From Candidatus Endomicrobiellum mastotermitis (lineage in GTDB: Bacteria > Elusimicrobiota > Endomicrobiia > Endomicrobiales > Endomicrobiaceae), in contig JAISTT010000011.1 of the NCBI GenBank assembly GCA_031272445.1, positions 1-64,000 of the forward strand: a stretch of DNA of 64,000 nucleotides, given 5' to 3'. The notes below the pieces were generated by a model. The model was given only the letters and a program-made list of their open reading frames with translations, made no database searches and was not told the origin of the DNA. The position numbers and the translations under genes were made by a program. Shown here one piece after another: positions 1 to 64,000 of this stretch (position 1 is the first letter of the stretch; each line of letters opens with the position of its first letter).

Positions 1-33
1 GTCTGATTTTCTATTCTACTATCTCTAACTGAT

Positions 34-327
34 TTATTTTGTATATTTTGCTACTACCTCTCCGACTTTCTGTATAGCTCTTGCAGTTAAGTTTACTGCC
101 ATCTTTAATAAATGGCCTAACCTTGTAACAAACACAATCTCTCACTTCACTTGTCTCTTTCGTTTAATAGTCCAAAGGCAATGTATGTATGGGACATCAG
201 CACATTCTTTATTTTTGAAACTTTTCTCCTGAATATCCTTAGCAATACACGCCATGGCATCACTATTATACGAAATAAATGTGACGGTTTCACGTTCTAC
301 TCCTTCTTTTACTTCGCCCCAAGACAT
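34..327 (-). pseudogene. Unidentified small ORF with in-frame TGA (possible gene remnant)
   Basis: ORF 142..327 ends in TGA, but the same frame continues as EIVFVTRLGHLLKMAVNLTARAIQKVGEVVAKYTK to a TAA at 34-36; no family recognised. Confidence 0.3.
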
Positions 328-402
328 ATTTTAGATAATCCCAACATCTTCGTTATTCCTCTTTGATCATGTTTGTCTGCATAGCTCTTATTATATTTAT
401 GT

Positions 403-666
403 TTATGGAATTGTATCCAAAATCTCATTAAATTTCTGATCAGAATGACCTGTTATTTCAATAGTTTTTTCTCTGCCTCTCTCACCTTTTCTCAAAAAAA
501 TCATTGACCTTTTTACATCAAAAAAATCTGATAAAAAATCACACAGTTCTTCATTTGCTTGACCTTCAACTGCAGGAGCTACAACTTTTACTCTTAAAAT
601 AGAACCTACCCTACTAACAACTTCATTCTTTTTTGAGTTAGGTATCACTCTAACTTTGATAATCAT
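403..666 (-). CDS. DUF167 / YggU-family protein
   Basis: 87 aa, MIIKVRVIPNSKKNEV...LRVKVVAPAVEGQANEEL typical of DUF167. Confidence 0.85.
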   Translation of the reverse strand: MIIKVRVIPNSKKNEVVSRVGSILRVKVVAPAVEGQANEELCDFLSDFFDVKRSMIFLRKGERGREKTIEITGHSDQKFNEILDTIP

Positions 667-720
667 TAGTATTCTCCCACTATATCTACCATATAATAAT
701 TATTTAGAGGTCTCTAAATT

Positions 721-1527
721 TTATTTACTCAGTTCTTTAGACCTTTCCATGGCTCTTTTCATAGCTCCATATACAATATCTGAAAAATTTTCTGAGTCAA
801 AATAATTTAATGCTGCTTCAGTCGTACCATTTGGAGACTTAACTCTTTCTTTCAATATTTTAGGAGATTCCCTTGTAATATAAAGCATTTTGCCTGAACC
901 ATAAACCGTTTGGACTGCAAATTCTCTTGCTGTCTCTTCATCTAACCCAAGCTTCTTAGCAGCCTTCTGCATAAGTTCGCAAAAATAGAATATATATCCT
1001 GTTCCAGAACCAGATAGAGCTGTGATAACATCAAATTTTTCTTCATCAAGAATTTTTACTTTACCAATAGCTGAAAATAAATGCTTTGCTTCCTGAAGTT
1101 GAACATTAGAAACAAATTTTCCTTTGCATAAAGCTGTAACACTAGAAAGAACAAGAGCTGAAGTATTAGGCATAGCCCTAATAACCGCAGTATCTTGTAG
1201 AACATTATTCTCAATAAATTTAGTAGTTATTCCCGCAGCAATCGAAATAATAATTGTTTCCCCTTTTATTAAATTCTTTATCTCACTCAAAAGTTCAATC
1301 ATATTTTGCGGTTTAACAGAAAGAACAATTATATCAGCAAATAATACACCTTTACCCTTATCATCAGTTATAGATACACCAAATTTCTGTCGAAGATTTA
1401 ATAATTTCTCTTTAATAGTATCATTACAAATAATATTTTCTCGCGCTACTAGTCTAGCTTCTAAAATACCACTTATAATAGCCTGAGTCATATTTCCAGA
1501 GCCAATAAAAAAAAGTTTCTTACTCAT
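721..1527 (-). CDS. proC: Pyrroline-5-carboxylate reductase
   Basis: N-terminal FIGSGNMTQAIISG Rossmann motif and C-terminal VKSPNGTTEAAL. Confidence 0.93.
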   Translation of the reverse strand: MSKKLFFIGSGNMTQAIISGILEARLVARENIICNDTIKEKLLNLRQKFGVSITDDKGKGVLFADIIVLSVKPQNMIELLSEIKNLIKGETIIISIAAGITTKFIENNVLQDTAVIRAMPNTSALVLSSVTALCKGKFVSNVQLQEAKHLFSAIGKVKILDEEKFDVITALSGSGTGYIFYFCELMQKAAKKLGLDEETAREFAVQTVYGSGKMLYITRESPKILKERVKSPNGTTEAALNYFDSENFSDIVYGAMKRAMERSKELSK

Positions 1528-2219
1528 TTTTTCTTATATTCTCTTTCTCCAAATATTGCTGATCCTACTCTTATCATATTTGAACCTTCTTCAATGGCAA
1601 TTTTGTAATCATTAGACATTCCCATAGATAGAATATCAAATTCAGAATTTTTAAAAGATTTCTTAATATCTTCAAATAATTTATACACTTGCTTAAAATA
1701 GTATTTTGAATCTTTAGAATTCTTACTAAAAGGGGTTATAACCATCAACCCTCTTATTAAAACATTGTGGATTGACAAACACTTCTCATAAAAACCTTCC
1801 ACCTCATTTAGGTTAACACCTATTTTAGACATTTCATGTGAAACTTTCACTTCAATAAGACAATTTTGTAGTTTATTTAAATTCTTTGCATGACGACTTA
1901 TATTATATGCAAGACTCATAGTATCTAAAGAGTGTATCAAATCAAAGTTTTCTACAACTTTCTTTACCTTATTTGATTGCAAATGTCCTATAAAATGTTT
2001 TCTAATCCCTCTAAGAGAAAAGGCAAGCTGCTCAAATTTAGGTAGCGCCTCCTGTATTTTGCTTTCTCCTATATGCTTTATTCCACACCTTAAAGCTTCT
2101 AAGACATTTTGGTATGGGAAAGTTTTTGTCACAGCTACAATTTCAACAGAAGTACTCGAACTTTTGGCTAAATTCACAATATCTTTAATAAACTCTATAT
2201 TTTCCCTAATATTTCTCAT
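1524..2219 (-). CDS. YggS/PROSC-family PLP homeostasis protein
   Basis: VAVTKTFP, HFIGHLQSNK, SMGMSNDYKIAIEEGSNMIRVGSAIFG motifs; 4-bp overlap with proC. Confidence 0.92.
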   Translation of the reverse strand: MRNIRENIEFIKDIVNLAKSSSTSVEIVAVTKTFPYQNVLEALRCGIKHIGESKIQEALPKFEQLAFSLRGIRKHFIGHLQSNKVKKVVENFDLIHSLDTMSLAYNISRHAKNLNKLQNCLIEVKVSHEMSKIGVNLNEVEGFYEKCLSIHNVLIRGLMVITPFSKNSKDSKYYFKQVYKLFEDIKKSFKNSEFDILSMGMSNDYKIAIEEGSNMIRVGSAIFGEREYKKK

Positions 2220-3180
2220 TTTTAACCTATTTTGGTTAGAACCAAGTAATTATAACATATTTTTTATGCTTTGAAATTTTTGAGTATAATATTTTAACAT
2301 ATAAATTAAAATTTGCTATCTATCATGCTTAATCATTTTTTATGACTATCTCTTTAATCTTACTTAAATTAACTTTCTTAAGTTCTTTTTTATATTTTTA
2401 GGCCAAACCACAATATTCCTCAGCATTCACATTTTAAAGACTCTGAAAGTGTCTAATTTATAATTACAGATATATATGTTTTTATATACTCACATACTTT
2501 ATTGCGTATTCTTAAAATCATTAAAATATCCTTACTTATAAATTTTAACTCCTCATTGCATGGATAAAATAAAAGCAGAACTACCTGCATTATTGGTTAT
2601 TTACTTTACAATCTATATATAATTATAAGTAGTATTATTACTCTCTATTTTATTATCAACACTGAAAGGCACTAAAAGTTATAGGTTATATATAAATACA
2701 TGCTTATAGAAAAAAAACATTTGACAACACCAAGTAAAACTTATGCCTTGAATCATTTAATAAAAATGTTTTCTTCTTTTTGATTTACTATAATTGTACT
2801 TGCAGGCAATTAAGAATTATGACGACAAGGAAATAACGTATACCAACTGCTGAATATTCTTTAACTTTTAAGTAAATTCTTACTTTATCACAAAGAAAAT
2901 AAATTACTGACAATAATGTCGTCACATAAAGAAGACATATTTTATCTTTACTATAGGCAAAAAAGATATTGTGACTTATAAAAAACTTTATAAACCACTC
3001 GAAATATCAACACTTGGCGTATGACATATTATATTCTTTAGCATTATTCTTCAATCTATTGTTTTTTATATCGACGAAAAATACAAAACAGAATCTTAGA
3101 TCTGATCGTTAGGCTCCAAGATTTTACTAATTTTTCTACATGGTAGTTTAAATAATTAAATATAAGACAACTTCTCATTA

Positions 3181-3315
3181 TTAAAAGCTAATGTAAATAT
3201 GAACTCCAACCACATATGTAGTAATCACAATATATAACGCAATATTATACAATGTTGCACTTTTGAAAAAGATCTAACTAAAACTATACTAGTTAAGTTT
3301 TACCTTTTTCCAAAT
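3181..3315 (-). pseudogene. Possible 3' remnant of an outer-membrane beta-barrel gene
   Basis: Minus-strand frame VKLN*YSFS*IFFKSATLYNIALYIVITTYVVGVHIYISF* ends in an alternating-hydrophobic, Phe-terminal strand; two in-frame TAG codons. Confidence 0.25.
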
Positions 3316-3500
3316 ATCCATATTTTCTTATAATATAACTTTTTTTTAAAATAAGATTTTTGCATATACTCTCACAAAGAATTCAAGACCTTCAATAAAT
3401 GCTCATACGTTTTAGTAATATGCAAACTCAACAAGTTTTTACTATCTATAAGGATAAATCTTTTTTTATATATACCACAAATTCTTTATATTTGTTTTTA

Positions 3501-4670
3501 TCATTTGAACTCTCGTTTTAGTTCATCAACTTTATTAACTTTTTCCCAAGTGAAATCTTCTTCATTCCTTCCAAAATGTCCATAAACGGCAGTTTTGGAA
3601 AAGATTGGTTTACGGAGTTGTAAGTAATCCGTAATACCTTTAGGAGTAAGCGGGAATACTTTTCTTATAATAGGTTCTAACGCTAACTTTGAAATTTTGT
3701 TGTTGGAATGGTGCGTATCAATCATTACAGAAACAGGATCAGCTACACCAATAGCATAAGCAAGTTGAACTGTACATTTATCAACTATACCCGACGCAAC
3801 TATATTTTTCGCAATATGTCTTGCCATATAACAAGCACTCCTATCAACTTTAGTAGAGTCTTTTCCAGAAAATGCCCCTCCACCATGTGCAGCCATTCCA
3901 CCATAAGTATCAACTATTATTTTTCTTCCAGTAAGACCAGTGTCTACAGCAGGTCCACCAAATAAGAATTTACCTGTAGGATTAATATATATTTTTGTGT
4001 CTTTATCAATCAGATGTCCAAGTGTAGGTTCAATAATATTATTAAAAATCTCTTTTTTAGACTTACTCGTTATACTATCCCCTGTTATATCTAAAATTTC
4101 TTCAGTATGTTGTGTTGACAAAACAACAGCATCTATCCTTTTAGGTTGCCAATCTATGTACTCAATGGTTACTTGAGTTTTTCCATCTGGTCCTAAATAA
4201 GGTAAAGTATTTCTCTTTCTTACTTCAGAAAGTCTAATCGCAAGTTTATGTGCTAAAATTATAGGTAAAGGCATAAATTCAGGAGTTTCCTTACATGCAA
4301 AACCTATCATCAATCCCTGATCACCAGCCCCACCGATGTCAACACCCATAGCAATATCTGGAGATTGTGTGTTTATAACGTCAATTATGGCACACGTATT
4401 ACAATCAAACCCTAAGGATAAATTATTATAGCCTATCCTTTTTAAAGTCTCCTTTATAATATCTTTTGTATTAACTCTTGCAGTTGTAGTAATTTCTCCA
4501 CCTACAATAATCAATCCTTTGGAAATAAAAGTCTCACAGGCAACTCTTGCATCTGCATCTTGTTTTAGTATTTCATCCAAAATAGTATCAGAAACTATAT
4601 CACACACTTTGTCAGGATGACCCTCTGTAACAGATTCAGATGTAAAAAAATAACTACGACTTTCTGACAT
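3501..4670 (-). CDS. metK: S-adenosylmethionine synthetase
   Basis: [54 protein letters not shown]. Confidence 0.97.
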
Positions 4671-4705
4671 AAAACCCCTATCTCTACTTCCTTATTTATA
4701 TAAAA

Positions 4706-4726
4706 AGTACTGAATTTTTTCGTACT
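4706..4726 (-). terminator. Short hairpin plus T-run between recA and metK (terminator or metK leader hairpin)
   Basis: Minus strand AGTAC-GAA-AAAA-TTC-A-GTACT followed by TTTT. Confidence 0.3.
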
Positions 4727-4731
4727 AAAGC

Positions 4732-4763
4732 ATTATACATATAATTTGCTTTATTTTTGTCAA
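4732..4763 (-). promoter_or_regulatory. Candidate metK promoter with unusually long spacer
   Basis: Minus strand TTGACA (4758-4763) and TATAAT (4732-4737) separated by 20 bp. Confidence 0.35.
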
Positions 4764-4774
4764 AAAATATTTAT

Positions 4775-5842
4775 TTATTTCTTAGTACTTTTGTATATTC
4801 TTTTTTCCTTTACAATATCTTCCTCTACACCTTCACCTTTTTTATCAATCCCCCCAAAAACTCTTTCTTTTATTCTCACCTCTATTTCTTCAGTAAGTGT
4901 AGAGTTTTCGGATAAATAAGTTTTCACATTCTCTCTTCCCTGTCCAAGTTTTTCATCTCTATAACTAAAAAATGCTCCTGTTTTCTCAATTATTCCATAA
5001 CTTACACCCATATCTACTAAATACCCAAATCTATCAATGCCTTGCCCAAATATTATTTCAAACTCAGCTTGTTTAAATGGTGCTGCAACTTTATTTTTTA
5101 CAACTTTAACCCTCACTCTATTACCTAAAATTTCATCACCTTTTTTAACAGACTCAATTCTTCTTATATCCAGTCTTACAGAGGAATAAAATTTTAGTGC
5201 AAGTCCCCCTGGAGTTGTTTCAGGACTCCCCCACATTACACCTATTTTTTGTCTTAACTGATTAATAAATATTATTGAGGTTTTTGATTTAGAAATGTTT
5301 GATGTAAGCTTTCTAAGAGCCTGACTCATAAGTCTCGCCTGAAGACCTAAAAAAGAATCTCCCATTTCTCCCTCAATTTCAGCTTTAGGAACAAGAGCTG
5401 CTACAGAATCAACAATTATAATATCAACTGCCCCTGAGCGAACAAGCTTATCAGCAATTTCTAGTCCCTGCTCACCAGAATCTGGTTGGGATATTAAGAG
5501 GCTATCTATACACACACCCAGTTTTTGAGCATATTCAGGATCCATTGCATGTTCAGCATCAATATACGCTGCAATACCGCCTAGTTTTTGCGTTTCGGCA
5601 ATCATACATAAAGCTAAAGTTGTTTTACCTGACGCCTCAGGACCATAAATCTCAATTATCCTACCACGTGGAATTCCACCCACACCTATAGCTATATCAA
5701 GAGGTAAAGCACCGGTTGATATTGAATCAACTTTTTCTTTTAAACGTTTGTCACCGAGTCTCATAATTGCTTCTTTCCCAAAATCCTTCTCAATCTGTGA
5801 AAGAGCTAAATCCAACGCCTTAAGTTTTTCATCCTTTGCCAT
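4775..5842 (-). CDS. recA: Recombinase A
   Basis: [12 protein letters not shown] Walker [39 protein letters not shown]; strong GGAGGA SD upstream. Confidence 0.98.
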
Positions 5843-5903
5843 ACTCTTCCTCCATTTAGTATCAGCTTGTTATTTTGTTCTAAATTTTTTCATAAAAGTA
5901 CAT

Positions 5904-7373
5904 TTATAAATTAATACTTTCATTTCTCTCCACAACATCAATAAGGAATTGATGTATATAAACCATGGCTAAAGTATCCATCGCACAATACTTTAGTAAA
6001 TTACGTTTTGTTTGTTTTATTTTTTTACTACCATACACTCCCATTGCCATAAAAGCGAAAGCAGTAACAGCATCTCTACCATTCTTTATCTTCAAGTGAG
6101 AGTAGTCTAATTCAGGAATCAATATTGGAAGAACTTTTTTTATAGATGAACGACCATGAAAATTTACATCATAATAATTTTTTCTAATAATCAACTCAAG
6201 ATCTACTATCCTTTTAACTATTCCATCAAGTTTTCCAGATAAATCAGGGAAAATATCCATAAGCTTTAAAATAATGTTACGTTCAAAATTGGCATAAGTC
6301 ATTATACTTCCCTCTATATCTAGATATTCAATAAATTTTTCTGTAATTTCACGTCTACAATCCTTTTTTTGATCAACAATATATTCATAATGGTCTATAA
6401 TATTTCCTGCAATGTCAGTTTTATATATTGAAAACTGTGTTAAGAACTGTGAGTAAGGACCAACATGTTCATATAAAGGCAGTGCCGTACTCACTGATTC
6501 AAAATCTAGATAATAAAAGGGTTGTTTTATGTTGTGTATATATGTTTTTAAATCTTTTGAAACATAATTTGCACCAGTCAAAACACAATTTTTAACTATT
6601 TTTTGGGCTTTAGTAAGCTCAAAATCGGATGGAATTTTACAAATAGTATCAATTCCTGATGTTACTAATCTTTCAAGTGAAGCAGTTGAAAGATGTGGTA
6701 GGTCAAATATATGATTTTTAATACCCTTACCTATACAGGTGTTAAATACAGGACAATTCTTGCAATTTTTCTTTAAATAAGGCCTCGGCATATTTTTAGA
6801 TTTAATAATTTCAATGATTTCATCAGAAAGATTTAAAAACTCGTTAATTTTTAATTCAACTTTATCAGTACAATCTAATATTTTAAAAAACCTTGACACA
6901 TCCATACCAAAACGATAATCACTAGATAAGTGAAGGAGAGCATACCTTTGCACGTTTACACCTGCCTTAGCCAAAACCATTGCGTCAAAAGACATGTCAT
7001 TAATATATTTAAATTTGTATTTAGTACTAGGTTTAATTTCAAATAAGGATAATACATTACCATCATATTTCTTAAGTATGTCAATTTTTGCTAAATAATC
7101 AGTCGCAATAAAATAAGCTTCATAAATCGTTTTAACATTAGGATTAAATATCAATTCCCTAGCATATAATGCTGCAACATCAATCTTTGATTTCCATGCA
7201 TTCACACCATTTGAAAAAAGTTTATGTGACATTTCGAGAATAATTTCTCTTTCAAATTTTAAAAATCTACTATTAATCCCTATAAATTTTGGAATTATAT
7301 TTCTTTTTGTCATCCATCCTAGAGTAGGACAACGTAAATAATTGATAAAAATCGCTTTATTTATATACTTCAT
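5904..7373 (-). CDS. DUF2779-type protein: Cas4/RecB-like PD-(D/E)XK nuclease fused to an RNase H-like (DnaQ-like) exonuclease domain
   Basis: N-terminal YLRCPTLGW Cys, ID...LFEIKPSTK nuclease motif, CKNCPVFNTC Cys cluster, then FYYLDFESV...YANFERNIIL...YCAMDTLAMV. Confidence 0.78.
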   Translation of the reverse strand: MKYINKAIFINYLRCPTLGWMTKRNIIPKFIGINSRFLKFEREIILEMSHKLFSNGVNAWKSKIDVAALYARELIFNPNVKTIYEAYFIATDYLAKIDILKKYDGNVLSLFEIKPSTKYKFKYINDMSFDAMVLAKAGVNVQRYALLHLSSDYRFGMDVSRFFKILDCTDKVELKINEFLNLSDEIIEIIKSKNMPRPYLKKNCKNCPVFNTCIGKGIKNHIFDLPHLSTASLERLVTSGIDTICKIPSDFELTKAQKIVKNCVLTGANYVSKDLKTYIHNIKQPFYYLDFESVSTALPLYEHVGPYSQFLTQFSIYKTDIAGNIIDHYEYIVDQKKDCRREITEKFIEYLDIEGSIMTYANFERNIILKLMDIFPDLSGKLDGIVKRIVDLELIIRKNYYDVNFHGRSSIKKVLPILIPELDYSHLKIKNGRDAVTAFAFMAMGVYGSKKIKQTKRNLLKYCAMDTLAMVYIHQFLIDVVERNESINL

Positions 7374-7761
7374 AAATAATTAAGAAATTCCTTCTTTACA
7401 ATAAATGTATGTCATAATAATAAGAATATTTAGAAAATAAAAAGGAAAGAAACTATAATTTTATCTACCATAAAGTTACAAAGTTACTTATTATAGTTAT
7501 AAATTTTTTAACTACTTAAAAATTTTTTTATTCCAAATTAAAACTAATTTAATACTTCTCTTACTTTTTCGTTATTATATCAAAATCAAAATAGCTATTT
7601 TAAACAATTCGACCTTGTATCAAATTTTTCTCCGACTAAATTTAAAATAAGTAAATGAACTAATACTAAATATTTACTACATTAATCGCTATATTGTGTT
7701 TAGAGTTATATACATAATCACAATCAAAAGTGAAATCTTACCATACTTTGCACTTTTATGG

Positions 7762-7767
7762 TATAAT
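7762..7767 (+). promoter_or_regulatory. Extended -10 element upstream of the transporter
   Basis: TGGTATAAT; about 90 bp before the AAAGGAA SD and ATG at 7859. Confidence 0.4.
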
Positions 7768-7858
7768 TTTATTTGTATTATTTCGTAAGTTTCGTAACTC
7801 CAATAAAGTTAGTTAAATAAAATATTATAAATATAAAATAAAAAAAGGAACAATATTT

Positions 7859-9211
7859 ATGTTATCAAAACTCATTAATTGGATGAAGCCTCTTCCAGAC
7901 ACAGAAATTCAACTGAAAGACGAAAAACAAATTGCAAATTTATATAAATTTTGGCGCATAAGAATGTTCTTAGGCATGTATATTGGTTATATAGTGTACT
8001 ATTTTACGCGAAAAAATCTATCATTTGTAGCAACTGCTTTTATGAGAAACGTTGGTATTACAAAAATGGAGTTTGGCATTTTAAATTCACTAGCGTATAT
8101 ATCTTACGGTGTAGGAAAATTTTTAAGTGGTATATTCGCTGATAAGTGTAGTATAAGAACTTTCATGGCGCTAGGTCTAATTGGATCTTCTATAATTAAC
8201 CTCTTTTTTGGATTTCTTTATTCACTGCCTTTTATAACTTTCTTTTGGGGAATAAATGGCGGGTTGCAGTCAATGGGTTTTCCTCCGGTAGCAAAAGGGC
8301 TTGTATACTGGTTTTCTCCTAGTGAAAGAGCAACCAAATGGACATTATGGTCATCTTCTCACACTGTTGGAACTTTTCTCATAGGTATATTAGCGGCTTG
8401 GTGTATAGGATTGGGAGACTGGCGTGCAACATTTTACGTTCCCGGTATAATAGGACTGATAACCGGAATAGTTTTACTTTTTACTTTAACAGATAAACCT
8501 TCTTCACTAGGACTACCTCCTATTGATATCTATCATAATGACACTTTACCTTTAAAAAAACAAACAAAAGGACAAAAGTCTCTTTCCCATATGCAAATTT
8601 TATTTAAATATGTTCTATTCAACCCATTTTTATGGTCACTTGCAATAGCGTATACATTTATATACTTTATCCGTTTTGCCACATTAGACTGGGGTACCGT
8701 ATTTATGACTGAAAGGGGTTTATCGGAAAAAAATGCGGCATTTTTATTAGGGTTTATGCCTCTTATAGGTACTTTAGGAGGCATATCTTCAGGTTGGATT
8801 TCTGATAAATTTTTTAAAGGCCGTTGCGCACCTATTAGTATCATATATCTACTTTGCTTGATTTTCAGTTTGTGGGGTATGTATCATTTCACCAATGTAT
8901 CAACACCATGGTGGCTTATAGCATTATTTCTCTCTCTTGTAGGTTTTTTTGTGGATGGACCACAAAACCTTGTTGGTGGCGTACAAGTTTCCCGTATAAC
9001 TGTACAAGAGTCTATCGGAGCCGCTTGTGGTTTTACGGGAATGTTCGGTTATTTAGGTGCATTTTTATCCGGTATCGGTGCAGCTTGGATCATTGAAAAG
9101 TGGGGATGGCACGGCATATTCATATCTTGCGGAATATTTTGTGTAATGGCAATATTATTCATCATCATTACTTGGAAGAGAGAAAATACTAAACCTATTT
9201 TGAATCAATAG
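7859..9211 (+). CDS. MFS transporter, organophosphate:phosphate antiporter family (UhpC/UhpT/GlpT-like sugar-phosphate transporter)
   Basis: 450 aa, YIGYIVYYFTRKNLSF, GINGGLQSMGFPPVAKGLVYWFSPSERA, DGPQNLVGGVQVSRI typical of the OPA family. Confidence 0.85.
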   Translation: MLSKLINWMKPLPDTEIQLKDEKQIANLYKFWRIRMFLGMYIGYIVYYFTRKNLSFVATAFMRNVGITKMEFGILNSLAYISYGVGKFLSGIFADKCSIRTFMALGLIGSSIINLFFGFLYSLPFITFFWGINGGLQSMGFPPVAKGLVYWFSPSERATKWTLWSSSHTVGTFLIGILAAWCIGLGDWRATFYVPGIIGLITGIVLLFTLTDKPSSLGLPPIDIYHNDTLPLKKQTKGQKSLSHMQILFKYVLFNPFLWSLAIAYTFIYFIRFATLDWGTVFMTERGLSEKNAAFLLGFMPLIGTLGGISSGWISDKFFKGRCAPISIIYLLCLIFSLWGMYHFTNVSTPWWLIALFLSLVGFFVDGPQNLVGGVQVSRITVQESIGAACGFTGMFGYLGAFLSGIGAAWIIEKWGWHGIFISCGIFCVMAILFIIITWKRENTKPILNQ

Positions 9212-9877
9212 CACTTGTATGTTCAAAATCAAAGTAGGCATAAATGATATGCAAAAAACTAAACTACTAACTTCATTATACCAATTAATGCATTTTATGT
9301 TTACTGATAGATAGATATTTTGCTTCATTTTTACAATTCCATGATATATACCACACCAATCAATACAGTAGTATAAATGTTAAATATATAATATTTAAAC
9401 ACTATGGAAACAAAATGAAAGAGAGTTTTATAAAGAGTATATAACAGAGAGGTTTTTATTAAGAGGATGTTTGTGTATACGCGAAGAGTATGTATATTTA
9501 TGTAATATGTAAAAGAACGTAAGAATAAATTAGATGGAAATTACTCAAAAAGAATAAGAGAAGAGACCTTATTCAAATATATTTTAAGTATTTTTATGTT
9601 GCCTAATAAAAATTAAAAACTTGAGCAAGTTTCTTATGATGTATAGAAAAAGATACATTGATGTATTCATGGAATAGTGATTATAGTAAAAAATTACTTT
9701 AGTAAGCAGAGAGCAGATAAAGTAAGAAATCTTTAAACTTAAAGAAAGAATAAAAATGTGAGAGTAAGTCCCATTAGTTGTTCGTGTTCATATTCACACT
9801 ACATAAAGAAATACTAAAAAATCGATAATTACTATTTGTATTTTAAGTAAAAAGAGTTATTTACAAGAACTTTAATA

Positions 9878-9923
9878 AATCTCTCTTTTTGGCAAACAAA
9901 AATTTTATGTTTTAAGAGAGATT
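9878..9923. repeat. Perfect 10-bp inverted repeat just upstream of a promoter
   Basis: AATCTCTCTT (9878-9887) ... AAGAGAGATT (9914-9923). Confidence 0.6.
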
Positions 9924-9926
9924 ACA

Positions 9927-9955
9927 TTGACATTCTTATATTTTTACTATACAAT
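9927..9955 (+). promoter_or_regulatory. Strong sigma70-type promoter
   Basis: TTGACA (9927-9932), 17-bp spacer, TACAAT (9950-9955). Confidence 0.6.
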
Positions 9956-9992
9956 ACAGCGTAATTCACATATACAAAATTATAAGATAAAG

Positions 9993-10231
9993 ATGAAGAA
10001 AATGTTAAGCTTAATATTTGCAGTATTTTGTTATTTCATTTAGTTCTATCTAGTTTTGTCAATGTAAGTATAAGTTCACATAAGAAAAGCATTAATAATA
10101 AGTATATAAGATTATATGTAGATCTTGAAAACTGCATTAACAAAATTAAATGATATTGGCGAAAATTAAAATAAAAACTTAAGTGATATTTACGTCAGTT
10201 ATTCTCGTTTTGGGCAGAATAAATATTTAGG
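9993..10231 (+). pseudogene. Decayed secreted/outer-membrane (porin-like) gene start
   Basis: ATG at 9993 gives signal-peptide-like MKKMLSLIFAVFCYFI, then stops; other-frame segments VLSSFVNVSISSHKKSINNKYIRLYVDLENCINKIK and NKNLSDIYVSYSRFGQNKYLG are porin-like. Confidence 0.35.
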
Positions 10232-10238
10232 AGGAAAA

Positions 10239-11381
10239 ATGAAAAAGAATACAATTATCTTATTAGTGATACTGTTAACAACTATCGTAGGCACTGATAA
10301 ACTGATATTCGCATCAGATAACGCTGCAGAAAAATTACAAACCAATATTTCAGTAAAAGGTACACTTATCCTACAAGCAATGACCGCAGAGAAACCTAAT
10401 AATTACGGTGGTATTTATAACACGTACACGACAAGTTTAGATATTGAAAAAGAACTTAAAAACAATGCTAAAATTACAGTAAGTCTTAAAGGTGGCATAA
10501 GTAATTATACAATTGATAGAAATAATTTAACATATTCAACTATAAATAAAGATGCTAATTCAAAAGACTTATATATAGAAACTATATATCATAAGTCCTT
10601 TTTTTGTAATAAATTTAATATAGATCTTGGTAAATTTGGCCTTAGCAAGCATTTTGATAAAAATACCTATGCAGACGATACATCCACTCAATTTTTAACA
10701 GGATCGTTTGCTTCCAACAAAACAGTCGAAAGCCTTGATGATAGATTGGGTTTAAGATTGAATTACACATTTAGTAAATTTGATATTGATTATGGTTATT
10801 TTAGTTTAATAAAAAATAAGTTTGACAATAATGGATTTAACATCTTACAGATAAGTTATAAACCTTCTAAAAAGGAAAACTACAGAGTTTATGGATGGAT
10901 GGACAATAGAAAATATTTTATTTATAAAGAAAAAAAGGATAATAAACTTAAAGCAAGAGTTTTTGGAATAGGTGCAAGTCTAGACCGCGAAATAAATAAA
11001 CAAATTGGTATATTCGCTAGATTTGGTTACAAAGATCCCTCTATTCAAACAACTATTAATAACTATAATGAGAATAGTAATAATATCAGTGACTTTATAA
11101 CACCATCATTGCTTTTGAGCGTCGGAGCACAAATTAAAGGTTCATCATGGTCAAGAGCAAACGATATAATAGGATTAGCAATAGGTCAAATATATACATC
11201 TAATCTCAAAAAGTGTAATAAAAATTATAAATACCACACAGAAACACAAATGGAGTTGTACTACAAACTTGAGATAAATGACAATATTGCCATTACTCCT
11301 AATTTACAATATATTGCACATTCTAAAGATGACAATAATAATTTGTTTATATACGGTATAAGAACTCACTTCAAGTTTTAA
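10239..11381 (+). CDS. Putative outer-membrane beta-barrel / porin-like protein
   Basis: Perfect TTAGGAGGAAAA SD; signal peptide MKKNTIILLVILLTTIVG...IFA; alternating-strand composition and C-terminal ...YGIRTHFKF. Confidence 0.65.
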   Translation: MKKNTIILLVILLTTIVGTDKLIFASDNAAEKLQTNISVKGTLILQAMTAEKPNNYGGIYNTYTTSLDIEKELKNNAKITVSLKGGISNYTIDRNNLTYSTINKDANSKDLYIETIYHKSFFCNKFNIDLGKFGLSKHFDKNTYADDTSTQFLTGSFASNKTVESLDDRLGLRLNYTFSKFDIDYGYFSLIKNKFDNNGFNILQISYKPSKKENYRVYGWMDNRKYFIYKEKKDNKLKARVFGIGASLDREINKQIGIFARFGYKDPSIQTTINNYNENSNNISDFITPSLLLSVGAQIKGSSWSRANDIIGLAIGQIYTSNLKKCNKNYKYHTETQMELYYKLEINDNIAITPNLQYIAHSKDDNNNLFIYGIRTHFKF

Positions 11382-11383
11382 CA

Positions 11384-12982
11384 TTAATAGTAGTTTGTGG
11401 ATTCTCTTTCAAGAGCAGCTCTAACAAAACCTTTGAAAAGTGGATGAGGTTTCATTGGTCTGGAAGCAAACTCAGGGTGAAATTGTACCCCTATAAAAAA
11501 CGGGTGGTCTCTCATTTCAATAATTTCAGGTAGTACTCCTTTATGATATGCACTAACTAATAGTCCAACCTTTTCCAATACACTTATAAACTCGGGGTTC
11601 ATTTCATATCTATGCCTATGTCTCTCTTCAATTTCTACACTTCTATATAAATCATACGTTATAGTATCCTTTTTTATTTCAGATTTATAGTTTCCAAGTC
11701 TCATTGTTCCACCTCTATACTTGATCTTCTTTTGCTCGTCAAGAATCTTTATAACAGGATATTTTGTATTTTCATCAAATTCAGTAGAATTTGCATCTTC
11801 AAGTCTTGCTAAATTTCTTGAAACTTCTATGACACTGCACTGCATTCCTAAACATATACCAAGAAAAGGAATTTTATTTTCTCTCGCATAAGTTATTGAC
11901 TTTATTTTGCCTTCTATACCTCTGTTACCAAATCCACCTGGCACTAAAATAGCACTACAATTTCTTAATTTTTCAATTAAACCATTATCATCTACAGCAT
12001 TAAGATAATGTATCTCAGCTTTTGCATCTAATTCAGATGCAGCAATATTCAAAGATTCTTCAATAGATTTATAAGCATCTTTTAAAGTAGCATATTTCCC
12101 TACAACTGCAATATTAACTTTTTTATTAAATTCTCTTAATAATCTTACTTTAACAAACCATTCTTTATCAAATCTTTTAATAGATTTTATATTGAGTTTC
12201 TCCATTATTAATGAGTCAACATTTTGTTTATGTAAAGCTTCAGGAATAGAATAAACATAAGGATTATCTAAAGCTTCAATTACACAATTTTCATTAACAT
12301 TGCAAAAGAGAGATATTTTTTTCTTTAAGGGACTGTTAAGTTTATACCCAGTCCTACATATTATCATATCAGGAGAAATGCCTATTTCTCTCAATTTATT
12401 GACTGAATGTTGTGTGGGTTTAGTTTTCAATTCATTAGCCCCAGTAATATATGGAACAAGAGTAGCATGTACAAAAAAAATATCTTCTCTTCTATTTTCA
12501 AGCTGAAACTGTCTTGCTGCTTCTATAAAAGGAAGACCCTCTATATCCCCTATTGTTCCTCCAATTTCAATTATAGAAACATCAAAATTATCCTTTAGAG
12601 CTCTAAAACGTCTCTTTATTTCATCTGTAATATGAGGTATAACTTGAACCGTATCACCAGAATAGTCACCTCTCCTTTCTTTATTAATTACAGTTTGATA
12701 TATATCACCTGCAGTATTTGTATTTGCTTTACTTGTATAGATATCTAGAAATCTTTCATAAGTCCCCAAATCTAAATCTGACTCTGCTCCATCTATAGTT
12801 ACAAACACCTCACCATGCTGATAAGGATTCATAGTTCCAGGATCCACGTTTATATAAGGATCGAACTTTATCATAGTAACTTTAAAACCATGCAACTGTA
12901 AAAGTTTTCCAATACTAGCACCTGAAATACCCTTACCCAATGAACTAACAACTCCTCCAGTAATAAAAATATATTTTTCCAT
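11384..12982 (-). CDS. pyrG: CTP synthase
   Basis: MEKYIFITGGVVSSLGKGISGASIGKLL; GICLGMQ glutaminase motif. ORF track starts at 12997, but ATG at 12982 overlaps the purF stop as TGATG. Confidence 0.97.
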   Translation of the reverse strand: MEKYIFITGGVVSSLGKGISGASIGKLLQLHGFKVTMIKFDPYINVDPGTMNPYQHGEVFVTIDGAESDLDLGTYERFLDIYTSKANTNTAGDIYQTVINKERRGDYSGDTVQVIPHITDEIKRRFRALKDNFDVSIIEIGGTIGDIEGLPFIEAARQFQLENRREDIFFVHATLVPYITGANELKTKPTQHSVNKLREIGISPDMIICRTGYKLNSPLKKKISLFCNVNENCVIEALDNPYVYSIPEALHKQNVDSLIMEKLNIKSIKRFDKEWFVKVRLLREFNKKVNIAVVGKYATLKDAYKSIEESLNIAASELDAKAEIHYLNAVDDNGLIEKLRNCSAILVPGGFGNRGIEGKIKSITYARENKIPFLGICLGMQCSVIEVSRNLARLEDANSTEFDENTKYPVIKILDEQKKIKYRGGTMRLGNYKSEIKKDTITYDLYRSVEIEERHRHRYEMNPEFISVLEKVGLLVSAYHKGVLPEIIEMRDHPFFIGVQFHPEFASRPMKPHPLFKGFVRAALERESTNYY

Positions 12983-14373
12983 CAGCCTTCCTTGCATATG
13001 TTATTAGGAATTTTTGTGGGGTATTTTCCAGTAAAGCATGCTGTGCAAAAATTATTGTCTTCCTCAATATTTTTTTTATCATCGAAAGAGCAGGCCTTAA
13101 TAAGGTTTTCCAAAGTTAAGAAAGTTAAAGTATCAATATCCAAATATTTTCTTATCTCTTCTATTGAATTATTTGCGGCTATTAAATTGCTCCTACTTGG
13201 AGTGTCAATACCGTAATAACACGAATTAATTATAGGTGGACAAGATAAGGCAAAATGTATCCTCCTTGCACCTGCTTCTTTCAAAATATTCACTAATCTT
13301 CTTGAAGTTGTTCCTCTTACTATTGAATCATCAATAAGCACTATTTCTTTCCCATTTATAACTTCTTTTATAGGGCGAAGTTTGAATCTCGCAATCAAAT
13401 CTCTTAAATTCTGCATCGGTTTTATAAACGATCTACCCACATAATAATTTCTTACTAGACCATTTTCAAAAAGTATATTTGAAACTCTTGAAAATCCAAT
13501 TGCAGCACAGTAACCCGTATCAGGAACAGGCATTACAATGTCAGCTTTTATATCTTTCATTTGTAATGCAAGATATTCTCCCATCTTTATTCTAGCTTCT
13601 TTTACAGTATGCCCAAACATTGTGCTATCAGGTCGTGCAAAATAAACTTGCTCAAAAATACAAGTATTTTTTTTCTTAGAAATCTCATATATAAAAGATC
13701 TTTTTATTTCTCCATTTTCTATCACTATAATCTCACCAGGCTCTATATCCCTCACATATTTACCACCCATAACTTCAATCGCAGGAGTTTCAGAAGATAA
13801 TATATAGGAATTACCTATTTTACCTAAAACTAAAGGCCTAAAACCATTTTTATCTCTTACTCCTATAAGAGTTTTATCCCTAAGTATAACAAGCGAAAAA
13901 GCCCCATCAAGTTTACGTATTGAACTCGCAATTATATCTGTAAGCTCATCACCTTTAGCCATTGCCATAAGATGCAACAATATTTCAGTGTCTGACGTAT
14001 GACTAAAAATTGCACCTTTTCTTAAAAGCATTTCCTTAATTTCATTAAAATTTGTAATATTCCCATTATGTGCTACAGAAATATTCCCATGAATACAGGT
14101 TATTTGAAAGGGTTGAGCATTTGTCAAAGAACTTTTTGAAGAAGTTGTATAACGGACATGCCCTATAGCAGTAGTCGCTGGAAGCTTTTTCAATAAAATT
14201 TCATCATCAAAGATTTTAGAGACAAGGCCCATATACTTAAAAGTTTTCATTTTGTCTTTTCCACTCAACGTAATACCAACAGACTCTTCGCCTCTATGTT
14301 GTAAAGTAAGAAGTCCAGCAGCAGTTAAAACCATAGCATCTTCATTATTCTCAATACCAATTATTCCACACAT
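12982..14373 (-). CDS. purF: Amidophosphoribosyltransferase
   Basis: MCGIIGIENNEDA N-terminal Cys nucleophile; VLIDDSIVRGTTSRRLVNILKEAGA. Confidence 0.97.
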   Translation of the reverse strand: MCGIIGIENNEDAMVLTAAGLLTLQHRGEESVGITLSGKDKMKTFKYMGLVSKIFDDEILLKKLPATTAIGHVRYTTSSKSSLTNAQPFQITCIHGNISVAHNGNITNFNEIKEMLLRKGAIFSHTSDTEILLHLMAMAKGDELTDIIASSIRKLDGAFSLVILRDKTLIGVRDKNGFRPLVLGKIGNSYILSSETPAIEVMGGKYVRDIEPGEIIVIENGEIKRSFIYEISKKKNTCIFEQVYFARPDSTMFGHTVKEARIKMGEYLALQMKDIKADIVMPVPDTGYCAAIGFSRVSNILFENGLVRNYYVGRSFIKPMQNLRDLIARFKLRPIKEVINGKEIVLIDDSIVRGTTSRRLVNILKEAGARRIHFALSCPPIINSCYYGIDTPSRSNLIAANNSIEEIRKYLDIDTLTFLTLENLIKACSFDDKKNIEEDNNFCTACFTGKYPTKIPNNICKEG

Positions 14374-14654
14374 AATAATTGCCCTCTTTTACAAATAGTC
14401 ATAAAACAATAAAAACTTTTTATAATTTTCAACTTTTATCATACACAGTAGCCACTTCAAATCAATTTTTAATTGATGACATAAAATCAACTCAAATTAA
14501 TTGTGAAAGTTATTAAGAATGTATAGACCTCGTATGGACAGAGTGTTCAGGTTGAATAAATCATTAAAACTTTATGATATACTTTTACAAAATTCTTCAT
14601 AATCTTTTACATCTTTTTTGGTTATAAAAAGCAAAATTTATTTTTGGAAAATTT

Positions 14655-17600
14655 TTATAAACTGATGCAATTTTCAATATTCTGCAATTCTTCATACGAA
14701 TCACAAGCTTTCAAATAAGCAATAACCTTTTCAAGGTTTGTTAAAATAGAGCATCCACACTTAACAGCCACTTTTCTTATTTCAGAGTTGTTATGAAGCT
14801 CATCAACACTTAAATTTTTATTTATATTTATTACAAAATCAACTTTGCCTTCAGTTATAACATCAATTGCACGAGGAGATCTATTCCAATGCACAATACT
14901 AGCCTCATAACCTCTACTTCCAAGATATTTGGCAGACCCTTTCGTCGCATAAATTGGAACAGCGAGTTTATAAAGACTATTTATAACTTCCATAAATTTA
15001 ACTTTATCTCTTTCTCTGCCTGTACTTAATAGAATTCCTTTTTTAGGTCTTTTTATCTGGGTTGATTCCATTGAAAGAAGAAAAGCATGGTTGAACTTTT
15101 CACCTAAACAACCTACTTCACCAGTAGATGCCATTTCCACACCTACGACTGGATCCGCTCCATCTAATCTTTGAAAACTAAACATTGAAGCTTTAACTCC
15201 AACGTGATGGATCTCACTTTCATCAATTAAAATCTTCTTTACTTTTTCGCTATTCATTACTTTACATGCAAGTTCAGCAAGATTTACGCCAGAAACTTTA
15301 GAGATAAATGGAAATGATCTAGAAGCTCTTGCATTACATTCAATAACCTTAACATCATTATCCTTAGCTATAAATTGAATATTAAAAGGTCCATTTAAAT
15401 TGAGACCTTTAACTATTTTCCTCACTATATCTCTTATAATGTTTACTGTATGTATATATATCTTTTGAGCTGGAAATACCATCGTAGCATCTCCGCTATG
15501 CACACCGGCATTTTCAATATGCTCACTTATTAGAGAAAGGATAACTTCTCCATCTTTAGCAATTCCATCACATTCTATTTCTTTTGCATCAAGAATGAAT
15601 TTTGAAATAACGACCGGAAAATCAGTCGAAATATCTTTTGTAAGAGATAAATAATAATCTAGACTTTCTTGATCATTCGCAACATTCATAAGAGTTCCAG
15701 AAAGAACAAAACTAGGACGAATTAAAACAGGAAATCCTACTTTCTTTATAAACTTTTCTATATCTGCAAGAGAGATAGCTGAGATCCATTCTGGTTGATC
15801 TATACCAAGCTCATCAAGCATAGCAGAAAATTTCTCTCTATCTTCAGCTTTATCAACACTCTTTTGACTATGTCCTAATATATTTACTTTAGCCTCACTT
15901 AAAGGTTGAATTAAGTTATTAGGGTTTTGCCCGCCCATACAAGCAATTACGCCTTTGGGATCTTCTATATCCACAATATCCAAAACTCTCTCAAATGATA
16001 ATTCCTCAAAATAGAGTCTATCCGAAGCACTATAATCTGTAGAGACGGTTTCAGGATTACAATTAATTATAACACTATCATTTTTCTTGTTTTTAAAATA
16101 ACTACTTGTCATAACAGAACACCAATCAAATTCTAAGCTACTGCCTATGCGATAACTACCACTTCCTAAAGTTATAATGCTCTTTTCATTTTTTTTAGTA
16201 GACACATCACTATGTATGCCATCATATGTAAGATATAAATAATTAGACTTTGTAGGATATTCTGATGATGTTGTGTCTATTTGTTTCACAACAGGTAAAA
16301 TTCCTAATTTTTTTCTTAATTCTCTTACACCGAAAGATAAACTCCTTATTTCTTTTATTGTCAACTTTACTTTACTATTCAAACATGCAGAAAGATATAC
16401 TTTTGTAAGTTGAAAATCAGAAAAACCTCTTGATTTTAAACGCTGTAATTTATCTTTTGTAACCAGTTTATAAGAATCATATATCTCCTGAACTGTAACA
16501 TTATCCCTTTTAACTTTTAGTTTAAAAAAATCCAACAACTCTGTTTCAACATTAGCAAGATATAAAATATGAGATAAAAACCAGTAGTCTATCTTTGTTT
16601 TTTCATACACATACTCTAAAGTTTTTCCCCTCTTAAATGTCTCATAAATTGCAAAAATTCTTAAATTTGTAGGTGATAAAAGCTCTTTTTCAAGGACTTC
16701 ATCAGAAGCATTTTTAAAAACATTTACAGTTATACCATCTTCATTTTCATTAACCATTCTCAAGGCTTTTTGCACAACTTCGCAAAAATTCCTTCCTATA
16801 GCCATAACTTCACCTACAGATTTCATTTGCGTCCCAAGGTTTTTTGATACTCCACTAAATTTATTCAAATCCCAACGAGGAACTTTTAAAGTAACGTAGT
16901 CAAGTGATGGTTCATAAAATGCTGAAGTAGTTCCAGTAACAGGATTTTTAAGTTCTAGTAAATCAAATCCTATAACTATTTTTGCGGCTATATATGCTAT
17001 AGGATATCCTGTAGCTTTACTTGCTAAAGCACTTGAACGTGACAACCTAGCGTTAATTTCAATAACATAAAAACTATAGTCTTTTGGATTTAAAGCATAT
17101 TGTACATTGCATTCACCTACAATCCCCAAACTTTGCGCAATTTTAATAGCTGTATCTCTTAACATATTATTTTCAATGTTATTTATTGTTTGGCAAGGAG
17201 CTATAACTATAGAATCACCTGTATGTATTCCCATAGGATCAAAATTTTCCATATTACATATTGTTATAGTATTACCCGTCTTATCACGCATAACTTCATA
17301 CTCTATCTCCTTCCATCCATGCAAAGACTTTTCAATTAAAACTTGAGGAGAACTCATAAGTGCAGCTTGCGTTAGTTTTTTTAGTTCAGTAGCAGTCCTA
17401 GCAAGTCCACTACCAAGTCCTCCTAAAGCAAACGCAGATCTTGTTATAACAGGGTAGCCAATTTTTTCTGCAGTCTTTAAAGCTTCATCTACAGTTGAAA
17501 CAGCATGACTTTCAGCTATAGGAACATTAATTAACTTCATCTTTTGTGCAAAAAGTTCTCTATCCTCAGACATTTCAAGAGCATCAACCTGAGTTCCCAA

Positions 17601-17966
17601 AACTTTTACATTATATTTATTTAAAATTCCTTTTTTTCCCAATTCTATAACACAATTTAAAGATGTTTGGCCGCCAAAACTTGAAATAATCGCCGCAGGC
17701 TTTTCAATTTTAATAATTTTTTCTACCCAAAAAGGAGTAATAGGATATAAATAAACTTTTTTATTTAATCCTCTATTTGTTTGAACAGAAGCAATATTAG
17801 GGTTGATAATAATAACCTCTAACCCTTCCTCCTCCAAAGCTTTCACCGCTTGTGAACCCGAATAATCAAATTCTCCAGCTTGACCTATAGATAAAGCTCC
17901 TGATCCTAAAAGAATCACTTTTTGTTTTTTTGCATCTTTTGGTAGCAAAAAATTTAAAATCGGCAT
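14655..17966 (-). CDS. carB: Carbamoyl-phosphate synthase large subunit
   Basis: 1103 aa, two ATP-grasp halves, VILLGSGALSIGQAGEFDYSGSQA. Confidence 0.97.
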   Translation of the reverse strand: MPILNFLLPKDAKKQKVILLGSGALSIGQAGEFDYSGSQAVKALEEEGLEVIIINPNIASVQTNRGLNKKVYLYPITPFWVEKIIKIEKPAAIISSFGGQTSLNCVIELGKKGILNKYNVKVLGTQVDALEMSEDRELFAQKMKLINVPIAESHAVSTVDEALKTAEKIGYPVITRSAFALGGLGSGLARTATELKKLTQAALMSSPQVLIEKSLHGWKEIEYEVMRDKTGNTITICNMENFDPMGIHTGDSIVIAPCQTINNIENNMLRDTAIKIAQSLGIVGECNVQYALNPKDYSFYVIEINARLSRSSALASKATGYPIAYIAAKIVIGFDLLELKNPVTGTTSAFYEPSLDYVTLKVPRWDLNKFSGVSKNLGTQMKSVGEVMAIGRNFCEVVQKALRMVNENEDGITVNVFKNASDEVLEKELLSPTNLRIFAIYETFKRGKTLEYVYEKTKIDYWFLSHILYLANVETELLDFFKLKVKRDNVTVQEIYDSYKLVTKDKLQRLKSRGFSDFQLTKVYLSACLNSKVKLTIKEIRSLSFGVRELRKKLGILPVVKQIDTTSSEYPTKSNYLYLTYDGIHSDVSTKKNEKSIITLGSGSYRIGSSLEFDWCSVMTSSYFKNKKNDSVIINCNPETVSTDYSASDRLYFEELSFERVLDIVDIEDPKGVIACMGGQNPNNLIQPLSEAKVNILGHSQKSVDKAEDREKFSAMLDELGIDQPEWISAISLADIEKFIKKVGFPVLIRPSFVLSGTLMNVANDQESLDYYLSLTKDISTDFPVVISKFILDAKEIECDGIAKDGEVILSLISEHIENAGVHSGDATMVFPAQKIYIHTVNIIRDIVRKIVKGLNLNGPFNIQFIAKDNDVKVIECNARASRSFPFISKVSGVNLAELACKVMNSEKVKKILIDESEIHHVGVKASMFSFQRLDGADPVVGVEMASTGEVGCLGEKFNHAFLLSMESTQIKRPKKGILLSTGRERDKVKFMEVINSLYKLAVPIYATKGSAKYLGSRGYEASIVHWNRSPRAIDVITEGKVDFVININKNLSVDELHNNSEIRKVAVKCGCSILTNLEKVIAYLKACDSYEELQNIENCISL

Positions 17967-18045
17967 ATTCTCCTCTTAAATACTTATTTAACTTAATCTT
18001 TAACAAATAAATAACTTAATATATAGCTTAACATGAATTTTCTTT

Positions 18046-19443
18046 TCATTTAAGTTTTTCTTCCTTAATGAAAAATTTATAAATACAATAAAGTAAAATT
18101 AACCAAATAGGTCCTACCACAAAGGTTGTACGTGTCTCACTTTTAAAAGCAAGCATACCAGCTACAAACACTAAAGCGACAAGAACTAAATAGTTTGAAT
18201 AAGGATAAAATAACATTGGATATTTTAATTTCGCCACGTCATTTAAACTTTTACCACGCCTTGAATATATCTGTACTACTATTATGGCACCCCAAATAAA
18301 AAGTCCTAGAAAAGTCGTAATACTTACTAACATCATGAATACACCTGCCGGTATAACAACATTTAAAACTACTCCTATTAAACAAACAATAAATGAGACA
18401 ATAACAGCATTTGACGGTATTTTATTCGAATTAACTTTAGATAAAAATTTTGGAGCTTGTTTCTGTAAAGCCAAATTATAAAGCATTCTACCATTACTAA
18501 ACATTCCACTATTAGATGTTGAAAGTGAAGCAGTAATTATTACAAAATTTATTATTGCCGCAGCTTGCTTTATGCCTAATCCTGAAAATGTTAAAACAAA
18601 GGGACTCTTTTCAACCCCTCCACCATGTGCAATCTCAGGCCATGGATATATACACATAATTACAAAAAGTGTACCAATATAAAGAGATAATGTTATTAAT
18701 AAAACCCTATTAATTACAGAAGGAATGGTTTTTTCAGGATTTTTTGTCTCTCCAGCAGTTATGCCTATAAACTCAACACCTATAAAAGCAAATGTTACCA
18801 TAGTCAAAGCAAAAAAAACTCCTTTAAATCCATTAGCGAAAAAACCATACTTTAACAAGTTACATATTCCTGGTGCATGCCCATCATTTCCTAAACCTAA
18901 AAACAAAATTATTGTACCTACAGTTATTATTAGCACAATTGTTATAACCTTGATAATTGATGACCAAAATGCAATTTCACCAAAATTTTTTACATTCAAA
19001 AGGTTGGAGGCAGTTATACATATTAGTGCAACAAGAGCAGGTATCCATCTAGGTAGCTCAGGCCACCAAAAATTACAATATATTCCAATTGCTGTAACTT
19101 GCACCATACAACTTACAGTCCACAAAAGCCAAAACGTCCAACCTACAATAAATCCTGCACATGGACTTATGAATTTGTGAGCATAAGCACTAAAAGAACC
19201 TGATATAGGGTACTCGACTGCAATTTCTCCTAAAGCACGCATAACGAAATAAGTAAAAAGCCCTCCTAAAAGATATGAAAATAACAATGATGGCCCTGCA
19301 GTAGCAATAGCATCTCCAGAAGCAAGAAACAAACCAACGCCAATAGCCCCACCTATTGCTATAAGCTGAACATGTCTCTTACTTAAACTTCTTTGCAAAC
19401 CTTCTTCATTAGATTGCGTCATCTTATTCTCCTGATTTTTCAA
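18046..19443 (-). CDS. Amino-acid permease, APC superfamily (AAT-type)
   Basis: LQRSLSKRHVQLIAIGGAIGVGLFLASGDAIATAGPSLLFSYLLGG; about 12 TM segments. Confidence 0.88.
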   Translation of the reverse strand: MKNQENKMTQSNEEGLQRSLSKRHVQLIAIGGAIGVGLFLASGDAIATAGPSLLFSYLLGGLFTYFVMRALGEIAVEYPISGSFSAYAHKFISPCAGFIVGWTFWLLWTVSCMVQVTAIGIYCNFWWPELPRWIPALVALICITASNLLNVKNFGEIAFWSSIIKVITIVLIITVGTIILFLGLGNDGHAPGICNLLKYGFFANGFKGVFFALTMVTFAFIGVEFIGITAGETKNPEKTIPSVINRVLLITLSLYIGTLFVIMCIYPWPEIAHGGGVEKSPFVLTFSGLGIKQAAAIINFVIITASLSTSNSGMFSNGRMLYNLALQKQAPKFLSKVNSNKIPSNAVIVSFIVCLIGVVLNVVIPAGVFMMLVSITTFLGLFIWGAIIVVQIYSRRGKSLNDVAKLKYPMLFYPYSNYLVLVALVFVAGMLAFKSETRTTFVVGPIWLILLYCIYKFFIKEEKLK

Positions 19444-19523
19444 TTTATAATTTACAAATTAAATTTACCACTCGTTATATGTAAGTAAAGAAATAAAAAA
19501 TCTTAAATTAATGTATAAGATAA

Positions 19524-20666
19524 CTATAACAGGTCAACAAATTTATTCATTATCCATGATGTATCATTAGGACCACTTGAAGCCTCTGGATGAAACTGTA
19601 CTGACATAAACGGTTTTGTTTTATGCCTTATTCCTTCTACTGAATCATCATTCGCATTTTCAAACCACAATTCCCAACCAGGTTGTATAGAGCTTTTTTC
19701 AACCGCATATCTATGATTTTGACTAGTCATATATGCATTTTTTTCAGGAATTGAAAAAACCGGCTGATTATGACTTCTATGTCCATGGTTAAGTCTCTTA
19801 GTTTTCGCCCCAGAAGCTAAAGATAATAATTGGTGACCTAAACATATTCCCAAAATAGGTTTACCTAAAGCTAAAACATATTTTTTTATTCTCTCAACTA
19901 AATTATCAGTATTTTTAGGATCTCCCGGGCCATTGCTTATAAGCCAACCATCACATTGTATCTCAGAAAAATCACCATCCCAAGGTAGAAGTTCAACCTT
20001 ACAATTTCTTTCCATAAGCATCCTAATAATATTCCACTTTACACCACAATCTATAACAGCAACTTTTTTAAACCCCTTACCCATAATCATTTTTTTATTA
20101 GTTGATACAGAAGGCATTAAATTATACTTTGCTGGATCAATATATTCACTATTCTTAAAATTTTTTAAAAATTCAAACTTATTTTTATCCTGTGGCTTTG
20201 CATTTTCAGATATAATCTTTCCAAAAAGATTTTTACTTTCTCTTATTATTTGCACTAAATATCTTGTATCAATACCTGCAATCCCTGGCACATTCTGATC
20301 CTTCATCCAATTTTCAAGAGAAATTCCACCATCGTGATGATGACAACCATCATAGATGTCAGAAACTATAATCCCTTGTGTTTTTATTGATGAGCTTTCA
20401 TGACCCTTAGACATAAAAAAATCTTTATTTTGATAAGAAGGAATGCCATAATTACCAATAAGACAAAAACTAAAAACAAGTATTTGCCCTAAATATGATG
20501 GATCAGTCATAGCTTCACTATATCCCAACATTCCTGTATTAAAAACCATCTCACCACTTACGTTTACACTCGCTCCAATAGAACTACCTTCAAATTTCAT
20601 TCCATTTGAAAGTTCGAGGTACGCTTTTTTATATTCTTTAGTTAAAATTCTCTTTTCTTTATTCAT
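19524..20666 (-). CDS. carA: Carbamoyl-phosphate synthase small subunit
   Basis: GEMVFNTGMLGYSEAMTDPSYLGQ; GKPILGICLGHQLLSLA. Confidence 0.96.
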   Translation of the reverse strand: MNKEKRILTKEYKKAYLELSNGMKFEGSSIGASVNVSGEMVFNTGMLGYSEAMTDPSYLGQILVFSFCLIGNYGIPSYQNKDFFMSKGHESSSIKTQGIIVSDIYDGCHHHDGGISLENWMKDQNVPGIAGIDTRYLVQIIRESKNLFGKIISENAKPQDKNKFEFLKNFKNSEYIDPAKYNLMPSVSTNKKMIMGKGFKKVAVIDCGVKWNIIRMLMERNCKVELLPWDGDFSEIQCDGWLISNGPGDPKNTDNLVERIKKYVLALGKPILGICLGHQLLSLASGAKTKRLNHGHRSHNQPVFSIPEKNAYMTSQNHRYAVEKSSIQPGWELWFENANDDSVEGIRHKTKPFMSVQFHPEASSGPNDTSWIMNKFVDLL

Positions 20667-21008
20667 TCTTACGTTCCTTTTTTGTTACTTATCACTCAAT
20701 AAAACTATAAACACACATTTTTTATACTTTATACTCTCAATCAGACGTATGCCCATTAGAATTCTTACATTTTTTATATTCATTTGTAAACAACTTTATA
20801 ATAAAAAGAGACAACATAAATAAGTATTTGTACAATCATTTAAACTTTTTACAAAAAAACTTTAAAATCTAACCCGTCATATTTTATTCTACATCTTAAT
20901 CTATAAAAATTACCACTCTAGAACTCACAATTTTATATCATTTAACATATAATTTTTATACACTCAAATTATTCACAAAAAGTTGTCAAAAATTCAATAA
21001 TATTGTTG

Positions 21009-21749
21009 TTAATAAGTACAGTACATATTTGAGTAAGGATTTTTATTAAGTGCAACATATTTTGAAAATGATTCTACCTTTAAATTATTTAATTGATTAT
21101 TGAAAGTTTTCTTATAAAAATCAATATGTTTTCTCAAAAATAAGATATCTTCGCTAGTAATATTAACACTTTTTGCGATTTCCTTCCCAAATCTATATTT
21201 ATCAGGAGTTCCATTTAAATAAATAACACCACCATGCATACCTATTCCACAAAATTTTCCAATAATATCTTCATTTTTTGCAAGATTTAAGCCAAGCAAA
21301 ATAATAGCCCCACCTGCCATATATTCACCCAAAAAATCACCGGCTCTCCCTCCTATAACAATAACAGGTTTCATCTCCTTATACTCTTTCATATGAATGC
21401 CAACTCTATAACCAACATTTCCTTCAACATAAATTTCACCACCTCTCATGGCATAACCCAAAGTATCTCCGCAATTACCATGAATTATTATTGTTCCGTA
21501 ATTCATAGTATTCCCAATAGCATCTTGACTATTCCCAAATACTTCAATTTCAGCACCATCCATATATGCTGCCATATCATTCCCAGGAATACCATAAATC
21601 TTTAATTTAACTTTTTTTGGCAAACCTCTACCTATATATCTTTGCCCAAAAACATTTTTCAAAGTAACATTGTTATCTGTTTCAATTAAGTTATCTACTA
21701 AACTGTTTAAATCACTATAATAAACATTTAAAGCATCTATAACTTTCAT
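21009..21749 (-). CDS. Glutamate synthase GXGXG (third alpha) domain protein, archaeal-type split
   Basis: MKVIDALNVYYSDLN...; GTIIIHGNCGDTLGYAMRGGEIYVEGNVGYRVGIHMKEY. ORF extends to 21815; ATG at 21749 preferred. Confidence 0.88.
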   Translation of the reverse strand: MKVIDALNVYYSDLNSLVDNLIETDNNVTLKNVFGQRYIGRGLPKKVKLKIYGIPGNDMAAYMDGAEIEVFGNSQDAIGNTMNYGTIIIHGNCGDTLGYAMRGGEIYVEGNVGYRVGIHMKEYKEMKPVIVIGGRAGDFLGEYMAGGAIILLGLNLAKNEDIIGKFCGIGMHGGVIYLNGTPDKYRFGKEIAKSVNITSEDILFLRKHIDFYKKTFNNQLNNLKVESFSKYVALNKNPYSNMYCTY

Positions 21750-21912
21750 GATTTTTATAACCTGATACACAATAATCTTGTTTACAATATAAACAAATAT
21801 TTGAAATACTTGCACTTTTAAAATTTTTTATAGAACTAAATCATTAAAACTATTACAATTTACATCGCGTTTTTATAATGCACAAGTACAACAAATATGA
21901 CTTGTATCAGAA

Positions 21913-23184
21913 TTAATATCCTCCTTTATAATCCCATATTTTTCTTGTTCTTTCATCCTTAGAATATACATTAAATCCAATATCTCTTGAAGTTATATCA
22001 TACGAAAGAGTTGAAAGCTTCGTCTTATCACTTATGAGAGATGTATATATTCCAGCTCTTTGGTTATCATTAATAAGAACAAATCCAATTAAGTTGTCAT
22101 TAAAAATATTTAATTTGCGCAACTTATTTTTCACTGAACATATAAAATTATTACCTGACTTAGAGTTACTTATAATACCAGCTGAAATAAGTTGCAATCC
22201 AAAAAATGAAATTGAATTCATAGCTAAAGCTTTAGGAGCCTTTGTTTTTATCTTAGTCATGTTAAGACCTGCCACTTCTCCTTGACTTGAAGCATTGGAC
22301 CATAAAGCAAAAACTTTACTTTCATCTGAAAGCAAATCAGAAAACTCAACACAATCTCCTGCTGCGTAAATATCTTTAATTGAAGTTTGCATATATTCGT
22401 CTACAACTATCCCTTTTAAAGTCTTTATGCCAGCTTCTTTCGCAAGAGCTATATTAGGACGAACTCCAACGGCTATTATTAAAATATCACACTTAAGAGT
22501 TTCTCCATTCGAAAGACTAACTCCACTTACATTACTTCCACCTTGAACTTCACAAATACTTGTTTGAAGTTTAAAACTGATAAATCTTTGTTCTATATGC
22601 GCTTGTATAATATCAGCTTCCGATTTATCTAAAACTGACGCCATAACTCTGTCAGCTAAATCTATAACTGTTATGCTCGCAACTTGTCCAAATAAACCCT
22701 CTGCTGCTTTCAAACCTATAAGTCCTGCACCTGCAATAACAACTTTTGAATTTTTCGTTATTTTCTCTTTAAGTTTTATACTATCATTGTAAGTTAAAAA
22801 AGTAAAAACATTTTTTTGTCTATTAAAATTTAAATTTTTAATTGGCGGTATAAATGGATTGCTGCCTGTAGCAATAAGTAGTTTATCATAACCAATTTTC
22901 TCACCTAAATCCACAATAATTTCTTTCTTTATCGTATCTATTTTCTCAACTTTAGTGTTCAATAGTACTTCTATATTGCTGGATTTGTAAAAATTTTCAT
23001 CACGATAATAAATATTTTCAGGTTTTATTTTTCCGTTCAAATAATAAGAGATTAAAGGTCTTCCATAAGAATTAAATGTTTCAGATGAAATTATTTTTAT
23101 ACTACATGTTTTATCATTTGCTCTTATAGTAGCTGCCGCGTTTACTCCTGCAGCACTATTTCCTATTATTAAGTATCTCTTCAT
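21913..23184 (-). CDS. FAD/NAD(P)-dependent oxidoreductase (NADH-oxidase-like) of the split glutamate synthase locus
   Basis: YLIIGNSAAGVNAAATIR, VVIAGAGLIGLKAAEGL, IYAAGDCVEF. Confidence 0.88.
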   Translation of the reverse strand: MKRYLIIGNSAAGVNAAATIRANDKTCSIKIISSETFNSYGRPLISYYLNGKIKPENIYYRDENFYKSSNIEVLLNTKVEKIDTIKKEIIVDLGEKIGYDKLLIATGSNPFIPPIKNLNFNRQKNVFTFLTYNDSIKLKEKITKNSKVVIAGAGLIGLKAAEGLFGQVASITVIDLADRVMASVLDKSEADIIQAHIEQRFISFKLQTSICEVQGGSNVSGVSLSNGETLKCDILIIAVGVRPNIALAKEAGIKTLKGIVVDEYMQTSIKDIYAAGDCVEFSDLLSDESKVFALWSNASSQGEVAGLNMTKIKTKAPKALAMNSISFFGLQLISAGIISNSKSGNNFICSVKNKLRKLNIFNDNLIGFVLINDNQRAGIYTSLISDKTKLSTLSYDITSRDIGFNVYSKDERTRKIWDYKGGY

Positions 23185-23642
23185 TTTAATACCCTCGCTT
23201 CATCTTCACTAAGAAACTTTATAGCTGCATTAGGACAATTTTTAATACAAAAAGGCTCTCCAGAATCCACACATAAATCACATTTTGAAACAGTTTTACC
23301 ATCATCATTCTTTTTTATCGCACCAAAAGGACAAACCAAAACACACGATAAACAACCCACACATTTTTCTTTATTATTACGTACAACACCATTATCATCC
23401 TTGTACATTGCTCCTGATATACAAGCTTTTATACATTTAGGATTCTCACAATGACGACACTGTAACGCAAAATATGAAATAGTACTAGAACTTAAAATTT
23501 CTTCAACAACTATTGCAGAAGTTATACTTTCCCGCTTGTGAGTTTTCACTATATCCTTTGACCTTGAATGAGCTGTTCTACAGTAAATCTCACATAACCC
23601 ACATCCTAAGCACTTACTTTCGAACGCATAAATTTTTCTCAT
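23181..23642 (-). CDS. 4Fe-4S ferredoxin / electron-transfer subunit
   Basis: CLGCGLCEIYC, CRHCENPKCIKAC, CVGCLSCVLVCPFGA, CDLCVDSGEPFCIKNCP. Confidence 0.9.
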   Translation of the reverse strand: MRKIYAFESKCLGCGLCEIYCRTAHSRSKDIVKTHKRESITSAIVVEEILSSSTISYFALQCRHCENPKCIKACISGAMYKDDNGVVRNNKEKCVGCLSCVLVCPFGAIKKNDDGKTVSKCDLCVDSGEPFCIKNCPNAAIKFLSEDEARVLK

Positions 23643-23750
23643 ATTTTCCTCTTACTTTCATCATTGCTAGACACAAGATATTCTCCTACTTTTCCATCAT
23701 ATATAATATATTACTACTCATAACATCCTTATTTTTAAAATTAAATAGCT

Positions 23751-25256
23751 TTATTCTCCTGCATATTTTATGCCTAATATTTCCAATTCTTTTTCATTCA
23801 AATCTACACCTCTAAGCATAAGTCTATTGCCTCTCAGACTCTCAATAGCATTAATTCCCATCCCACCAAGTAGTTCCTGAATTTCATGATTCCATGCAGA
23901 AATTAAATTTACAAGCCTTTTATACATAACATCAGGATTAAGCCTTTTTACAAGCTCAGGATATTGTGTAGCTATTCCCCAATTACACTTACCAGTAGAA
24001 CACGAATGGCACATATGGCAACCTAAAGCTATAACAGCAGCTGACCCTATATAAACAGCATCTGCCCCTAAAGCAATAGCTTTCACTACATCGGAACTAT
24101 TCCTTATACTTCCAGCAACAATAAGAGAACAATAATTTCTTATTCCCTCTTCTCTCAATCTTTGATCTATTGCAGCTAAAGCTAGTTCAATAGGAATTCC
24201 AACATTATTTCTTATTCTAGTTGGAGCTGCTCCCGTTCCCCCACGAAAGCCATCAACTACAATAGCATCAGCTCCAGCTCTTACTATACCAGAAGCTATA
24301 GCGGCCGAATTATGAACTGCTGCAATTTTTACAAAAACAGGTTTTTTATAACCCGTAACTTCTTTCAATGAAAATATAAGTTGCCTTAAATCTTCTATAG
24401 AATAAATATCATGATGTGGAGCAGGAGAAATAGCATCAGAACCCACAGGTATCATTCTCGTCGCAGAAACATCTTCTCCTACTTTTTTACCAGGCAAATG
24501 TCCACCAATACCTGGCTTTGCACCTTGACCTATTTTAATTTCAATAGCAGCTCCAGTATTTAAATACTCTTTATGTACACCAAATCTCCCAGATGCTACC
24601 TGAACAATAGTATTTTTGCCATATTTATAAAACTCCCGATTCAAACCGCCTTCACCAGTATTATAAAATATACCAAGCTCTTCTGCTGCTCTAGCAAGAG
24701 ATTCGTGGGCGTTTCTTGAAATTGAACCATAACTCATTGCGGAAAACATTACAGGAATTTTTAACTCAATATTTGGAGGCATTTTTGTCAAAAGCTTACC
24801 ATCAGAGTCAAATTCAAGTTTTTCAGGTTTTCTACCTATCATAACCTTCGTTTCCATAGGTTCACGTAATGGATCTATAGAAGGATTCGTAACTTGACTT
24901 GCATTCAGTAAAATCCTATCCCAATAAATAGTAAAGGGTTCGGGATTACCCATACTTGAAAGCAAAACACCCCCTGTTTGAGATTGTTTATAAATCTCCT
25001 TTATCGCCTTGCCACACCAATTAGAATTTTCCCTAAACTCAAGAGGATGTCTCCTTATAATTAAAGCCTTCGTAGGACAAAGAGTAACACATCTATGACA
25101 GTTAACACATTTCGTATCATCGGCACAAACCACATTATCTTCCTCATCATAAGAATGCACTGTATTAGCACACTGATGCACACATACTTTACACTGAATA
25201 CATCTACTCTCTTCCCTTATTACTTCAAAATCAGGAGTATTGAAGTTTAAACTCAT
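23751..25256 (-). CDS. Glutamate synthase central/FMN domain with N-terminal ferredoxin domain (archaeal-type GltB)
   Basis: CIQCKVCVHQC, CVNCHRCVTLCP; GEGGLNREFYKYG, GQGAKPGIGGHLPGKKV, DGFRGGTGAAPT. Confidence 0.93.
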   Translation of the reverse strand: MSLNFNTPDFEVIREESRCIQCKVCVHQCANTVHSYDEEDNVVCADDTKCVNCHRCVTLCPTKALIIRRHPLEFRENSNWCGKAIKEIYKQSQTGGVLLSSMGNPEPFTIYWDRILLNASQVTNPSIDPLREPMETKVMIGRKPEKLEFDSDGKLLTKMPPNIELKIPVMFSAMSYGSISRNAHESLARAAEELGIFYNTGEGGLNREFYKYGKNTIVQVASGRFGVHKEYLNTGAAIEIKIGQGAKPGIGGHLPGKKVGEDVSATRMIPVGSDAISPAPHHDIYSIEDLRQLIFSLKEVTGYKKPVFVKIAAVHNSAAIASGIVRAGADAIVVDGFRGGTGAAPTRIRNNVGIPIELALAAIDQRLREEGIRNYCSLIVAGSIRNSSDVVKAIALGADAVYIGSAAVIALGCHMCHSCSTGKCNWGIATQYPELVKRLNPDVMYKRLVNLISAWNHEIQELLGGMGINAIESLRGNRLMLRGVDLNEKELEILGIKYAGE

Positions 25257-26353
25257 TCTTGTTCTCCTTCCATCAAAACAATAACTGCCTCTCCACTCTT
25301 AGGTGACCATACTTTTTCTGGGTTATCACATATTATTTTTATCGCACTTTCCTCACTTGCAACATAAGTTCTATTATTCTTTTCAGCAGCAACTAGAGAG
25401 CGAAGTTTAATCCTATCATTCAAAGCTATCATCCCCTTCTCAAAACCTAAAATTATTGAAAATGGCCCGTTAACTAAAGCACTAGCATAAACTGCTCTGA
25501 TGCTTTTCAACTCACTTCTAACTTCTTCACTCTTCTCTCTATCAATATCATCCCAAAACGGAGCAGAAACTACTCTTATAGCTTTCTCAATAGGCAAGTT
25601 ATGCTTTCTTACAAGCATATCAAATAAATATGTTATTACTTCTGTATCCGTCTTAAGTGTACACTTATATCCATACATTTCCACAAATCTTCTATTAGCA
25701 TCATAAGAAGATATTTCACCATTGTGTACAACAGACCAATTAAGTATTGTAAAAGGATGAGCTCCTCCCCACCAACCAGGTGTATTTGTAGGGAATCTCC
25801 CATGTGCAGTCCACATATGAGCTTCATAAGTATCAAGCATAAAAAACTCGCCTATATCTTCAGGATATCCAACACCCTTAAATGTACCCATGTTTTTCCC
25901 GCTAGAAAAAACGTACGCTCCTTTATAATCCGTATTTATTTTTATAACGCACCTTGACGTAAACTCAGATTCATCCATAAAATTTTCTTCTGACAGACAA
26001 ACATTTATACGCGGATGAACAAAATAACGCCATATCAAAGGTACGTTTATGATATTAGGTGTATACCTAGTAGGAATACTTTCAGCTTTCTCAATATCAA
26101 AATGTTTTTTAATATAATCTTCTGTCTGAGCTTTAATACTTAAATTTTCGTAAAATATATGAAGTGCGTAAAAATCTTTATAATTTGGATAAATACCGTA
26201 AGCAGCAAATCCTCCACCTAATCCATTCGAACGATCATGCATTAATGCAATAGACTTAATAATTTCTTTCCCATTAAATTTCTTGCCTTTTTTATCTATT
26301 ATACCACTTATGGCACATCCAGATGGTATTCTCAATTCACCTTCTCTTAACAT
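25253..26353 (-). CDS. Class II glutamine amidotransferase domain of glutamate synthase
   Basis: Internal CAISGIIDKKGKKFNG, HGRFPTNTPGWWGGAHPFTILNWSVVHNGEISSYDANRRF; overlaps the downstream GltB ORF by 4 bp. Confidence 0.9.
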   Translation of the reverse strand: MLREGELRIPSGCAISGIIDKKGKKFNGKEIIKSIALMHDRSNGLGGGFAAYGIYPNYKDFYALHIFYENLSIKAQTEDYIKKHFDIEKAESIPTRYTPNIINVPLIWRYFVHPRINVCLSEENFMDESEFTSRCVIKINTDYKGAYVFSSGKNMGTFKGVGYPEDIGEFFMLDTYEAHMWTAHGRFPTNTPGWWGGAHPFTILNWSVVHNGEISSYDANRRFVEMYGYKCTLKTDTEVITYLFDMLVRKHNLPIEKAIRVVSAPFWDDIDREKSEEVRSELKSIRAVYASALVNGPFSIILGFEKGMIALNDRIKLRSLVAAEKNNRTYVASEESAIKIICDNPEKVWSPKSGEAVIVLMEGEQE

Positions 26354-26616
26354 TTATAATTCCTCCATACAAACAAACTTATTCTTAATAAACTTAGGGG
26401 GCTTTTCATCTTACTTCTAGACCCTTTGTAATTTGCCACTATCTATTCTACCCTATCATCAAACTATAAATTGTAATATATGTAATACAAAAATAAGAAA
26501 TATCTAGAAAAAAAATACTGATAACATTTCTTTATTTCGACTCAACACGAACTAAAAAAAATACATATAATTTTTCATTAAAGTAACCATACTTACTACT
26601 AAATATAAATAAAAAT

Positions 26617-26702
26617 GGGTAGAGAGGGAATTGAACCCTCACGACTCCTTGCGAGTCTCAGGATTTTAAGTCCTGTGCGTCTGCCAATTCCGCCATCCAC
26701 CC
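26617..26702 (-). tRNA. tRNA-Leu (anticodon UAA)
   Basis: Minus strand GGGTGGATGGCGGAATTGGCAGACGCACAGGACTTAAAATCCTG...GGTTCAATTCCCTCTCTACCC; acceptor GGGTGGA/TCTACCC, loop CTTAAAA, long variable arm; no encoded CCA. Confidence 0.95.
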
Positions 26703-26748
26703 TAAGATACAATAAAAATAACAATTTAAACCCTTACATTGTACCTAT

Positions 26749-26777
26749 ATTATACCTTATTTTATGAAATCTTGCAA
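26749..26777 (-). promoter_or_regulatory. Promoter for tRNA-Leu
   Basis: Minus strand TTGCAA (26772-26777), 17-bp spacer, TATAAT (26749-26754). Confidence 0.6.
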
Positions 26778-26991
26778 TATGACTAAAAATAAGAAAATAA
26801 TAATTCCCTAAAATATGTTTAATGTTATAATATAAATGTGTTTTAAAAACTCACAATCATGTTAAAATATAAACCACATTTTATCCAATTAATAAAAAAT
26901 ATCTTGTACCTTATCTTTATTCCAATTTCTACCAATAAACTAAAACAATCTATAATCATAATCTCCTTTGATATAGCTACAGTTTTCTTAT

Positions 26992-27291
26992 TCACCTTTT
27001 TTCTATGTTTAATTTTGATTTTTCAACTTCCTCAGCATAATTGATTTGCAAATTTGAAATTGTTGAATTTAATACCTCTTTCTCCTTCTCTGTTAGATTA
27101 TTCATAGTTTTAACACGAAGCATAAGGAGCATATCAATTGTTATTTTTGCATTTTGTAAGTCTACATTTATTTTATTGAGAGCAGAGCTTGGCATTTTGC
27201 CAAGATAGCACCAAACTGAGGAAGCAAGCATTGTTATCAAATTTAAAAAACTTGCATCAATATTAAAAGTTTCTTTTTCTGTATTTAGCAT
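26992..27291 (-). CDS. DUF1844-family protein
   Basis: DASFLNLITMLASSVWCYLGKMP...NVDLQNAKITIDMLLMLRVKTMNNLTEKE. Confidence 0.85.
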   Translation of the reverse strand: MLNTEKETFNIDASFLNLITMLASSVWCYLGKMPSSALNKINVDLQNAKITIDMLLMLRVKTMNNLTEKEKEVLNSTISNLQINYAEEVEKSKLNIEKR

Positions 27292-27300
27292 TTTAAGTTC

Positions 27301-28785
27301 CTATATAAAAAATTTATCTATCGTAATATTTATTCTCCTAATAACTTCTTTTTTACCCATAACTTCCATCATATGAAATAAACTCGGTCCTTGTTTCCGT
27401 CCGGAAATCGCAACTCTTATAGGATGAAAAACCTGAGAAGTCTTAATATTCTTTTCAACAGCTAAATCTCTTGCATATTTTTCTAAAGATATAGCTGAAA
27501 AATCATAATGTTTGGAAAGTCTTATTGAGCTTTCAGTCAATACAATTTTTGCAATGTCTTTTAACTTCTCAGCAGTCAGCACTGTTTGTACTGCCTCTTC
27601 TTTATAATCTACATCTTTATTGAAAAAAAAGTCTACAAGAGATAAAATATCTTTTAATAATCTTATTTTATCTCGTTCCAAAAAAATAGCTTTTTTTAAC
27701 AACTCAGTGTCCCAATTCTCTATTAACTTAACATTGCCTGTATAATTTATCCAATCAACAAACAATTCATAAATCTCCTCAGGATCTTTAGAACGAATTT
27801 TCTCACCATTAAGCCATAGTAATTTCATAGGATCAAAAATTGACGGACTAGTTCCACATCTTTCGATAGCAAATTTACGCTTCATTTCTTCTATTGTAAA
27901 AACTTGCTGACTATTTTCTGTAGACCATCCAAGCAACGCTAAATAATTTATTAATGCCTCTTGTAAATAACCTTCTTTCCTATATTCTAAAACAGACATA
28001 TGACCATGTCTTTTCGAGAGTCTTGACCCATCAGAGCCTAAAATCATGGCTAAATGTGCAAATTCAGGCATTTTCCAATTTAAAGCATTGTAAATATGCA
28101 TTTGTTTAGGAGCGTTTGAAATATGATCATCACCTCTTAAAACATGAGTTATTTCCATAAGATAATCATCTACAACACATGCAAAATTATATGTAGGTAT
28201 GCCATTTGCCTTAATAATTACAAAATCATCAAGTAAAAAGTTATCAAACTTAACATCGCCTCTTATAATATCATTTAAAATAATAGTTCCAGTATTTGGC
28301 ATTTTAAATCTTATGACAGGTATTTTGCCTTCTTTCTTTTTTTGCTCTATTTGTTCAAGTGTAAGATACCTACACCTTCCATCGTACTTAGGAGGGATTC
28401 TATTAACATGTGCTTTTTTTCTCATAGTATCAACTTCTTCTGGTGTACAATAACAGTAGTATGCAAATTTTTTAGCAATAAGTTCGTCTGCATACTTTTG
28501 ATATATTCCTTTTTCTTTACGTTCCATCTGGTAATATGGAGAATATTTTAAATTTCCATCATTACCTGGACCTTCATCCCAATCAAGTTTAAGCCACTTC
28601 ATGGCATCTAAAATAACTTTAACATAAGTTCTAGTGGAACGAGCTTCATCTGTATCTTCAATCCTCAAAATAAACTTTCCATTTTTATTTTTAGCAAAAA
28701 GCCAATTAAATAAAGCTGTACGTACACCTCCAATATGTAAATCACCCGTAGGAGATGGTGCAAATCTTACTCTCACATTAGTCAT
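27301..28785 (-). CDS. gltX: Glutamyl-tRNA synthetase
   Basis: [24 protein letters not shown] (HIGH) and SKRHG (KMSKS-like). Confidence 0.96.
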
Positions 28786-28942
28786 TAACTATTCCTTATT
28801 ATATACTCGGATATACTACTTTGGCCATAAATTCTCATAATAAAAGTCAACTCAAGAAAACATATAATAAATGCTATCAACAAAAAAAATAAAAACTTGA
28901 ACTAATTGTACAAATCCCTTCCTTATACTTTCACTTTATTTA

Positions 28943-29815
28943 CTAATAAATTATCTTATTTAATGAATACTCAATAATACCAGTAGCTCCCGACCTTTTT
29001 AGGGCAGGTATTATTTTTTTAACAGTTTTTTCTTCCAAAACAACCTCTAAAGCAACCCAATCCTTATCGCTCAGTTGTGATATTGTAGGTTTTTTAAGAG
29101 CTGGTAGAACAAACACAACTTGTTCTAGGAATTTAACAGGAACATTCATTTTTAGTCCTACCATTCCTTCAGAAGAAAGTGCCCCTTTCAAAAGTATCGC
29201 CATATTCTCTATTTTTTCTCTTTTCCATTTATCATCTAAAGTTCTAGCATTCGTAATAAATCTTGTAGTTGAAAGAAACATTTCATCTATCACTCTTAAT
29301 TTGTTAGCTCTCAAAGATGATCCAGTTTCAGTAAGTTCGACTATTGCATCAACAAACTTTCCTGCTTTTGCTTCTGTTGCCCCCCATGAGAACTCAATAT
29401 CTACTTTAATCTTCTTTTTTGCAAAATATTTTTTTGTATAATTTAAAAGTTCTGTTGCAACGCGTTTGCCTTGTAAATCCTCTATTGACTTAATTTTTGA
29501 ATCCTCAGGCACCGCCAAGACCCATCTCACTGGTCTAAATCCTGACTTTGCATAATTTAACTCACATATCTCCTTAACTTTGGCACCGCTTTCACATATC
29601 CAATCATAACCCGTAAGTCCAGCATCAAAAAAACCATTTTGAACATACATGGGCATTTCTTGTGAACGCATTAACATTATTTCTAGCTCGTCATCATCAG
29701 ATACTGGATAATACGACCTAGATGATATATCTATTTTTATACCTGCTCTTTTAAATAATTCAACTGTTGAAATTTGAAGACTCCCTTTTGGAAAACCTAA
29801 TTTTAATTTTTTCAT
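28943..29815 (-). CDS. hisG: ATP phosphoribosyltransferase, long form
   Basis: KLGFPKGSLQ, DAGLTGYDWI, DAIVELTETGSSLRAN; 290 aa with C-terminal regulatory domain. Confidence 0.95.
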   Translation of the reverse strand: MKKLKLGFPKGSLQISTVELFKRAGIKIDISSRSYYPVSDDDELEIMLMRSQEMPMYVQNGFFDAGLTGYDWICESGAKVKEICELNYAKSGFRPVRWVLAVPEDSKIKSIEDLQGKRVATELLNYTKKYFAKKKIKVDIEFSWGATEAKAGKFVDAIVELTETGSSLRANKLRVIDEMFLSTTRFITNARTLDDKWKREKIENMAILLKGALSSEGMVGLKMNVPVKFLEQVVFVLPALKKPTISQLSDKDWVALEVVLEEKTVKKIIPALKRSGATGIIEYSLNKIIY

Positions 29816-29835
29816 TAGACCTCTTATCTAATTAT

Positions 29836-30309
29836 CTAAGTTTTATTTTTAAAATTTTGTAACTTTGATTTCAAGTGAGTATATGAAAAACCATAATTTT
29901 TAAATAAAGGGATTTTAGATTTTACAAAACAAGATATAGTTTTATATATTCTACCACTCGACTTATCTAAAGTATAATTTTCACAGGTCATAACAGTCGG
30001 CATTATAATATTCATATATAATATAAGCCAAACACAAACATTTATTGCTAATCCACCAATTTTATCTAAGAAATCTATGCATAAAAAATTAACCAACCTT
30101 TTAATGAAATAACCTATTGCAACAATAAGCAAAACTGTTATTACAAAAGCTAAGTATAAATTTAATCCTTTTCTGCATGAATACTCGCTTGCAACAAAAA
30201 TCGCCAAAAATCCTGCAAGAATTGCAAAGAAAATCCTTGTAAAACCAATAGACCAACCCACTCGCGCTACTATAATTATGCTTAATAACAAAAAGACATC
30301 TATCAACAA
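29836..30309 (-). CDS. CvpA-family membrane protein
   Basis: 157 aa, about 4 TM, DVFLLLSIIIVARVGWSIGFTRIFFAILAGFLAIFVA. Confidence 0.7.
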   Translation of the reverse strand: MLIDVFLLLSIIIVARVGWSIGFTRIFFAILAGFLAIFVASEYSCRKGLNLYLAFVITVLLIVAIGYFIKRLVNFLCIDFLDKIGGLAINVCVWLILYMNIIMPTVMTCENYTLDKSSGRIYKTISCFVKSKIPLFKNYGFSYTHLKSKLQNFKNKT

Positions 30310-31544
30310 GATTCTACTGTCCGCATTACTATACCACTTGCAACCTTAGGATAGAAATATGTTGATTTCTGAGGCATCATTTCATTATTTAGACTAATAA
30401 CTTTTAAAGATTCAACAGGCGTTGGCGGGACTATAATTGCAATACTTCCAGTTTTTTGGGCAAGTAACACAGCCTCCTTATCATTTTTCACATAAGTAAA
30501 TTCTGAAGCGTCAACATTTGGTGTAAGTATACTGTGTAGAATACTTACTGCTAAATTTCTGTAAGCTCTACTATTACTTGGCATAGCTTTTTTAAGAAAC
30601 GAATCCTTTTTTATAGTTAAAACTCTGTATTTACTATTCTTAAAAATCATTATAGGTTGGATTTCTTTCTTAGAAAGTTTTTGAAAATCTTTTGATGAGT
30701 GTATATCAAAATACTTGTCAATGTTTGACTCAAGTCCTACAGGTTCTTCAATAACTCTATGAGTAGGCCAAATTGAAATGCCTGGATCTTCCATAGGACA
30801 GAAATACGTTAAAACATAATTATAATCTTTTTGTAAAGAGTAATTTTCATCTTTTTCCTTCCTTTCTTGACTATAATTCCAAGCAGTTTCATATCTATGA
30901 TGCCCATCTGCTATAAACATTTTTTTACATGATAAGTATTGCTCTATAGTTTTAATTATACATTCATCATTAACAATCCACAATTTATGAAAAGTCCCAT
31001 CCTTATCCTTCGCAATAGCTGAAGGTACTTTTCTGCATATCTTCTTGCAAATATTCTTAACTATAAAATTTTCATCTTCAAATAAGCAAAAAATAGGACT
31101 AATATTTGCCTTTGTTGCCCTTAAAAGCTCTAGTCTATCATCTTTAGGTTTTGCAAGCGTCTTCTCATGTGGTTTTATTAAACTTTTATCAGAATGAGGG
31201 TCACTAAGCTCCAGGGCCGCAAAAAAACCTCCTCTAGTCATTTTAATTCCATGATCATCAAAAACTTGCTCATAAAAATATAGTGCAGGCTTTTCATCAT
31301 GCACAAGTACACCTTCATCTTGCCACATCTTAAATAGGTCAGCAGCGTTTTCATACTTATTCTTTTCGCAAAAAGAATCAGAAAGTTCGATATTAACTAT
31401 ATTAAAAGGTGATAACTTCTTAAGTCTCTCCTTTTCATCAGAACTTATAACATCATAAGGTGGACATATAAAATTAGTAATATCATCTTTTGAAAACCTA
31501 ATAGCTTGAAATGCCTTTATTCCTGCCATAATTATTTCCCCCAT
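30303..31544 (-). CDS. DUF1015-family protein
   Basis: IKAFQAIRF...ICPPYDVISSDE, ALYFYEQVF, FIADGHHRYETAWNY. Confidence 0.85.
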   Translation of the reverse strand: MGEIIMAGIKAFQAIRFSKDDITNFICPPYDVISSDEKERLKKLSPFNIVNIELSDSFCEKNKYENAADLFKMWQDEGVLVHDEKPALYFYEQVFDDHGIKMTRGGFFAALELSDPHSDKSLIKPHEKTLAKPKDDRLELLRATKANISPIFCLFEDENFIVKNICKKICRKVPSAIAKDKDGTFHKLWIVNDECIIKTIEQYLSCKKMFIADGHHRYETAWNYSQERKEKDENYSLQKDYNYVLTYFCPMEDPGISIWPTHRVIEEPVGLESNIDKYFDIHSSKDFQKLSKKEIQPIMIFKNSKYRVLTIKKDSFLKKAMPSNSRAYRNLAVSILHSILTPNVDASEFTYVKNDKEAVLLAQKTGSIAIIVPPTPVESLKVISLNNEMMPQKSTYFYPKVASGIVMRTVESC

Positions 31545-31653
31545 AGTCTACGAATGATAAGCTAAATTTATAAATTCATACTATATTGACAAAATTTTAA
31601 TAATTAATTCATCAGTTACAATCAAAGTAAATTCTATAATAAATAACTCGATA

Positions 31654-31682
31654 TTGTCAAAAGACTTAAAATCTGATAAAAT
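31654..31682 (+). promoter_or_regulatory. Promoter abutting the M23 peptidase start codon
   Basis: TTGTCA (31654-31659), 17-bp spacer, TAAAAT (31677-31682); ATG at 31694. Confidence 0.5.
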
Positions 31683-31693
31683 GAGTCATTATT

Positions 31694-32914
31694 ATGAAAT
31701 TTCCTAAAAAAAAGAAATCCATTTATTCTACCTTTATTATACTAATTTCATTTTCTATATTTGTCACTGCTAAGTTAACATTTACAAGCACAAAAAAAGC
31801 CCTTAGTAACAACAAAAGCAAACAAAACACTGAAAAAGTAACAATAAAACAAGGTGACATTCTCACTTCAACATTAAGCAACACAAGACTTTCGTCTAAG
31901 GATTCTTTAGAAATCATCAAAGAACTCAAAAAATTATTAAATGTCAATCATTGTATGCCAGGAGATTTCTATGAGATACTTTACGATTCCGAAACTGGGA
32001 AATGGAAAGATTTCCGTTATTATCCTCCAGGAGTTTCGTATTACTTAATAACTAAAATTTCTGATAATAATAGAATAAAAATTGAAAAGAAAGAGCTTGC
32101 AACAGCTACAAAAAATCGTAAAGCACAAGGGACTATTTATTCGTCTTTATGGGCAGCTATGACATCTAAAAACGTACCACTGAAAATAATACATTCATTT
32201 GCAGATATATTCGCATGGAAAATCGACTTTCTTACGGATACCAAGCAAGGAGATAGCTTCAAAATAATATACGAAGTAAAAGAGGTAAATAAAAAAAATA
32301 CAAAATTACCACTAAAAATCATAGCAGCACAATATAAAACATCCTCAAAGACTTATAATGCCTTTTACTTCAAAACAAAAAATTCAAAAAATGGAAATTA
32401 TTTTAATGAAAATGCTAAATCACTAAGAAGTGCATTCTTAAAATCTCCTTTACAATTTAAAATAATAAGCTCATATTTTACTACAAGTAGATTTCATCCA
32501 ATATTAAAATATTCAAGACCTCACTTAGGTATAGATTATGCGGCTCCAAAAGGAACACCTGTCTCAAGTGTTGGGGATGGAGTTATAATAAAAGCGCAAT
32601 ATGATAAAGGTGGTTTTGGCAACTTAGTCATTATAAAACATGTAAACGGTTACGAAACATATTACGGACATCTCTCAAAATATGGAAAAGACATAAAAAA
32701 AGGCGCCAAAGTAGTTCAAGGACAAACTATAGGGTACGTTGGCAGTACAGGTCTCGCTACAGGACCACATTTGGATTTCAGAATAAAGCACAATGGGGAA
32801 TTTCTTAATTTTCTTAAAATGAAACGTCCATTTCAAACAACGCTAACAAAGGAAGATAAAAAAAAATTTAAAGAAAAAATACAAAGTTTTTTAAACGAAT
32901 TTGAAAAACAATAA
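31694..32914 (+). CDS. M23-family peptidoglycan metallopeptidase, membrane anchored
   Basis: N-terminal TM; RFHPILKYSRPHLGIDYAAPKGTPVSSVGDGVI, GNLVIIKHVNGYETYYGHLSKYG, GLATGPHLDFRI. Confidence 0.93.
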   Translation: MKFPKKKKSIYSTFIILISFSIFVTAKLTFTSTKKALSNNKSKQNTEKVTIKQGDILTSTLSNTRLSSKDSLEIIKELKKLLNVNHCMPGDFYEILYDSETGKWKDFRYYPPGVSYYLITKISDNNRIKIEKKELATATKNRKAQGTIYSSLWAAMTSKNVPLKIIHSFADIFAWKIDFLTDTKQGDSFKIIYEVKEVNKKNTKLPLKIIAAQYKTSSKTYNAFYFKTKNSKNGNYFNENAKSLRSAFLKSPLQFKIISSYFTTSRFHPILKYSRPHLGIDYAAPKGTPVSSVGDGVIIKAQYDKGGFGNLVIIKHVNGYETYYGHLSKYGKDIKKGAKVVQGQTIGYVGSTGLATGPHLDFRIKHNGEFLNFLKMKRPFQTTLTKEDKKKFKEKIQSFLNEFEKQ

Positions 32915-32971
32915 GTGTTTTGCAAAGACTTATCTATTTATTCTTAAACAAACTCTTAGGTAATTCTCACC

Positions 32972-34123
32972 ATGAGAACACGAACACAAATAATTGACCT
33001 TTCTATTCACGTGTCAACAATTCTATTCCTTATAGTAACAGGCGGATGTTCATACTCTAATACAAATAACAGATTAGAGCAACAATCTCAAGGGAAATTA
33101 TTAATAGATACAATAGCCCAAACTGTCTTATCTAATATAAAACCAGAAAAAGACATAAGCAAAAAATATATAAGAGGCATACACCTTTCAGCATGGGTAA
33201 GCGGTTCCCCAAAAAGTAGAAAACCTTTAATAGACTTACTCGACAACACAGAACTAAACGCTGTTGTAATAGATATTAAAGAATACGAGGGAAAAGTATA
33301 TATCAATGGAGTAAGAGTTGTAAATAAAAATAGTGCTTATGTTGAAGCAATACCTGACCTTGAAAAATACATTTCTAATTTAAAAGAAAAAGGTATTTAT
33401 ACAATAGCCAGAATTGTTGTTTTCAGAGATAATACTATGGCGAGAAAGAAACCAGAGTTTGCTATAAAAAACCCTGACTATAATACAATTTGGACAGACA
33501 GAAAAGGTTCAGCTTGGCTCGATCCTTATAACAAATATGCATGGACTTATAATATAGATATAGCTGAAAGAGCTATAAACATAGGTTTTGATGAGATACA
33601 GTTTGATTACATTCGCTTTCCATCTGATGGTAATACAAAAAATTGTCGTTACAGTAAACCTCATTCCACAATCGAAGCTTCAAATGCCTTAGTAAATTTT
33701 TTAAAAGAAGCCAACAAGCGCTTAAAAACTAAGGGGGCAAAAATATCAATTGACGTTTTTGGACTGACAACAACTGCATTAGATGATATGGGTATAGGAC
33801 AAAGAATAGTTGAAATGGCTAAATGGGTTGACTACATATCTCCTATGGTCTACCCATCACATTATGAAAAATGGAATTATGGAATTGCAGAGCCAAACAA
33901 AGAACCATATAAAATAGTCTACATGGCTTTAAGAGGAGCATTAAAGAGAATACCGAAAGAAAAACTCCGCCCATGGCTCCAAGATTTTAGCATGGGGTAT
34001 AAGTATGGTAAAAACGAAATAAAAGCACAAATACAAGCCTGTTATGATAACAAAATAGAAAGTTGGCTTTTATGGAACCCAAGGTGTGTTTATACAAAAG
34101 ACGTATTGACTTTAAAACAGTAA
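32972..34123 (+). CDS. DUF4015 putative glycoside hydrolase (lipoprotein-like signal)
   Basis: VTGGCSYSN lipobox-like; RGIHLSAWVSGS, AVVIDIKEYEGKV, FDEIQFDYIRFPSDG, VDYISPMVYPSHY. Confidence 0.85.
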   Translation: MRTRTQIIDLSIHVSTILFLIVTGGCSYSNTNNRLEQQSQGKLLIDTIAQTVLSNIKPEKDISKKYIRGIHLSAWVSGSPKSRKPLIDLLDNTELNAVVIDIKEYEGKVYINGVRVVNKNSAYVEAIPDLEKYISNLKEKGIYTIARIVVFRDNTMARKKPEFAIKNPDYNTIWTDRKGSAWLDPYNKYAWTYNIDIAERAINIGFDEIQFDYIRFPSDGNTKNCRYSKPHSTIEASNALVNFLKEANKRLKTKGAKISIDVFGLTTTALDDMGIGQRIVEMAKWVDYISPMVYPSHYEKWNYGIAEPNKEPYKIVYMALRGALKRIPKEKLRPWLQDFSMGYKYGKNEIKAQIQACYDNKIESWLLWNPRCVYTKDVLTLKQ

Positions 34124-34144
34124 GAGTATTAAAATAGTAGTGTG

Positions 34145-35830
34145 TCACTCTTCAGTTAGAATCTCTTTAAGGGTAGGATTGTCATTTTGATTCATATACT
34201 TACTTACAAGAGCTTTTTCTCTATCGAGTTCTAATTTCTTTACTGACAATTCTATTTTTCTATTTTTTATATCAATTTTTATTATTTTAGCCTCAATCTC
34301 TATATCCTTTTTTACTACAGATTGATTTTCTTCATTAAAAATTTTTGTAAAATATTTTCCATTATTTTTTATTAAACCTTCTATATCAGGTTCAAGTTCT
34401 AAAAAAATGCCGGAATCTACAACCCTTAGAATTTTACCCTTCACGACATCACCAACATTATATTTTTCATAAGGATTTGGTCTAGTGTGTTTCAGTGAAA
34501 GTGAGATTTTTTCATCTTTTGGATTTACTTCAAGAACCATAACTTTAATTTCATCGCCTATTTTAAGAACACTTTCTGGATGTTTTATCTTTTTAGTCCA
34601 AGAAAAATCATTTATATGTACTAACCCTTCAATACCACAAGGAAGTTTGACAAATGCACCGAAAGGTAAAAGATTTTTCACTACACCATTAACAAAAGTT
34701 CCTGGCATATAATCTCTCAAAGCTTTGTCCCAAGGATTTATCAGCGTTCTTTTAACAGATAAAGCGATTCTTTTGCTTGCAGCATCAACATCTATAATCT
34801 TAACTTCTATACTCTGACCTTTTTTAATTTCTTTTTTCAACATCACTTCACTATCACTCCAAGAGTATTCAGAAACATGCAGTAATCCTTCAATCCCTGG
34901 CTCAAGCTCAACAAAAACACCATAATCCATAACAGATTTAACAGTTCCTCTCACGACAAGACCCACTGTAAATTTCTCATTTACACATTCCCAAGGATTT
35001 GGAATAAGGTTTTTCATATTTAAAGAAATTTTACCACTTACTTTGTCAACTTTCGAAACCTGTACTTTTATTACCTGACCACAGCGTAACAAATCCTCAA
35101 TCTTCTTAATTTTATACCAAGCTATATTATTAATATGTAAAAGTCCATTAATTCCACCAATGTCAACAAAAGCACCAAAATTAGTAATCCTTGATACTGT
35201 TCCATCGATCACTTGTCCTTCATTAATACGTTCTAAAGCAGAAGCTCTTGCAAAACCTTTCTCAATTTCAATAATTTTCCTGCGAGAAACAACTACATAT
35301 TTTCTACTCTCATCAAATTCTGTTATTAAAAATTCGTATGAATTACCAATAAACTCTTCAGCTTTTTCTACAAAATCTACGCCAAGCTGAGAAATATGCA
35401 AAAATGATTTTACACCAATATCAACTATAAATCCGTACTTTACACTTTTTATTATTTTACCATAAACATACTTGTTATTTCTAAAAGCTTCACCAATCGC
35501 ATTCCATTTTGATTTTTCCAAAACCTTCATGTAGGAAACAACTGGTTGACCACTAGTGCTTAAAACCTTTACTTTTACTTTTGCCCCAACTTTAAGTTCA
35601 GATGGTATTTTATTTTCTCCAAATTCTTTTTTAGGAATTATTCCTTCAAATTTCATTCCAAGATCTACCATAAAACCATCCAAGTTTTCTTCAACAATTA
35701 CAGCTTCAAGCTCTTTTCCAAAATGAATAACCTTATCATTATCATAACTCTTCATTAAATCATTCATACTTAAATTTTCACTATCTTCAAAACTTATAAA
35801 CGTGCTATTTAAATTTTTATCCTCTATCAT
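34145..35830 (-). CDS. rpsA: 30S ribosomal protein S1
   Basis: Multiple S1 repeats (e.g. GLLHINNIAWYKI, GLLHVSEYSWSD, GLVHINDFSWTKK). Confidence 0.93.
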   Translation of the reverse strand: MIEDKNLNSTFISFEDSENLSMNDLMKSYDNDKVIHFGKELEAVIVEENLDGFMVDLGMKFEGIIPKKEFGENKIPSELKVGAKVKVKVLSTSGQPVVSYMKVLEKSKWNAIGEAFRNNKYVYGKIIKSVKYGFIVDIGVKSFLHISQLGVDFVEKAEEFIGNSYEFLITEFDESRKYVVVSRRKIIEIEKGFARASALERINEGQVIDGTVSRITNFGAFVDIGGINGLLHINNIAWYKIKKIEDLLRCGQVIKVQVSKVDKVSGKISLNMKNLIPNPWECVNEKFTVGLVVRGTVKSVMDYGVFVELEPGIEGLLHVSEYSWSDSEVMLKKEIKKGQSIEVKIIDVDAASKRIALSVKRTLINPWDKALRDYMPGTFVNGVVKNLLPFGAFVKLPCGIEGLVHINDFSWTKKIKHPESVLKIGDEIKVMVLEVNPKDEKISLSLKHTRPNPYEKYNVGDVVKGKILRVVDSGIFLELEPDIEGLIKNNGKYFTKIFNEENQSVVKKDIEIEAKIIKIDIKNRKIELSVKKLELDREKALVSKYMNQNDNPTLKEILTEE

Positions 35831-35895
35831 TCTCTTTCTTCTCCTTAATAAATAAAAGGTTAGACCTTAAATAATTGATACTCAGTCAGAAGTGA

Positions 35896-36762
35896 TTATT
35901 TCATACTAATTTCCATTACTTTTTTTTTTATTCCCTCTATTACCCAATCAGGAGTAGATGCTCCTGCAGTTAATCCAACATTACTAATATCCCTAAACCA
36001 CTCTTCTTTTATACTTTCAACTGTCTCAATATGATAAGTGTTCGTATTAACAGAACAAATTTGAGCAAGCCTCGTAGTATTACCTGAATTCTTACCACCT
36101 ATTACTATCATTAAATCTACACTTTTTGAAAGTTCTTCTGCTGATCTTTGCCTATCAAAAGTTGCTTTGCATATTGTATTATAAACCCTAACTCTATTTT
36201 GCTTCTTTAAAACTTCTACAATATTTTCAAAATTTTCAGGAGTCTGAGTAGTTTGACTTAGGACACTTAAGTCTCCAATACATTTAAAATTCTGCGCTTC
36301 TGCAACATTCTCAATAACAACACATTTACCACTACTATATGACATAAGTGCAATAACTTCAGGATGAACTCTTTCGCCAACTATTATCACTATTTTACCT
36401 TTTGACTCTATATCCGTACTTAACTGTTTCATTATTACTTGTGCTCTTTTTACAAAAGGACAAGTAGCATCTATTATATTAATATTTTTATTTTTTATAA
36501 GTTTTCTATGAAGATTAAAAGGGATGCCATGGGTACGCAAAATTACGAGACCACTTTTAATTTTATTGATACTTGTTAAAATCTTTATTCTTTTTTTCTC
36601 AAGTCTTTCAACTTCTTGCGGATTATGTATAATAGGACCTAAAGTGTACACTTTGCGTTCTCTATCAGCAGCTTTCTCTGCTAAATTTATGGCCCTTTTA
36701 ACTCCGAAACAAAAGCCGGCACTATCTGCAATCTTAATATTTAATCTCGATTTCAAATCCAT
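35896..36762 (-). CDS. ispH: 4-hydroxy-3-methylbut-2-enyl diphosphate reductase
   Basis: IADSAGFCFGVKRAINLAEKA, GPIIHNPQEVERL, TAGASTPDWVIE. Confidence 0.96.
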   Translation of the reverse strand: MDLKSRLNIKIADSAGFCFGVKRAINLAEKAADRERKVYTLGPIIHNPQEVERLEKKRIKILTSINKIKSGLVILRTHGIPFNLHRKLIKNKNINIIDATCPFVKRAQVIMKQLSTDIESKGKIVIIVGERVHPEVIALMSYSSGKCVVIENVAEAQNFKCIGDLSVLSQTTQTPENFENIVEVLKKQNRVRVYNTICKATFDRQRSAEELSKSVDLMIVIGGKNSGNTTRLAQICSVNTNTYHIETVESIKEEWFRDISNVGLTAGASTPDWVIEGIKKKVMEISMK

Positions 36763-36834
36763 CTCAAGTTATAGTTTATAAAATTTACGTATCATAAACT
36801 TATTTAATTCATTAAAATATTTTATGATGTTTGC

Positions 36835-37425
36835 TTACATACTGGCTATTATATTCAAGACTTTTTGTGATAAATTTACATAATCATCTTTCATAAAGCT
36901 TTTTGGAGGATATACAGGTTTTCCAAATTTTATATCTATTCGTCTAAATTTCAACATTACACTTGTATTTCTCAATTTCACTGGAATTAATGGCAACTGA
37001 GCATTACAAGCCAGCATGCCAGCACCAGCTCTAGCTTTTCCCATTACACAATTTTTTGAACGGGTCCCTTCTGGAAACATTAAAAGCAAATGTCCTTCTT
37101 TTAAAAGAGAAAGTGCTTTCCTCATAGCCATCATATCTTGTCCATCTCTTTTAATAGGAAAAGCGTGCGTTTGTTTTATTATCCATTTCAAAACTGGAAT
37201 ATCAAATAATTCCTTTTTAGCCATAAAATACAAAGGACGCCTTATAGCAGAACCTATTAATGGAGGATCAAAAAAACTTATATGATTAGAAACAATTATC
37301 GCGGGTCCTAAGCATGGCACATTTTCCAACCCTTCAATACGCCATCTATAAAATAAGCTAAATATTAACCTAAATATCTGTCTACCTAATAAGAATAAAA
37401 TTGAAGATTTTTCTTTTAATTGCAT
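36835..37425 (-). CDS. plsC: 1-acyl-sn-glycerol-3-phosphate acyltransferase
   Basis: IVSNHISFFDPPLIG (HxxxxD), LLMFPEGTRSKN. Confidence 0.93.
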   Translation of the reverse strand: MQLKEKSSILFLLGRQIFRLIFSLFYRWRIEGLENVPCLGPAIIVSNHISFFDPPLIGSAIRRPLYFMAKKELFDIPVLKWIIKQTHAFPIKRDGQDMMAMRKALSLLKEGHLLLMFPEGTRSKNCVMGKARAGAGMLACNAQLPLIPVKLRNTSVMLKFRRIDIKFGKPVYPPKSFMKDDYVNLSQKVLNIIASM

Positions 37426-38708
37426 ATACTCTTTAATACTTCATAAAAGTCAGGGAAAGATATATTAACACAATCTGAATCTTTAATTACAGTTTCGCCA
37501 TTCGCAATTAATGAAGCTATAGCTAAAGTCATCGCTAATCTATGGTCCTTAAAACTATTAAGAACAGTACCTGTTATATTAAGTTTACTATACCCATTTA
37601 TTAAAAACCCATCTTCACACGCTTTAATTTGTATACCTAGCTTCTCAAACTGACTAACTATGGCTCCTATTCTATCGACCTCCTTTACTCTAAGCTCTTC
37701 AGCTCCAGAAACTCTTGTAACACCTTCTGACTGTGCTGCGATAAGAGCAAAAATAGGGATCTCATCAATCATTCGCGGAATAAAAGAAGCATCTATATTT
37801 ATAGCCTTGAGTCTTGAATACTTTACAACTATATCACATACTGGTTCATATGAAATTTCTCTAATATTAACTAAATTAATATTCGCTCCCATCAGTTTTA
37901 GAACTTCAATTAAACCACTTCGTGTAGGATTTATACCCACACCCCTTATTATTAAGTTAGAGTTAGGCACAATTACAGCTGCTGCAATAAAAAAAGCTGC
38001 TGAAGAAATATCTCCTGGAATCGTTAAATCTTGTGCTACAAGCTTATCGGTAGGATAAATTGTAACAGAATTGCCTTTAACACTAACATTAACGCCGAAA
38101 GTCTTTAACATTCTTTCACTATGATCTCTAGATTTTACGGATTCGCTGTACGTCGTTGGACCATCGGCATATAAGCCAGCCAGTAAAACAGCAGATTTCA
38201 CTTGTGCCGTAGATCTCTCATTTTTGTAATTTATAGCCTTTAATGTTTTCCTACCATTTATTAATAAAGGAAGTAATCCTCCTTTTGACTTAATATCAGC
38301 ACCCATTTTTAGTAAAGGATCTATAATTCTCTGCATAGGTCTTATTGAAAGACTCTCATCACCTGTAATAATTGCCTCAAAGTCTTGTCCAGAAAGAATT
38401 CCTGAAAGAAGTCTTGCTGTAGTACCAGAATTTCCTGCATAAATATCATAATTTTTACACATTGGATCAGTAAGTTTTAACCCTGTACCTTTTATATAAA
38501 GACTAGTCTTATCACTTTTAATTTCTACACCCATTTTACGAAATGCTTCAATTGTTCTACTACAATCATCTGATAATAAATAGTTTCTAACAACAGAATT
38601 GCCATCAGCGAGAGAAGAAAGCATGATACTTCTATGTGTTATGGACTTATCTCCCGGAACTTCAATTATGCCTGAAACTGAATTAACTTTTCTAAGTTTT
38701 ATTTCCAT
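37416..38708 (-). CDS. aroA: 3-phosphoshikimate 1-carboxyvinyltransferase (EPSP synthase)
   Basis: GDKSITHRSIMLSSLADG, YAGNSGTTARLLSGIL, EELRVKEVDRI. Confidence 0.96.
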   Translation of the reverse strand: MEIKLRKVNSVSGIIEVPGDKSITHRSIMLSSLADGNSVVRNYLLSDDCSRTIEAFRKMGVEIKSDKTSLYIKGTGLKLTDPMCKNYDIYAGNSGTTARLLSGILSGQDFEAIITGDESLSIRPMQRIIDPLLKMGADIKSKGGLLPLLINGRKTLKAINYKNERSTAQVKSAVLLAGLYADGPTTYSESVKSRDHSERMLKTFGVNVSVKGNSVTIYPTDKLVAQDLTIPGDISSAAFFIAAAVIVPNSNLIIRGVGINPTRSGLIEVLKLMGANINLVNIREISYEPVCDIVVKYSRLKAINIDASFIPRMIDEIPIFALIAAQSEGVTRVSGAEELRVKEVDRIGAIVSQFEKLGIQIKACEDGFLINGYSKLNITGTVLNSFKDHRLAMTLAIASLIANGETVIKDSDCVNISFPDFYEVLKSICN

Positions 38709-38869
38709 TTACTTTTGCATATGTAATATTTATTTTAATCTGCTTTAAAAGAATCTTTTTCCTCATTACATCAGAGCTATTTGTGCTATTTTCTCTCAAA
38801 GCTAAACTCAAAAATCTACCAATATACTCAAAATATATATACTATTTTTTTATAATAACACAACTTTCA

Positions 38870-39903
38870 TTACGCATTAGATAAAAGCTCCCTACCAACA
38901 GATTTAGCAACCAAATTAAGTTCTCCCATTAAAGCCTTAAACTGACTTGGCAATAAACTTTGAGAACCATCTGAAAGTGCTTCTTCTGGATGAGGATGAA
39001 CTTCTATGATAAGTCCATCAGCACCAACAGCAATACACGCTTTAGCCATTGTACCAACATAGTCTCTTATACCTATTCCATGAGACGGATCTAAAATTAT
39101 AGGCAAATGTGTAAGTTTTTTAAGAACAGGAACCGCGTTCAAATCCATTGTAAACCTTGTTGAATCTTCAAAAGTTCTTATACCTCTTTCGCAAAGCATA
39201 ATATTATAGTTACCCTGCGAAAGAATATATTCCGCAGAAAGTAAAAGCTCTTTTATTGTTGTAGCCATGCCTCTTTTTAAAAGTACTGGCTTTTTCTGTT
39301 TTCCCACTGCTTTTAAGAGATCATAATTTTGTATATTTCTTGCGCCAATCTGTATTATATCACAATATTTTGACAACAAATCAACTTGCTCAACAGTCAT
39401 AGCCTCACTAATCGTAGGCATACAAAACTTCTTGCCAGACTCCTTAATATACTTTAATTAAACCTTTTTCACCAAGTCCTTGAAAAGCATAGGGTGAACT
39501 TCTTGGTTTAAATGCACCTCCACGAATTATTGTTGCCCCTGCATTTTTAACTGCCTCAGCAGTATGAATCATTAAATCTTCACTTTCAATAGCACACGGA
39601 CCAGCCATAACGTGTATTCTTTTACTACCAATCTCAATATTTTTACTCACTTTGATTACGGTATTCTCTTTTTTAAACTCTCTTGAAGCAAGCTTATAAG
39701 GCTTTTGTATCTCACTTGTATGCTCTACTACATCCATAGCCTCAAAAACTTCTTTGTATTTCTCTGCGTACTCACCTATCATTCCTATAACAGTAATATC
39801 CTTACCTTCCAAAATATAAGGTTTATATCCTAAAGCTTTTATTTTTTTCTGACACTGCTATAATCTCTCTTTTCCTAGCACCTTTTCTTAATGTTACTAT
39901 CAT
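38870..39903 (-). pseudogene. aroF: 3-deoxy-7-phosphoheptulonate synthase, disrupted by two frameshifts
   Basis: Pieces MIVTLRKGARKREIIAVSEK / IKALGYKPYILEGKD...GLGEKGLIKV / IKESGKKFCMPTISEAM...LLSNA lie in successive frames; shifts at an A7 run (39842-39848) and near 39447-39456. Confidence 0.88.
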
Positions 39904-39956
39904 ATTAAATCTCTCTTCATGCTTAATTTATATTTGTCATATTCTAATTTTATAAA

Positions 39957-41108
39957 TTAATTACGATTTAAATTTATAAGTTTTTTTAATTTTTCTACAA
40001 ACAATTCATTTTCTTTATGAGTGCCAATAGTAACCCTAACATAATAAGGCAACTCATATTCATCCATTGATCTTAATATAATTCCCTCTTTAAGAAATTT
40101 CCCAAATAGTTCCTTACCTTTAAAAGGTAAGGAACTAAAAAGAACAAAATTCGCAGCAGAGTTAATATACTTTACTTTAAGTTTTTCAAACTCTTTATAT
40201 AAATACTTCTTCTCTTCTTTTACAAGCTTTTGACTCTTCTCAACTTGTTCTTTATCAAGTATTGCTGCCGCTGCCGCAACTTGTGCTAAAAAATTAACAT
40301 TAAAAGGTGGCCTTATTCTCTCAATATAATCTACTACTTCTTCATCCGCAAAACCATATCCTACTCTTAAACCGGCCAGTCCATAAATCTTTGAAAATGT
40401 CCTAAAAACTATAAGATTAGGATTGCCTTTTAAAAAATCAAGACCATTTGGATAGTCTTTTTCTAAAAGAGCATACTCAAAATAAGCTTCATCAAGTACA
40501 ACAAGAGGTTTAATTCCAAACTTATCATTTAGAGGCAAGTCACTCAAAAATTCCAACAACTCTGATTTTGTATTATATGTTCCAGTAGGATTGTTGGGAT
40601 TCGTTACAAAAATTGCTTTTGTTTTTTTAGTACACGCTCCCAATAAAGCCATTAAATCATAAGTGAGTCCTTCTTCTTTCATTGGAACTATAACTGCTTT
40701 TGAATCCATCAATTTTACTGCCATAGCATACCTTATAAAAGAATGTTTGGAAATTACTATTTCGTCCTCATGATTAAAAAACAATTTTGCTATAAGTTCT
40801 ATTATTTCGTCTCCACCTGCAGCTGTAAAAATGTTCTTAATTGGTAAATTATACGTTTCAGATAATGTTTTTTTAAGATAGTAGGAATTTGAATCAGGAT
40901 AAAAAAATATATCTTCAAAATTTGACTTTATTGCTTCGAGAGCTTTCTTAGAAGCTCCAAGTGGGTTTTCATTTGAAGCGAGTTTTATAACAGATTCTAA
41001 ACCAAATTCTCTCTTAATCGTATTTATTGACTTCCCTGCAATGTAGGGCTCAAAGTCTTTACAAACTTTTCTTACTATTTTTGTTATTTTCATTTTTTTA
41101 TTTAACAT
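39957..41108 (-). CDS. hisC: Histidinol-phosphate aminotransferase
   Basis: KLASNENPLGASKKALEAI, FVTNPNNPTGTYN, FRTFSKIYGLAGLRVGYG. Confidence 0.92.
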   Translation of the reverse strand: MLNKKMKITKIVRKVCKDFEPYIAGKSINTIKREFGLESVIKLASNENPLGASKKALEAIKSNFEDIFFYPDSNSYYLKKTLSETYNLPIKNIFTAAGGDEIIELIAKLFFNHEDEIVISKHSFIRYAMAVKLMDSKAVIVPMKEEGLTYDLMALLGACTKKTKAIFVTNPNNPTGTYNTKSELLEFLSDLPLNDKFGIKPLVVLDEAYFEYALLEKDYPNGLDFLKGNPNLIVFRTFSKIYGLAGLRVGYGFADEEVVDYIERIRPPFNVNFLAQVAAAAAILDKEQVEKSQKLVKEEKKYLYKEFEKLKVKYINSAANFVLFSSLPFKGKELFGKFLKEGIILRSMDEYELPYYVRVTIGTHKENELFVEKLKKLINLNRN

Positions 41109-41141
41109 GTTTTATTTTTTTTCATACAATTAATTTTTTAC

Positions 41142-42217
41142 TTAAGATTTTGGATAACTACCTAAATTCTTTACAAACATACAGCTGCGTTTTAAATTTT
41201 CTAACATGTTTGATATATTTTGCTCTTCAGTATGACCATTAAAATCAACAAAAAACATATATTCCCATGCTTTTTTTTGGTTGGACGAGATTCAATTTTC
41301 ATCAAATTCACATTATTTTTGTTAAAAATTCCTAGTACATTATATAAAGTGCCCACTTTATCTTTAATTGTAAAAAGTAAACTTGTTTTATCATGACCTG
41401 TTGGTTTAGTTAAAATTTTCCCTAAAACAAAAAACCTAGTAAAATTTTCTTTAGATTCTTGTATACCTTTTTGTAAAATATATAAGCTATATATTTTTGC
41501 AGCTACTTCAGATGCAACAGCTGCCGCAAAATCCTCTCTGGTCACTTTTTTCGCTGCTTCTGCCGTTGAAGAAACTGATATCAACTCAACATCGGGATAA
41601 TTCCTCAAAATCCAATTCCTGCTTTGAGCTAAAGCATGCGCGTGCGAGTATACTCTTGTAATTCTAGTCTTAGGATCCTTAACAAGAAAACACTGCTCTA
41701 TTTTCAAACTTACCTCAGTACATATTTTAAGTTCAGTTTTAACAAGTATATCAAGAGTTGCATTCACTGAACCCTCATTAGAATTTTCTATTGGTAAAAC
41801 ACAAAAATCAGCCTTATTACTTTCAACTTAAGCAACTACTTCATTAGGACTTGAAAGTGGAATAAAACATCCAGTTGAACCAAAATTACGAATCGCAGCC
41901 TGATGAGTAAATGTAGCCCAAGGACCTAAAAATGCAATCCTTATAGGAACTTCTAAATTTCTACATGCGCTTATTATTTCCATATATATATTTTTAAATG
42001 CTTCTTCACTTAAAACATTATTAGCAGAAATAACATTTTTAACAACTTCTTCTTCACGTGATGGCACATAATAGATAATATTATTATCTTTATTCTTAAT
42101 TTTACTTTTTATTTTGGCCACATCTAAAGCAAGTGACGCTCTCCTATTTATGAGCTTTACTATTTCCTTATCCAACTTATCAATAGACTGCCTTGCTCGT
42201 TGCAACTTTAATGACAT
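41142..42217 (-). pseudogene. pheA: Bifunctional chorismate mutase / prephenate dehydratase, disrupted by nonsense codon and frameshift
   Basis: SPNEVVA*VESNKADFCVLPIENSNEGSVNATLD: in-frame TAA at 41828-41830; then MKIESRPTKK shifts at an A8 run (41271-41278) to AWEYMFFVDFNGHTEEQNISNMLENLKRSCMFVKNLGSYPKS*. Confidence 0.9.
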
Positions 42218-42290
42218 AAATTTTCCTATTTAAAACATTTTTAACTTATACTTACCACACAAAACTAATACACCAAAAATTTTTTGAAAT

Positions 42291-42881
42291 TTACATTATC
42301 ATGGATATAACCCTTTCAACACATTTAGTACGTCTGTACGAAAAAAATAAATTTTCCATATGAAAAGTACAAAGCTTTACATCAAAAACATCAATAACTC
42401 CAAATTTGCCTAATTTATTGCAAATTATTTCTGATAAATCTAACTTGTTATTATCAAGTTTAATACTAAATTTACTCTCCATCTCACGATCTACTTCATA
42501 ACAGCACGAACGTATATGAGGACCTATATAAACTTTAACTTTTTTTAGTTTAGCACAAAACTTATCTTTCAGTAATTCAAAAGTATTCTCTATTATACCA
42601 CTATAAAGACCTCTCCAACCCACATGAATTGCAGCTTTAAACTCTTCATTTTTTGCAGATACAAGTACAGGAACACAATCCGCAGTATAAATTCCAAGCA
42701 TCAGCGCTTTATCTGTAGTAATCAATCCATCACAATCATCGATAACTGTGTCCTTGTTAGAAATATTAACAATTCTTACATTATTGCCATGGACTTGCTT
42801 TGCAACCACTAAATTAGTCGGGTTTAACTTAAGAGAACGTAAAAAAGCAGTCCTTATAACTTTATTTTTCATATCACCCAC
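42291..42881 (-). CDS. Polyphenol oxidase / laccase-domain family (YfiH-like), 5' end uncertain
   Basis: VVAKQVHGNNV, GIYTADCVPVLV, AAIHVGWRGLYSGII, IGPHIRSCCYEV; GTG start in the ORF track. Confidence 0.87.
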   Translation of the reverse strand: MGDMKNKVIRTAFLRSLKLNPTNLVVAKQVHGNNVRIVNISNKDTVIDDCDGLITTDKALMLGIYTADCVPVLVSAKNEEFKAAIHVGWRGLYSGIIENTFELLKDKFCAKLKKVKVYIGPHIRSCCYEVDREMESKFSIKLDNNKLDLSEIICNKLGKFGVIDVFDVKLCTFHMENLFFSYRRTKCVERVISMIM

Positions 42882-42987
42882 GATTTTAGTAGTAGTAAAA
42901 TGCTTGCGTGGGAAAATCTTCTCTGATATAGACTTAGACTGTTTTAATTTAATAACATAGTTGTTAATAAAAATTCCTTTTTAGTTT

Positions 42988-44097
42988 TCATTTAAGAAAC
43001 CTTGGCTTCCAATAAGTATATGCTGGTTTTGATGGATCTGCTACCTCTTCAGTATTAGTTAAGTTAGACCTTGAAAAAAGATCAGATTGTACATTTTCAT
43101 TTTCATTTTTTATTACAACTTCGGCCTTATTAGTTTTAAACCCAGTAGCTATAATAGTAATTTTAATTTTATCGTCAATTCTATTATCTATGGTATGACC
43201 AAAAAATACATGTCCATTAATACCATAGCTTTTTATATCATTAAATATTTCCTGCAATGTAAAAGCAGTAACATTGGAATTTGTTGTTATATTAACAAGT
43301 GCCTTTTCAGCTTTTGATATATCATAATTATCAAGAAGTGGACTTGTTACAGCTTTCTTTACAGCTTCTTTAACATAAGAACTCGTACTTTCTCCTATTC
43401 CTATTAGTGCAGTGCCTGAATTAATCAAAATATTTTTAACATCAGCAAAATCCCTATTAATTTCGCCAGTAACAGTTATCACATCAGTAATTGCTTGAAT
43501 ACTTTGTCTTAAAACATCATCTATAATATGATAAAAAGCATCGAGAGCTATCCGTTCATTTATAACATTAAAAACCCTTTCATTTGGAATAACAATCAAA
43601 GCATCTGTATATTCCTTTAGATTTTTGATTCCTTCTTCAGCTTGTGCCATCCTGATTTTTCCTTCATGTTCAAAAGGCTTAGTAACAACTCCCACAGTAA
43701 GTATCCCAGCTTCCTTTGCAAGTTTTGCAACTACAGGAGCTGCACCTGTACCAGTTCCACCACCCATTCCAGCAGTAACAAAAAGCATATCAGCTCCATA
43801 AAGTCTCTCTTTTATTTCCTTTGCACTCTCTTCTGCAGCACATCTGCCAACCTCAGGATTACCCCCAACACCAAGTCCTTTTGTTATCTTCTCGCCAATT
43901 TGTATTATATCTGGAGCAGAAGACCTAAGCAAAGCTTGTGCATCAGTATTAATAGCCACAAAATCAACATTTCCAACATTCGCTGCAATCATCCTATTAA
44001 CAGCATTACACCCACCACCACCTACGCCCAAAATTTTAATTGTTGCAGGTTGCCCTGTACTTGTTTCTTTTATAGGTAGTAATATTTTTACACTCAT
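42988..44097 (-). CDS. ftsZ: Cell division protein FtsZ
   Basis: [36 protein letters not shown]. Confidence 0.97.
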
Positions 44098-45339
44098 TTA
44101 AAAAATTTCCTCAAACCACTTTGATATTTTTAAAAATATATTACTCTTAGATGACTTATCATCAAAATAGTTCCTTAGATTCAAAAAATCATATGCTATT
44201 GCACCTATGGCAGTAGTATAAGAAGGATCCAACAATATTTCATTTGGGCATACGATCTTATTAGAATCAGGTACTCCAATCCTTACTGAACAATTAAACA
44301 CTTTTTCAAACGCTTCAGCAAGACCAGAAAGGTTACTACCTCCACCAGTAAGAATTATTCCTCCAGATAAAAATTCACATCCATAATCATTTTTTTCTAC
44401 AATTTCTTTTATCTCATACAAAATTCTATCAATTCTTGGTGTAATTATGCCACTTACAAGTTCAAGTTTATCACATTTTCTTGTGGTCCTTCCATCTGCA
44501 CCTTTATATTCAAATTCTTCATTTTTAAAATCTTTGTAAACAAAAGCTGCTCCATACATTTCCTTAATTTCTTTTGAAATAGAGTAAGATGCCCTCAACT
44601 TATGACCAATATCCCTTGTAATATAATCTGATCCATTAGAAATTTCATCAACATGCCTAACTATACCATCAACAAAATGTACAAGACCTGTAGTAAGACC
44701 GCCAAAATCAATTACAAGGCAGCTCAGTTCCTTTTCTTCTTTTGTAACCAAAATACTACTTGCAGCTAGATATCCATAAACTCTATAATTTAAATTTGTA
44801 CCTACAGAAGTCATGGCTTTAGCTATATTACCCATATTACTACTTGAAACTACAAAAGTATGCACATCCACTTCAATATATGTACCCTCCATACCAATTG
44901 GGTTTTGTATACCTTTTTGTTGATTCAATATATACTCGCGCGGAACTATTTGAAGTATCTCCTGATCTGAATCTATCTTTATTTGTTTCTTGGCACTCTC
45001 TAGAGCGTTTTGAACCGTCTCTTGAGTAATTTCTCTCTCAGAATGACTTATACTTGCAACACCTCTTGAACTTTTTGACTTAATAAAATTACCTCGCACA
45101 GCTACAACTACATTTCCTATACGACTTCCTGTAATCTTCTCTATTTTCTCAAAAACCTCACCTATAGATATTGCTGTTTCTTGTATATCAATAACTGCAC
45201 CAGCTTTTATACCATCACATGGGACTGACACTGCACCAAAAATTTTTATCAACCTTGCTTCATCATCACATACCCCAGCAGCACAACAAATTTTATTACT
45301 ACCTATATCAAGACCCGCTATAAGTGTTTGCTTTGCCAT
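44098..45339 (-). CDS. ftsA: Cell division protein FtsA
   Basis: IAGLDIGSNKICCAAG, LVIDFGGLTTGLVHF, GGIILTGGGSNLSGL. Confidence 0.95.
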   Translation of the reverse strand: MAKQTLIAGLDIGSNKICCAAGVCDDEARLIKIFGAVSVPCDGIKAGAVIDIQETAISIGEVFEKIEKITGSRIGNVVVAVRGNFIKSKSSRGVASISHSEREITQETVQNALESAKKQIKIDSDQEILQIVPREYILNQQKGIQNPIGMEGTYIEVDVHTFVVSSSNMGNIAKAMTSVGTNLNYRVYGYLAASSILVTKEEKELSCLVIDFGGLTTGLVHFVDGIVRHVDEISNGSDYITRDIGHKLRASYSISKEIKEMYGAAFVYKDFKNEEFEYKGADGRTTRKCDKLELVSGIITPRIDRILYEIKEIVEKNDYGCEFLSGGIILTGGGSNLSGLAEAFEKVFNCSVRIGVPDSNKIVCPNEILLDPSYTTAIGAIAYDFLNLRNYFDDKSSKSNIFLKISKWFEEIF

Positions 45340-45427
45340 TTAATTAACCCTTCTAAACATGATGTCTAACGTATTTTGTATTAATTTATTTAAGAATCAT
45401 TTTCACATTCATAAAACCTGTAAAATT

Positions 45428-46255
45428 TTAATCTAACACAATAGGTTTCACAAATACTCTCCCAATATCATAAAGAGTCATATCTATATATTCCAATCGT
45501 TTATACCTTAATAATGCATCTAAATAAACTTTTTGAAATTTTTTAAATTTATAAGCTAAACATTCCGATCTTTCCTTACCCCAGAGAACTCGTGTATTAT
45601 CGCTCATAATGAATATTAAGTCTTTAGTATTGTTAAATCTCATTTCATTAACATTATTAAGATAATTACCCCCACATACAGATTTAAACCTTTTAATAAA
45701 ATTTAAAAGTTTCTTTCTCTCATAATCTGATTTATAAAAAAGCTTTGGAACTTTCACTGCATTCATGAAACCACGCAATGGGAAACATATACCATCAAAA
45801 TCTATACCAAATAACTTACCAGAACTTACTACAAACGCTTCTGGAATTCTTTCATAAGCTTCAACCTTTATCCTTTGCCAACCTCTCCTAATAGTTACAT
45901 TTTTTAATTCAGGTTTTAGTTTTTTAATTTCACATTCAGCTTCAGATAAGTTAACTTTAAAAAAATTATCTCCCACCTTAAAAGGAAGAAGTTCTTTTAT
46001 TTCAGCTTTTGTAATATTCTTTGTTCTAACAACTTCTATACTTTTAACAATTATCTTATCCGAGTTGTAAATAAGATTCATCATTTTTTTAATACTAAAA
46101 CAAATTAAAACTACAAGTATAATAAATAACGTAAAGCAAAAAAACAACCTGACAACTTTTTTGTCTTTGTCATGCGCATGTAAATATCTATTCCTATTTC
46201 CAGCTGAGACATATTTATAAACATAGTGCCTCTTTTTCCCCATTTTATAACGCAC
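45428..46255 (-). CDS. ftsQ: Cell division protein FtsQ (POTRA domain)
   Basis: Single N-terminal TM, POTRA-like segment, position between ddl and ftsA. Confidence 0.8.
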   Translation of the reverse strand: MRYKMGKKRHYVYKYVSAGNRNRYLHAHDKDKKVVRLFFCFTLFIILVVLICFSIKKMMNLIYNSDKIIVKSIEVVRTKNITKAEIKELLPFKVGDNFFKVNLSEAECEIKKLKPELKNVTIRRGWQRIKVEAYERIPEAFVVSSGKLFGIDFDGICFPLRGFMNAVKVPKLFYKSDYERKKLLNFIKRFKSVCGGNYLNNVNEMRFNNTKDLIFIMSDNTRVLWGKERSECLAYKFKKFQKVYLDALLRYKRLEYIDMTLYDIGRVFVKPIVLD

Positions 46256-47165
46256 TCTCTAAAATTTTTAAAACCAAATCTTCAAAACTATAACCAGCAA
46301 ATTTACCTGCATCTGGGATTAAAGAAGTTTCTGTCATTCCTGGAATAGTATTATTCTCAAGAACCCAAACTTTATCATTTAAATCTACAATCATATCAAA
46401 ACGACAAATACCTTTACACTTCAAGACCTCATATAACTTTTCGGCATTATTTTGAGCCACTTTGTAAGACTTTTCAGCTATCCTAGCAGGAATTATGTGT
46501 TCTGCACCATCTTTTTGATATTTAGATTCAAAATCGTAAAACTGTCCTTTAGGAATTATCTCAACAATAGGTAATGCTTTACCATCTATAATCCCTACAG
46601 TTATTTCCTTACCTTCTATAAACTGTTCAATAAGAATATCTTCATCATATTTAAATGCCTTTTTTACAGCGCTAATAAGTTCTGAGCTTTCTTTTACTAT
46701 ACTTACACCTATCGTGGAACCTTGTGACACAGGCTTTATAATCACTGGATATTTCTTTATTTCAGGAATAAAATCAAGTCTCTTCAATACTTCCCAATCT
46801 GGAGTCAAAATCCCCATATACTTAAATAACTTCTTTGAAATATCTTTATTCATAGAAATAGAACTTGCCAAAACACCACATCCAGTATAAGGAACACCAA
46901 GCACTTTAAGCATGCCTTGAATTGTCCCATCTTCACCAAAATTGCCATGCAAAGCTAAGTAGGCAATATTTATTTTCTTCTTTTTGATTTCTTCAACAAC
47001 ATTATTGTTAACATCAATACCACAAATATCCAACTTTAGCTTATCAAGCACACCTAAAATAGCTTTACCAGATCTAATTGAAACTTCTCTTTCACTCGAA
47101 CTTCCACCATATAAAACACCTATCTTTTTTTTGTTCAATTTTATTAAAAGGCTAGAATCTATCAT
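46245..47165 (-). CDS. ddl: D-alanine--D-alanine ligase
   Basis: GVLYGGSSSEREVSIRSG, LHGNFGEDGTIQGML, LENNTIPGMTETSL. Confidence 0.96.
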   Translation of the reverse strand: MIDSSLLIKLNKKKIGVLYGGSSSEREVSIRSGKAILGVLDKLKLDICGIDVNNNVVEEIKKKKINIAYLALHGNFGEDGTIQGMLKVLGVPYTGCGVLASSISMNKDISKKLFKYMGILTPDWEVLKRLDFIPEIKKYPVIIKPVSQGSTIGVSIVKESSELISAVKKAFKYDEDILIEQFIEGKEITVGIIDGKALPIVEIIPKGQFYDFESKYQKDGAEHIIPARIAEKSYKVAQNNAEKLYEVLKCKGICRFDMIVDLNDKVWVLENNTIPGMTETSLIPDAGKFAGYSFEDLVLKILESAL

Positions 47166-48070
47166 TTTATCATCTTTATCTCTGTTTCAAGACTTATATC
47201 GAATTTCTCTTTTACTTTTTCTTTTATGAGGTCAATCAAATACAGAACATCTTTTGCATTTGCTCCACCTCTATTTATTATAAAATTTCCATGAAGCTCT
47301 GAGACCTGCGCACAACCTATACATTTTCCTTTTAAACCAGCGTATTCAATAAGTTTTCCCGCACTAAAACCACTTGGATTTTTAAATATACTCCCAGCAT
47401 TAGGCGTATTTAAAGGTTGCCCTTGTAAACGCTTTTGCATGTTTCTACAAATTTTTTTAAAACTATCATTTTTTATTGATCTTTCCAAGGAAAAATTAAC
47501 TTTTGTAATAATGCAATTTTCAAGCCCACTTTTTCTATACCCAAATCTAATATCTTTTTTACTTATCGATTGTTTTTTTGAATTTTTATATATTTCTATA
47601 CTATCTATACTTGTACTTATCCATTCATCATTACTACCAGCATTTCCACACACCGCTCCCCCAACTGTTCCAGGAATTCCAGCAAGATATTCAAGACCTG
47701 TTAGATTGCTTTTAAGAGCAGTCTTTAAAAGATTTGAAATTAATGTTCCTCCTCCACACGAAATTTGATTTTCTAGAACATAACTTTTTCCAAAATCTTC
47801 AGAAAGACAAACTACAATTCCCCTATATCCTTCGTCTAAAAAGAGAACGTTTGTACCTTTACCTAAAATACAGTATTTATCATTACCTGAAACAATTCTT
47901 AAAAACTCTAATAAAGCATATTCATTTGGAACTTCAATGAAAAAATCAGCTGGTCCACCAATTTTAAAAGAACAATGCTTTAAAAGAAGTTCATCTCTTA
48001 AAACCTTACAGCCTAAATAAGACAACACTTTAATCAAATTATAGTCAATAATTCTTCCCCTTTCTTCCAA
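47162..48070 (-). CDS. murB: UDP-N-acetylenolpyruvoylglucosamine reductase
   Basis: SFKIGGPADFFIEV, LEYLAGIPGTVGGAVCGNAG, NAGSIFKNP; start probably downstream of 48070. Confidence 0.95.
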   Translation of the reverse strand: MEERGRIIDYNLIKVLSYLGCKVLRDELLLKHCSFKIGGPADFFIEVPNEYALLEFLRIVSGNDKYCILGKGTNVLFLDEGYRGIVVCLSEDFGKSYVLENQISCGGGTLISNLLKTALKSNLTGLEYLAGIPGTVGGAVCGNAGSNDEWISTSIDSIEIYKNSKKQSISKKDIRFGYRKSGLENCIITKVNFSLERSIKNDSFKKICRNMQKRLQGQPLNTPNAGSIFKNPSGFSAGKLIEYAGLKGKCIGCAQVSELHGNFIINRGGANAKDVLYLIDLIKEKVKEKFDISLETEIKMIK

Positions 48071-49389
48071 ACATCTCCTGCTCCTAAAGTTAGCACTATA
48101 TCACCTACAGAAAGATATTGTAAAACTTTTTCTAAACTTGAAAATCTCTCAGCTTTACACCCATTATTTACAAGACTTTTCAATATTAAGTCCGAAGTCA
48201 CACCTTCTATAGGTTGTTCACCCGCAGAATAAATATCCAAAACTTCTATTATATCTGCATCTGAAAAACTTAGACCAAACTCATTAAAAAGTTGCTTTGT
48301 TCTTGTATACCTATGTGGCTGAAACAAAACAATAAGTCTGCGTTCAGGCCAAAAATGTTTTATAGCTCTTAAAGTAACAGTAATTTCAGTGGGATGGTGA
48401 CCATAATCATCAATAACCATAACCCCTTTCTTTTCACCTTTTAACTCAAGACGTCTACCTACACCGTCAAATTTATTTATAGCTTTTGCAATTAAATCAA
48501 ACGGTATATCAAGCCACAATCCTACTCCTATCGCTGCTAGAGAATTATACACATTATGCTCCCCATAAGTCTTCATACAAACAGTGCCTATATTTCTATT
48601 CTTATAAATGACTTCAAAGCTTGTTGTATAATTTTTTAGTAGTCTTACATTCAGAGCTTTAATATCTGGATTACCCATAACACCATAGGTAATATACCTT
48701 CTCCTGATTTTGGGGATTATTTCTTTCACTATTTTATTATCTGAGCAAATTATTGCAGCACCATAAAACGGAACAAAATTGATATATTTTACAAAAGCTT
48801 CTTTAAGGTTTTCCATATTATCATAATAATCTAAATGATCATTATCTATATTTGTAACAACCGCAATAGCTGGTGAAAGCTTCAAAAAAGAACCATCAGA
48901 TTCATCTGCTTCTGCAACAATATAATCGCCTTTTCCTAACCTAGCACTAGTTTTAAGATTTTTAAGTCTACCTCCAATAACAATCGTTGGATCAAGTCCT
49001 CCTTCATCAAGAATAAGAGAAGTAAGAGATGTAGTTGTAGTTTTACCATGTGTTCCAGCTATTGTTATAGCATACTTTAATCTTGCAAGCTCAACTAGCA
49101 TTTCTATACGCGAAACTACTGGGATTTTCTTTCTTAGAGCCATAACAATTTCAGGATTATTTTCACTTATAGCACTAGAAGTTACAATAACCTCAGCAAG
49201 TTCTATATTTTTTTCATTATGTCCGATATAAATCTTTGCACCTATTGTCTTAAGATAATCTGTAATATCAGATTTTTTTAGATCAGAGCCAGAAATATTA
49301 TGTCCCAAATTTATTAAAACTTCCGCTATACCAGACATTCCTGACCCACCAACACCTACAAAGTGTATATTCTGACTCTTTTGAAACAT
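48034..49389 (-). CDS. murC: UDP-N-acetylmuramate--L-alanine ligase
   Basis: IHFVGVGGSGMSGIAEVL, TIAGTHGKTTTTSL, DDYGHHPTEI. Confidence 0.96.
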   Translation of the reverse strand: MFQKSQNIHFVGVGGSGMSGIAEVLINLGHNISGSDLKKSDITDYLKTIGAKIYIGHNEKNIELAEVIVTSSAISENNPEIVMALRKKIPVVSRIEMLVELARLKYAITIAGTHGKTTTTSLTSLILDEGGLDPTIVIGGRLKNLKTSARLGKGDYIVAEADESDGSFLKLSPAIAVVTNIDNDHLDYYDNMENLKEAFVKYINFVPFYGAAIICSDNKIVKEIIPKIRRRYITYGVMGNPDIKALNVRLLKNYTTSFEVIYKNRNIGTVCMKTYGEHNVYNSLAAIGVGLWLDIPFDLIAKAINKFDGVGRRLELKGEKKGVMVIDDYGHHPTEITVTLRAIKHFWPERRLIVLFQPHRYTRTKQLFNEFGLSFSDADIIEVLDIYSAGEQPIEGVTSDLILKSLVNNGCKAERFSSLEKVLQYLSVGDIVLTLGAGDVWKKGEELLTII

Positions 49390-49597
49390 AATTTTATTAG
49401 TCTATTAAAAATATTTAATAAATTTAAAATACAGCCTTTAGAAAACTATTTGTAAACCACAACCACTTTTCATTTCACATTTACAACAAACTTTTATAGT
49501 CTCCTACCTTTTGTATAATCTACATAGATCTTAACGTGATTATCTATTACTTTTCAGTTGAAAAACAAAAAACTAAAACATATCATAATCATACATT

Positions 49598-50764
49598 TTA
49601 CCATTTAACTAAACTTATGCGCTCTACAGCTTCTTTAATTCTTGGAACACTAACAGTAAGAGCAAATCTAACATAACCTTCGCCACTTTTACCCATACCA
49701 TTCCCAGGAGTGCAAACTATTGAAGCTATGTCAAGAAGTCTAGAAACAACTTGTGAAGATGTATAGCCATTTGGAATCTTTGCCCAAACATAAAACGAAG
49801 CTTTTGGTGAACTAATTTCCCAATCTAACTTTCTCAAACCTTCCACTAAAACGTCTCTACGCTCTTTATATATTTTTCTGAAGTTTTTAACACACTCCTG
49901 CGACGAACTAAGAGCTGTTACTGCAGCTTCTTGTATAGCTTGAAAAACGCCAGAATCGTAATTATCTTTTACTTTTGCAATACCTGCAACTATATCTTTA
50001 TTCCCACAAACCCAACCTATTCTCCAACCAGTCATATTATAAGTTTTAGAAAGTGAATGAAACTCCACTCCAACCTCTTTAGCACCAGGAAACTCAAGAA
50101 AGCTACACGGTTTTTCATTTTCATCATAATATATTTCTGAATACGCAGCATCAGAAGCAACAATTATATTATTTCTTTTTGCAAACTCAATAAGTTTTAT
50201 ATAAAATTCTTTTGGTGCTATTGCAGCAGTAGGATTGTTAGGATAATTTACAAAAATTATTTTTGCTTTTTTAAGAACATCTCTAGGAATTACATCTAAA
50301 TCGGGTAAAAAATTATTCTTTTCAAGCAAGGGCATAAAATATGGAATACCATCACTAAAAATTGTACCCGTGTTATAAACAGGATAACAAGGCTCAGGAA
50401 CTAAAACCACGTCACCAGGATTTACAAATCCCAAATGAATATGACCTATACCTTCTTTCGAACCTATTAAAGCGCAAACTTCATCAATATTTAGGTTAAC
50501 ATTAAACCTTCTCTTATACCACTTTCCAACAGCTTCTCTATACGAAAGTAAACCGGCTCCAAACGGATACTGATGATTTGCAGGATTTATCACTGCCTCT
50601 TGAATAGACTTTACTATATGGTTTGGCGTAGGTAAATCTGGGTCTCCAACACCCAATGATATTATATCTTTACCTTTTTCAATTGCTTCTTTTTTCTTCT
50701 TGTCCATTTCAATAAAAAGATAGGGTGGCAATCTTTTCAATTTCTCGTTATATTTTATTTTCAT
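49598..50764 (-). CDS. dapL: LL-diaminopimelate aminotransferase (DapL-type class I aminotransferase)
   Basis: ISLGVGDPDLPTP, YPNNPTAAIAP, HSLSKTYNMTGWRIGWVCGN; adjacent to dapB/dapA. Confidence 0.83.
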   Translation of the reverse strand: MKIKYNEKLKRLPPYLFIEMDKKKKEAIEKGKDIISLGVGDPDLPTPNHIVKSIQEAVINPANHQYPFGAGLLSYREAVGKWYKRRFNVNLNIDEVCALIGSKEGIGHIHLGFVNPGDVVLVPEPCYPVYNTGTIFSDGIPYFMPLLEKNNFLPDLDVIPRDVLKKAKIIFVNYPNNPTAAIAPKEFYIKLIEFAKRNNIIVASDAAYSEIYYDENEKPCSFLEFPGAKEVGVEFHSLSKTYNMTGWRIGWVCGNKDIVAGIAKVKDNYDSGVFQAIQEAAVTALSSSQECVKNFRKIYKERRDVLVEGLRKLDWEISSPKASFYVWAKIPNGYTSSQVVSRLLDIASIVCTPGNGMGKSGEGYVRFALTVSVPRIKEAVERISLVKW

Positions 50765-50791
50765 TGATTTTCTCCACATTACATCTCCATA

Positions 50792-51571
50792 CTAGGTACT
50801 CTTCATATTTAACACATCAATCATATTGTATAATCCAGGGTTCTGATTAACTACCCATTTCGCAGCTCTTAAAGCTCCTGATGCAAAAGTATTCCTAGAA
50901 TGCGCTCTATGAGTTAATTCAATTCTCTCTCCAGCACCAGCAAAATATACTGTATGCTCTCCAACAATATCTCCAGCCCTTATAGAAAATAATCCTATTT
51001 CATCTCTCTTCCTTAGGGTACTCGTAGAATGCCTGCTGTAAACACCTATATCATTCATGTTTCTTCCTAGCGAACTCGCCACAATTTCTGCAAGTTTTAC
51101 AGCTGTTCCAGATGGAGAATCTTTTTTCTTATTATGATGTAATTCAAGTATTTCAACATCATAGTCCGGAATTTTCTTAACAACAGTTTCAACAAGTTTA
51201 AACAAAATATTTACACCAGCAGACATATTAGGCGAAAAAACAATAGGAACACTTTTCGACATCTCAAATATTTTGCTCTTTTGCTCCTCACTGAAACCCG
51301 TAGTTCCAATGACTAAAGGTACTTTAAATTCTTTTACAATTTCTAAACTCTTCATAGTACTACTAGGATTTGTAAAATCTATCAGAGAGTCTGTTTCAGG
51401 TAAAAAAATTTTTAAATCTCTCACAGAACGTATAACTGGATCACCTGTGCCAACTGCCATACTCGTATCAGACTCAAAAACACCTAAAACTTGAATTTCT
51501 TTATCTAATTTCGCCAATTTAATTATTGCTTGTCCCATTCTCCCAGCACCACCACAAATCAATATTTTCAT
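50792..51571 (-). CDS. dapB: 4-hydroxy-tetrahydrodipicolinate reductase
   Basis: ICGGAGRMGQAIIKLA, ELHHNKKKDSPSGTAVKLAE. Confidence 0.96.
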   Translation of the reverse strand: MKILICGGAGRMGQAIIKLAKLDKEIQVLGVFESDTSMAVGTGDPVIRSVRDLKIFLPETDSLIDFTNPSSTMKSLEIVKEFKVPLVIGTTGFSEEQKSKIFEMSKSVPIVFSPNMSAGVNILFKLVETVVKKIPDYDVEILELHHNKKKDSPSGTAVKLAEIVASSLGRNMNDIGVYSRHSTSTLRKRDEIGLFSIRAGDIVGEHTVYFAGAGERIELTHRAHSRNTFASGALRAAKWVVNQNPGLYNMIDVLNMKST

Positions 51572-52443
51572 CTTAAAACCCCATAATCTTTCAACGCCTT
51601 TTCAAGTATCAATCTATTAGTTTCTTCCATATCACACATAGGAAGCCTAAGAGACGGTTCACATATTCCCAATAAAGAAGCAGCAGTTTTTATTGGTATA
51701 GGGTTTGTCTCCACAAACATTGATTTTACTAAAGGTAAGAGTTTATAGTGAATATTCATCGCTTTTCTCATATTACCATCCCTAAATTCTTTAATAAATA
51801 ATACCATATCCGCAGGAATAATGTTAGATAAAATTGAAATAACTCCGGCTCCACCTATAGATAACAAAGGAAGAGTAAGAGCATCGTCCCCTGAAATAAG
51901 GTCTATATCTGGCGCCAAATATTTTATAACACTCATTTGCTCTAAAGATCCTGAGGCTTCTTTTACACCAACAATATTTTTACAATCTTTAAAAAGTGTT
52001 GCAATTGTCACAGGCTCAATATTTATGGATGTTCTTCCCACAATATTATAAAGAACAATTGGGATATCTACTATATCAGCTATACTCTTAAAATGAATGT
52101 ACAATCCTCTCTGCGTTGGTTTATTATAATAAGGGGAAACTACCAAGGCTCCATCGCAACCAATTTTTTTTGCAAACTGCGTAGAATGTATTGCTTCATG
52201 CGTAGAATTAGACCCAGTCCCAGCAAGAACTTTAATCTTACCTTTTACGCTTTTAACACAAAATTCTATAACTTCCTCATGTTCCTCCCAAGTTAAAGTA
52301 GATGACTCACCCGTAGTACCACAAGGAACAATACCATCTACTCCATTTCTACACTGACTTTCAATTAATTTTCCCAGCGCATCAAAGTCAATTTTATTGT
52401 TTTTAAATGGCGTAATTAACGCTGTATACACTCCAGAAAACAT
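51568..52443 (-). CDS. dapA: 4-hydroxy-tetrahydrodipicolinate synthase
   Basis: GVYTALITPFKNNKID, GTTGESSTLTWEEH, PIVLYNIVGRTS, GVKEASG. Confidence 0.96.
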   Translation of the reverse strand: MFSGVYTALITPFKNNKIDFDALGKLIESQCRNGVDGIVPCGTTGESSTLTWEEHEEVIEFCVKSVKGKIKVLAGTGSNSTHEAIHSTQFAKKIGCDGALVVSPYYNKPTQRGLYIHFKSIADIVDIPIVLYNIVGRTSINIEPVTIATLFKDCKNIVGVKEASGSLEQMSVIKYLAPDIDLISGDDALTLPLLSIGGAGVISILSNIIPADMVLFIKEFRDGNMRKAMNIHYKLLPLVKSMFVETNPIPIKTAASLLGICEPSLRLPMCDMEETNRLILEKALKDYGVLR

Positions 52444-52504
52444 AAAAACTTTCCTTATCTATATTATTTATTTCACTAAAGTACTAATTTTAATCAATCT
52501 TAAA

Positions 52505-53326
52505 TTATATTTCAACCACACCTTTAAAAGATATATAAACAGGTCCTTCAAGCACTACATCATAAATTTTATTATCAACATTTCTTAAAGAAACGGACAA
52601 TCTATCGCCTCCTTTTGTAATTATATTAACAGGAGATTTAACAAAACCTCTAAGGACAGAAATAATTCCAGCAGCAGTTATTCCCGTACCACAAGCTAAA
52701 GTTTCATCTTCAACTCCTCTTTCATAAGTACGTACAGTAAGGACATTATTACCTATAATTTTAACAAAGTTAACATTTGCTCCATCAGGAGCAAATACTT
52801 CATGATATCTTACGATTCTGCCATACTTAACAACATTAACATTCTTAATATCATCATCAATAAATATAATTGCATGAGGAACACCAGTATTTATAAAATC
52901 AATATTAAATTCTTTTTTATCAATTATAATTTTTATATCTTTGACCAAATCTTTAGGATCATACAAATTAAGTTTTACTCTATTTTTATCATTCACTAAA
53001 ATTTCAGCGTCTATGATTCCAGCATCAGTTTCAAAAATCATTTCTAAATCTACTATTCCCAAATCATATGCAAATCTCGCAATAGATCTTCCTCCATTTC
53101 CACACATAGAAGCATAGGAACCATCAGAGTTAAAATACTTCATCTTAAAATCCTTAAATGCACTTCTCTCAAGTAGAATTAATCCATCAGCACCTATTGA
53201 ATATTTTCTATCACAGAGCTTCCTTGCAAGCTTTTGATAATCCTCACTCCAAATTATACCTTCCCTATTATCTACCAAAATAAAATCATTTCCAGCAGCA
53301 GTAAGTTTCGAAAAACTAATGTTCAT
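52505..53326 (-). CDS. dapF: Diaminopimelate epimerase
   Basis: KLTAAGNDFILVDNR, MCGNGGRSIARFA, YERGVEDETLACGTG. Confidence 0.96.
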   Translation of the reverse strand: MNISFSKLTAAGNDFILVDNREGIIWSEDYQKLARKLCDRKYSIGADGLILLERSAFKDFKMKYFNSDGSYASMCGNGGRSIARFAYDLGIVDLEMIFETDAGIIDAEILVNDKNRVKLNLYDPKDLVKDIKIIIDKKEFNIDFINTGVPHAIIFIDDDIKNVNVVKYGRIVRYHEVFAPDGANVNFVKIIGNNVLTVRTYERGVEDETLACGTGITAAGIISVLRGFVKSPVNIITKGGDRLSVSLRNVDNKIYDVVLEGPVYISFKGVVEI

Positions 53327-53328
53327 TT

Positions 53329-54561
53329 CTATTCCTCATTTAACAGTAAATCTTCCCATTTTGCTCTTTTTCTTATCAAACTAGTTTTATTACCGTTAAC
53401 TAGCACCTCAGCAAGTAAAGGTCTTGAATTATATTCTGACGACATCGCCGCACCATAAGCCCCAGTACAAGTTACAAGAACACATTCACCCTGTGCCAAC
53501 ACCGGAAGCATTCTATCTTTACCTATAAAATCACCACTTTCACATATAGGTCCAACAACATCAGTTTTAACTTTTCGAGCGTTTATTTTTTTTATAGGTA
53601 TAATTTCATGATAAGCTTTATACAAAGTAGGCCTCATTAAATCATTCATCCCAGCATCAGTAATAAGAAAATTTTTTTCGTCAGTAAATTTTCTGTATAT
53701 AACCTTTACAAGGAGATGCCCAGCATTAGCGATTATAGAACGACCTGGTTCAAAAATAAATTTTTTATCTTTATCATCAAATACTGAAAATAATTCTGAC
53801 ATCAAATCTTCAGGAGATGGAGCTTTTTGGTCTTTAGTGTATTCAATACCCAATCCACCACCGCAATTTATATACTCAAGTCTTATGCCATTTTTTTCTA
53901 AATCATCAACAATTTTCTTTATTTTTTGAGCTGCAATTTTAAATGGTTCAATATCCAAAATCTGAGAACCAATATGAGAATGTATACCCAAAATCACTAT
54001 ATTTTTCTTTTTTTTAGCAACCAAGTATGCCTTCACAGCGTCTTCATAAGGTATACCAAACTTTGTCCCTTTCTTTCCAGTAACTATATAAGAATGTGTG
54101 TCAGGATCAACGTACGGATTTATTCTAAATGCAATCTTTGCTTTAACTTTAATTCTACTTGCTATCTTATCTATTGCGTCAAGTTCTTCGAGAGATTCAA
54201 CATTAAACATAAGAATTTTATTTTTTAGCGCATATTCTATCTCTTCTGAAGTCTTACCAACACCAGCATAAACTATTTTTGAAGGATCAAAATTTACTTT
54301 TAAGCATCTGTATATTTCTCCTCCTGAAGTGGTATCAGCTCCAGCTCCAATATCAGCAAGAACTTTCAAAATTGCTCTATTTGAATTCGCTTTACATGCA
54401 AAACATACAATACCCCTACATCCTAATGCTTTCTTATAGTTTTCAAAATTACTTATAAACTGATTCCTTGAATAGACATATGTACTAGTACCATATTTTT
54501 TTGCAATATCAGATAGTTTCACCTGCTCTACACATAAATCTTCATTTTTAAAATTAAGCAT
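53329..54561 (-). CDS. lysA: Diaminopimelate decarboxylase
   Basis: YVYSRNQFISNFENY, FACKANSNRAILKVLADIGAGADTTSGGEIYR, ICESGDFIGKDR; ATG at 54561 preferred over 54588. Confidence 0.94.
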   Translation of the reverse strand: MLNFKNEDLCVEQVKLSDIAKKYGTSTYVYSRNQFISNFENYKKALGCRGIVCFACKANSNRAILKVLADIGAGADTTSGGEIYRCLKVNFDPSKIVYAGVGKTSEEIEYALKNKILMFNVESLEELDAIDKIASRIKVKAKIAFRINPYVDPDTHSYIVTGKKGTKFGIPYEDAVKAYLVAKKKKNIVILGIHSHIGSQILDIEPFKIAAQKIKKIVDDLEKNGIRLEYINCGGGLGIEYTKDQKAPSPEDLMSELFSVFDDKDKKFIFEPGRSIIANAGHLLVKVIYRKFTDEKNFLITDAGMNDLMRPTLYKAYHEIIPIKKINARKVKTDVVGPICESGDFIGKDRMLPVLAQGECVLVTCTGAYGAAMSSEYNSRPLLAEVLVNGNKTSLIRKRAKWEDLLLNEE

Positions 54562-54699
54562 TTTTTTTCCTATCCACCATAGACACACAACAAGAAACGC
54601 CTCAAGATTATATAAAATACCTCTCTCACAATTCAGAAAAATTGGAACCCAAATAAAAGCTTAAAAGTAATAAATTTTTATAAATAAAATAACTTATAC

Positions 54700-56037
54700 C
54701 TATTCTATAAGTTTTAACTTATTTTTAATATTTTCTATCTGATGTAAAACAGATTTTTTTGAAGTTCCACCATAAGAAGTTTTCATATTTGCAATACTCC
54801 TAGCACTTAAATATTCGAATATATCCTCCTCAAATACTTTTGAAAATTTATTATACTCTGCAAGAGAAAGTTCATTTAAAGTCTTTGATTTTTTTTTACA
54901 ATATAAAACAATATCTTTAACTATGCCGTGAGCTGTTCTAAAAGGCACATCATTTTTCGCTAGATAATCTGCTATTTCAGTAGCTGCAATAAAACCTTTT
55001 TCCGTACTTCTTAAAACTCTTTCTTCGACAAACTTCAAACTATCCACCATTTTTTTCATAACCTCGAGACACAGTTTTAAGTTATCTAAAGAATCAAAAA
55101 CTGATGGTTTATCTTCTTGTAAGTCTCTGTTATAAGTAAGTGGTAAAGATTTTACTATTGTGAAAAGTGCAATTAAATCACCAATAATCCTTCCAGATTT
55201 CCCTCTTACAACTTCAGCAGCGTCGGGATTCCTTTTTTGTGGCATTATTGATGAACCTGAGGTAAATTTGTCACCTATCGTTATATAACCAAATTCTGGA
55301 TTCATCCACAAAATTATTTCCTCACAAAATCTTGTTAAGTGTAAAACCGTCAAAGATAGACAGAAAACAAATTCTATAGCAAAGTCTCTATCGCTAACAG
55401 CATCTATAGAATTCTCACTTACACTTTTAAAATTAAGAAGTTGTGCTGTGTATTGTCTATCAATACTAAAAGACGTGCCTGCCAAAGCAGCACTTCCTAA
55501 AGGTAAAATATCAGTTCTTTTATAACAGTCATCAAGTCGTTCTTTATCTCGTTGCAACATCCATACATAAGCAAGAAGATGATGAGCTGCCAAAACTGGT
55601 TGAGCTGGTTGTAAGTGAGTGAACCCAGGCATTATAATATCGATATTCTCCTCGGCTTTCACAATAAGCACTCTCTGAAAATCACTTATAAGATTCACAA
55701 TAATTTTAATTTCCTGTTTTAAATAAATTCTCAAATCTGTAACTATCTGATCATTTCTGCTCCTGGCAGTGTGCATTTTCCCACCAATAGGACCAATTCT
55801 TTTTATAAGTTCTTTTTCAATAGCATAATGTATATCTTCTTCTTTTGGAAGTTGCCAATCCTCTTTAATATCTTTTAAAATACTCGTTAACCCAGAAATA
55901 ATTTTTTCCCCTTCTGAATTATCTATAATTTTAGTCTTTACGAGCATTTTTGTATGAGCTATTGAACTATTAATGTCAACTTCTGCAAGTCTACCGTCAA
56001 AAGAAAATGATCCTATAAACTGTTCAAAATCTTGCAT
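54700..56037 (-). CDS. argH: Argininosuccinate lyase (N-terminus apparently short)
   Basis: RLAEVDINSSIAHTKML, TARSRNDQIVTDLRIYL, GFTHLQPAQPVLAAHHLLAYVWML, GSSIMPQKRNPDAAEVVRGK; WGGRF N-terminus absent. Confidence 0.93.
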   Translation of the reverse strand: MQDFEQFIGSFSFDGRLAEVDINSSIAHTKMLVKTKIIDNSEGEKIISGLTSILKDIKEDWQLPKEEDIHYAIEKELIKRIGPIGGKMHTARSRNDQIVTDLRIYLKQEIKIIVNLISDFQRVLIVKAEENIDIIMPGFTHLQPAQPVLAAHHLLAYVWMLQRDKERLDDCYKRTDILPLGSAALAGTSFSIDRQYTAQLLNFKSVSENSIDAVSDRDFAIEFVFCLSLTVLHLTRFCEEIILWMNPEFGYITIGDKFTSGSSIMPQKRNPDAAEVVRGKSGRIIGDLIALFTIVKSLPLTYNRDLQEDKPSVFDSLDNLKLCLEVMKKMVDSLKFVEERVLRSTEKGFIAATEIADYLAKNDVPFRTAHGIVKDIVLYCKKKSKTLNELSLAEYNKFSKVFEEDIFEYLSARSIANMKTSYGGTSKKSVLHQIENIKNKLKLIE

Positions 56038-56247
56038 TATTACTAAACCTCTTTATATTATATATAGATTTTAAATTCTACATCAAACTATCTTAGTCAC
56101 CACTATTAAGTGTATTTTTCAGCAACCAGTTATATCTATATATTTATTTAAACCTATGATTGTAGTATGAAAATTACAAAATAAATAAAATTCACTTCAA
56201 TAATAAAACCTTTATTGAATCTCTATCTCACATCTTTAATAGATTGA

Positions 56248-59200
56248 CTAAAAGCGTAATTGATACTGAAGCATTAACTTACCATCAAATCGTTGATGAT
56301 AAGTTTGTCTTCCAAAATCAAGTCCGTAACTAGCATTTAAAAACAAACCATTAGCAATTTTGTATTTTATCTCAATATCATGATACAAATCAAGACTTTT
56401 ATTAAATTCATCAAAAGTAACCGAATATCCAATAAGAACTTTGTCTGTAAGGTTCTTTTCCATTGAATATTTTGTACCACAAAGTAATTTTGCAAAAGTA
56501 AGATTATCCATAGTAGGAATAGAATTACAAGTTTGAGTATAAGAAACTTTAAAATTATCAGCAAGTCTTATTTTACGTAAAACATTCCTTGCAAAAGGTG
56601 TTGCAATATTTTGATCAATTAGACGCAAAATCTGTCGTTTAATTTCAAAATTTAAAGATGGATCAGGGTTAGGTAAATTTAATTTTGTGTCCTGTTCAGT
56701 TTTTATAGCTTTTTCAAGAATTTTTTTTGGATTATCATAATTCAAATAGAATCTCAAATCTGACATATTACATCTTGGAATAACAAGTTTTATGTTTACT
56801 GGTCCATCGTCTATTTTTGAATCTCCAGTTGTTTCACACTCAGCAGTAATATAAATCTTATCATAGTCAATTATCTCCATTTTAGAGCTTAATATATTAA
56901 ATCTATAACCTAAATAATCTACTATACCACTTGAGCTTTCAATTATTCCTCTCGTTTTTATATCATTGTAAAAGCCCTTGATAAACACAGATCCTCTTAT
57001 AAATGCAGAAACAAAAGAATTTTCAAATTTCGTACCCTCACAAGCCCTTAGTTCCAAGTCAAATTCTGTATCCTTTGGAAAAACAGAGTTTTTATTTATA
57101 TAACCAATATTTCCAGGAAATGTAAAACGCGTATTCTTAAGTAAAACAAACCCAGAAATTTTAGGCTTTTCAGGAGTACCTTGTATTCTAATGTCAAAGT
57201 AAGGCTCACCAGCAGAATAGTCCTGCAATAGATATCTAGAATTTATTGTTATCGTACTACTAGGTATTGGTAACTGCGGAACACATAAACGAATTCCTTT
57301 ATTATTAGTAATAAATCTTATATCAAAATCTTCAACACTAAAATTACTAATCCCAATTTGCCCATAAACATTTAATCCTCCACATCCGGATTTAAAATCA
57401 AATTTATTAATTCTAACTAAATTTTCATCAATTGACATTTCAACAGACATACTTTTTATCTTATCAACATAGTTCTTTAGTTCAAAAGAACCCCCCATTA
57501 TTAAAAGGTCGGCATTATTAATTACTTTTCCATAAGTTCCAGTGACAGATCCTTTCAAAAACATTTTTCCAGAACTACATTTAATAAATCCTTTAGACAA
57601 ATACTTTATAATATTCAACTTATTATCCTCTATATCATAAAAAACATTTATATATTTCTTCTTAGATTCATTAAGTAGTACCCCATTAAACAAAAATGGC
57701 AAACTACCTCTAATATACGCGCTCATTTCGTTCAATTTAATCATAGCGACTTTTTTTAGAGTAACAATGTTATCCCAAAAACCTATCTCAACATCAAAAT
57801 TATCATATGGAATTCCCATTATAGAACCATTAGTTGATACTATTGCCATATCACCCCTAGGGTTATTAATATTACCCAATAAACGTACATCTATATTTGC
57901 ATTTCCTTTCATAGAGATTGGTAAACTCAGGATATTAATTATAAAACTCCAATCTACGTTTGAACCTTTTGCTTTTAAATCAATATAATCTATAGAGCTA
58001 TCCACATTTAAATTAAAAGTAGTTTTACCTTTTAGAACACTAAATTTCTTAATAGGCACAATCCCATCTAAAGCAATAAGACCTGAACAATCATATGAGC
58101 TAGAACTATCTGCTTTATGAGAAAATTCTAAAATTTTATTTTTAGTAGTATAATAAAAGCTAAGACAAGATAAGTGATAGTTATTTATCCATAAGTCGCT
58201 TAAATCAACTATACCAGTATGCTGTGTAGAACATTTTCCACTTCTTGTTATTTCGCCAAGTACCTTCAAATCTCCAAACAAATCAATAAAACCTATATGC
58301 ATATTAAGTAAAGACAAATTAAATCCGTATTTACCGTTTTTAATATCAAAAAAGCCTTTGTCAATTTTTACTTCACTATCTAGAATTTTGGCAGAAGCGT
58401 TGTTTACTATTACACTACCACAACTCATTCCAATATCAAATCTAACATCATTAAATCTCAAAGCCTCAATATAAGCATATTTAGCTTTTAAACACATTTC
58501 AAGATTATACCCCCCAGCTACTACTGTAAAATTTCCACTTCCAGAAAAACACCCATTTAACGGGATTTTAAAATTTAAAAACATACTCATTATTTTTTCA
58601 GTTAAATTATCAACAGTTAATAAAAAAGTATCTTTTTTCAAACAATCATTTTTTATTGTAATTTTCGTTTTATCTGTAAATAGCATGGCATCAAATGTAT
58701 TAATACCATTCTTATATATCAACCTCAAAGCGAAAGAAAAAAAATTAGATAAATACTTGCCTCTTATTAAAGAGGTTACAACATTAATACATGGATTGCT
58801 TAATTTACCAGAAAACTTTACAATAGAATTTAATAATCCATATAAACCAGGATAAACACCATCAATATTTGTATCTTTAAAGTAAAGATTTCCTGAAAAC
58901 TTATCTTTTTTAAAGTCCATTAGAATAGCACCTCTCACTCCATTATCAGATCTTAAATTAAAGATTTCAAATTTATCAGATGAAATAGCCACACTTGCTA
59001 GAATATTTTTAAATGACATTCCAAATATTTTTATATTATTGCCTTTAATGATACCATTAACTTTATTGTCATTTCTTAAATTATTTTGGAATTTTAAATA
59101 TCCAGTTGTTTCCACTCCACATATGCAAATATTTTTCATATTGACATAGATAGACGATATATTTAATGCTTTTTTGAATAAAATCATTCCACTTACATTC

Positions 59201-60753
59201 ATTGATACTTTACCAAAATTATCTCTTAATACGAACTTCTTTATATTCACTTTACTAAAATTCATGTCACCACTAACTTCAATCTTTTTAAACTTATTAT
59301 CGTACAATATCACCTCAAAAGCTTTAATATCAAATTTAGTAAGAGTATTTCTTTTATAATTGATATATCCATTTATCTTACCAGTAACTTTATGGGCTAG
59401 GCACTTATAAGCATGAAATATTTCTGACATATCAATACCATTAAACTCAAAATTTGCCCATGCCACTTTACCATTCTCAACAACAGTTTTTAAGATGACA
59501 GAACTATTATCTTTAAAAAAATTAAATAAATACAGATTGTTATTTCGAGTTATGCTTCCTCCTATATTCTGTATATTTACGTCCGCATCAGATAGACTAA
59601 ATTTTTTGAATTTTAAATCAATACGTCCAGAAGTTCTATTTATTGACCCTAAAACACTAATAACTCCTTTTACGTCTTTGAAAACAAGAGAAATTATAGG
59701 AATATCCTCAATATTAATATTTCTTATATTTACTGCAATCTCACCTGTTTTTGCATTACCCTTAATAATTCCTACAACTTTATTTTTAACTATAAGTGTT
59801 AATTCATAATTCCCATTTTTACAATAACTGATTTCCATTTTTTTTTCAGAGCCATACATATATTTTACATTATAAACTCTAATATAATCCTCTGTTTTCA
59901 ATAAACTAAAATCACATAAATTAAAATTATAAGCACAAAGTTTTGTTAAATTAAAATTAAAAATTCTTTTAATATTTAAACCTTCAAAGCTCAAATTATT
60001 CCTATACAAATCTTCATTAACCTTCAAAATATCAGTTTCAGAGATAACTTTAGTCTCATTTTTCAACGTATGACCAAACTCAAATTTTTCAATTGCAATA
60101 CTATGATTAGATGATAAATTACTCTTTCCATTCAAACTTATAACCATACTTATTTTATTTTTTAGGGCAAAAATTGATGAAGTATCTAAAGTGCCATCCA
60201 GCATTCGTCTGCTATACAAGTTGAACTTAATAGGAATACCTAAAACACATACAATAAGATCAACAGTAACATGATCTGTGCTAATTATTATATTTGCATT
60301 TGAAACTTTAACAAAGTCAATATTGTTTTTTGCTATGATTTCGTCTATAAATATTGAAATTTCAGACTTAGGAAGTTTAATAATATTATTTTCAAAATAA
60401 TGAAAAATATTTTCATTTTCATAATTCTCACTTAAAGAAACTTCCATTTTTGATATATCTATACGATTTATGGAAACTACTGGACGAATAATGCGAACTA
60501 AAAATTTTGCAGGATTCAGTTCAAATCTTATGCTTTGCATAGTGACTAAATCATCTAATGTCACATTTTCAAGTGTTAAACTAAAAGGTAAAATATAAAA
60601 ATTATCAAAATTACAATTATGCCCTGTTTTAGCATGGACATACTTTTGTATAAAAGGTGAAAATACAAATGTTTTTGCAAAACATAAAGAAAGCAGCCCA
60701 ACTAAAGCGACAAGCATATATATCGTATGTTTCAGATATTTTTGCATAACCAT
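56248..60753 (-). CDS. TamB/DUF490-like translocation and assembly module protein (AsmA-like giant)
   Basis: 1501 aa, N-terminal TM anchor, repetitive beta-rich body, C-terminal DUF490-like region ending in NASYGLDFGRQTYHQRFDGKLMLQYQLRF. Confidence 0.72.
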   Translation of the reverse strand: MVMQKYLKHTIYMLVALVGLLSLCFAKTFVFSPFIQKYVHAKTGHNCNFDNFYILPFSLTLENVTLDDLVTMQSIRFELNPAKFLVRIIRPVVSINRIDISKMEVSLSENYENENIFHYFENNIIKLPKSEISIFIDEIIAKNNIDFVKVSNANIIISTDHVTVDLIVCVLGIPIKFNLYSRRMLDGTLDTSSIFALKNKISMVISLNGKSNLSSNHSIAIEKFEFGHTLKNETKVISETDILKVNEDLYRNNLSFEGLNIKRIFNFNLTKLCAYNFNLCDFSLLKTEDYIRVYNVKYMYGSEKKMEISYCKNGNYELTLIVKNKVVGIIKGNAKTGEIAVNIRNINIEDIPIISLVFKDVKGVISVLGSINRTSGRIDLKFKKFSLSDADVNIQNIGGSITRNNNLYLFNFFKDNSSVILKTVVENGKVAWANFEFNGIDMSEIFHAYKCLAHKVTGKINGYINYKRNTLTKFDIKAFEVILYDNKFKKIEVSGDMNFSKVNIKKFVLRDNFGKVSMNVSGMILFKKALNISSIYVNMKNICICGVETTGYLKFQNNLRNDNKVNGIIKGNNIKIFGMSFKNILASVAISSDKFEIFNLRSDNGVRGAILMDFKKDKFSGNLYFKDTNIDGVYPGLYGLLNSIVKFSGKLSNPCINVVTSLIRGKYLSNFFSFALRLIYKNGINTFDAMLFTDKTKITIKNDCLKKDTFLLTVDNLTEKIMSMFLNFKIPLNGCFSGSGNFTVVAGGYNLEMCLKAKYAYIEALRFNDVRFDIGMSCGSVIVNNASAKILDSEVKIDKGFFDIKNGKYGFNLSLLNMHIGFIDLFGDLKVLGEITRSGKCSTQHTGIVDLSDLWINNYHLSCLSFYYTTKNKILEFSHKADSSSSYDCSGLIALDGIVPIKKFSVLKGKTTFNLNVDSSIDYIDLKAKGSNVDWSFIINILSLPISMKGNANIDVRLLGNINNPRGDMAIVSTNGSIMGIPYDNFDVEIGFWDNIVTLKKVAMIKLNEMSAYIRGSLPFLFNGVLLNESKKKYINVFYDIEDNKLNIIKYLSKGFIKCSSGKMFLKGSVTGTYGKVINNADLLIMGGSFELKNYVDKIKSMSVEMSIDENLVRINKFDFKSGCGGLNVYGQIGISNFSVEDFDIRFITNNKGIRLCVPQLPIPSSTITINSRYLLQDYSAGEPYFDIRIQGTPEKPKISGFVLLKNTRFTFPGNIGYINKNSVFPKDTEFDLELRACEGTKFENSFVSAFIRGSVFIKGFYNDIKTRGIIESSSGIVDYLGYRFNILSSKMEIIDYDKIYITAECETTGDSKIDDGPVNIKLVIPRCNMSDLRFYLNYDNPKKILEKAIKTEQDTKLNLPNPDPSLNFEIKRQILRLIDQNIATPFARNVLRKIRLADNFKVSYTQTCNSIPTMDNLTFAKLLCGTKYSMEKNLTDKVLIGYSVTFDEFNKSLDLYHDIEIKYKIANGLFLNASYGLDFGRQTYHQRFDGKLMLQYQLRF

Positions 60754-60911
60754 ATATCCCTTATCTCTTTAATACAATTAATATCAATTTAAATTTAGAA
60801 TTTTTCGTTACTATTGAAAAGAATTGACTTATTTTAAAATATTACAATTGCAGCAAAGCTATGAATTAAAGTAAAAATATTCATTAATCAGTAAAAATGA
60901 TTGAAAACTAA

Positions 60912-61787
60912 CTATTTAATTGGCGTTCCAGTTGATCTTGTAAGATCTTTAAATTCCTTTATGAGATTTATAGTCACTTTGCCAGGTTCACCATTAAAAA
61001 TTTCTCTTGAATCTACAGAGACTACAGGTACTATTTCAGCTGCAGTACCAGTTAGAAAACATTCATCGGCATTGTAAACGTTATATATACTTATACGTTC
61101 TTCTCTAACTGGAATTTTCAACTTATTTTTTGCCAACTCCATAACTGCATCTCTTGTTATTCCTAGTAAAGCTCCTTCTGGTCCTGGAGGTGTATAAAGA
61201 GTTCCGTTTTTAACTATGAAAATATTGTCACCGGAACATTCAGCCACATATCCTTCAGAATTAAGCATTATAGCTTCCATAGCACCGCCTCTAACTGCTT
61301 CCATTTTTGCAAGTATATTATTTAGATAATTTAGTGATTTAATATTAGGACTTAAAGAATCTTGTGTCATTCTTCTTGTGGGAACTGTTATTATTTCTAT
61401 TCCTTTTCCATATAGTTCTTCTGGATACAAAGAAATAGTATCGGTAATAATTACCAATGATGGCGGCATAGTACATTTTATAGGGTCAAGTCCCAAATCA
61501 CCACAACCTCTCGTAACAATAAGTCTTATATAAGCATCAAAAAGTTCATTTGATAAAAGGGTTTCAATCACTGCCTTTTCCATGTCTTTTTGCTGAATAG
61601 GAATTTTAAGATTGATAGTTTTTGCAGAAGCCCAAAGTCTATCTAAATGTTCTTTTAATCTGAAAACTCTGCCATTATACGCTCTTATACCTTCAAAAAC
61701 CCCGTCTCCATAAAGCAAACCATGATCAAAAACAGAAATTTTTGCGTCTTCTTTTTCAACAAGTTTTCCATCAAGATAAATTTTCAT
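60912..61787 (-). CDS. ilvE: Branched-chain amino-acid aminotransferase
   Basis: ISVFDHGLLYGDGVFEGIRAYNGRVFRLKEHLDRL, RGCGDLGLDP, LNYLNNILAKMEA. Confidence 0.94.
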   Translation of the reverse strand: MKIYLDGKLVEKEDAKISVFDHGLLYGDGVFEGIRAYNGRVFRLKEHLDRLWASAKTINLKIPIQQKDMEKAVIETLLSNELFDAYIRLIVTRGCGDLGLDPIKCTMPPSLVIITDTISLYPEELYGKGIEIITVPTRRMTQDSLSPNIKSLNYLNNILAKMEAVRGGAMEAIMLNSEGYVAECSGDNIFIVKNGTLYTPPGPEGALLGITRDAVMELAKNKLKIPVREERISIYNVYNADECFLTGTAAEIVPVVSVDSREIFNGEPGKVTINLIKEFKDLTRSTGTPIK

Positions 61788-61832
61788 CCCATTTTCCTTA
61801 CAAGTATCAATTAATTATTTTATAATTTTATA

Positions 61833-62495
61833 TCAAGTACATACTTTACCATTTACTATTTTTATTACCCTATCAGCTCTGGAAACAAGTTCTTCATTAT
61901 GCGTAACAAGCACGAGCGTTGAACCTGACTCTGAAGAAATTTCAAACAGTAATCTCTCAATTTCAAGTCCTGTTACTCTATCTAAATTGCCAGTAGGCTC
62001 GTCAGCAAAAATTATGCGTGGATCATTTATTAAAGCTCTTGCCAAAGCCACTCTCTGTTGTTCCCCACCTGATAATTCATTAGGAAAATGATCTTGCCTA
62101 TCTAAAATCCCAAGTCTTTCCAAAATACTTTTAGCATACTTAAGTCTTATATACCTCTCACTCCATACTGGCAATAAAATGTTTTCCAAAACACTAAAAT
62201 CTAACATAAGATAATGAAATTGAAAAATAAACCCTATATTATTTTTCCTCATAGCACATAAATATTTATCATTATTCTTAAAGCAATCAATCCCATCTAT
62301 ATAAACTTTTCCAGATGTAGGTCTATCCATAAGTCCTAAAATATGAATTAAAGTACTTTTACCAGCCCCAGATGGTCCTGTTAAAGCTATTTTCTGCCCT
62401 GACAATATTTCAATATTAATACTATTTAATATTTCAATATTAAATAATCCTTTCTTTACATAAGTTTTATTTATGTTTTCTGATTTTATATCCAT
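61833..62495 (-). CDS. lolD: Lipoprotein-releasing ABC transporter ATP-binding protein
   Basis: GPSGAGKSTLIHILGLMDRPTSG, ELSGGEQQRVALARAL, FADEPTGNLD. Confidence 0.88.
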   Translation of the reverse strand: MDIKSENINKTYVKKGLFNIEILNSINIEILSGQKIALTGPSGAGKSTLIHILGLMDRPTSGKVYIDGIDCFKNNDKYLCAMRKNNIGFIFQFHYLMLDFSVLENILLPVWSERYIRLKYAKSILERLGILDRQDHFPNELSGGEQQRVALARALINDPRIIFADEPTGNLDRVTGLEIERLLFEISSESGSTLVLVTHNEELVSRADRVIKIVNGKVCT

Positions 62496-62537
62496 TTAAT
62501 TAAGTGTTAAGTAAAACTATTTATTTTAGTATTTATT

Positions 62538-63770
62538 TCAACCATATCTTATTGCTTCAAGAGGGTCTAATTTTGAGACTTGATAAGCCGGATAAATTCC
62601 AGCTGTTACTGTAATAATAAATGCTACACTTACAACCATAACTACATCCATCGGTACTATGGTAATAGGTAATTTATCAATATAATAAACACCTTTCGGT
62701 AATTTAAATACATTAAACCATTTCAATATGAAACTTATTAAAAGACCTGATATAAAACCCAAAAAAATCCCAATAAACCCAACAATAAGTCCTTCATAAA
62801 AAAAGATTTTTGAAATTGAAAGCCTTGAAAAACCTATCGCAGACATTATCCCTATATCTCTTGATTTTTGAAAACTTAAAAGTAAAAGATTTGAAACTAT
62901 ATTAAATGCAGCGACAATTATTATAAGTAGTAAAATTAAAAACATCATTATTTTCTCAAGCTTAAGAGCTGAAAAAAGATTTTTATTCATTTCAATCCAT
63001 GTTTTGGTCATATATGGATAAGATAGATCCTTTTGCAACTGTAAAGAAACTTTTAAAGCATCGTAAAAATTATTTATATAAACATCTAAACCTGTTACTT
63101 CATTCTGCATCAAAAAAAGTTTCTGTCCTTCTTCTAAATCAACAAAACCTATAGAAGAATCAAAATCATACATTCCAGATTGTACAATAGCTGAAACAAA
63201 AAACTCATACATTTTAGGAATATTAAAAACATTATCTGGAAACATTAAAATAACTCTATCACCTACATTTACAGAAATATTTTTAGCAAGTTCGCTTCCA
63301 AGAATTATTGATTTCCCGCCTATTTTTTTCCAGTCAAAATTTATATCTGAAAAAATTATCTGATTTGAAAAGTTTAACATTTTATTTTCACTTTCATAAT
63401 TTATAGCTTTAACCAATATACCAGTTGTGGATTTAGAATTTAAGCCCCTAATAATTCCTTGCCTAAATATAAATGGAGATATGCTCAAAATATTCTTATT
63501 ATTATCTATTTTACGTTTTATTTGAACATAATTTTTAAATGACCTGCCATCAATTCTTGTAACCATTATGTGTGATTGTATGCCCAAAATCTTCCTTCTT
63601 ATATCACTTTGAAAACCACTCATAACCGCCAATGTTATAATAAGTACTGCCACCCCTAAAGCAGTACCTCCTAATGCAATAAAAGTTGTAAGTATAGAAA
63701 AAAAATTTTTTCTTCTTGCCTTTAAGTATCTAAGTGCAACAAAAAATTCTACAGATAATATATTATTCAT
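62538..63770 (-). CDS. Lipoprotein-releasing ABC transporter permease (LolC/LolE)
   Basis: FFVALRYLKARRKNFFSILTTFIALGGTALGVAVLIITLAVMSGFQ; C-terminal YPAYQVSKLDPLEAIRYG. Confidence 0.9.
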   Translation of the reverse strand: MNNILSVEFFVALRYLKARRKNFFSILTTFIALGGTALGVAVLIITLAVMSGFQSDIRRKILGIQSHIMVTRIDGRSFKNYVQIKRKIDNNKNILSISPFIFRQGIIRGLNSKSTTGILVKAINYESENKMLNFSNQIIFSDINFDWKKIGGKSIILGSELAKNISVNVGDRVILMFPDNVFNIPKMYEFFVSAIVQSGMYDFDSSIGFVDLEEGQKLFLMQNEVTGLDVYINNFYDALKVSLQLQKDLSYPYMTKTWIEMNKNLFSALKLEKIMMFLILLLIIIVAAFNIVSNLLLLSFQKSRDIGIMSAIGFSRLSISKIFFYEGLIVGFIGIFLGFISGLLISFILKWFNVFKLPKGVYYIDKLPITIVPMDVVMVVSVAFIITVTAGIYPAYQVSKLDPLEAIRYG

Positions 63771-63781
63771 AATTTGAATAT

Positions 63782-64000
<219 letters not shown>

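Follow-up and report, generated by a model that had tools for sequence, protein, structure and literature searches.

A two-domain DUF2779-family nuclease gene beside recA in a termite-gut Endomicrobium symbiont, and repeated loss of its PD-(D/E)XK site in Endomicrobiaceae

The gene at positions 5904–7373 (minus strand) of the window, the whole 64,000-nucleotide stretch of DNA analysed here, encodes a two-domain nuclease of the DUF2779 family in a termite-gut Endomicrobium symbiont. Our open reading frame analysis, Pfam matches and AlphaFold2 model indicate that its 489-aa product is an ordinary member of this known, functionally unproven family; what is new, and modest, is the repeated loss of the PD-(D/E)XK site in Endomicrobiaceae together with the gene context there, a PhoH–PHP–DUF2779 cassette. 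From the observed domains, conserved active sites, predicted fold, neighbourhoods and purifying selection, we infer the activity, polarity, substrate, Fe–S cluster and role of the protein. The explanation we favour as a whole, to which we give an even chance, has a two-domain nuclease trimming single-stranded ends, with a DEDDy-type exonuclease as its engine and a role in turnover or repair.

Results

The 489-aa reading frame compares with a longest frame of 123 aa in 300 shuffles of the gene region. Against the nearest relative, its dN/dS (NG86) is 0.19–0.26, compared with 0.11 for recA and 0.15 for metK, and the DUF2779 gene has therefore been under purifying selection. The next gene downstream is recA (4775–5842, minus strand; Pfam RecA, E 4.7e-137), a genus-limited neighbour, followed by metK (3501–4670, minus strand; identified from the ORF list and synteny), and the order DUF2779–recA–metK is common across the Endomicrobium genus. 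The position of the ORF 61 bp before recA on the same strand, as originally predicted, was confirmed, with recA starting at 5842 on the minus strand. The intervening gap (5843–5903, minus strand) holds a GGAGG ribosome-binding site; a search of these 61 bp for a terminator-like site found none, so that transcriptional read-through from the DUF2779 gene into recA appears possible from the sequence. On the other side lie a 485-bp AT-rich gap (7374–7858) and, beyond it, a divergent transporter gene (7859–9211); upstream of the window's DUF2779 gene we detected neither PHP nor PhoH.

Pfam, conservation, a domain model and Foldseek assign the C-terminal half (residues 285–489; 5907–6521, minus strand) to the RNase H-fold, DEDDy-type exonucleases. 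DUF2779 (PF11074) matches residues 287–410 over the entire profile (1–126 of 126) with E 2.3e-29 and 102.7 bits against a gathering threshold of 23.3, which places the protein in the family, and the same profile matches all 74 homologues that we collected. Every hallmark of the DEDDy class is present (D-x-E, an acidic motif II, Y-x3-D and the RNase H fold), the exonuclease residues being D290-x-E292, E364, D391 and Y462-x3-D466; motif II carries Glu (E364) where Asp is usual. This half is probably an active 3′–5′ exonuclease.

The N-terminal half (residues 1–216; 6726–7373, minus strand) is a Cas4-like PD-(D/E)XK domain according to PF01930, PADLOC Cas4 models, Foldseek (4r5q, 8d3l, 7lw9) and conservation. 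Pfam Cas_Cas4/DUF83 (PF01930) matches residues 95–214 (E 2.6e-7; 31.3 bits, gathering threshold 22.7), and the residues and cysteines of the Cas4-like fold are in place; PADLOC returned generic Cas4 models only, and the protein scores below the cut-off of the Cas4 model TIGR00372. On the minus strand, the codons of the PD-(D/E)XK residues are at 7080–7082 (D98), 7038–7040 (E112) and 7032–7034 (K114). The putative 4Fe–4S ligands are C15 (7329–7331, minus strand), present in 73 of the 74 homologues, and C204-x2-C207-x5-C213 (6735–6764, minus strand), invariant in all of them. The window protein retains both catalytic sites and all cluster cysteines; judging from the conserved cysteines it probably carries a 4Fe–4S cluster, and we lean towards the PD-(D/E)XK half being catalytically active as well.

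AlphaFold2, run on the window protein with retrieved homologues, modelled the whole 489-aa protein with a pLDDT of 93.5 and a pTM of 0.88, and the exonuclease half alone with a pLDDT of 94.5 and a pTM of 0.90. Foldseek related the N-terminal half to Cas4 (4r5q, 8d3l), human EXO5, an Argonaute-associated Cas4 (ACE1) and AdnAB, and the C-terminal half to the Maelstrom RNase H-like domain, Pol III epsilon, ExoI and PolB exonuclease domains, with modest TM scores against solved structures. A sequence search for a solved structural relative found none with the single sequence and weak matches only (E >0.1) with a profile. The whole two-domain arrangement also occurs in predicted giant-virus proteins (TMq 0.65); three uncharacterised giant-virus proteins (BFVD A0A3G4ZWN9, A0A5K0U8I2 and A0A3G5AGZ9) are two-domain matches by predicted fold. 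The original prediction of a Cas4-like half followed by a DnaQ/RNase H-like half is borne out by the agreement of Pfam, conservation across 74 homologues, AlphaFold and Foldseek. The motifs that it named (C15, E112-x-K114, C204/C207/C213, D290-x-E292, E364 and Y462-x3-D466; it did not name D98) are all present, and the half that carries the D-ExK site and Cys cluster, for which it proposed a structural check, is supported by the homologues and the model (pLDDT 93.5).

Our alignment of 74 homologues spans the genus, the family, the phylum and plasmids at 23–61% identity to the window protein; an 80% redundancy filter removed none, and near-copies were excluded by hand. C204, C207, C213, D290, E292, E364 and D391 never vary; C15, Y462 and D466 each occur in 73 of 74 sequences, and D98, E112 and K114 are each at least 90% conserved. 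One or another of these last three residues is lost in 12 of 48 Endomicrobiaceae proteins, for which the tree requires at least nine changes, versus none of the 26 outsiders (Fisher p 0.006, a value that ignores relatedness); D98N and E112K homologues (G009 and G143) are natural examples. The claim that two nuclease activities are retained is only partly borne out: the window protein keeps both sites, but in the family the PD-(D/E)XK residues have gone repeatedly. No exonuclease residue, and none of the three C-terminal cysteines, changes in any of the 48 proteins, and the N-terminal half diverges faster than the C-terminal half within Endomicrobiaceae (mean identity to the window protein 46% vs 60%). 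In the tree, the Endomicrobiaceae sequences form one clade apart from plasmid, viral and other-phylum sequences. Homologues on predicted viral contigs retain the PD-(D/E)XK residues where the region is present and some have lost cysteines, the reverse of the Endomicrobiaceae pattern.

The link to recA is real but shallow. In the Endomicrobium genus, 21 of 30 testable genomes have recA on the same strand and no more than 3 kb downstream; elsewhere in Endomicrobiaceae it is within 3 kb in 1 of 20, and 4–10 kb downstream in some others. The original prediction overstated the recA link, which is limited to the genus and nearly absent from the rest of the family. Genes resembling sugar-nucleotide dehydrogenases/epimerases lie between DUF2779 and recA at six loci (L005, L014, L015, L020, L022 and L024). 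The DUF2779 gene carries a single frameshift in the closest relative (G001) and is truncated in another (G031); recA is kept beside a DUF2779 pseudogene with many stops in G027, and is present in three draft genomes where DUF2779 was not found (G008, G028 and G029). In a 34%-complete draft (G003), DUF2779 is followed after about 210–230 bp by metK (L109:7626-7852) and recA is gone. Since recA without DUF2779 and DUF2779 without recA both occur, neither gene requires the other, bearing in mind that the relatives' genomes are drafts and individual gene absences weak evidence. The gene is dispensable: its retention in a reduced genome, which the original prediction stressed, is true of the window, where it is intact, but several reduced relatives with recA have only a pseudogene or lack it.

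The older, wider and family-wide link is with genes for a PIN-PhoH ATPase and a PHP phosphoesterase, not with recA. Among the 27 testable genomes of the family outside the genus, PIN-PhoH lies upstream of DUF2779 in 19 and PHP in 18, on the same strand and in the same order (19/27). Within the genus, PHP is found in 18 of 30 genomes, PhoH in 12 of 30 (often as a fragment) and at least one of the two in 19 of 30. At four loci (L103, L116, L117 and L127) the upstream PIN-PhoH gene is reduced to fragments, PHP and DUF2779 being whole. Of the two neighbours, the PhoH protein includes a PIN domain and most resembles the RNA helicase PhoH2; the closest matches of the PHP protein are 3′,5′-nucleoside bisphosphate phosphatase and RNase RNM. 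All of these matches fall below NCBI cut-offs and serve as leads only. RNase AM/YciV is a 5′–3′ exoribonuclease (PMC9410882). A search of the window's genome (86% complete) for PhoH and a full PHP gene found neither whole.

Outside Endomicrobiaceae the neighbours are of defence type: GmrSD at four loci, PDDEXK_4 at three (L082, L087 and L098), RmuC at two, and WYL, SNF2 and AAA genes, a purely descriptive tally. Such loci frequently belong to plasmids or predicted viral contigs. The genes for GmrSD, a type IV restriction system, lie beside DUF2779 at L153:6956-9370, L163:952-2694, L165:3829-5985 and L182:7487-9211, in one genome of the phylum and on predicted viral contigs, and GmrSD with DUF2779 is possibly a two-gene defence pair. 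A phage origin was rejected, the matches to phage records being 75-residue fragments in Helicobacter prophages. In one family of the phylum (f13), most genomes encode another protein, about 500 aa long, that weakly matches DUF2779 (profile 23–119) and is perhaps a TM0106-type paralogue.

The original prediction took this gene as its best candidate for an undescribed activity, but the architecture is not new: the DUF83+DUF2779 combination with its predicted 3′–5′ exonuclease was published in 2014, when DUF2779 was classed as family F.17 of the RNase H-like superfamily, presumed 3′–5′ exonucleases, and the fusion reported (Majorek et al., 2014; PMC3985635). The window protein has the same domain (PF11074, F.17) and the same architecture. 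Our literature search on DUF2779 proteins found no biochemical assay of any member, and the accompanying statement that the function is not established still holds. In M. bovis, an insertion in a DUF2779 gene allows normal growth alone and poor growth with host cells, and insertions in NrnA, RecD and HolA likewise cause a growth defect with host cells (PMC7373297). Two related families are distinct. The TM0106 family of RecB-like nucleases (TIGR03491; COG2251, DUF83+RNase_H_2) has the same order of a RecB/Cas4-like and then an RNase H-like part, but the window protein scores 23 bits against a cut-off of 97.45, lacks AAA helicase domains and is not a member. The UU173 family (NF045869) shares the C-terminal half and weakly matches 73 of 74 relatives, but with 67.2 bits against a cut-off of 225 on a 650-position model the window protein lies outside it too. 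A literature search on TM0106 and UU173 found nothing useful.

With Cas4 (PF01930), including solo-Cas4, the protein shares the D/ExK residues, four-cysteine pattern and fold; it differs in its fusion to an exonuclease and in its genome (86% complete), where a search for cas1 found none. With cas1 not found there, and with recA and metK as neighbours, a part in CRISPR adaptation is unlikely. In CRISPR, prespacers are known to be trimmed by nucleases of two types, Cas4 and Cas1-Cas2/DEDDh (PMC10284694). The window protein, like the DUF2779 family, joins both types in one polypeptide, but its gene has no CRISPR context and its exonuclease is DEDDy-type, not DEDDh. It also has the PD-(D/E)XK fold of the AddB/RecB/AdnAB nuclease domain. 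The nuclease domains of AddB and AdnB also carry Fe–S cysteines. A Cas4/AddB-type helicase-nuclease was nevertheless rejected: Pfam finds no helicase domain in the 489-aa protein, which is not an AddB/RecB member.

Discussion

A model that accommodates these data is that the protein trims single-stranded nucleic-acid ends. Because the exonuclease residues have never been lost under selection, the C-terminal DEDDy-type 3′–5′ exonuclease would be the constant catalytic engine; the Cas4-like half, with four cysteines that probably bind a 4Fe–4S cluster, would hold or position the strand and, in the window protein, probably also cut it. In Endomicrobiaceae the gene would belong to a housekeeping cassette with the PIN-PhoH ATPase and PHP phosphoesterase genes, and the role would most likely be general nucleic-acid turnover or repair, not that of a dedicated RecA partner. 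That the protein serves turnover or repair alongside PhoH and PHP, and is dedicated neither to RecA nor to defence, we rate slightly short of an even chance; DNA and RNA are about equally probable as substrate. The role is read from gene context, and the contexts disagree: PhoH/PHP inside the family, and outside it defence-type genes, which act on DNA and speak against our explanation by favouring DNA and defence. The nearest folds of the predicted structure, which include DNA proofreading exonucleases, likewise count against it, as does the window's own genome (86% complete), from which PhoH and full PHP are absent, so that the protein must work without both here. The PhoH–PHP adjacency could also be a transcriptional convenience.

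A gene 61 bp upstream of recA, on the same strand with no terminator-like site between, invites the alternative that the two are co-transcribed and that the protein works for RecA by trimming DNA ends or ssDNA taken in by transformation. The 21 of 30 genus genomes with recA close downstream agree with this, as does the retention and expression of competence and recombination genes in Endomicrobium species (PMC8809381). However, beyond the genus only 1 of 20 genomes of the family has the link within 3 kb, G003 keeps DUF2779 with recA missing before metK, recA persists beside a DUF2779 pseudogene (G027) and in genomes in which DUF2779 was not found (G008, G028 and G029), sugar-nucleotide enzyme genes intervene in several genomes, and the window's genome has another RecB-type nuclease, inside a 933-aa frame. 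We consider RecA coupling doubtful. A defence nuclease degrading foreign or modified DNA, as part of an anti-phage repertoire, is suggested by the GmrSD, PDDEXK_4, WYL, RmuC and AAA genes that the family abuts outside Endomicrobiaceae, in many cases on plasmids or predicted viral contigs. It is unlikely given the conserved housekeeping-type neighbours in Endomicrobiaceae, which form one separate clade and do not have the gene as a patchy island, the lack of cas1 in the window's genome and the generic nature of the PADLOC matches. Decay, finally, would leave the gene intact in the window with little remaining function, like other reduced symbionts; the frameshift in G001, the many stops in G027, the truncation in G031, the several reduced genomes where it was not found, and the loss of PhoH and full PHP from the window's genome all fit. 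The catalytic and cysteine residues are nevertheless all intact and dN/dS is 0.19–0.26, and we regard decay as very improbable.

Within our preferred model of a DEDDy-driven trimming nuclease, we suggest, as a speculation, that in Endomicrobiaceae the Cas4 half may be turning from a nuclease into a non-catalytic Fe–S module that holds the strand for the DEDDy exonuclease within a PhoH–PHP turnover cassette. If true, the cluster function of the Cas4 domain would here be naturally uncoupled from its nuclease function. DUF2779 spans several phyla, plasmids and predicted viral contigs, and apparently none of its members has been assayed; Endomicrobiaceae supply natural PD-(D/E)XK-site mutants with intact cysteines and exonuclease, in which the roles of the three sites are separable.
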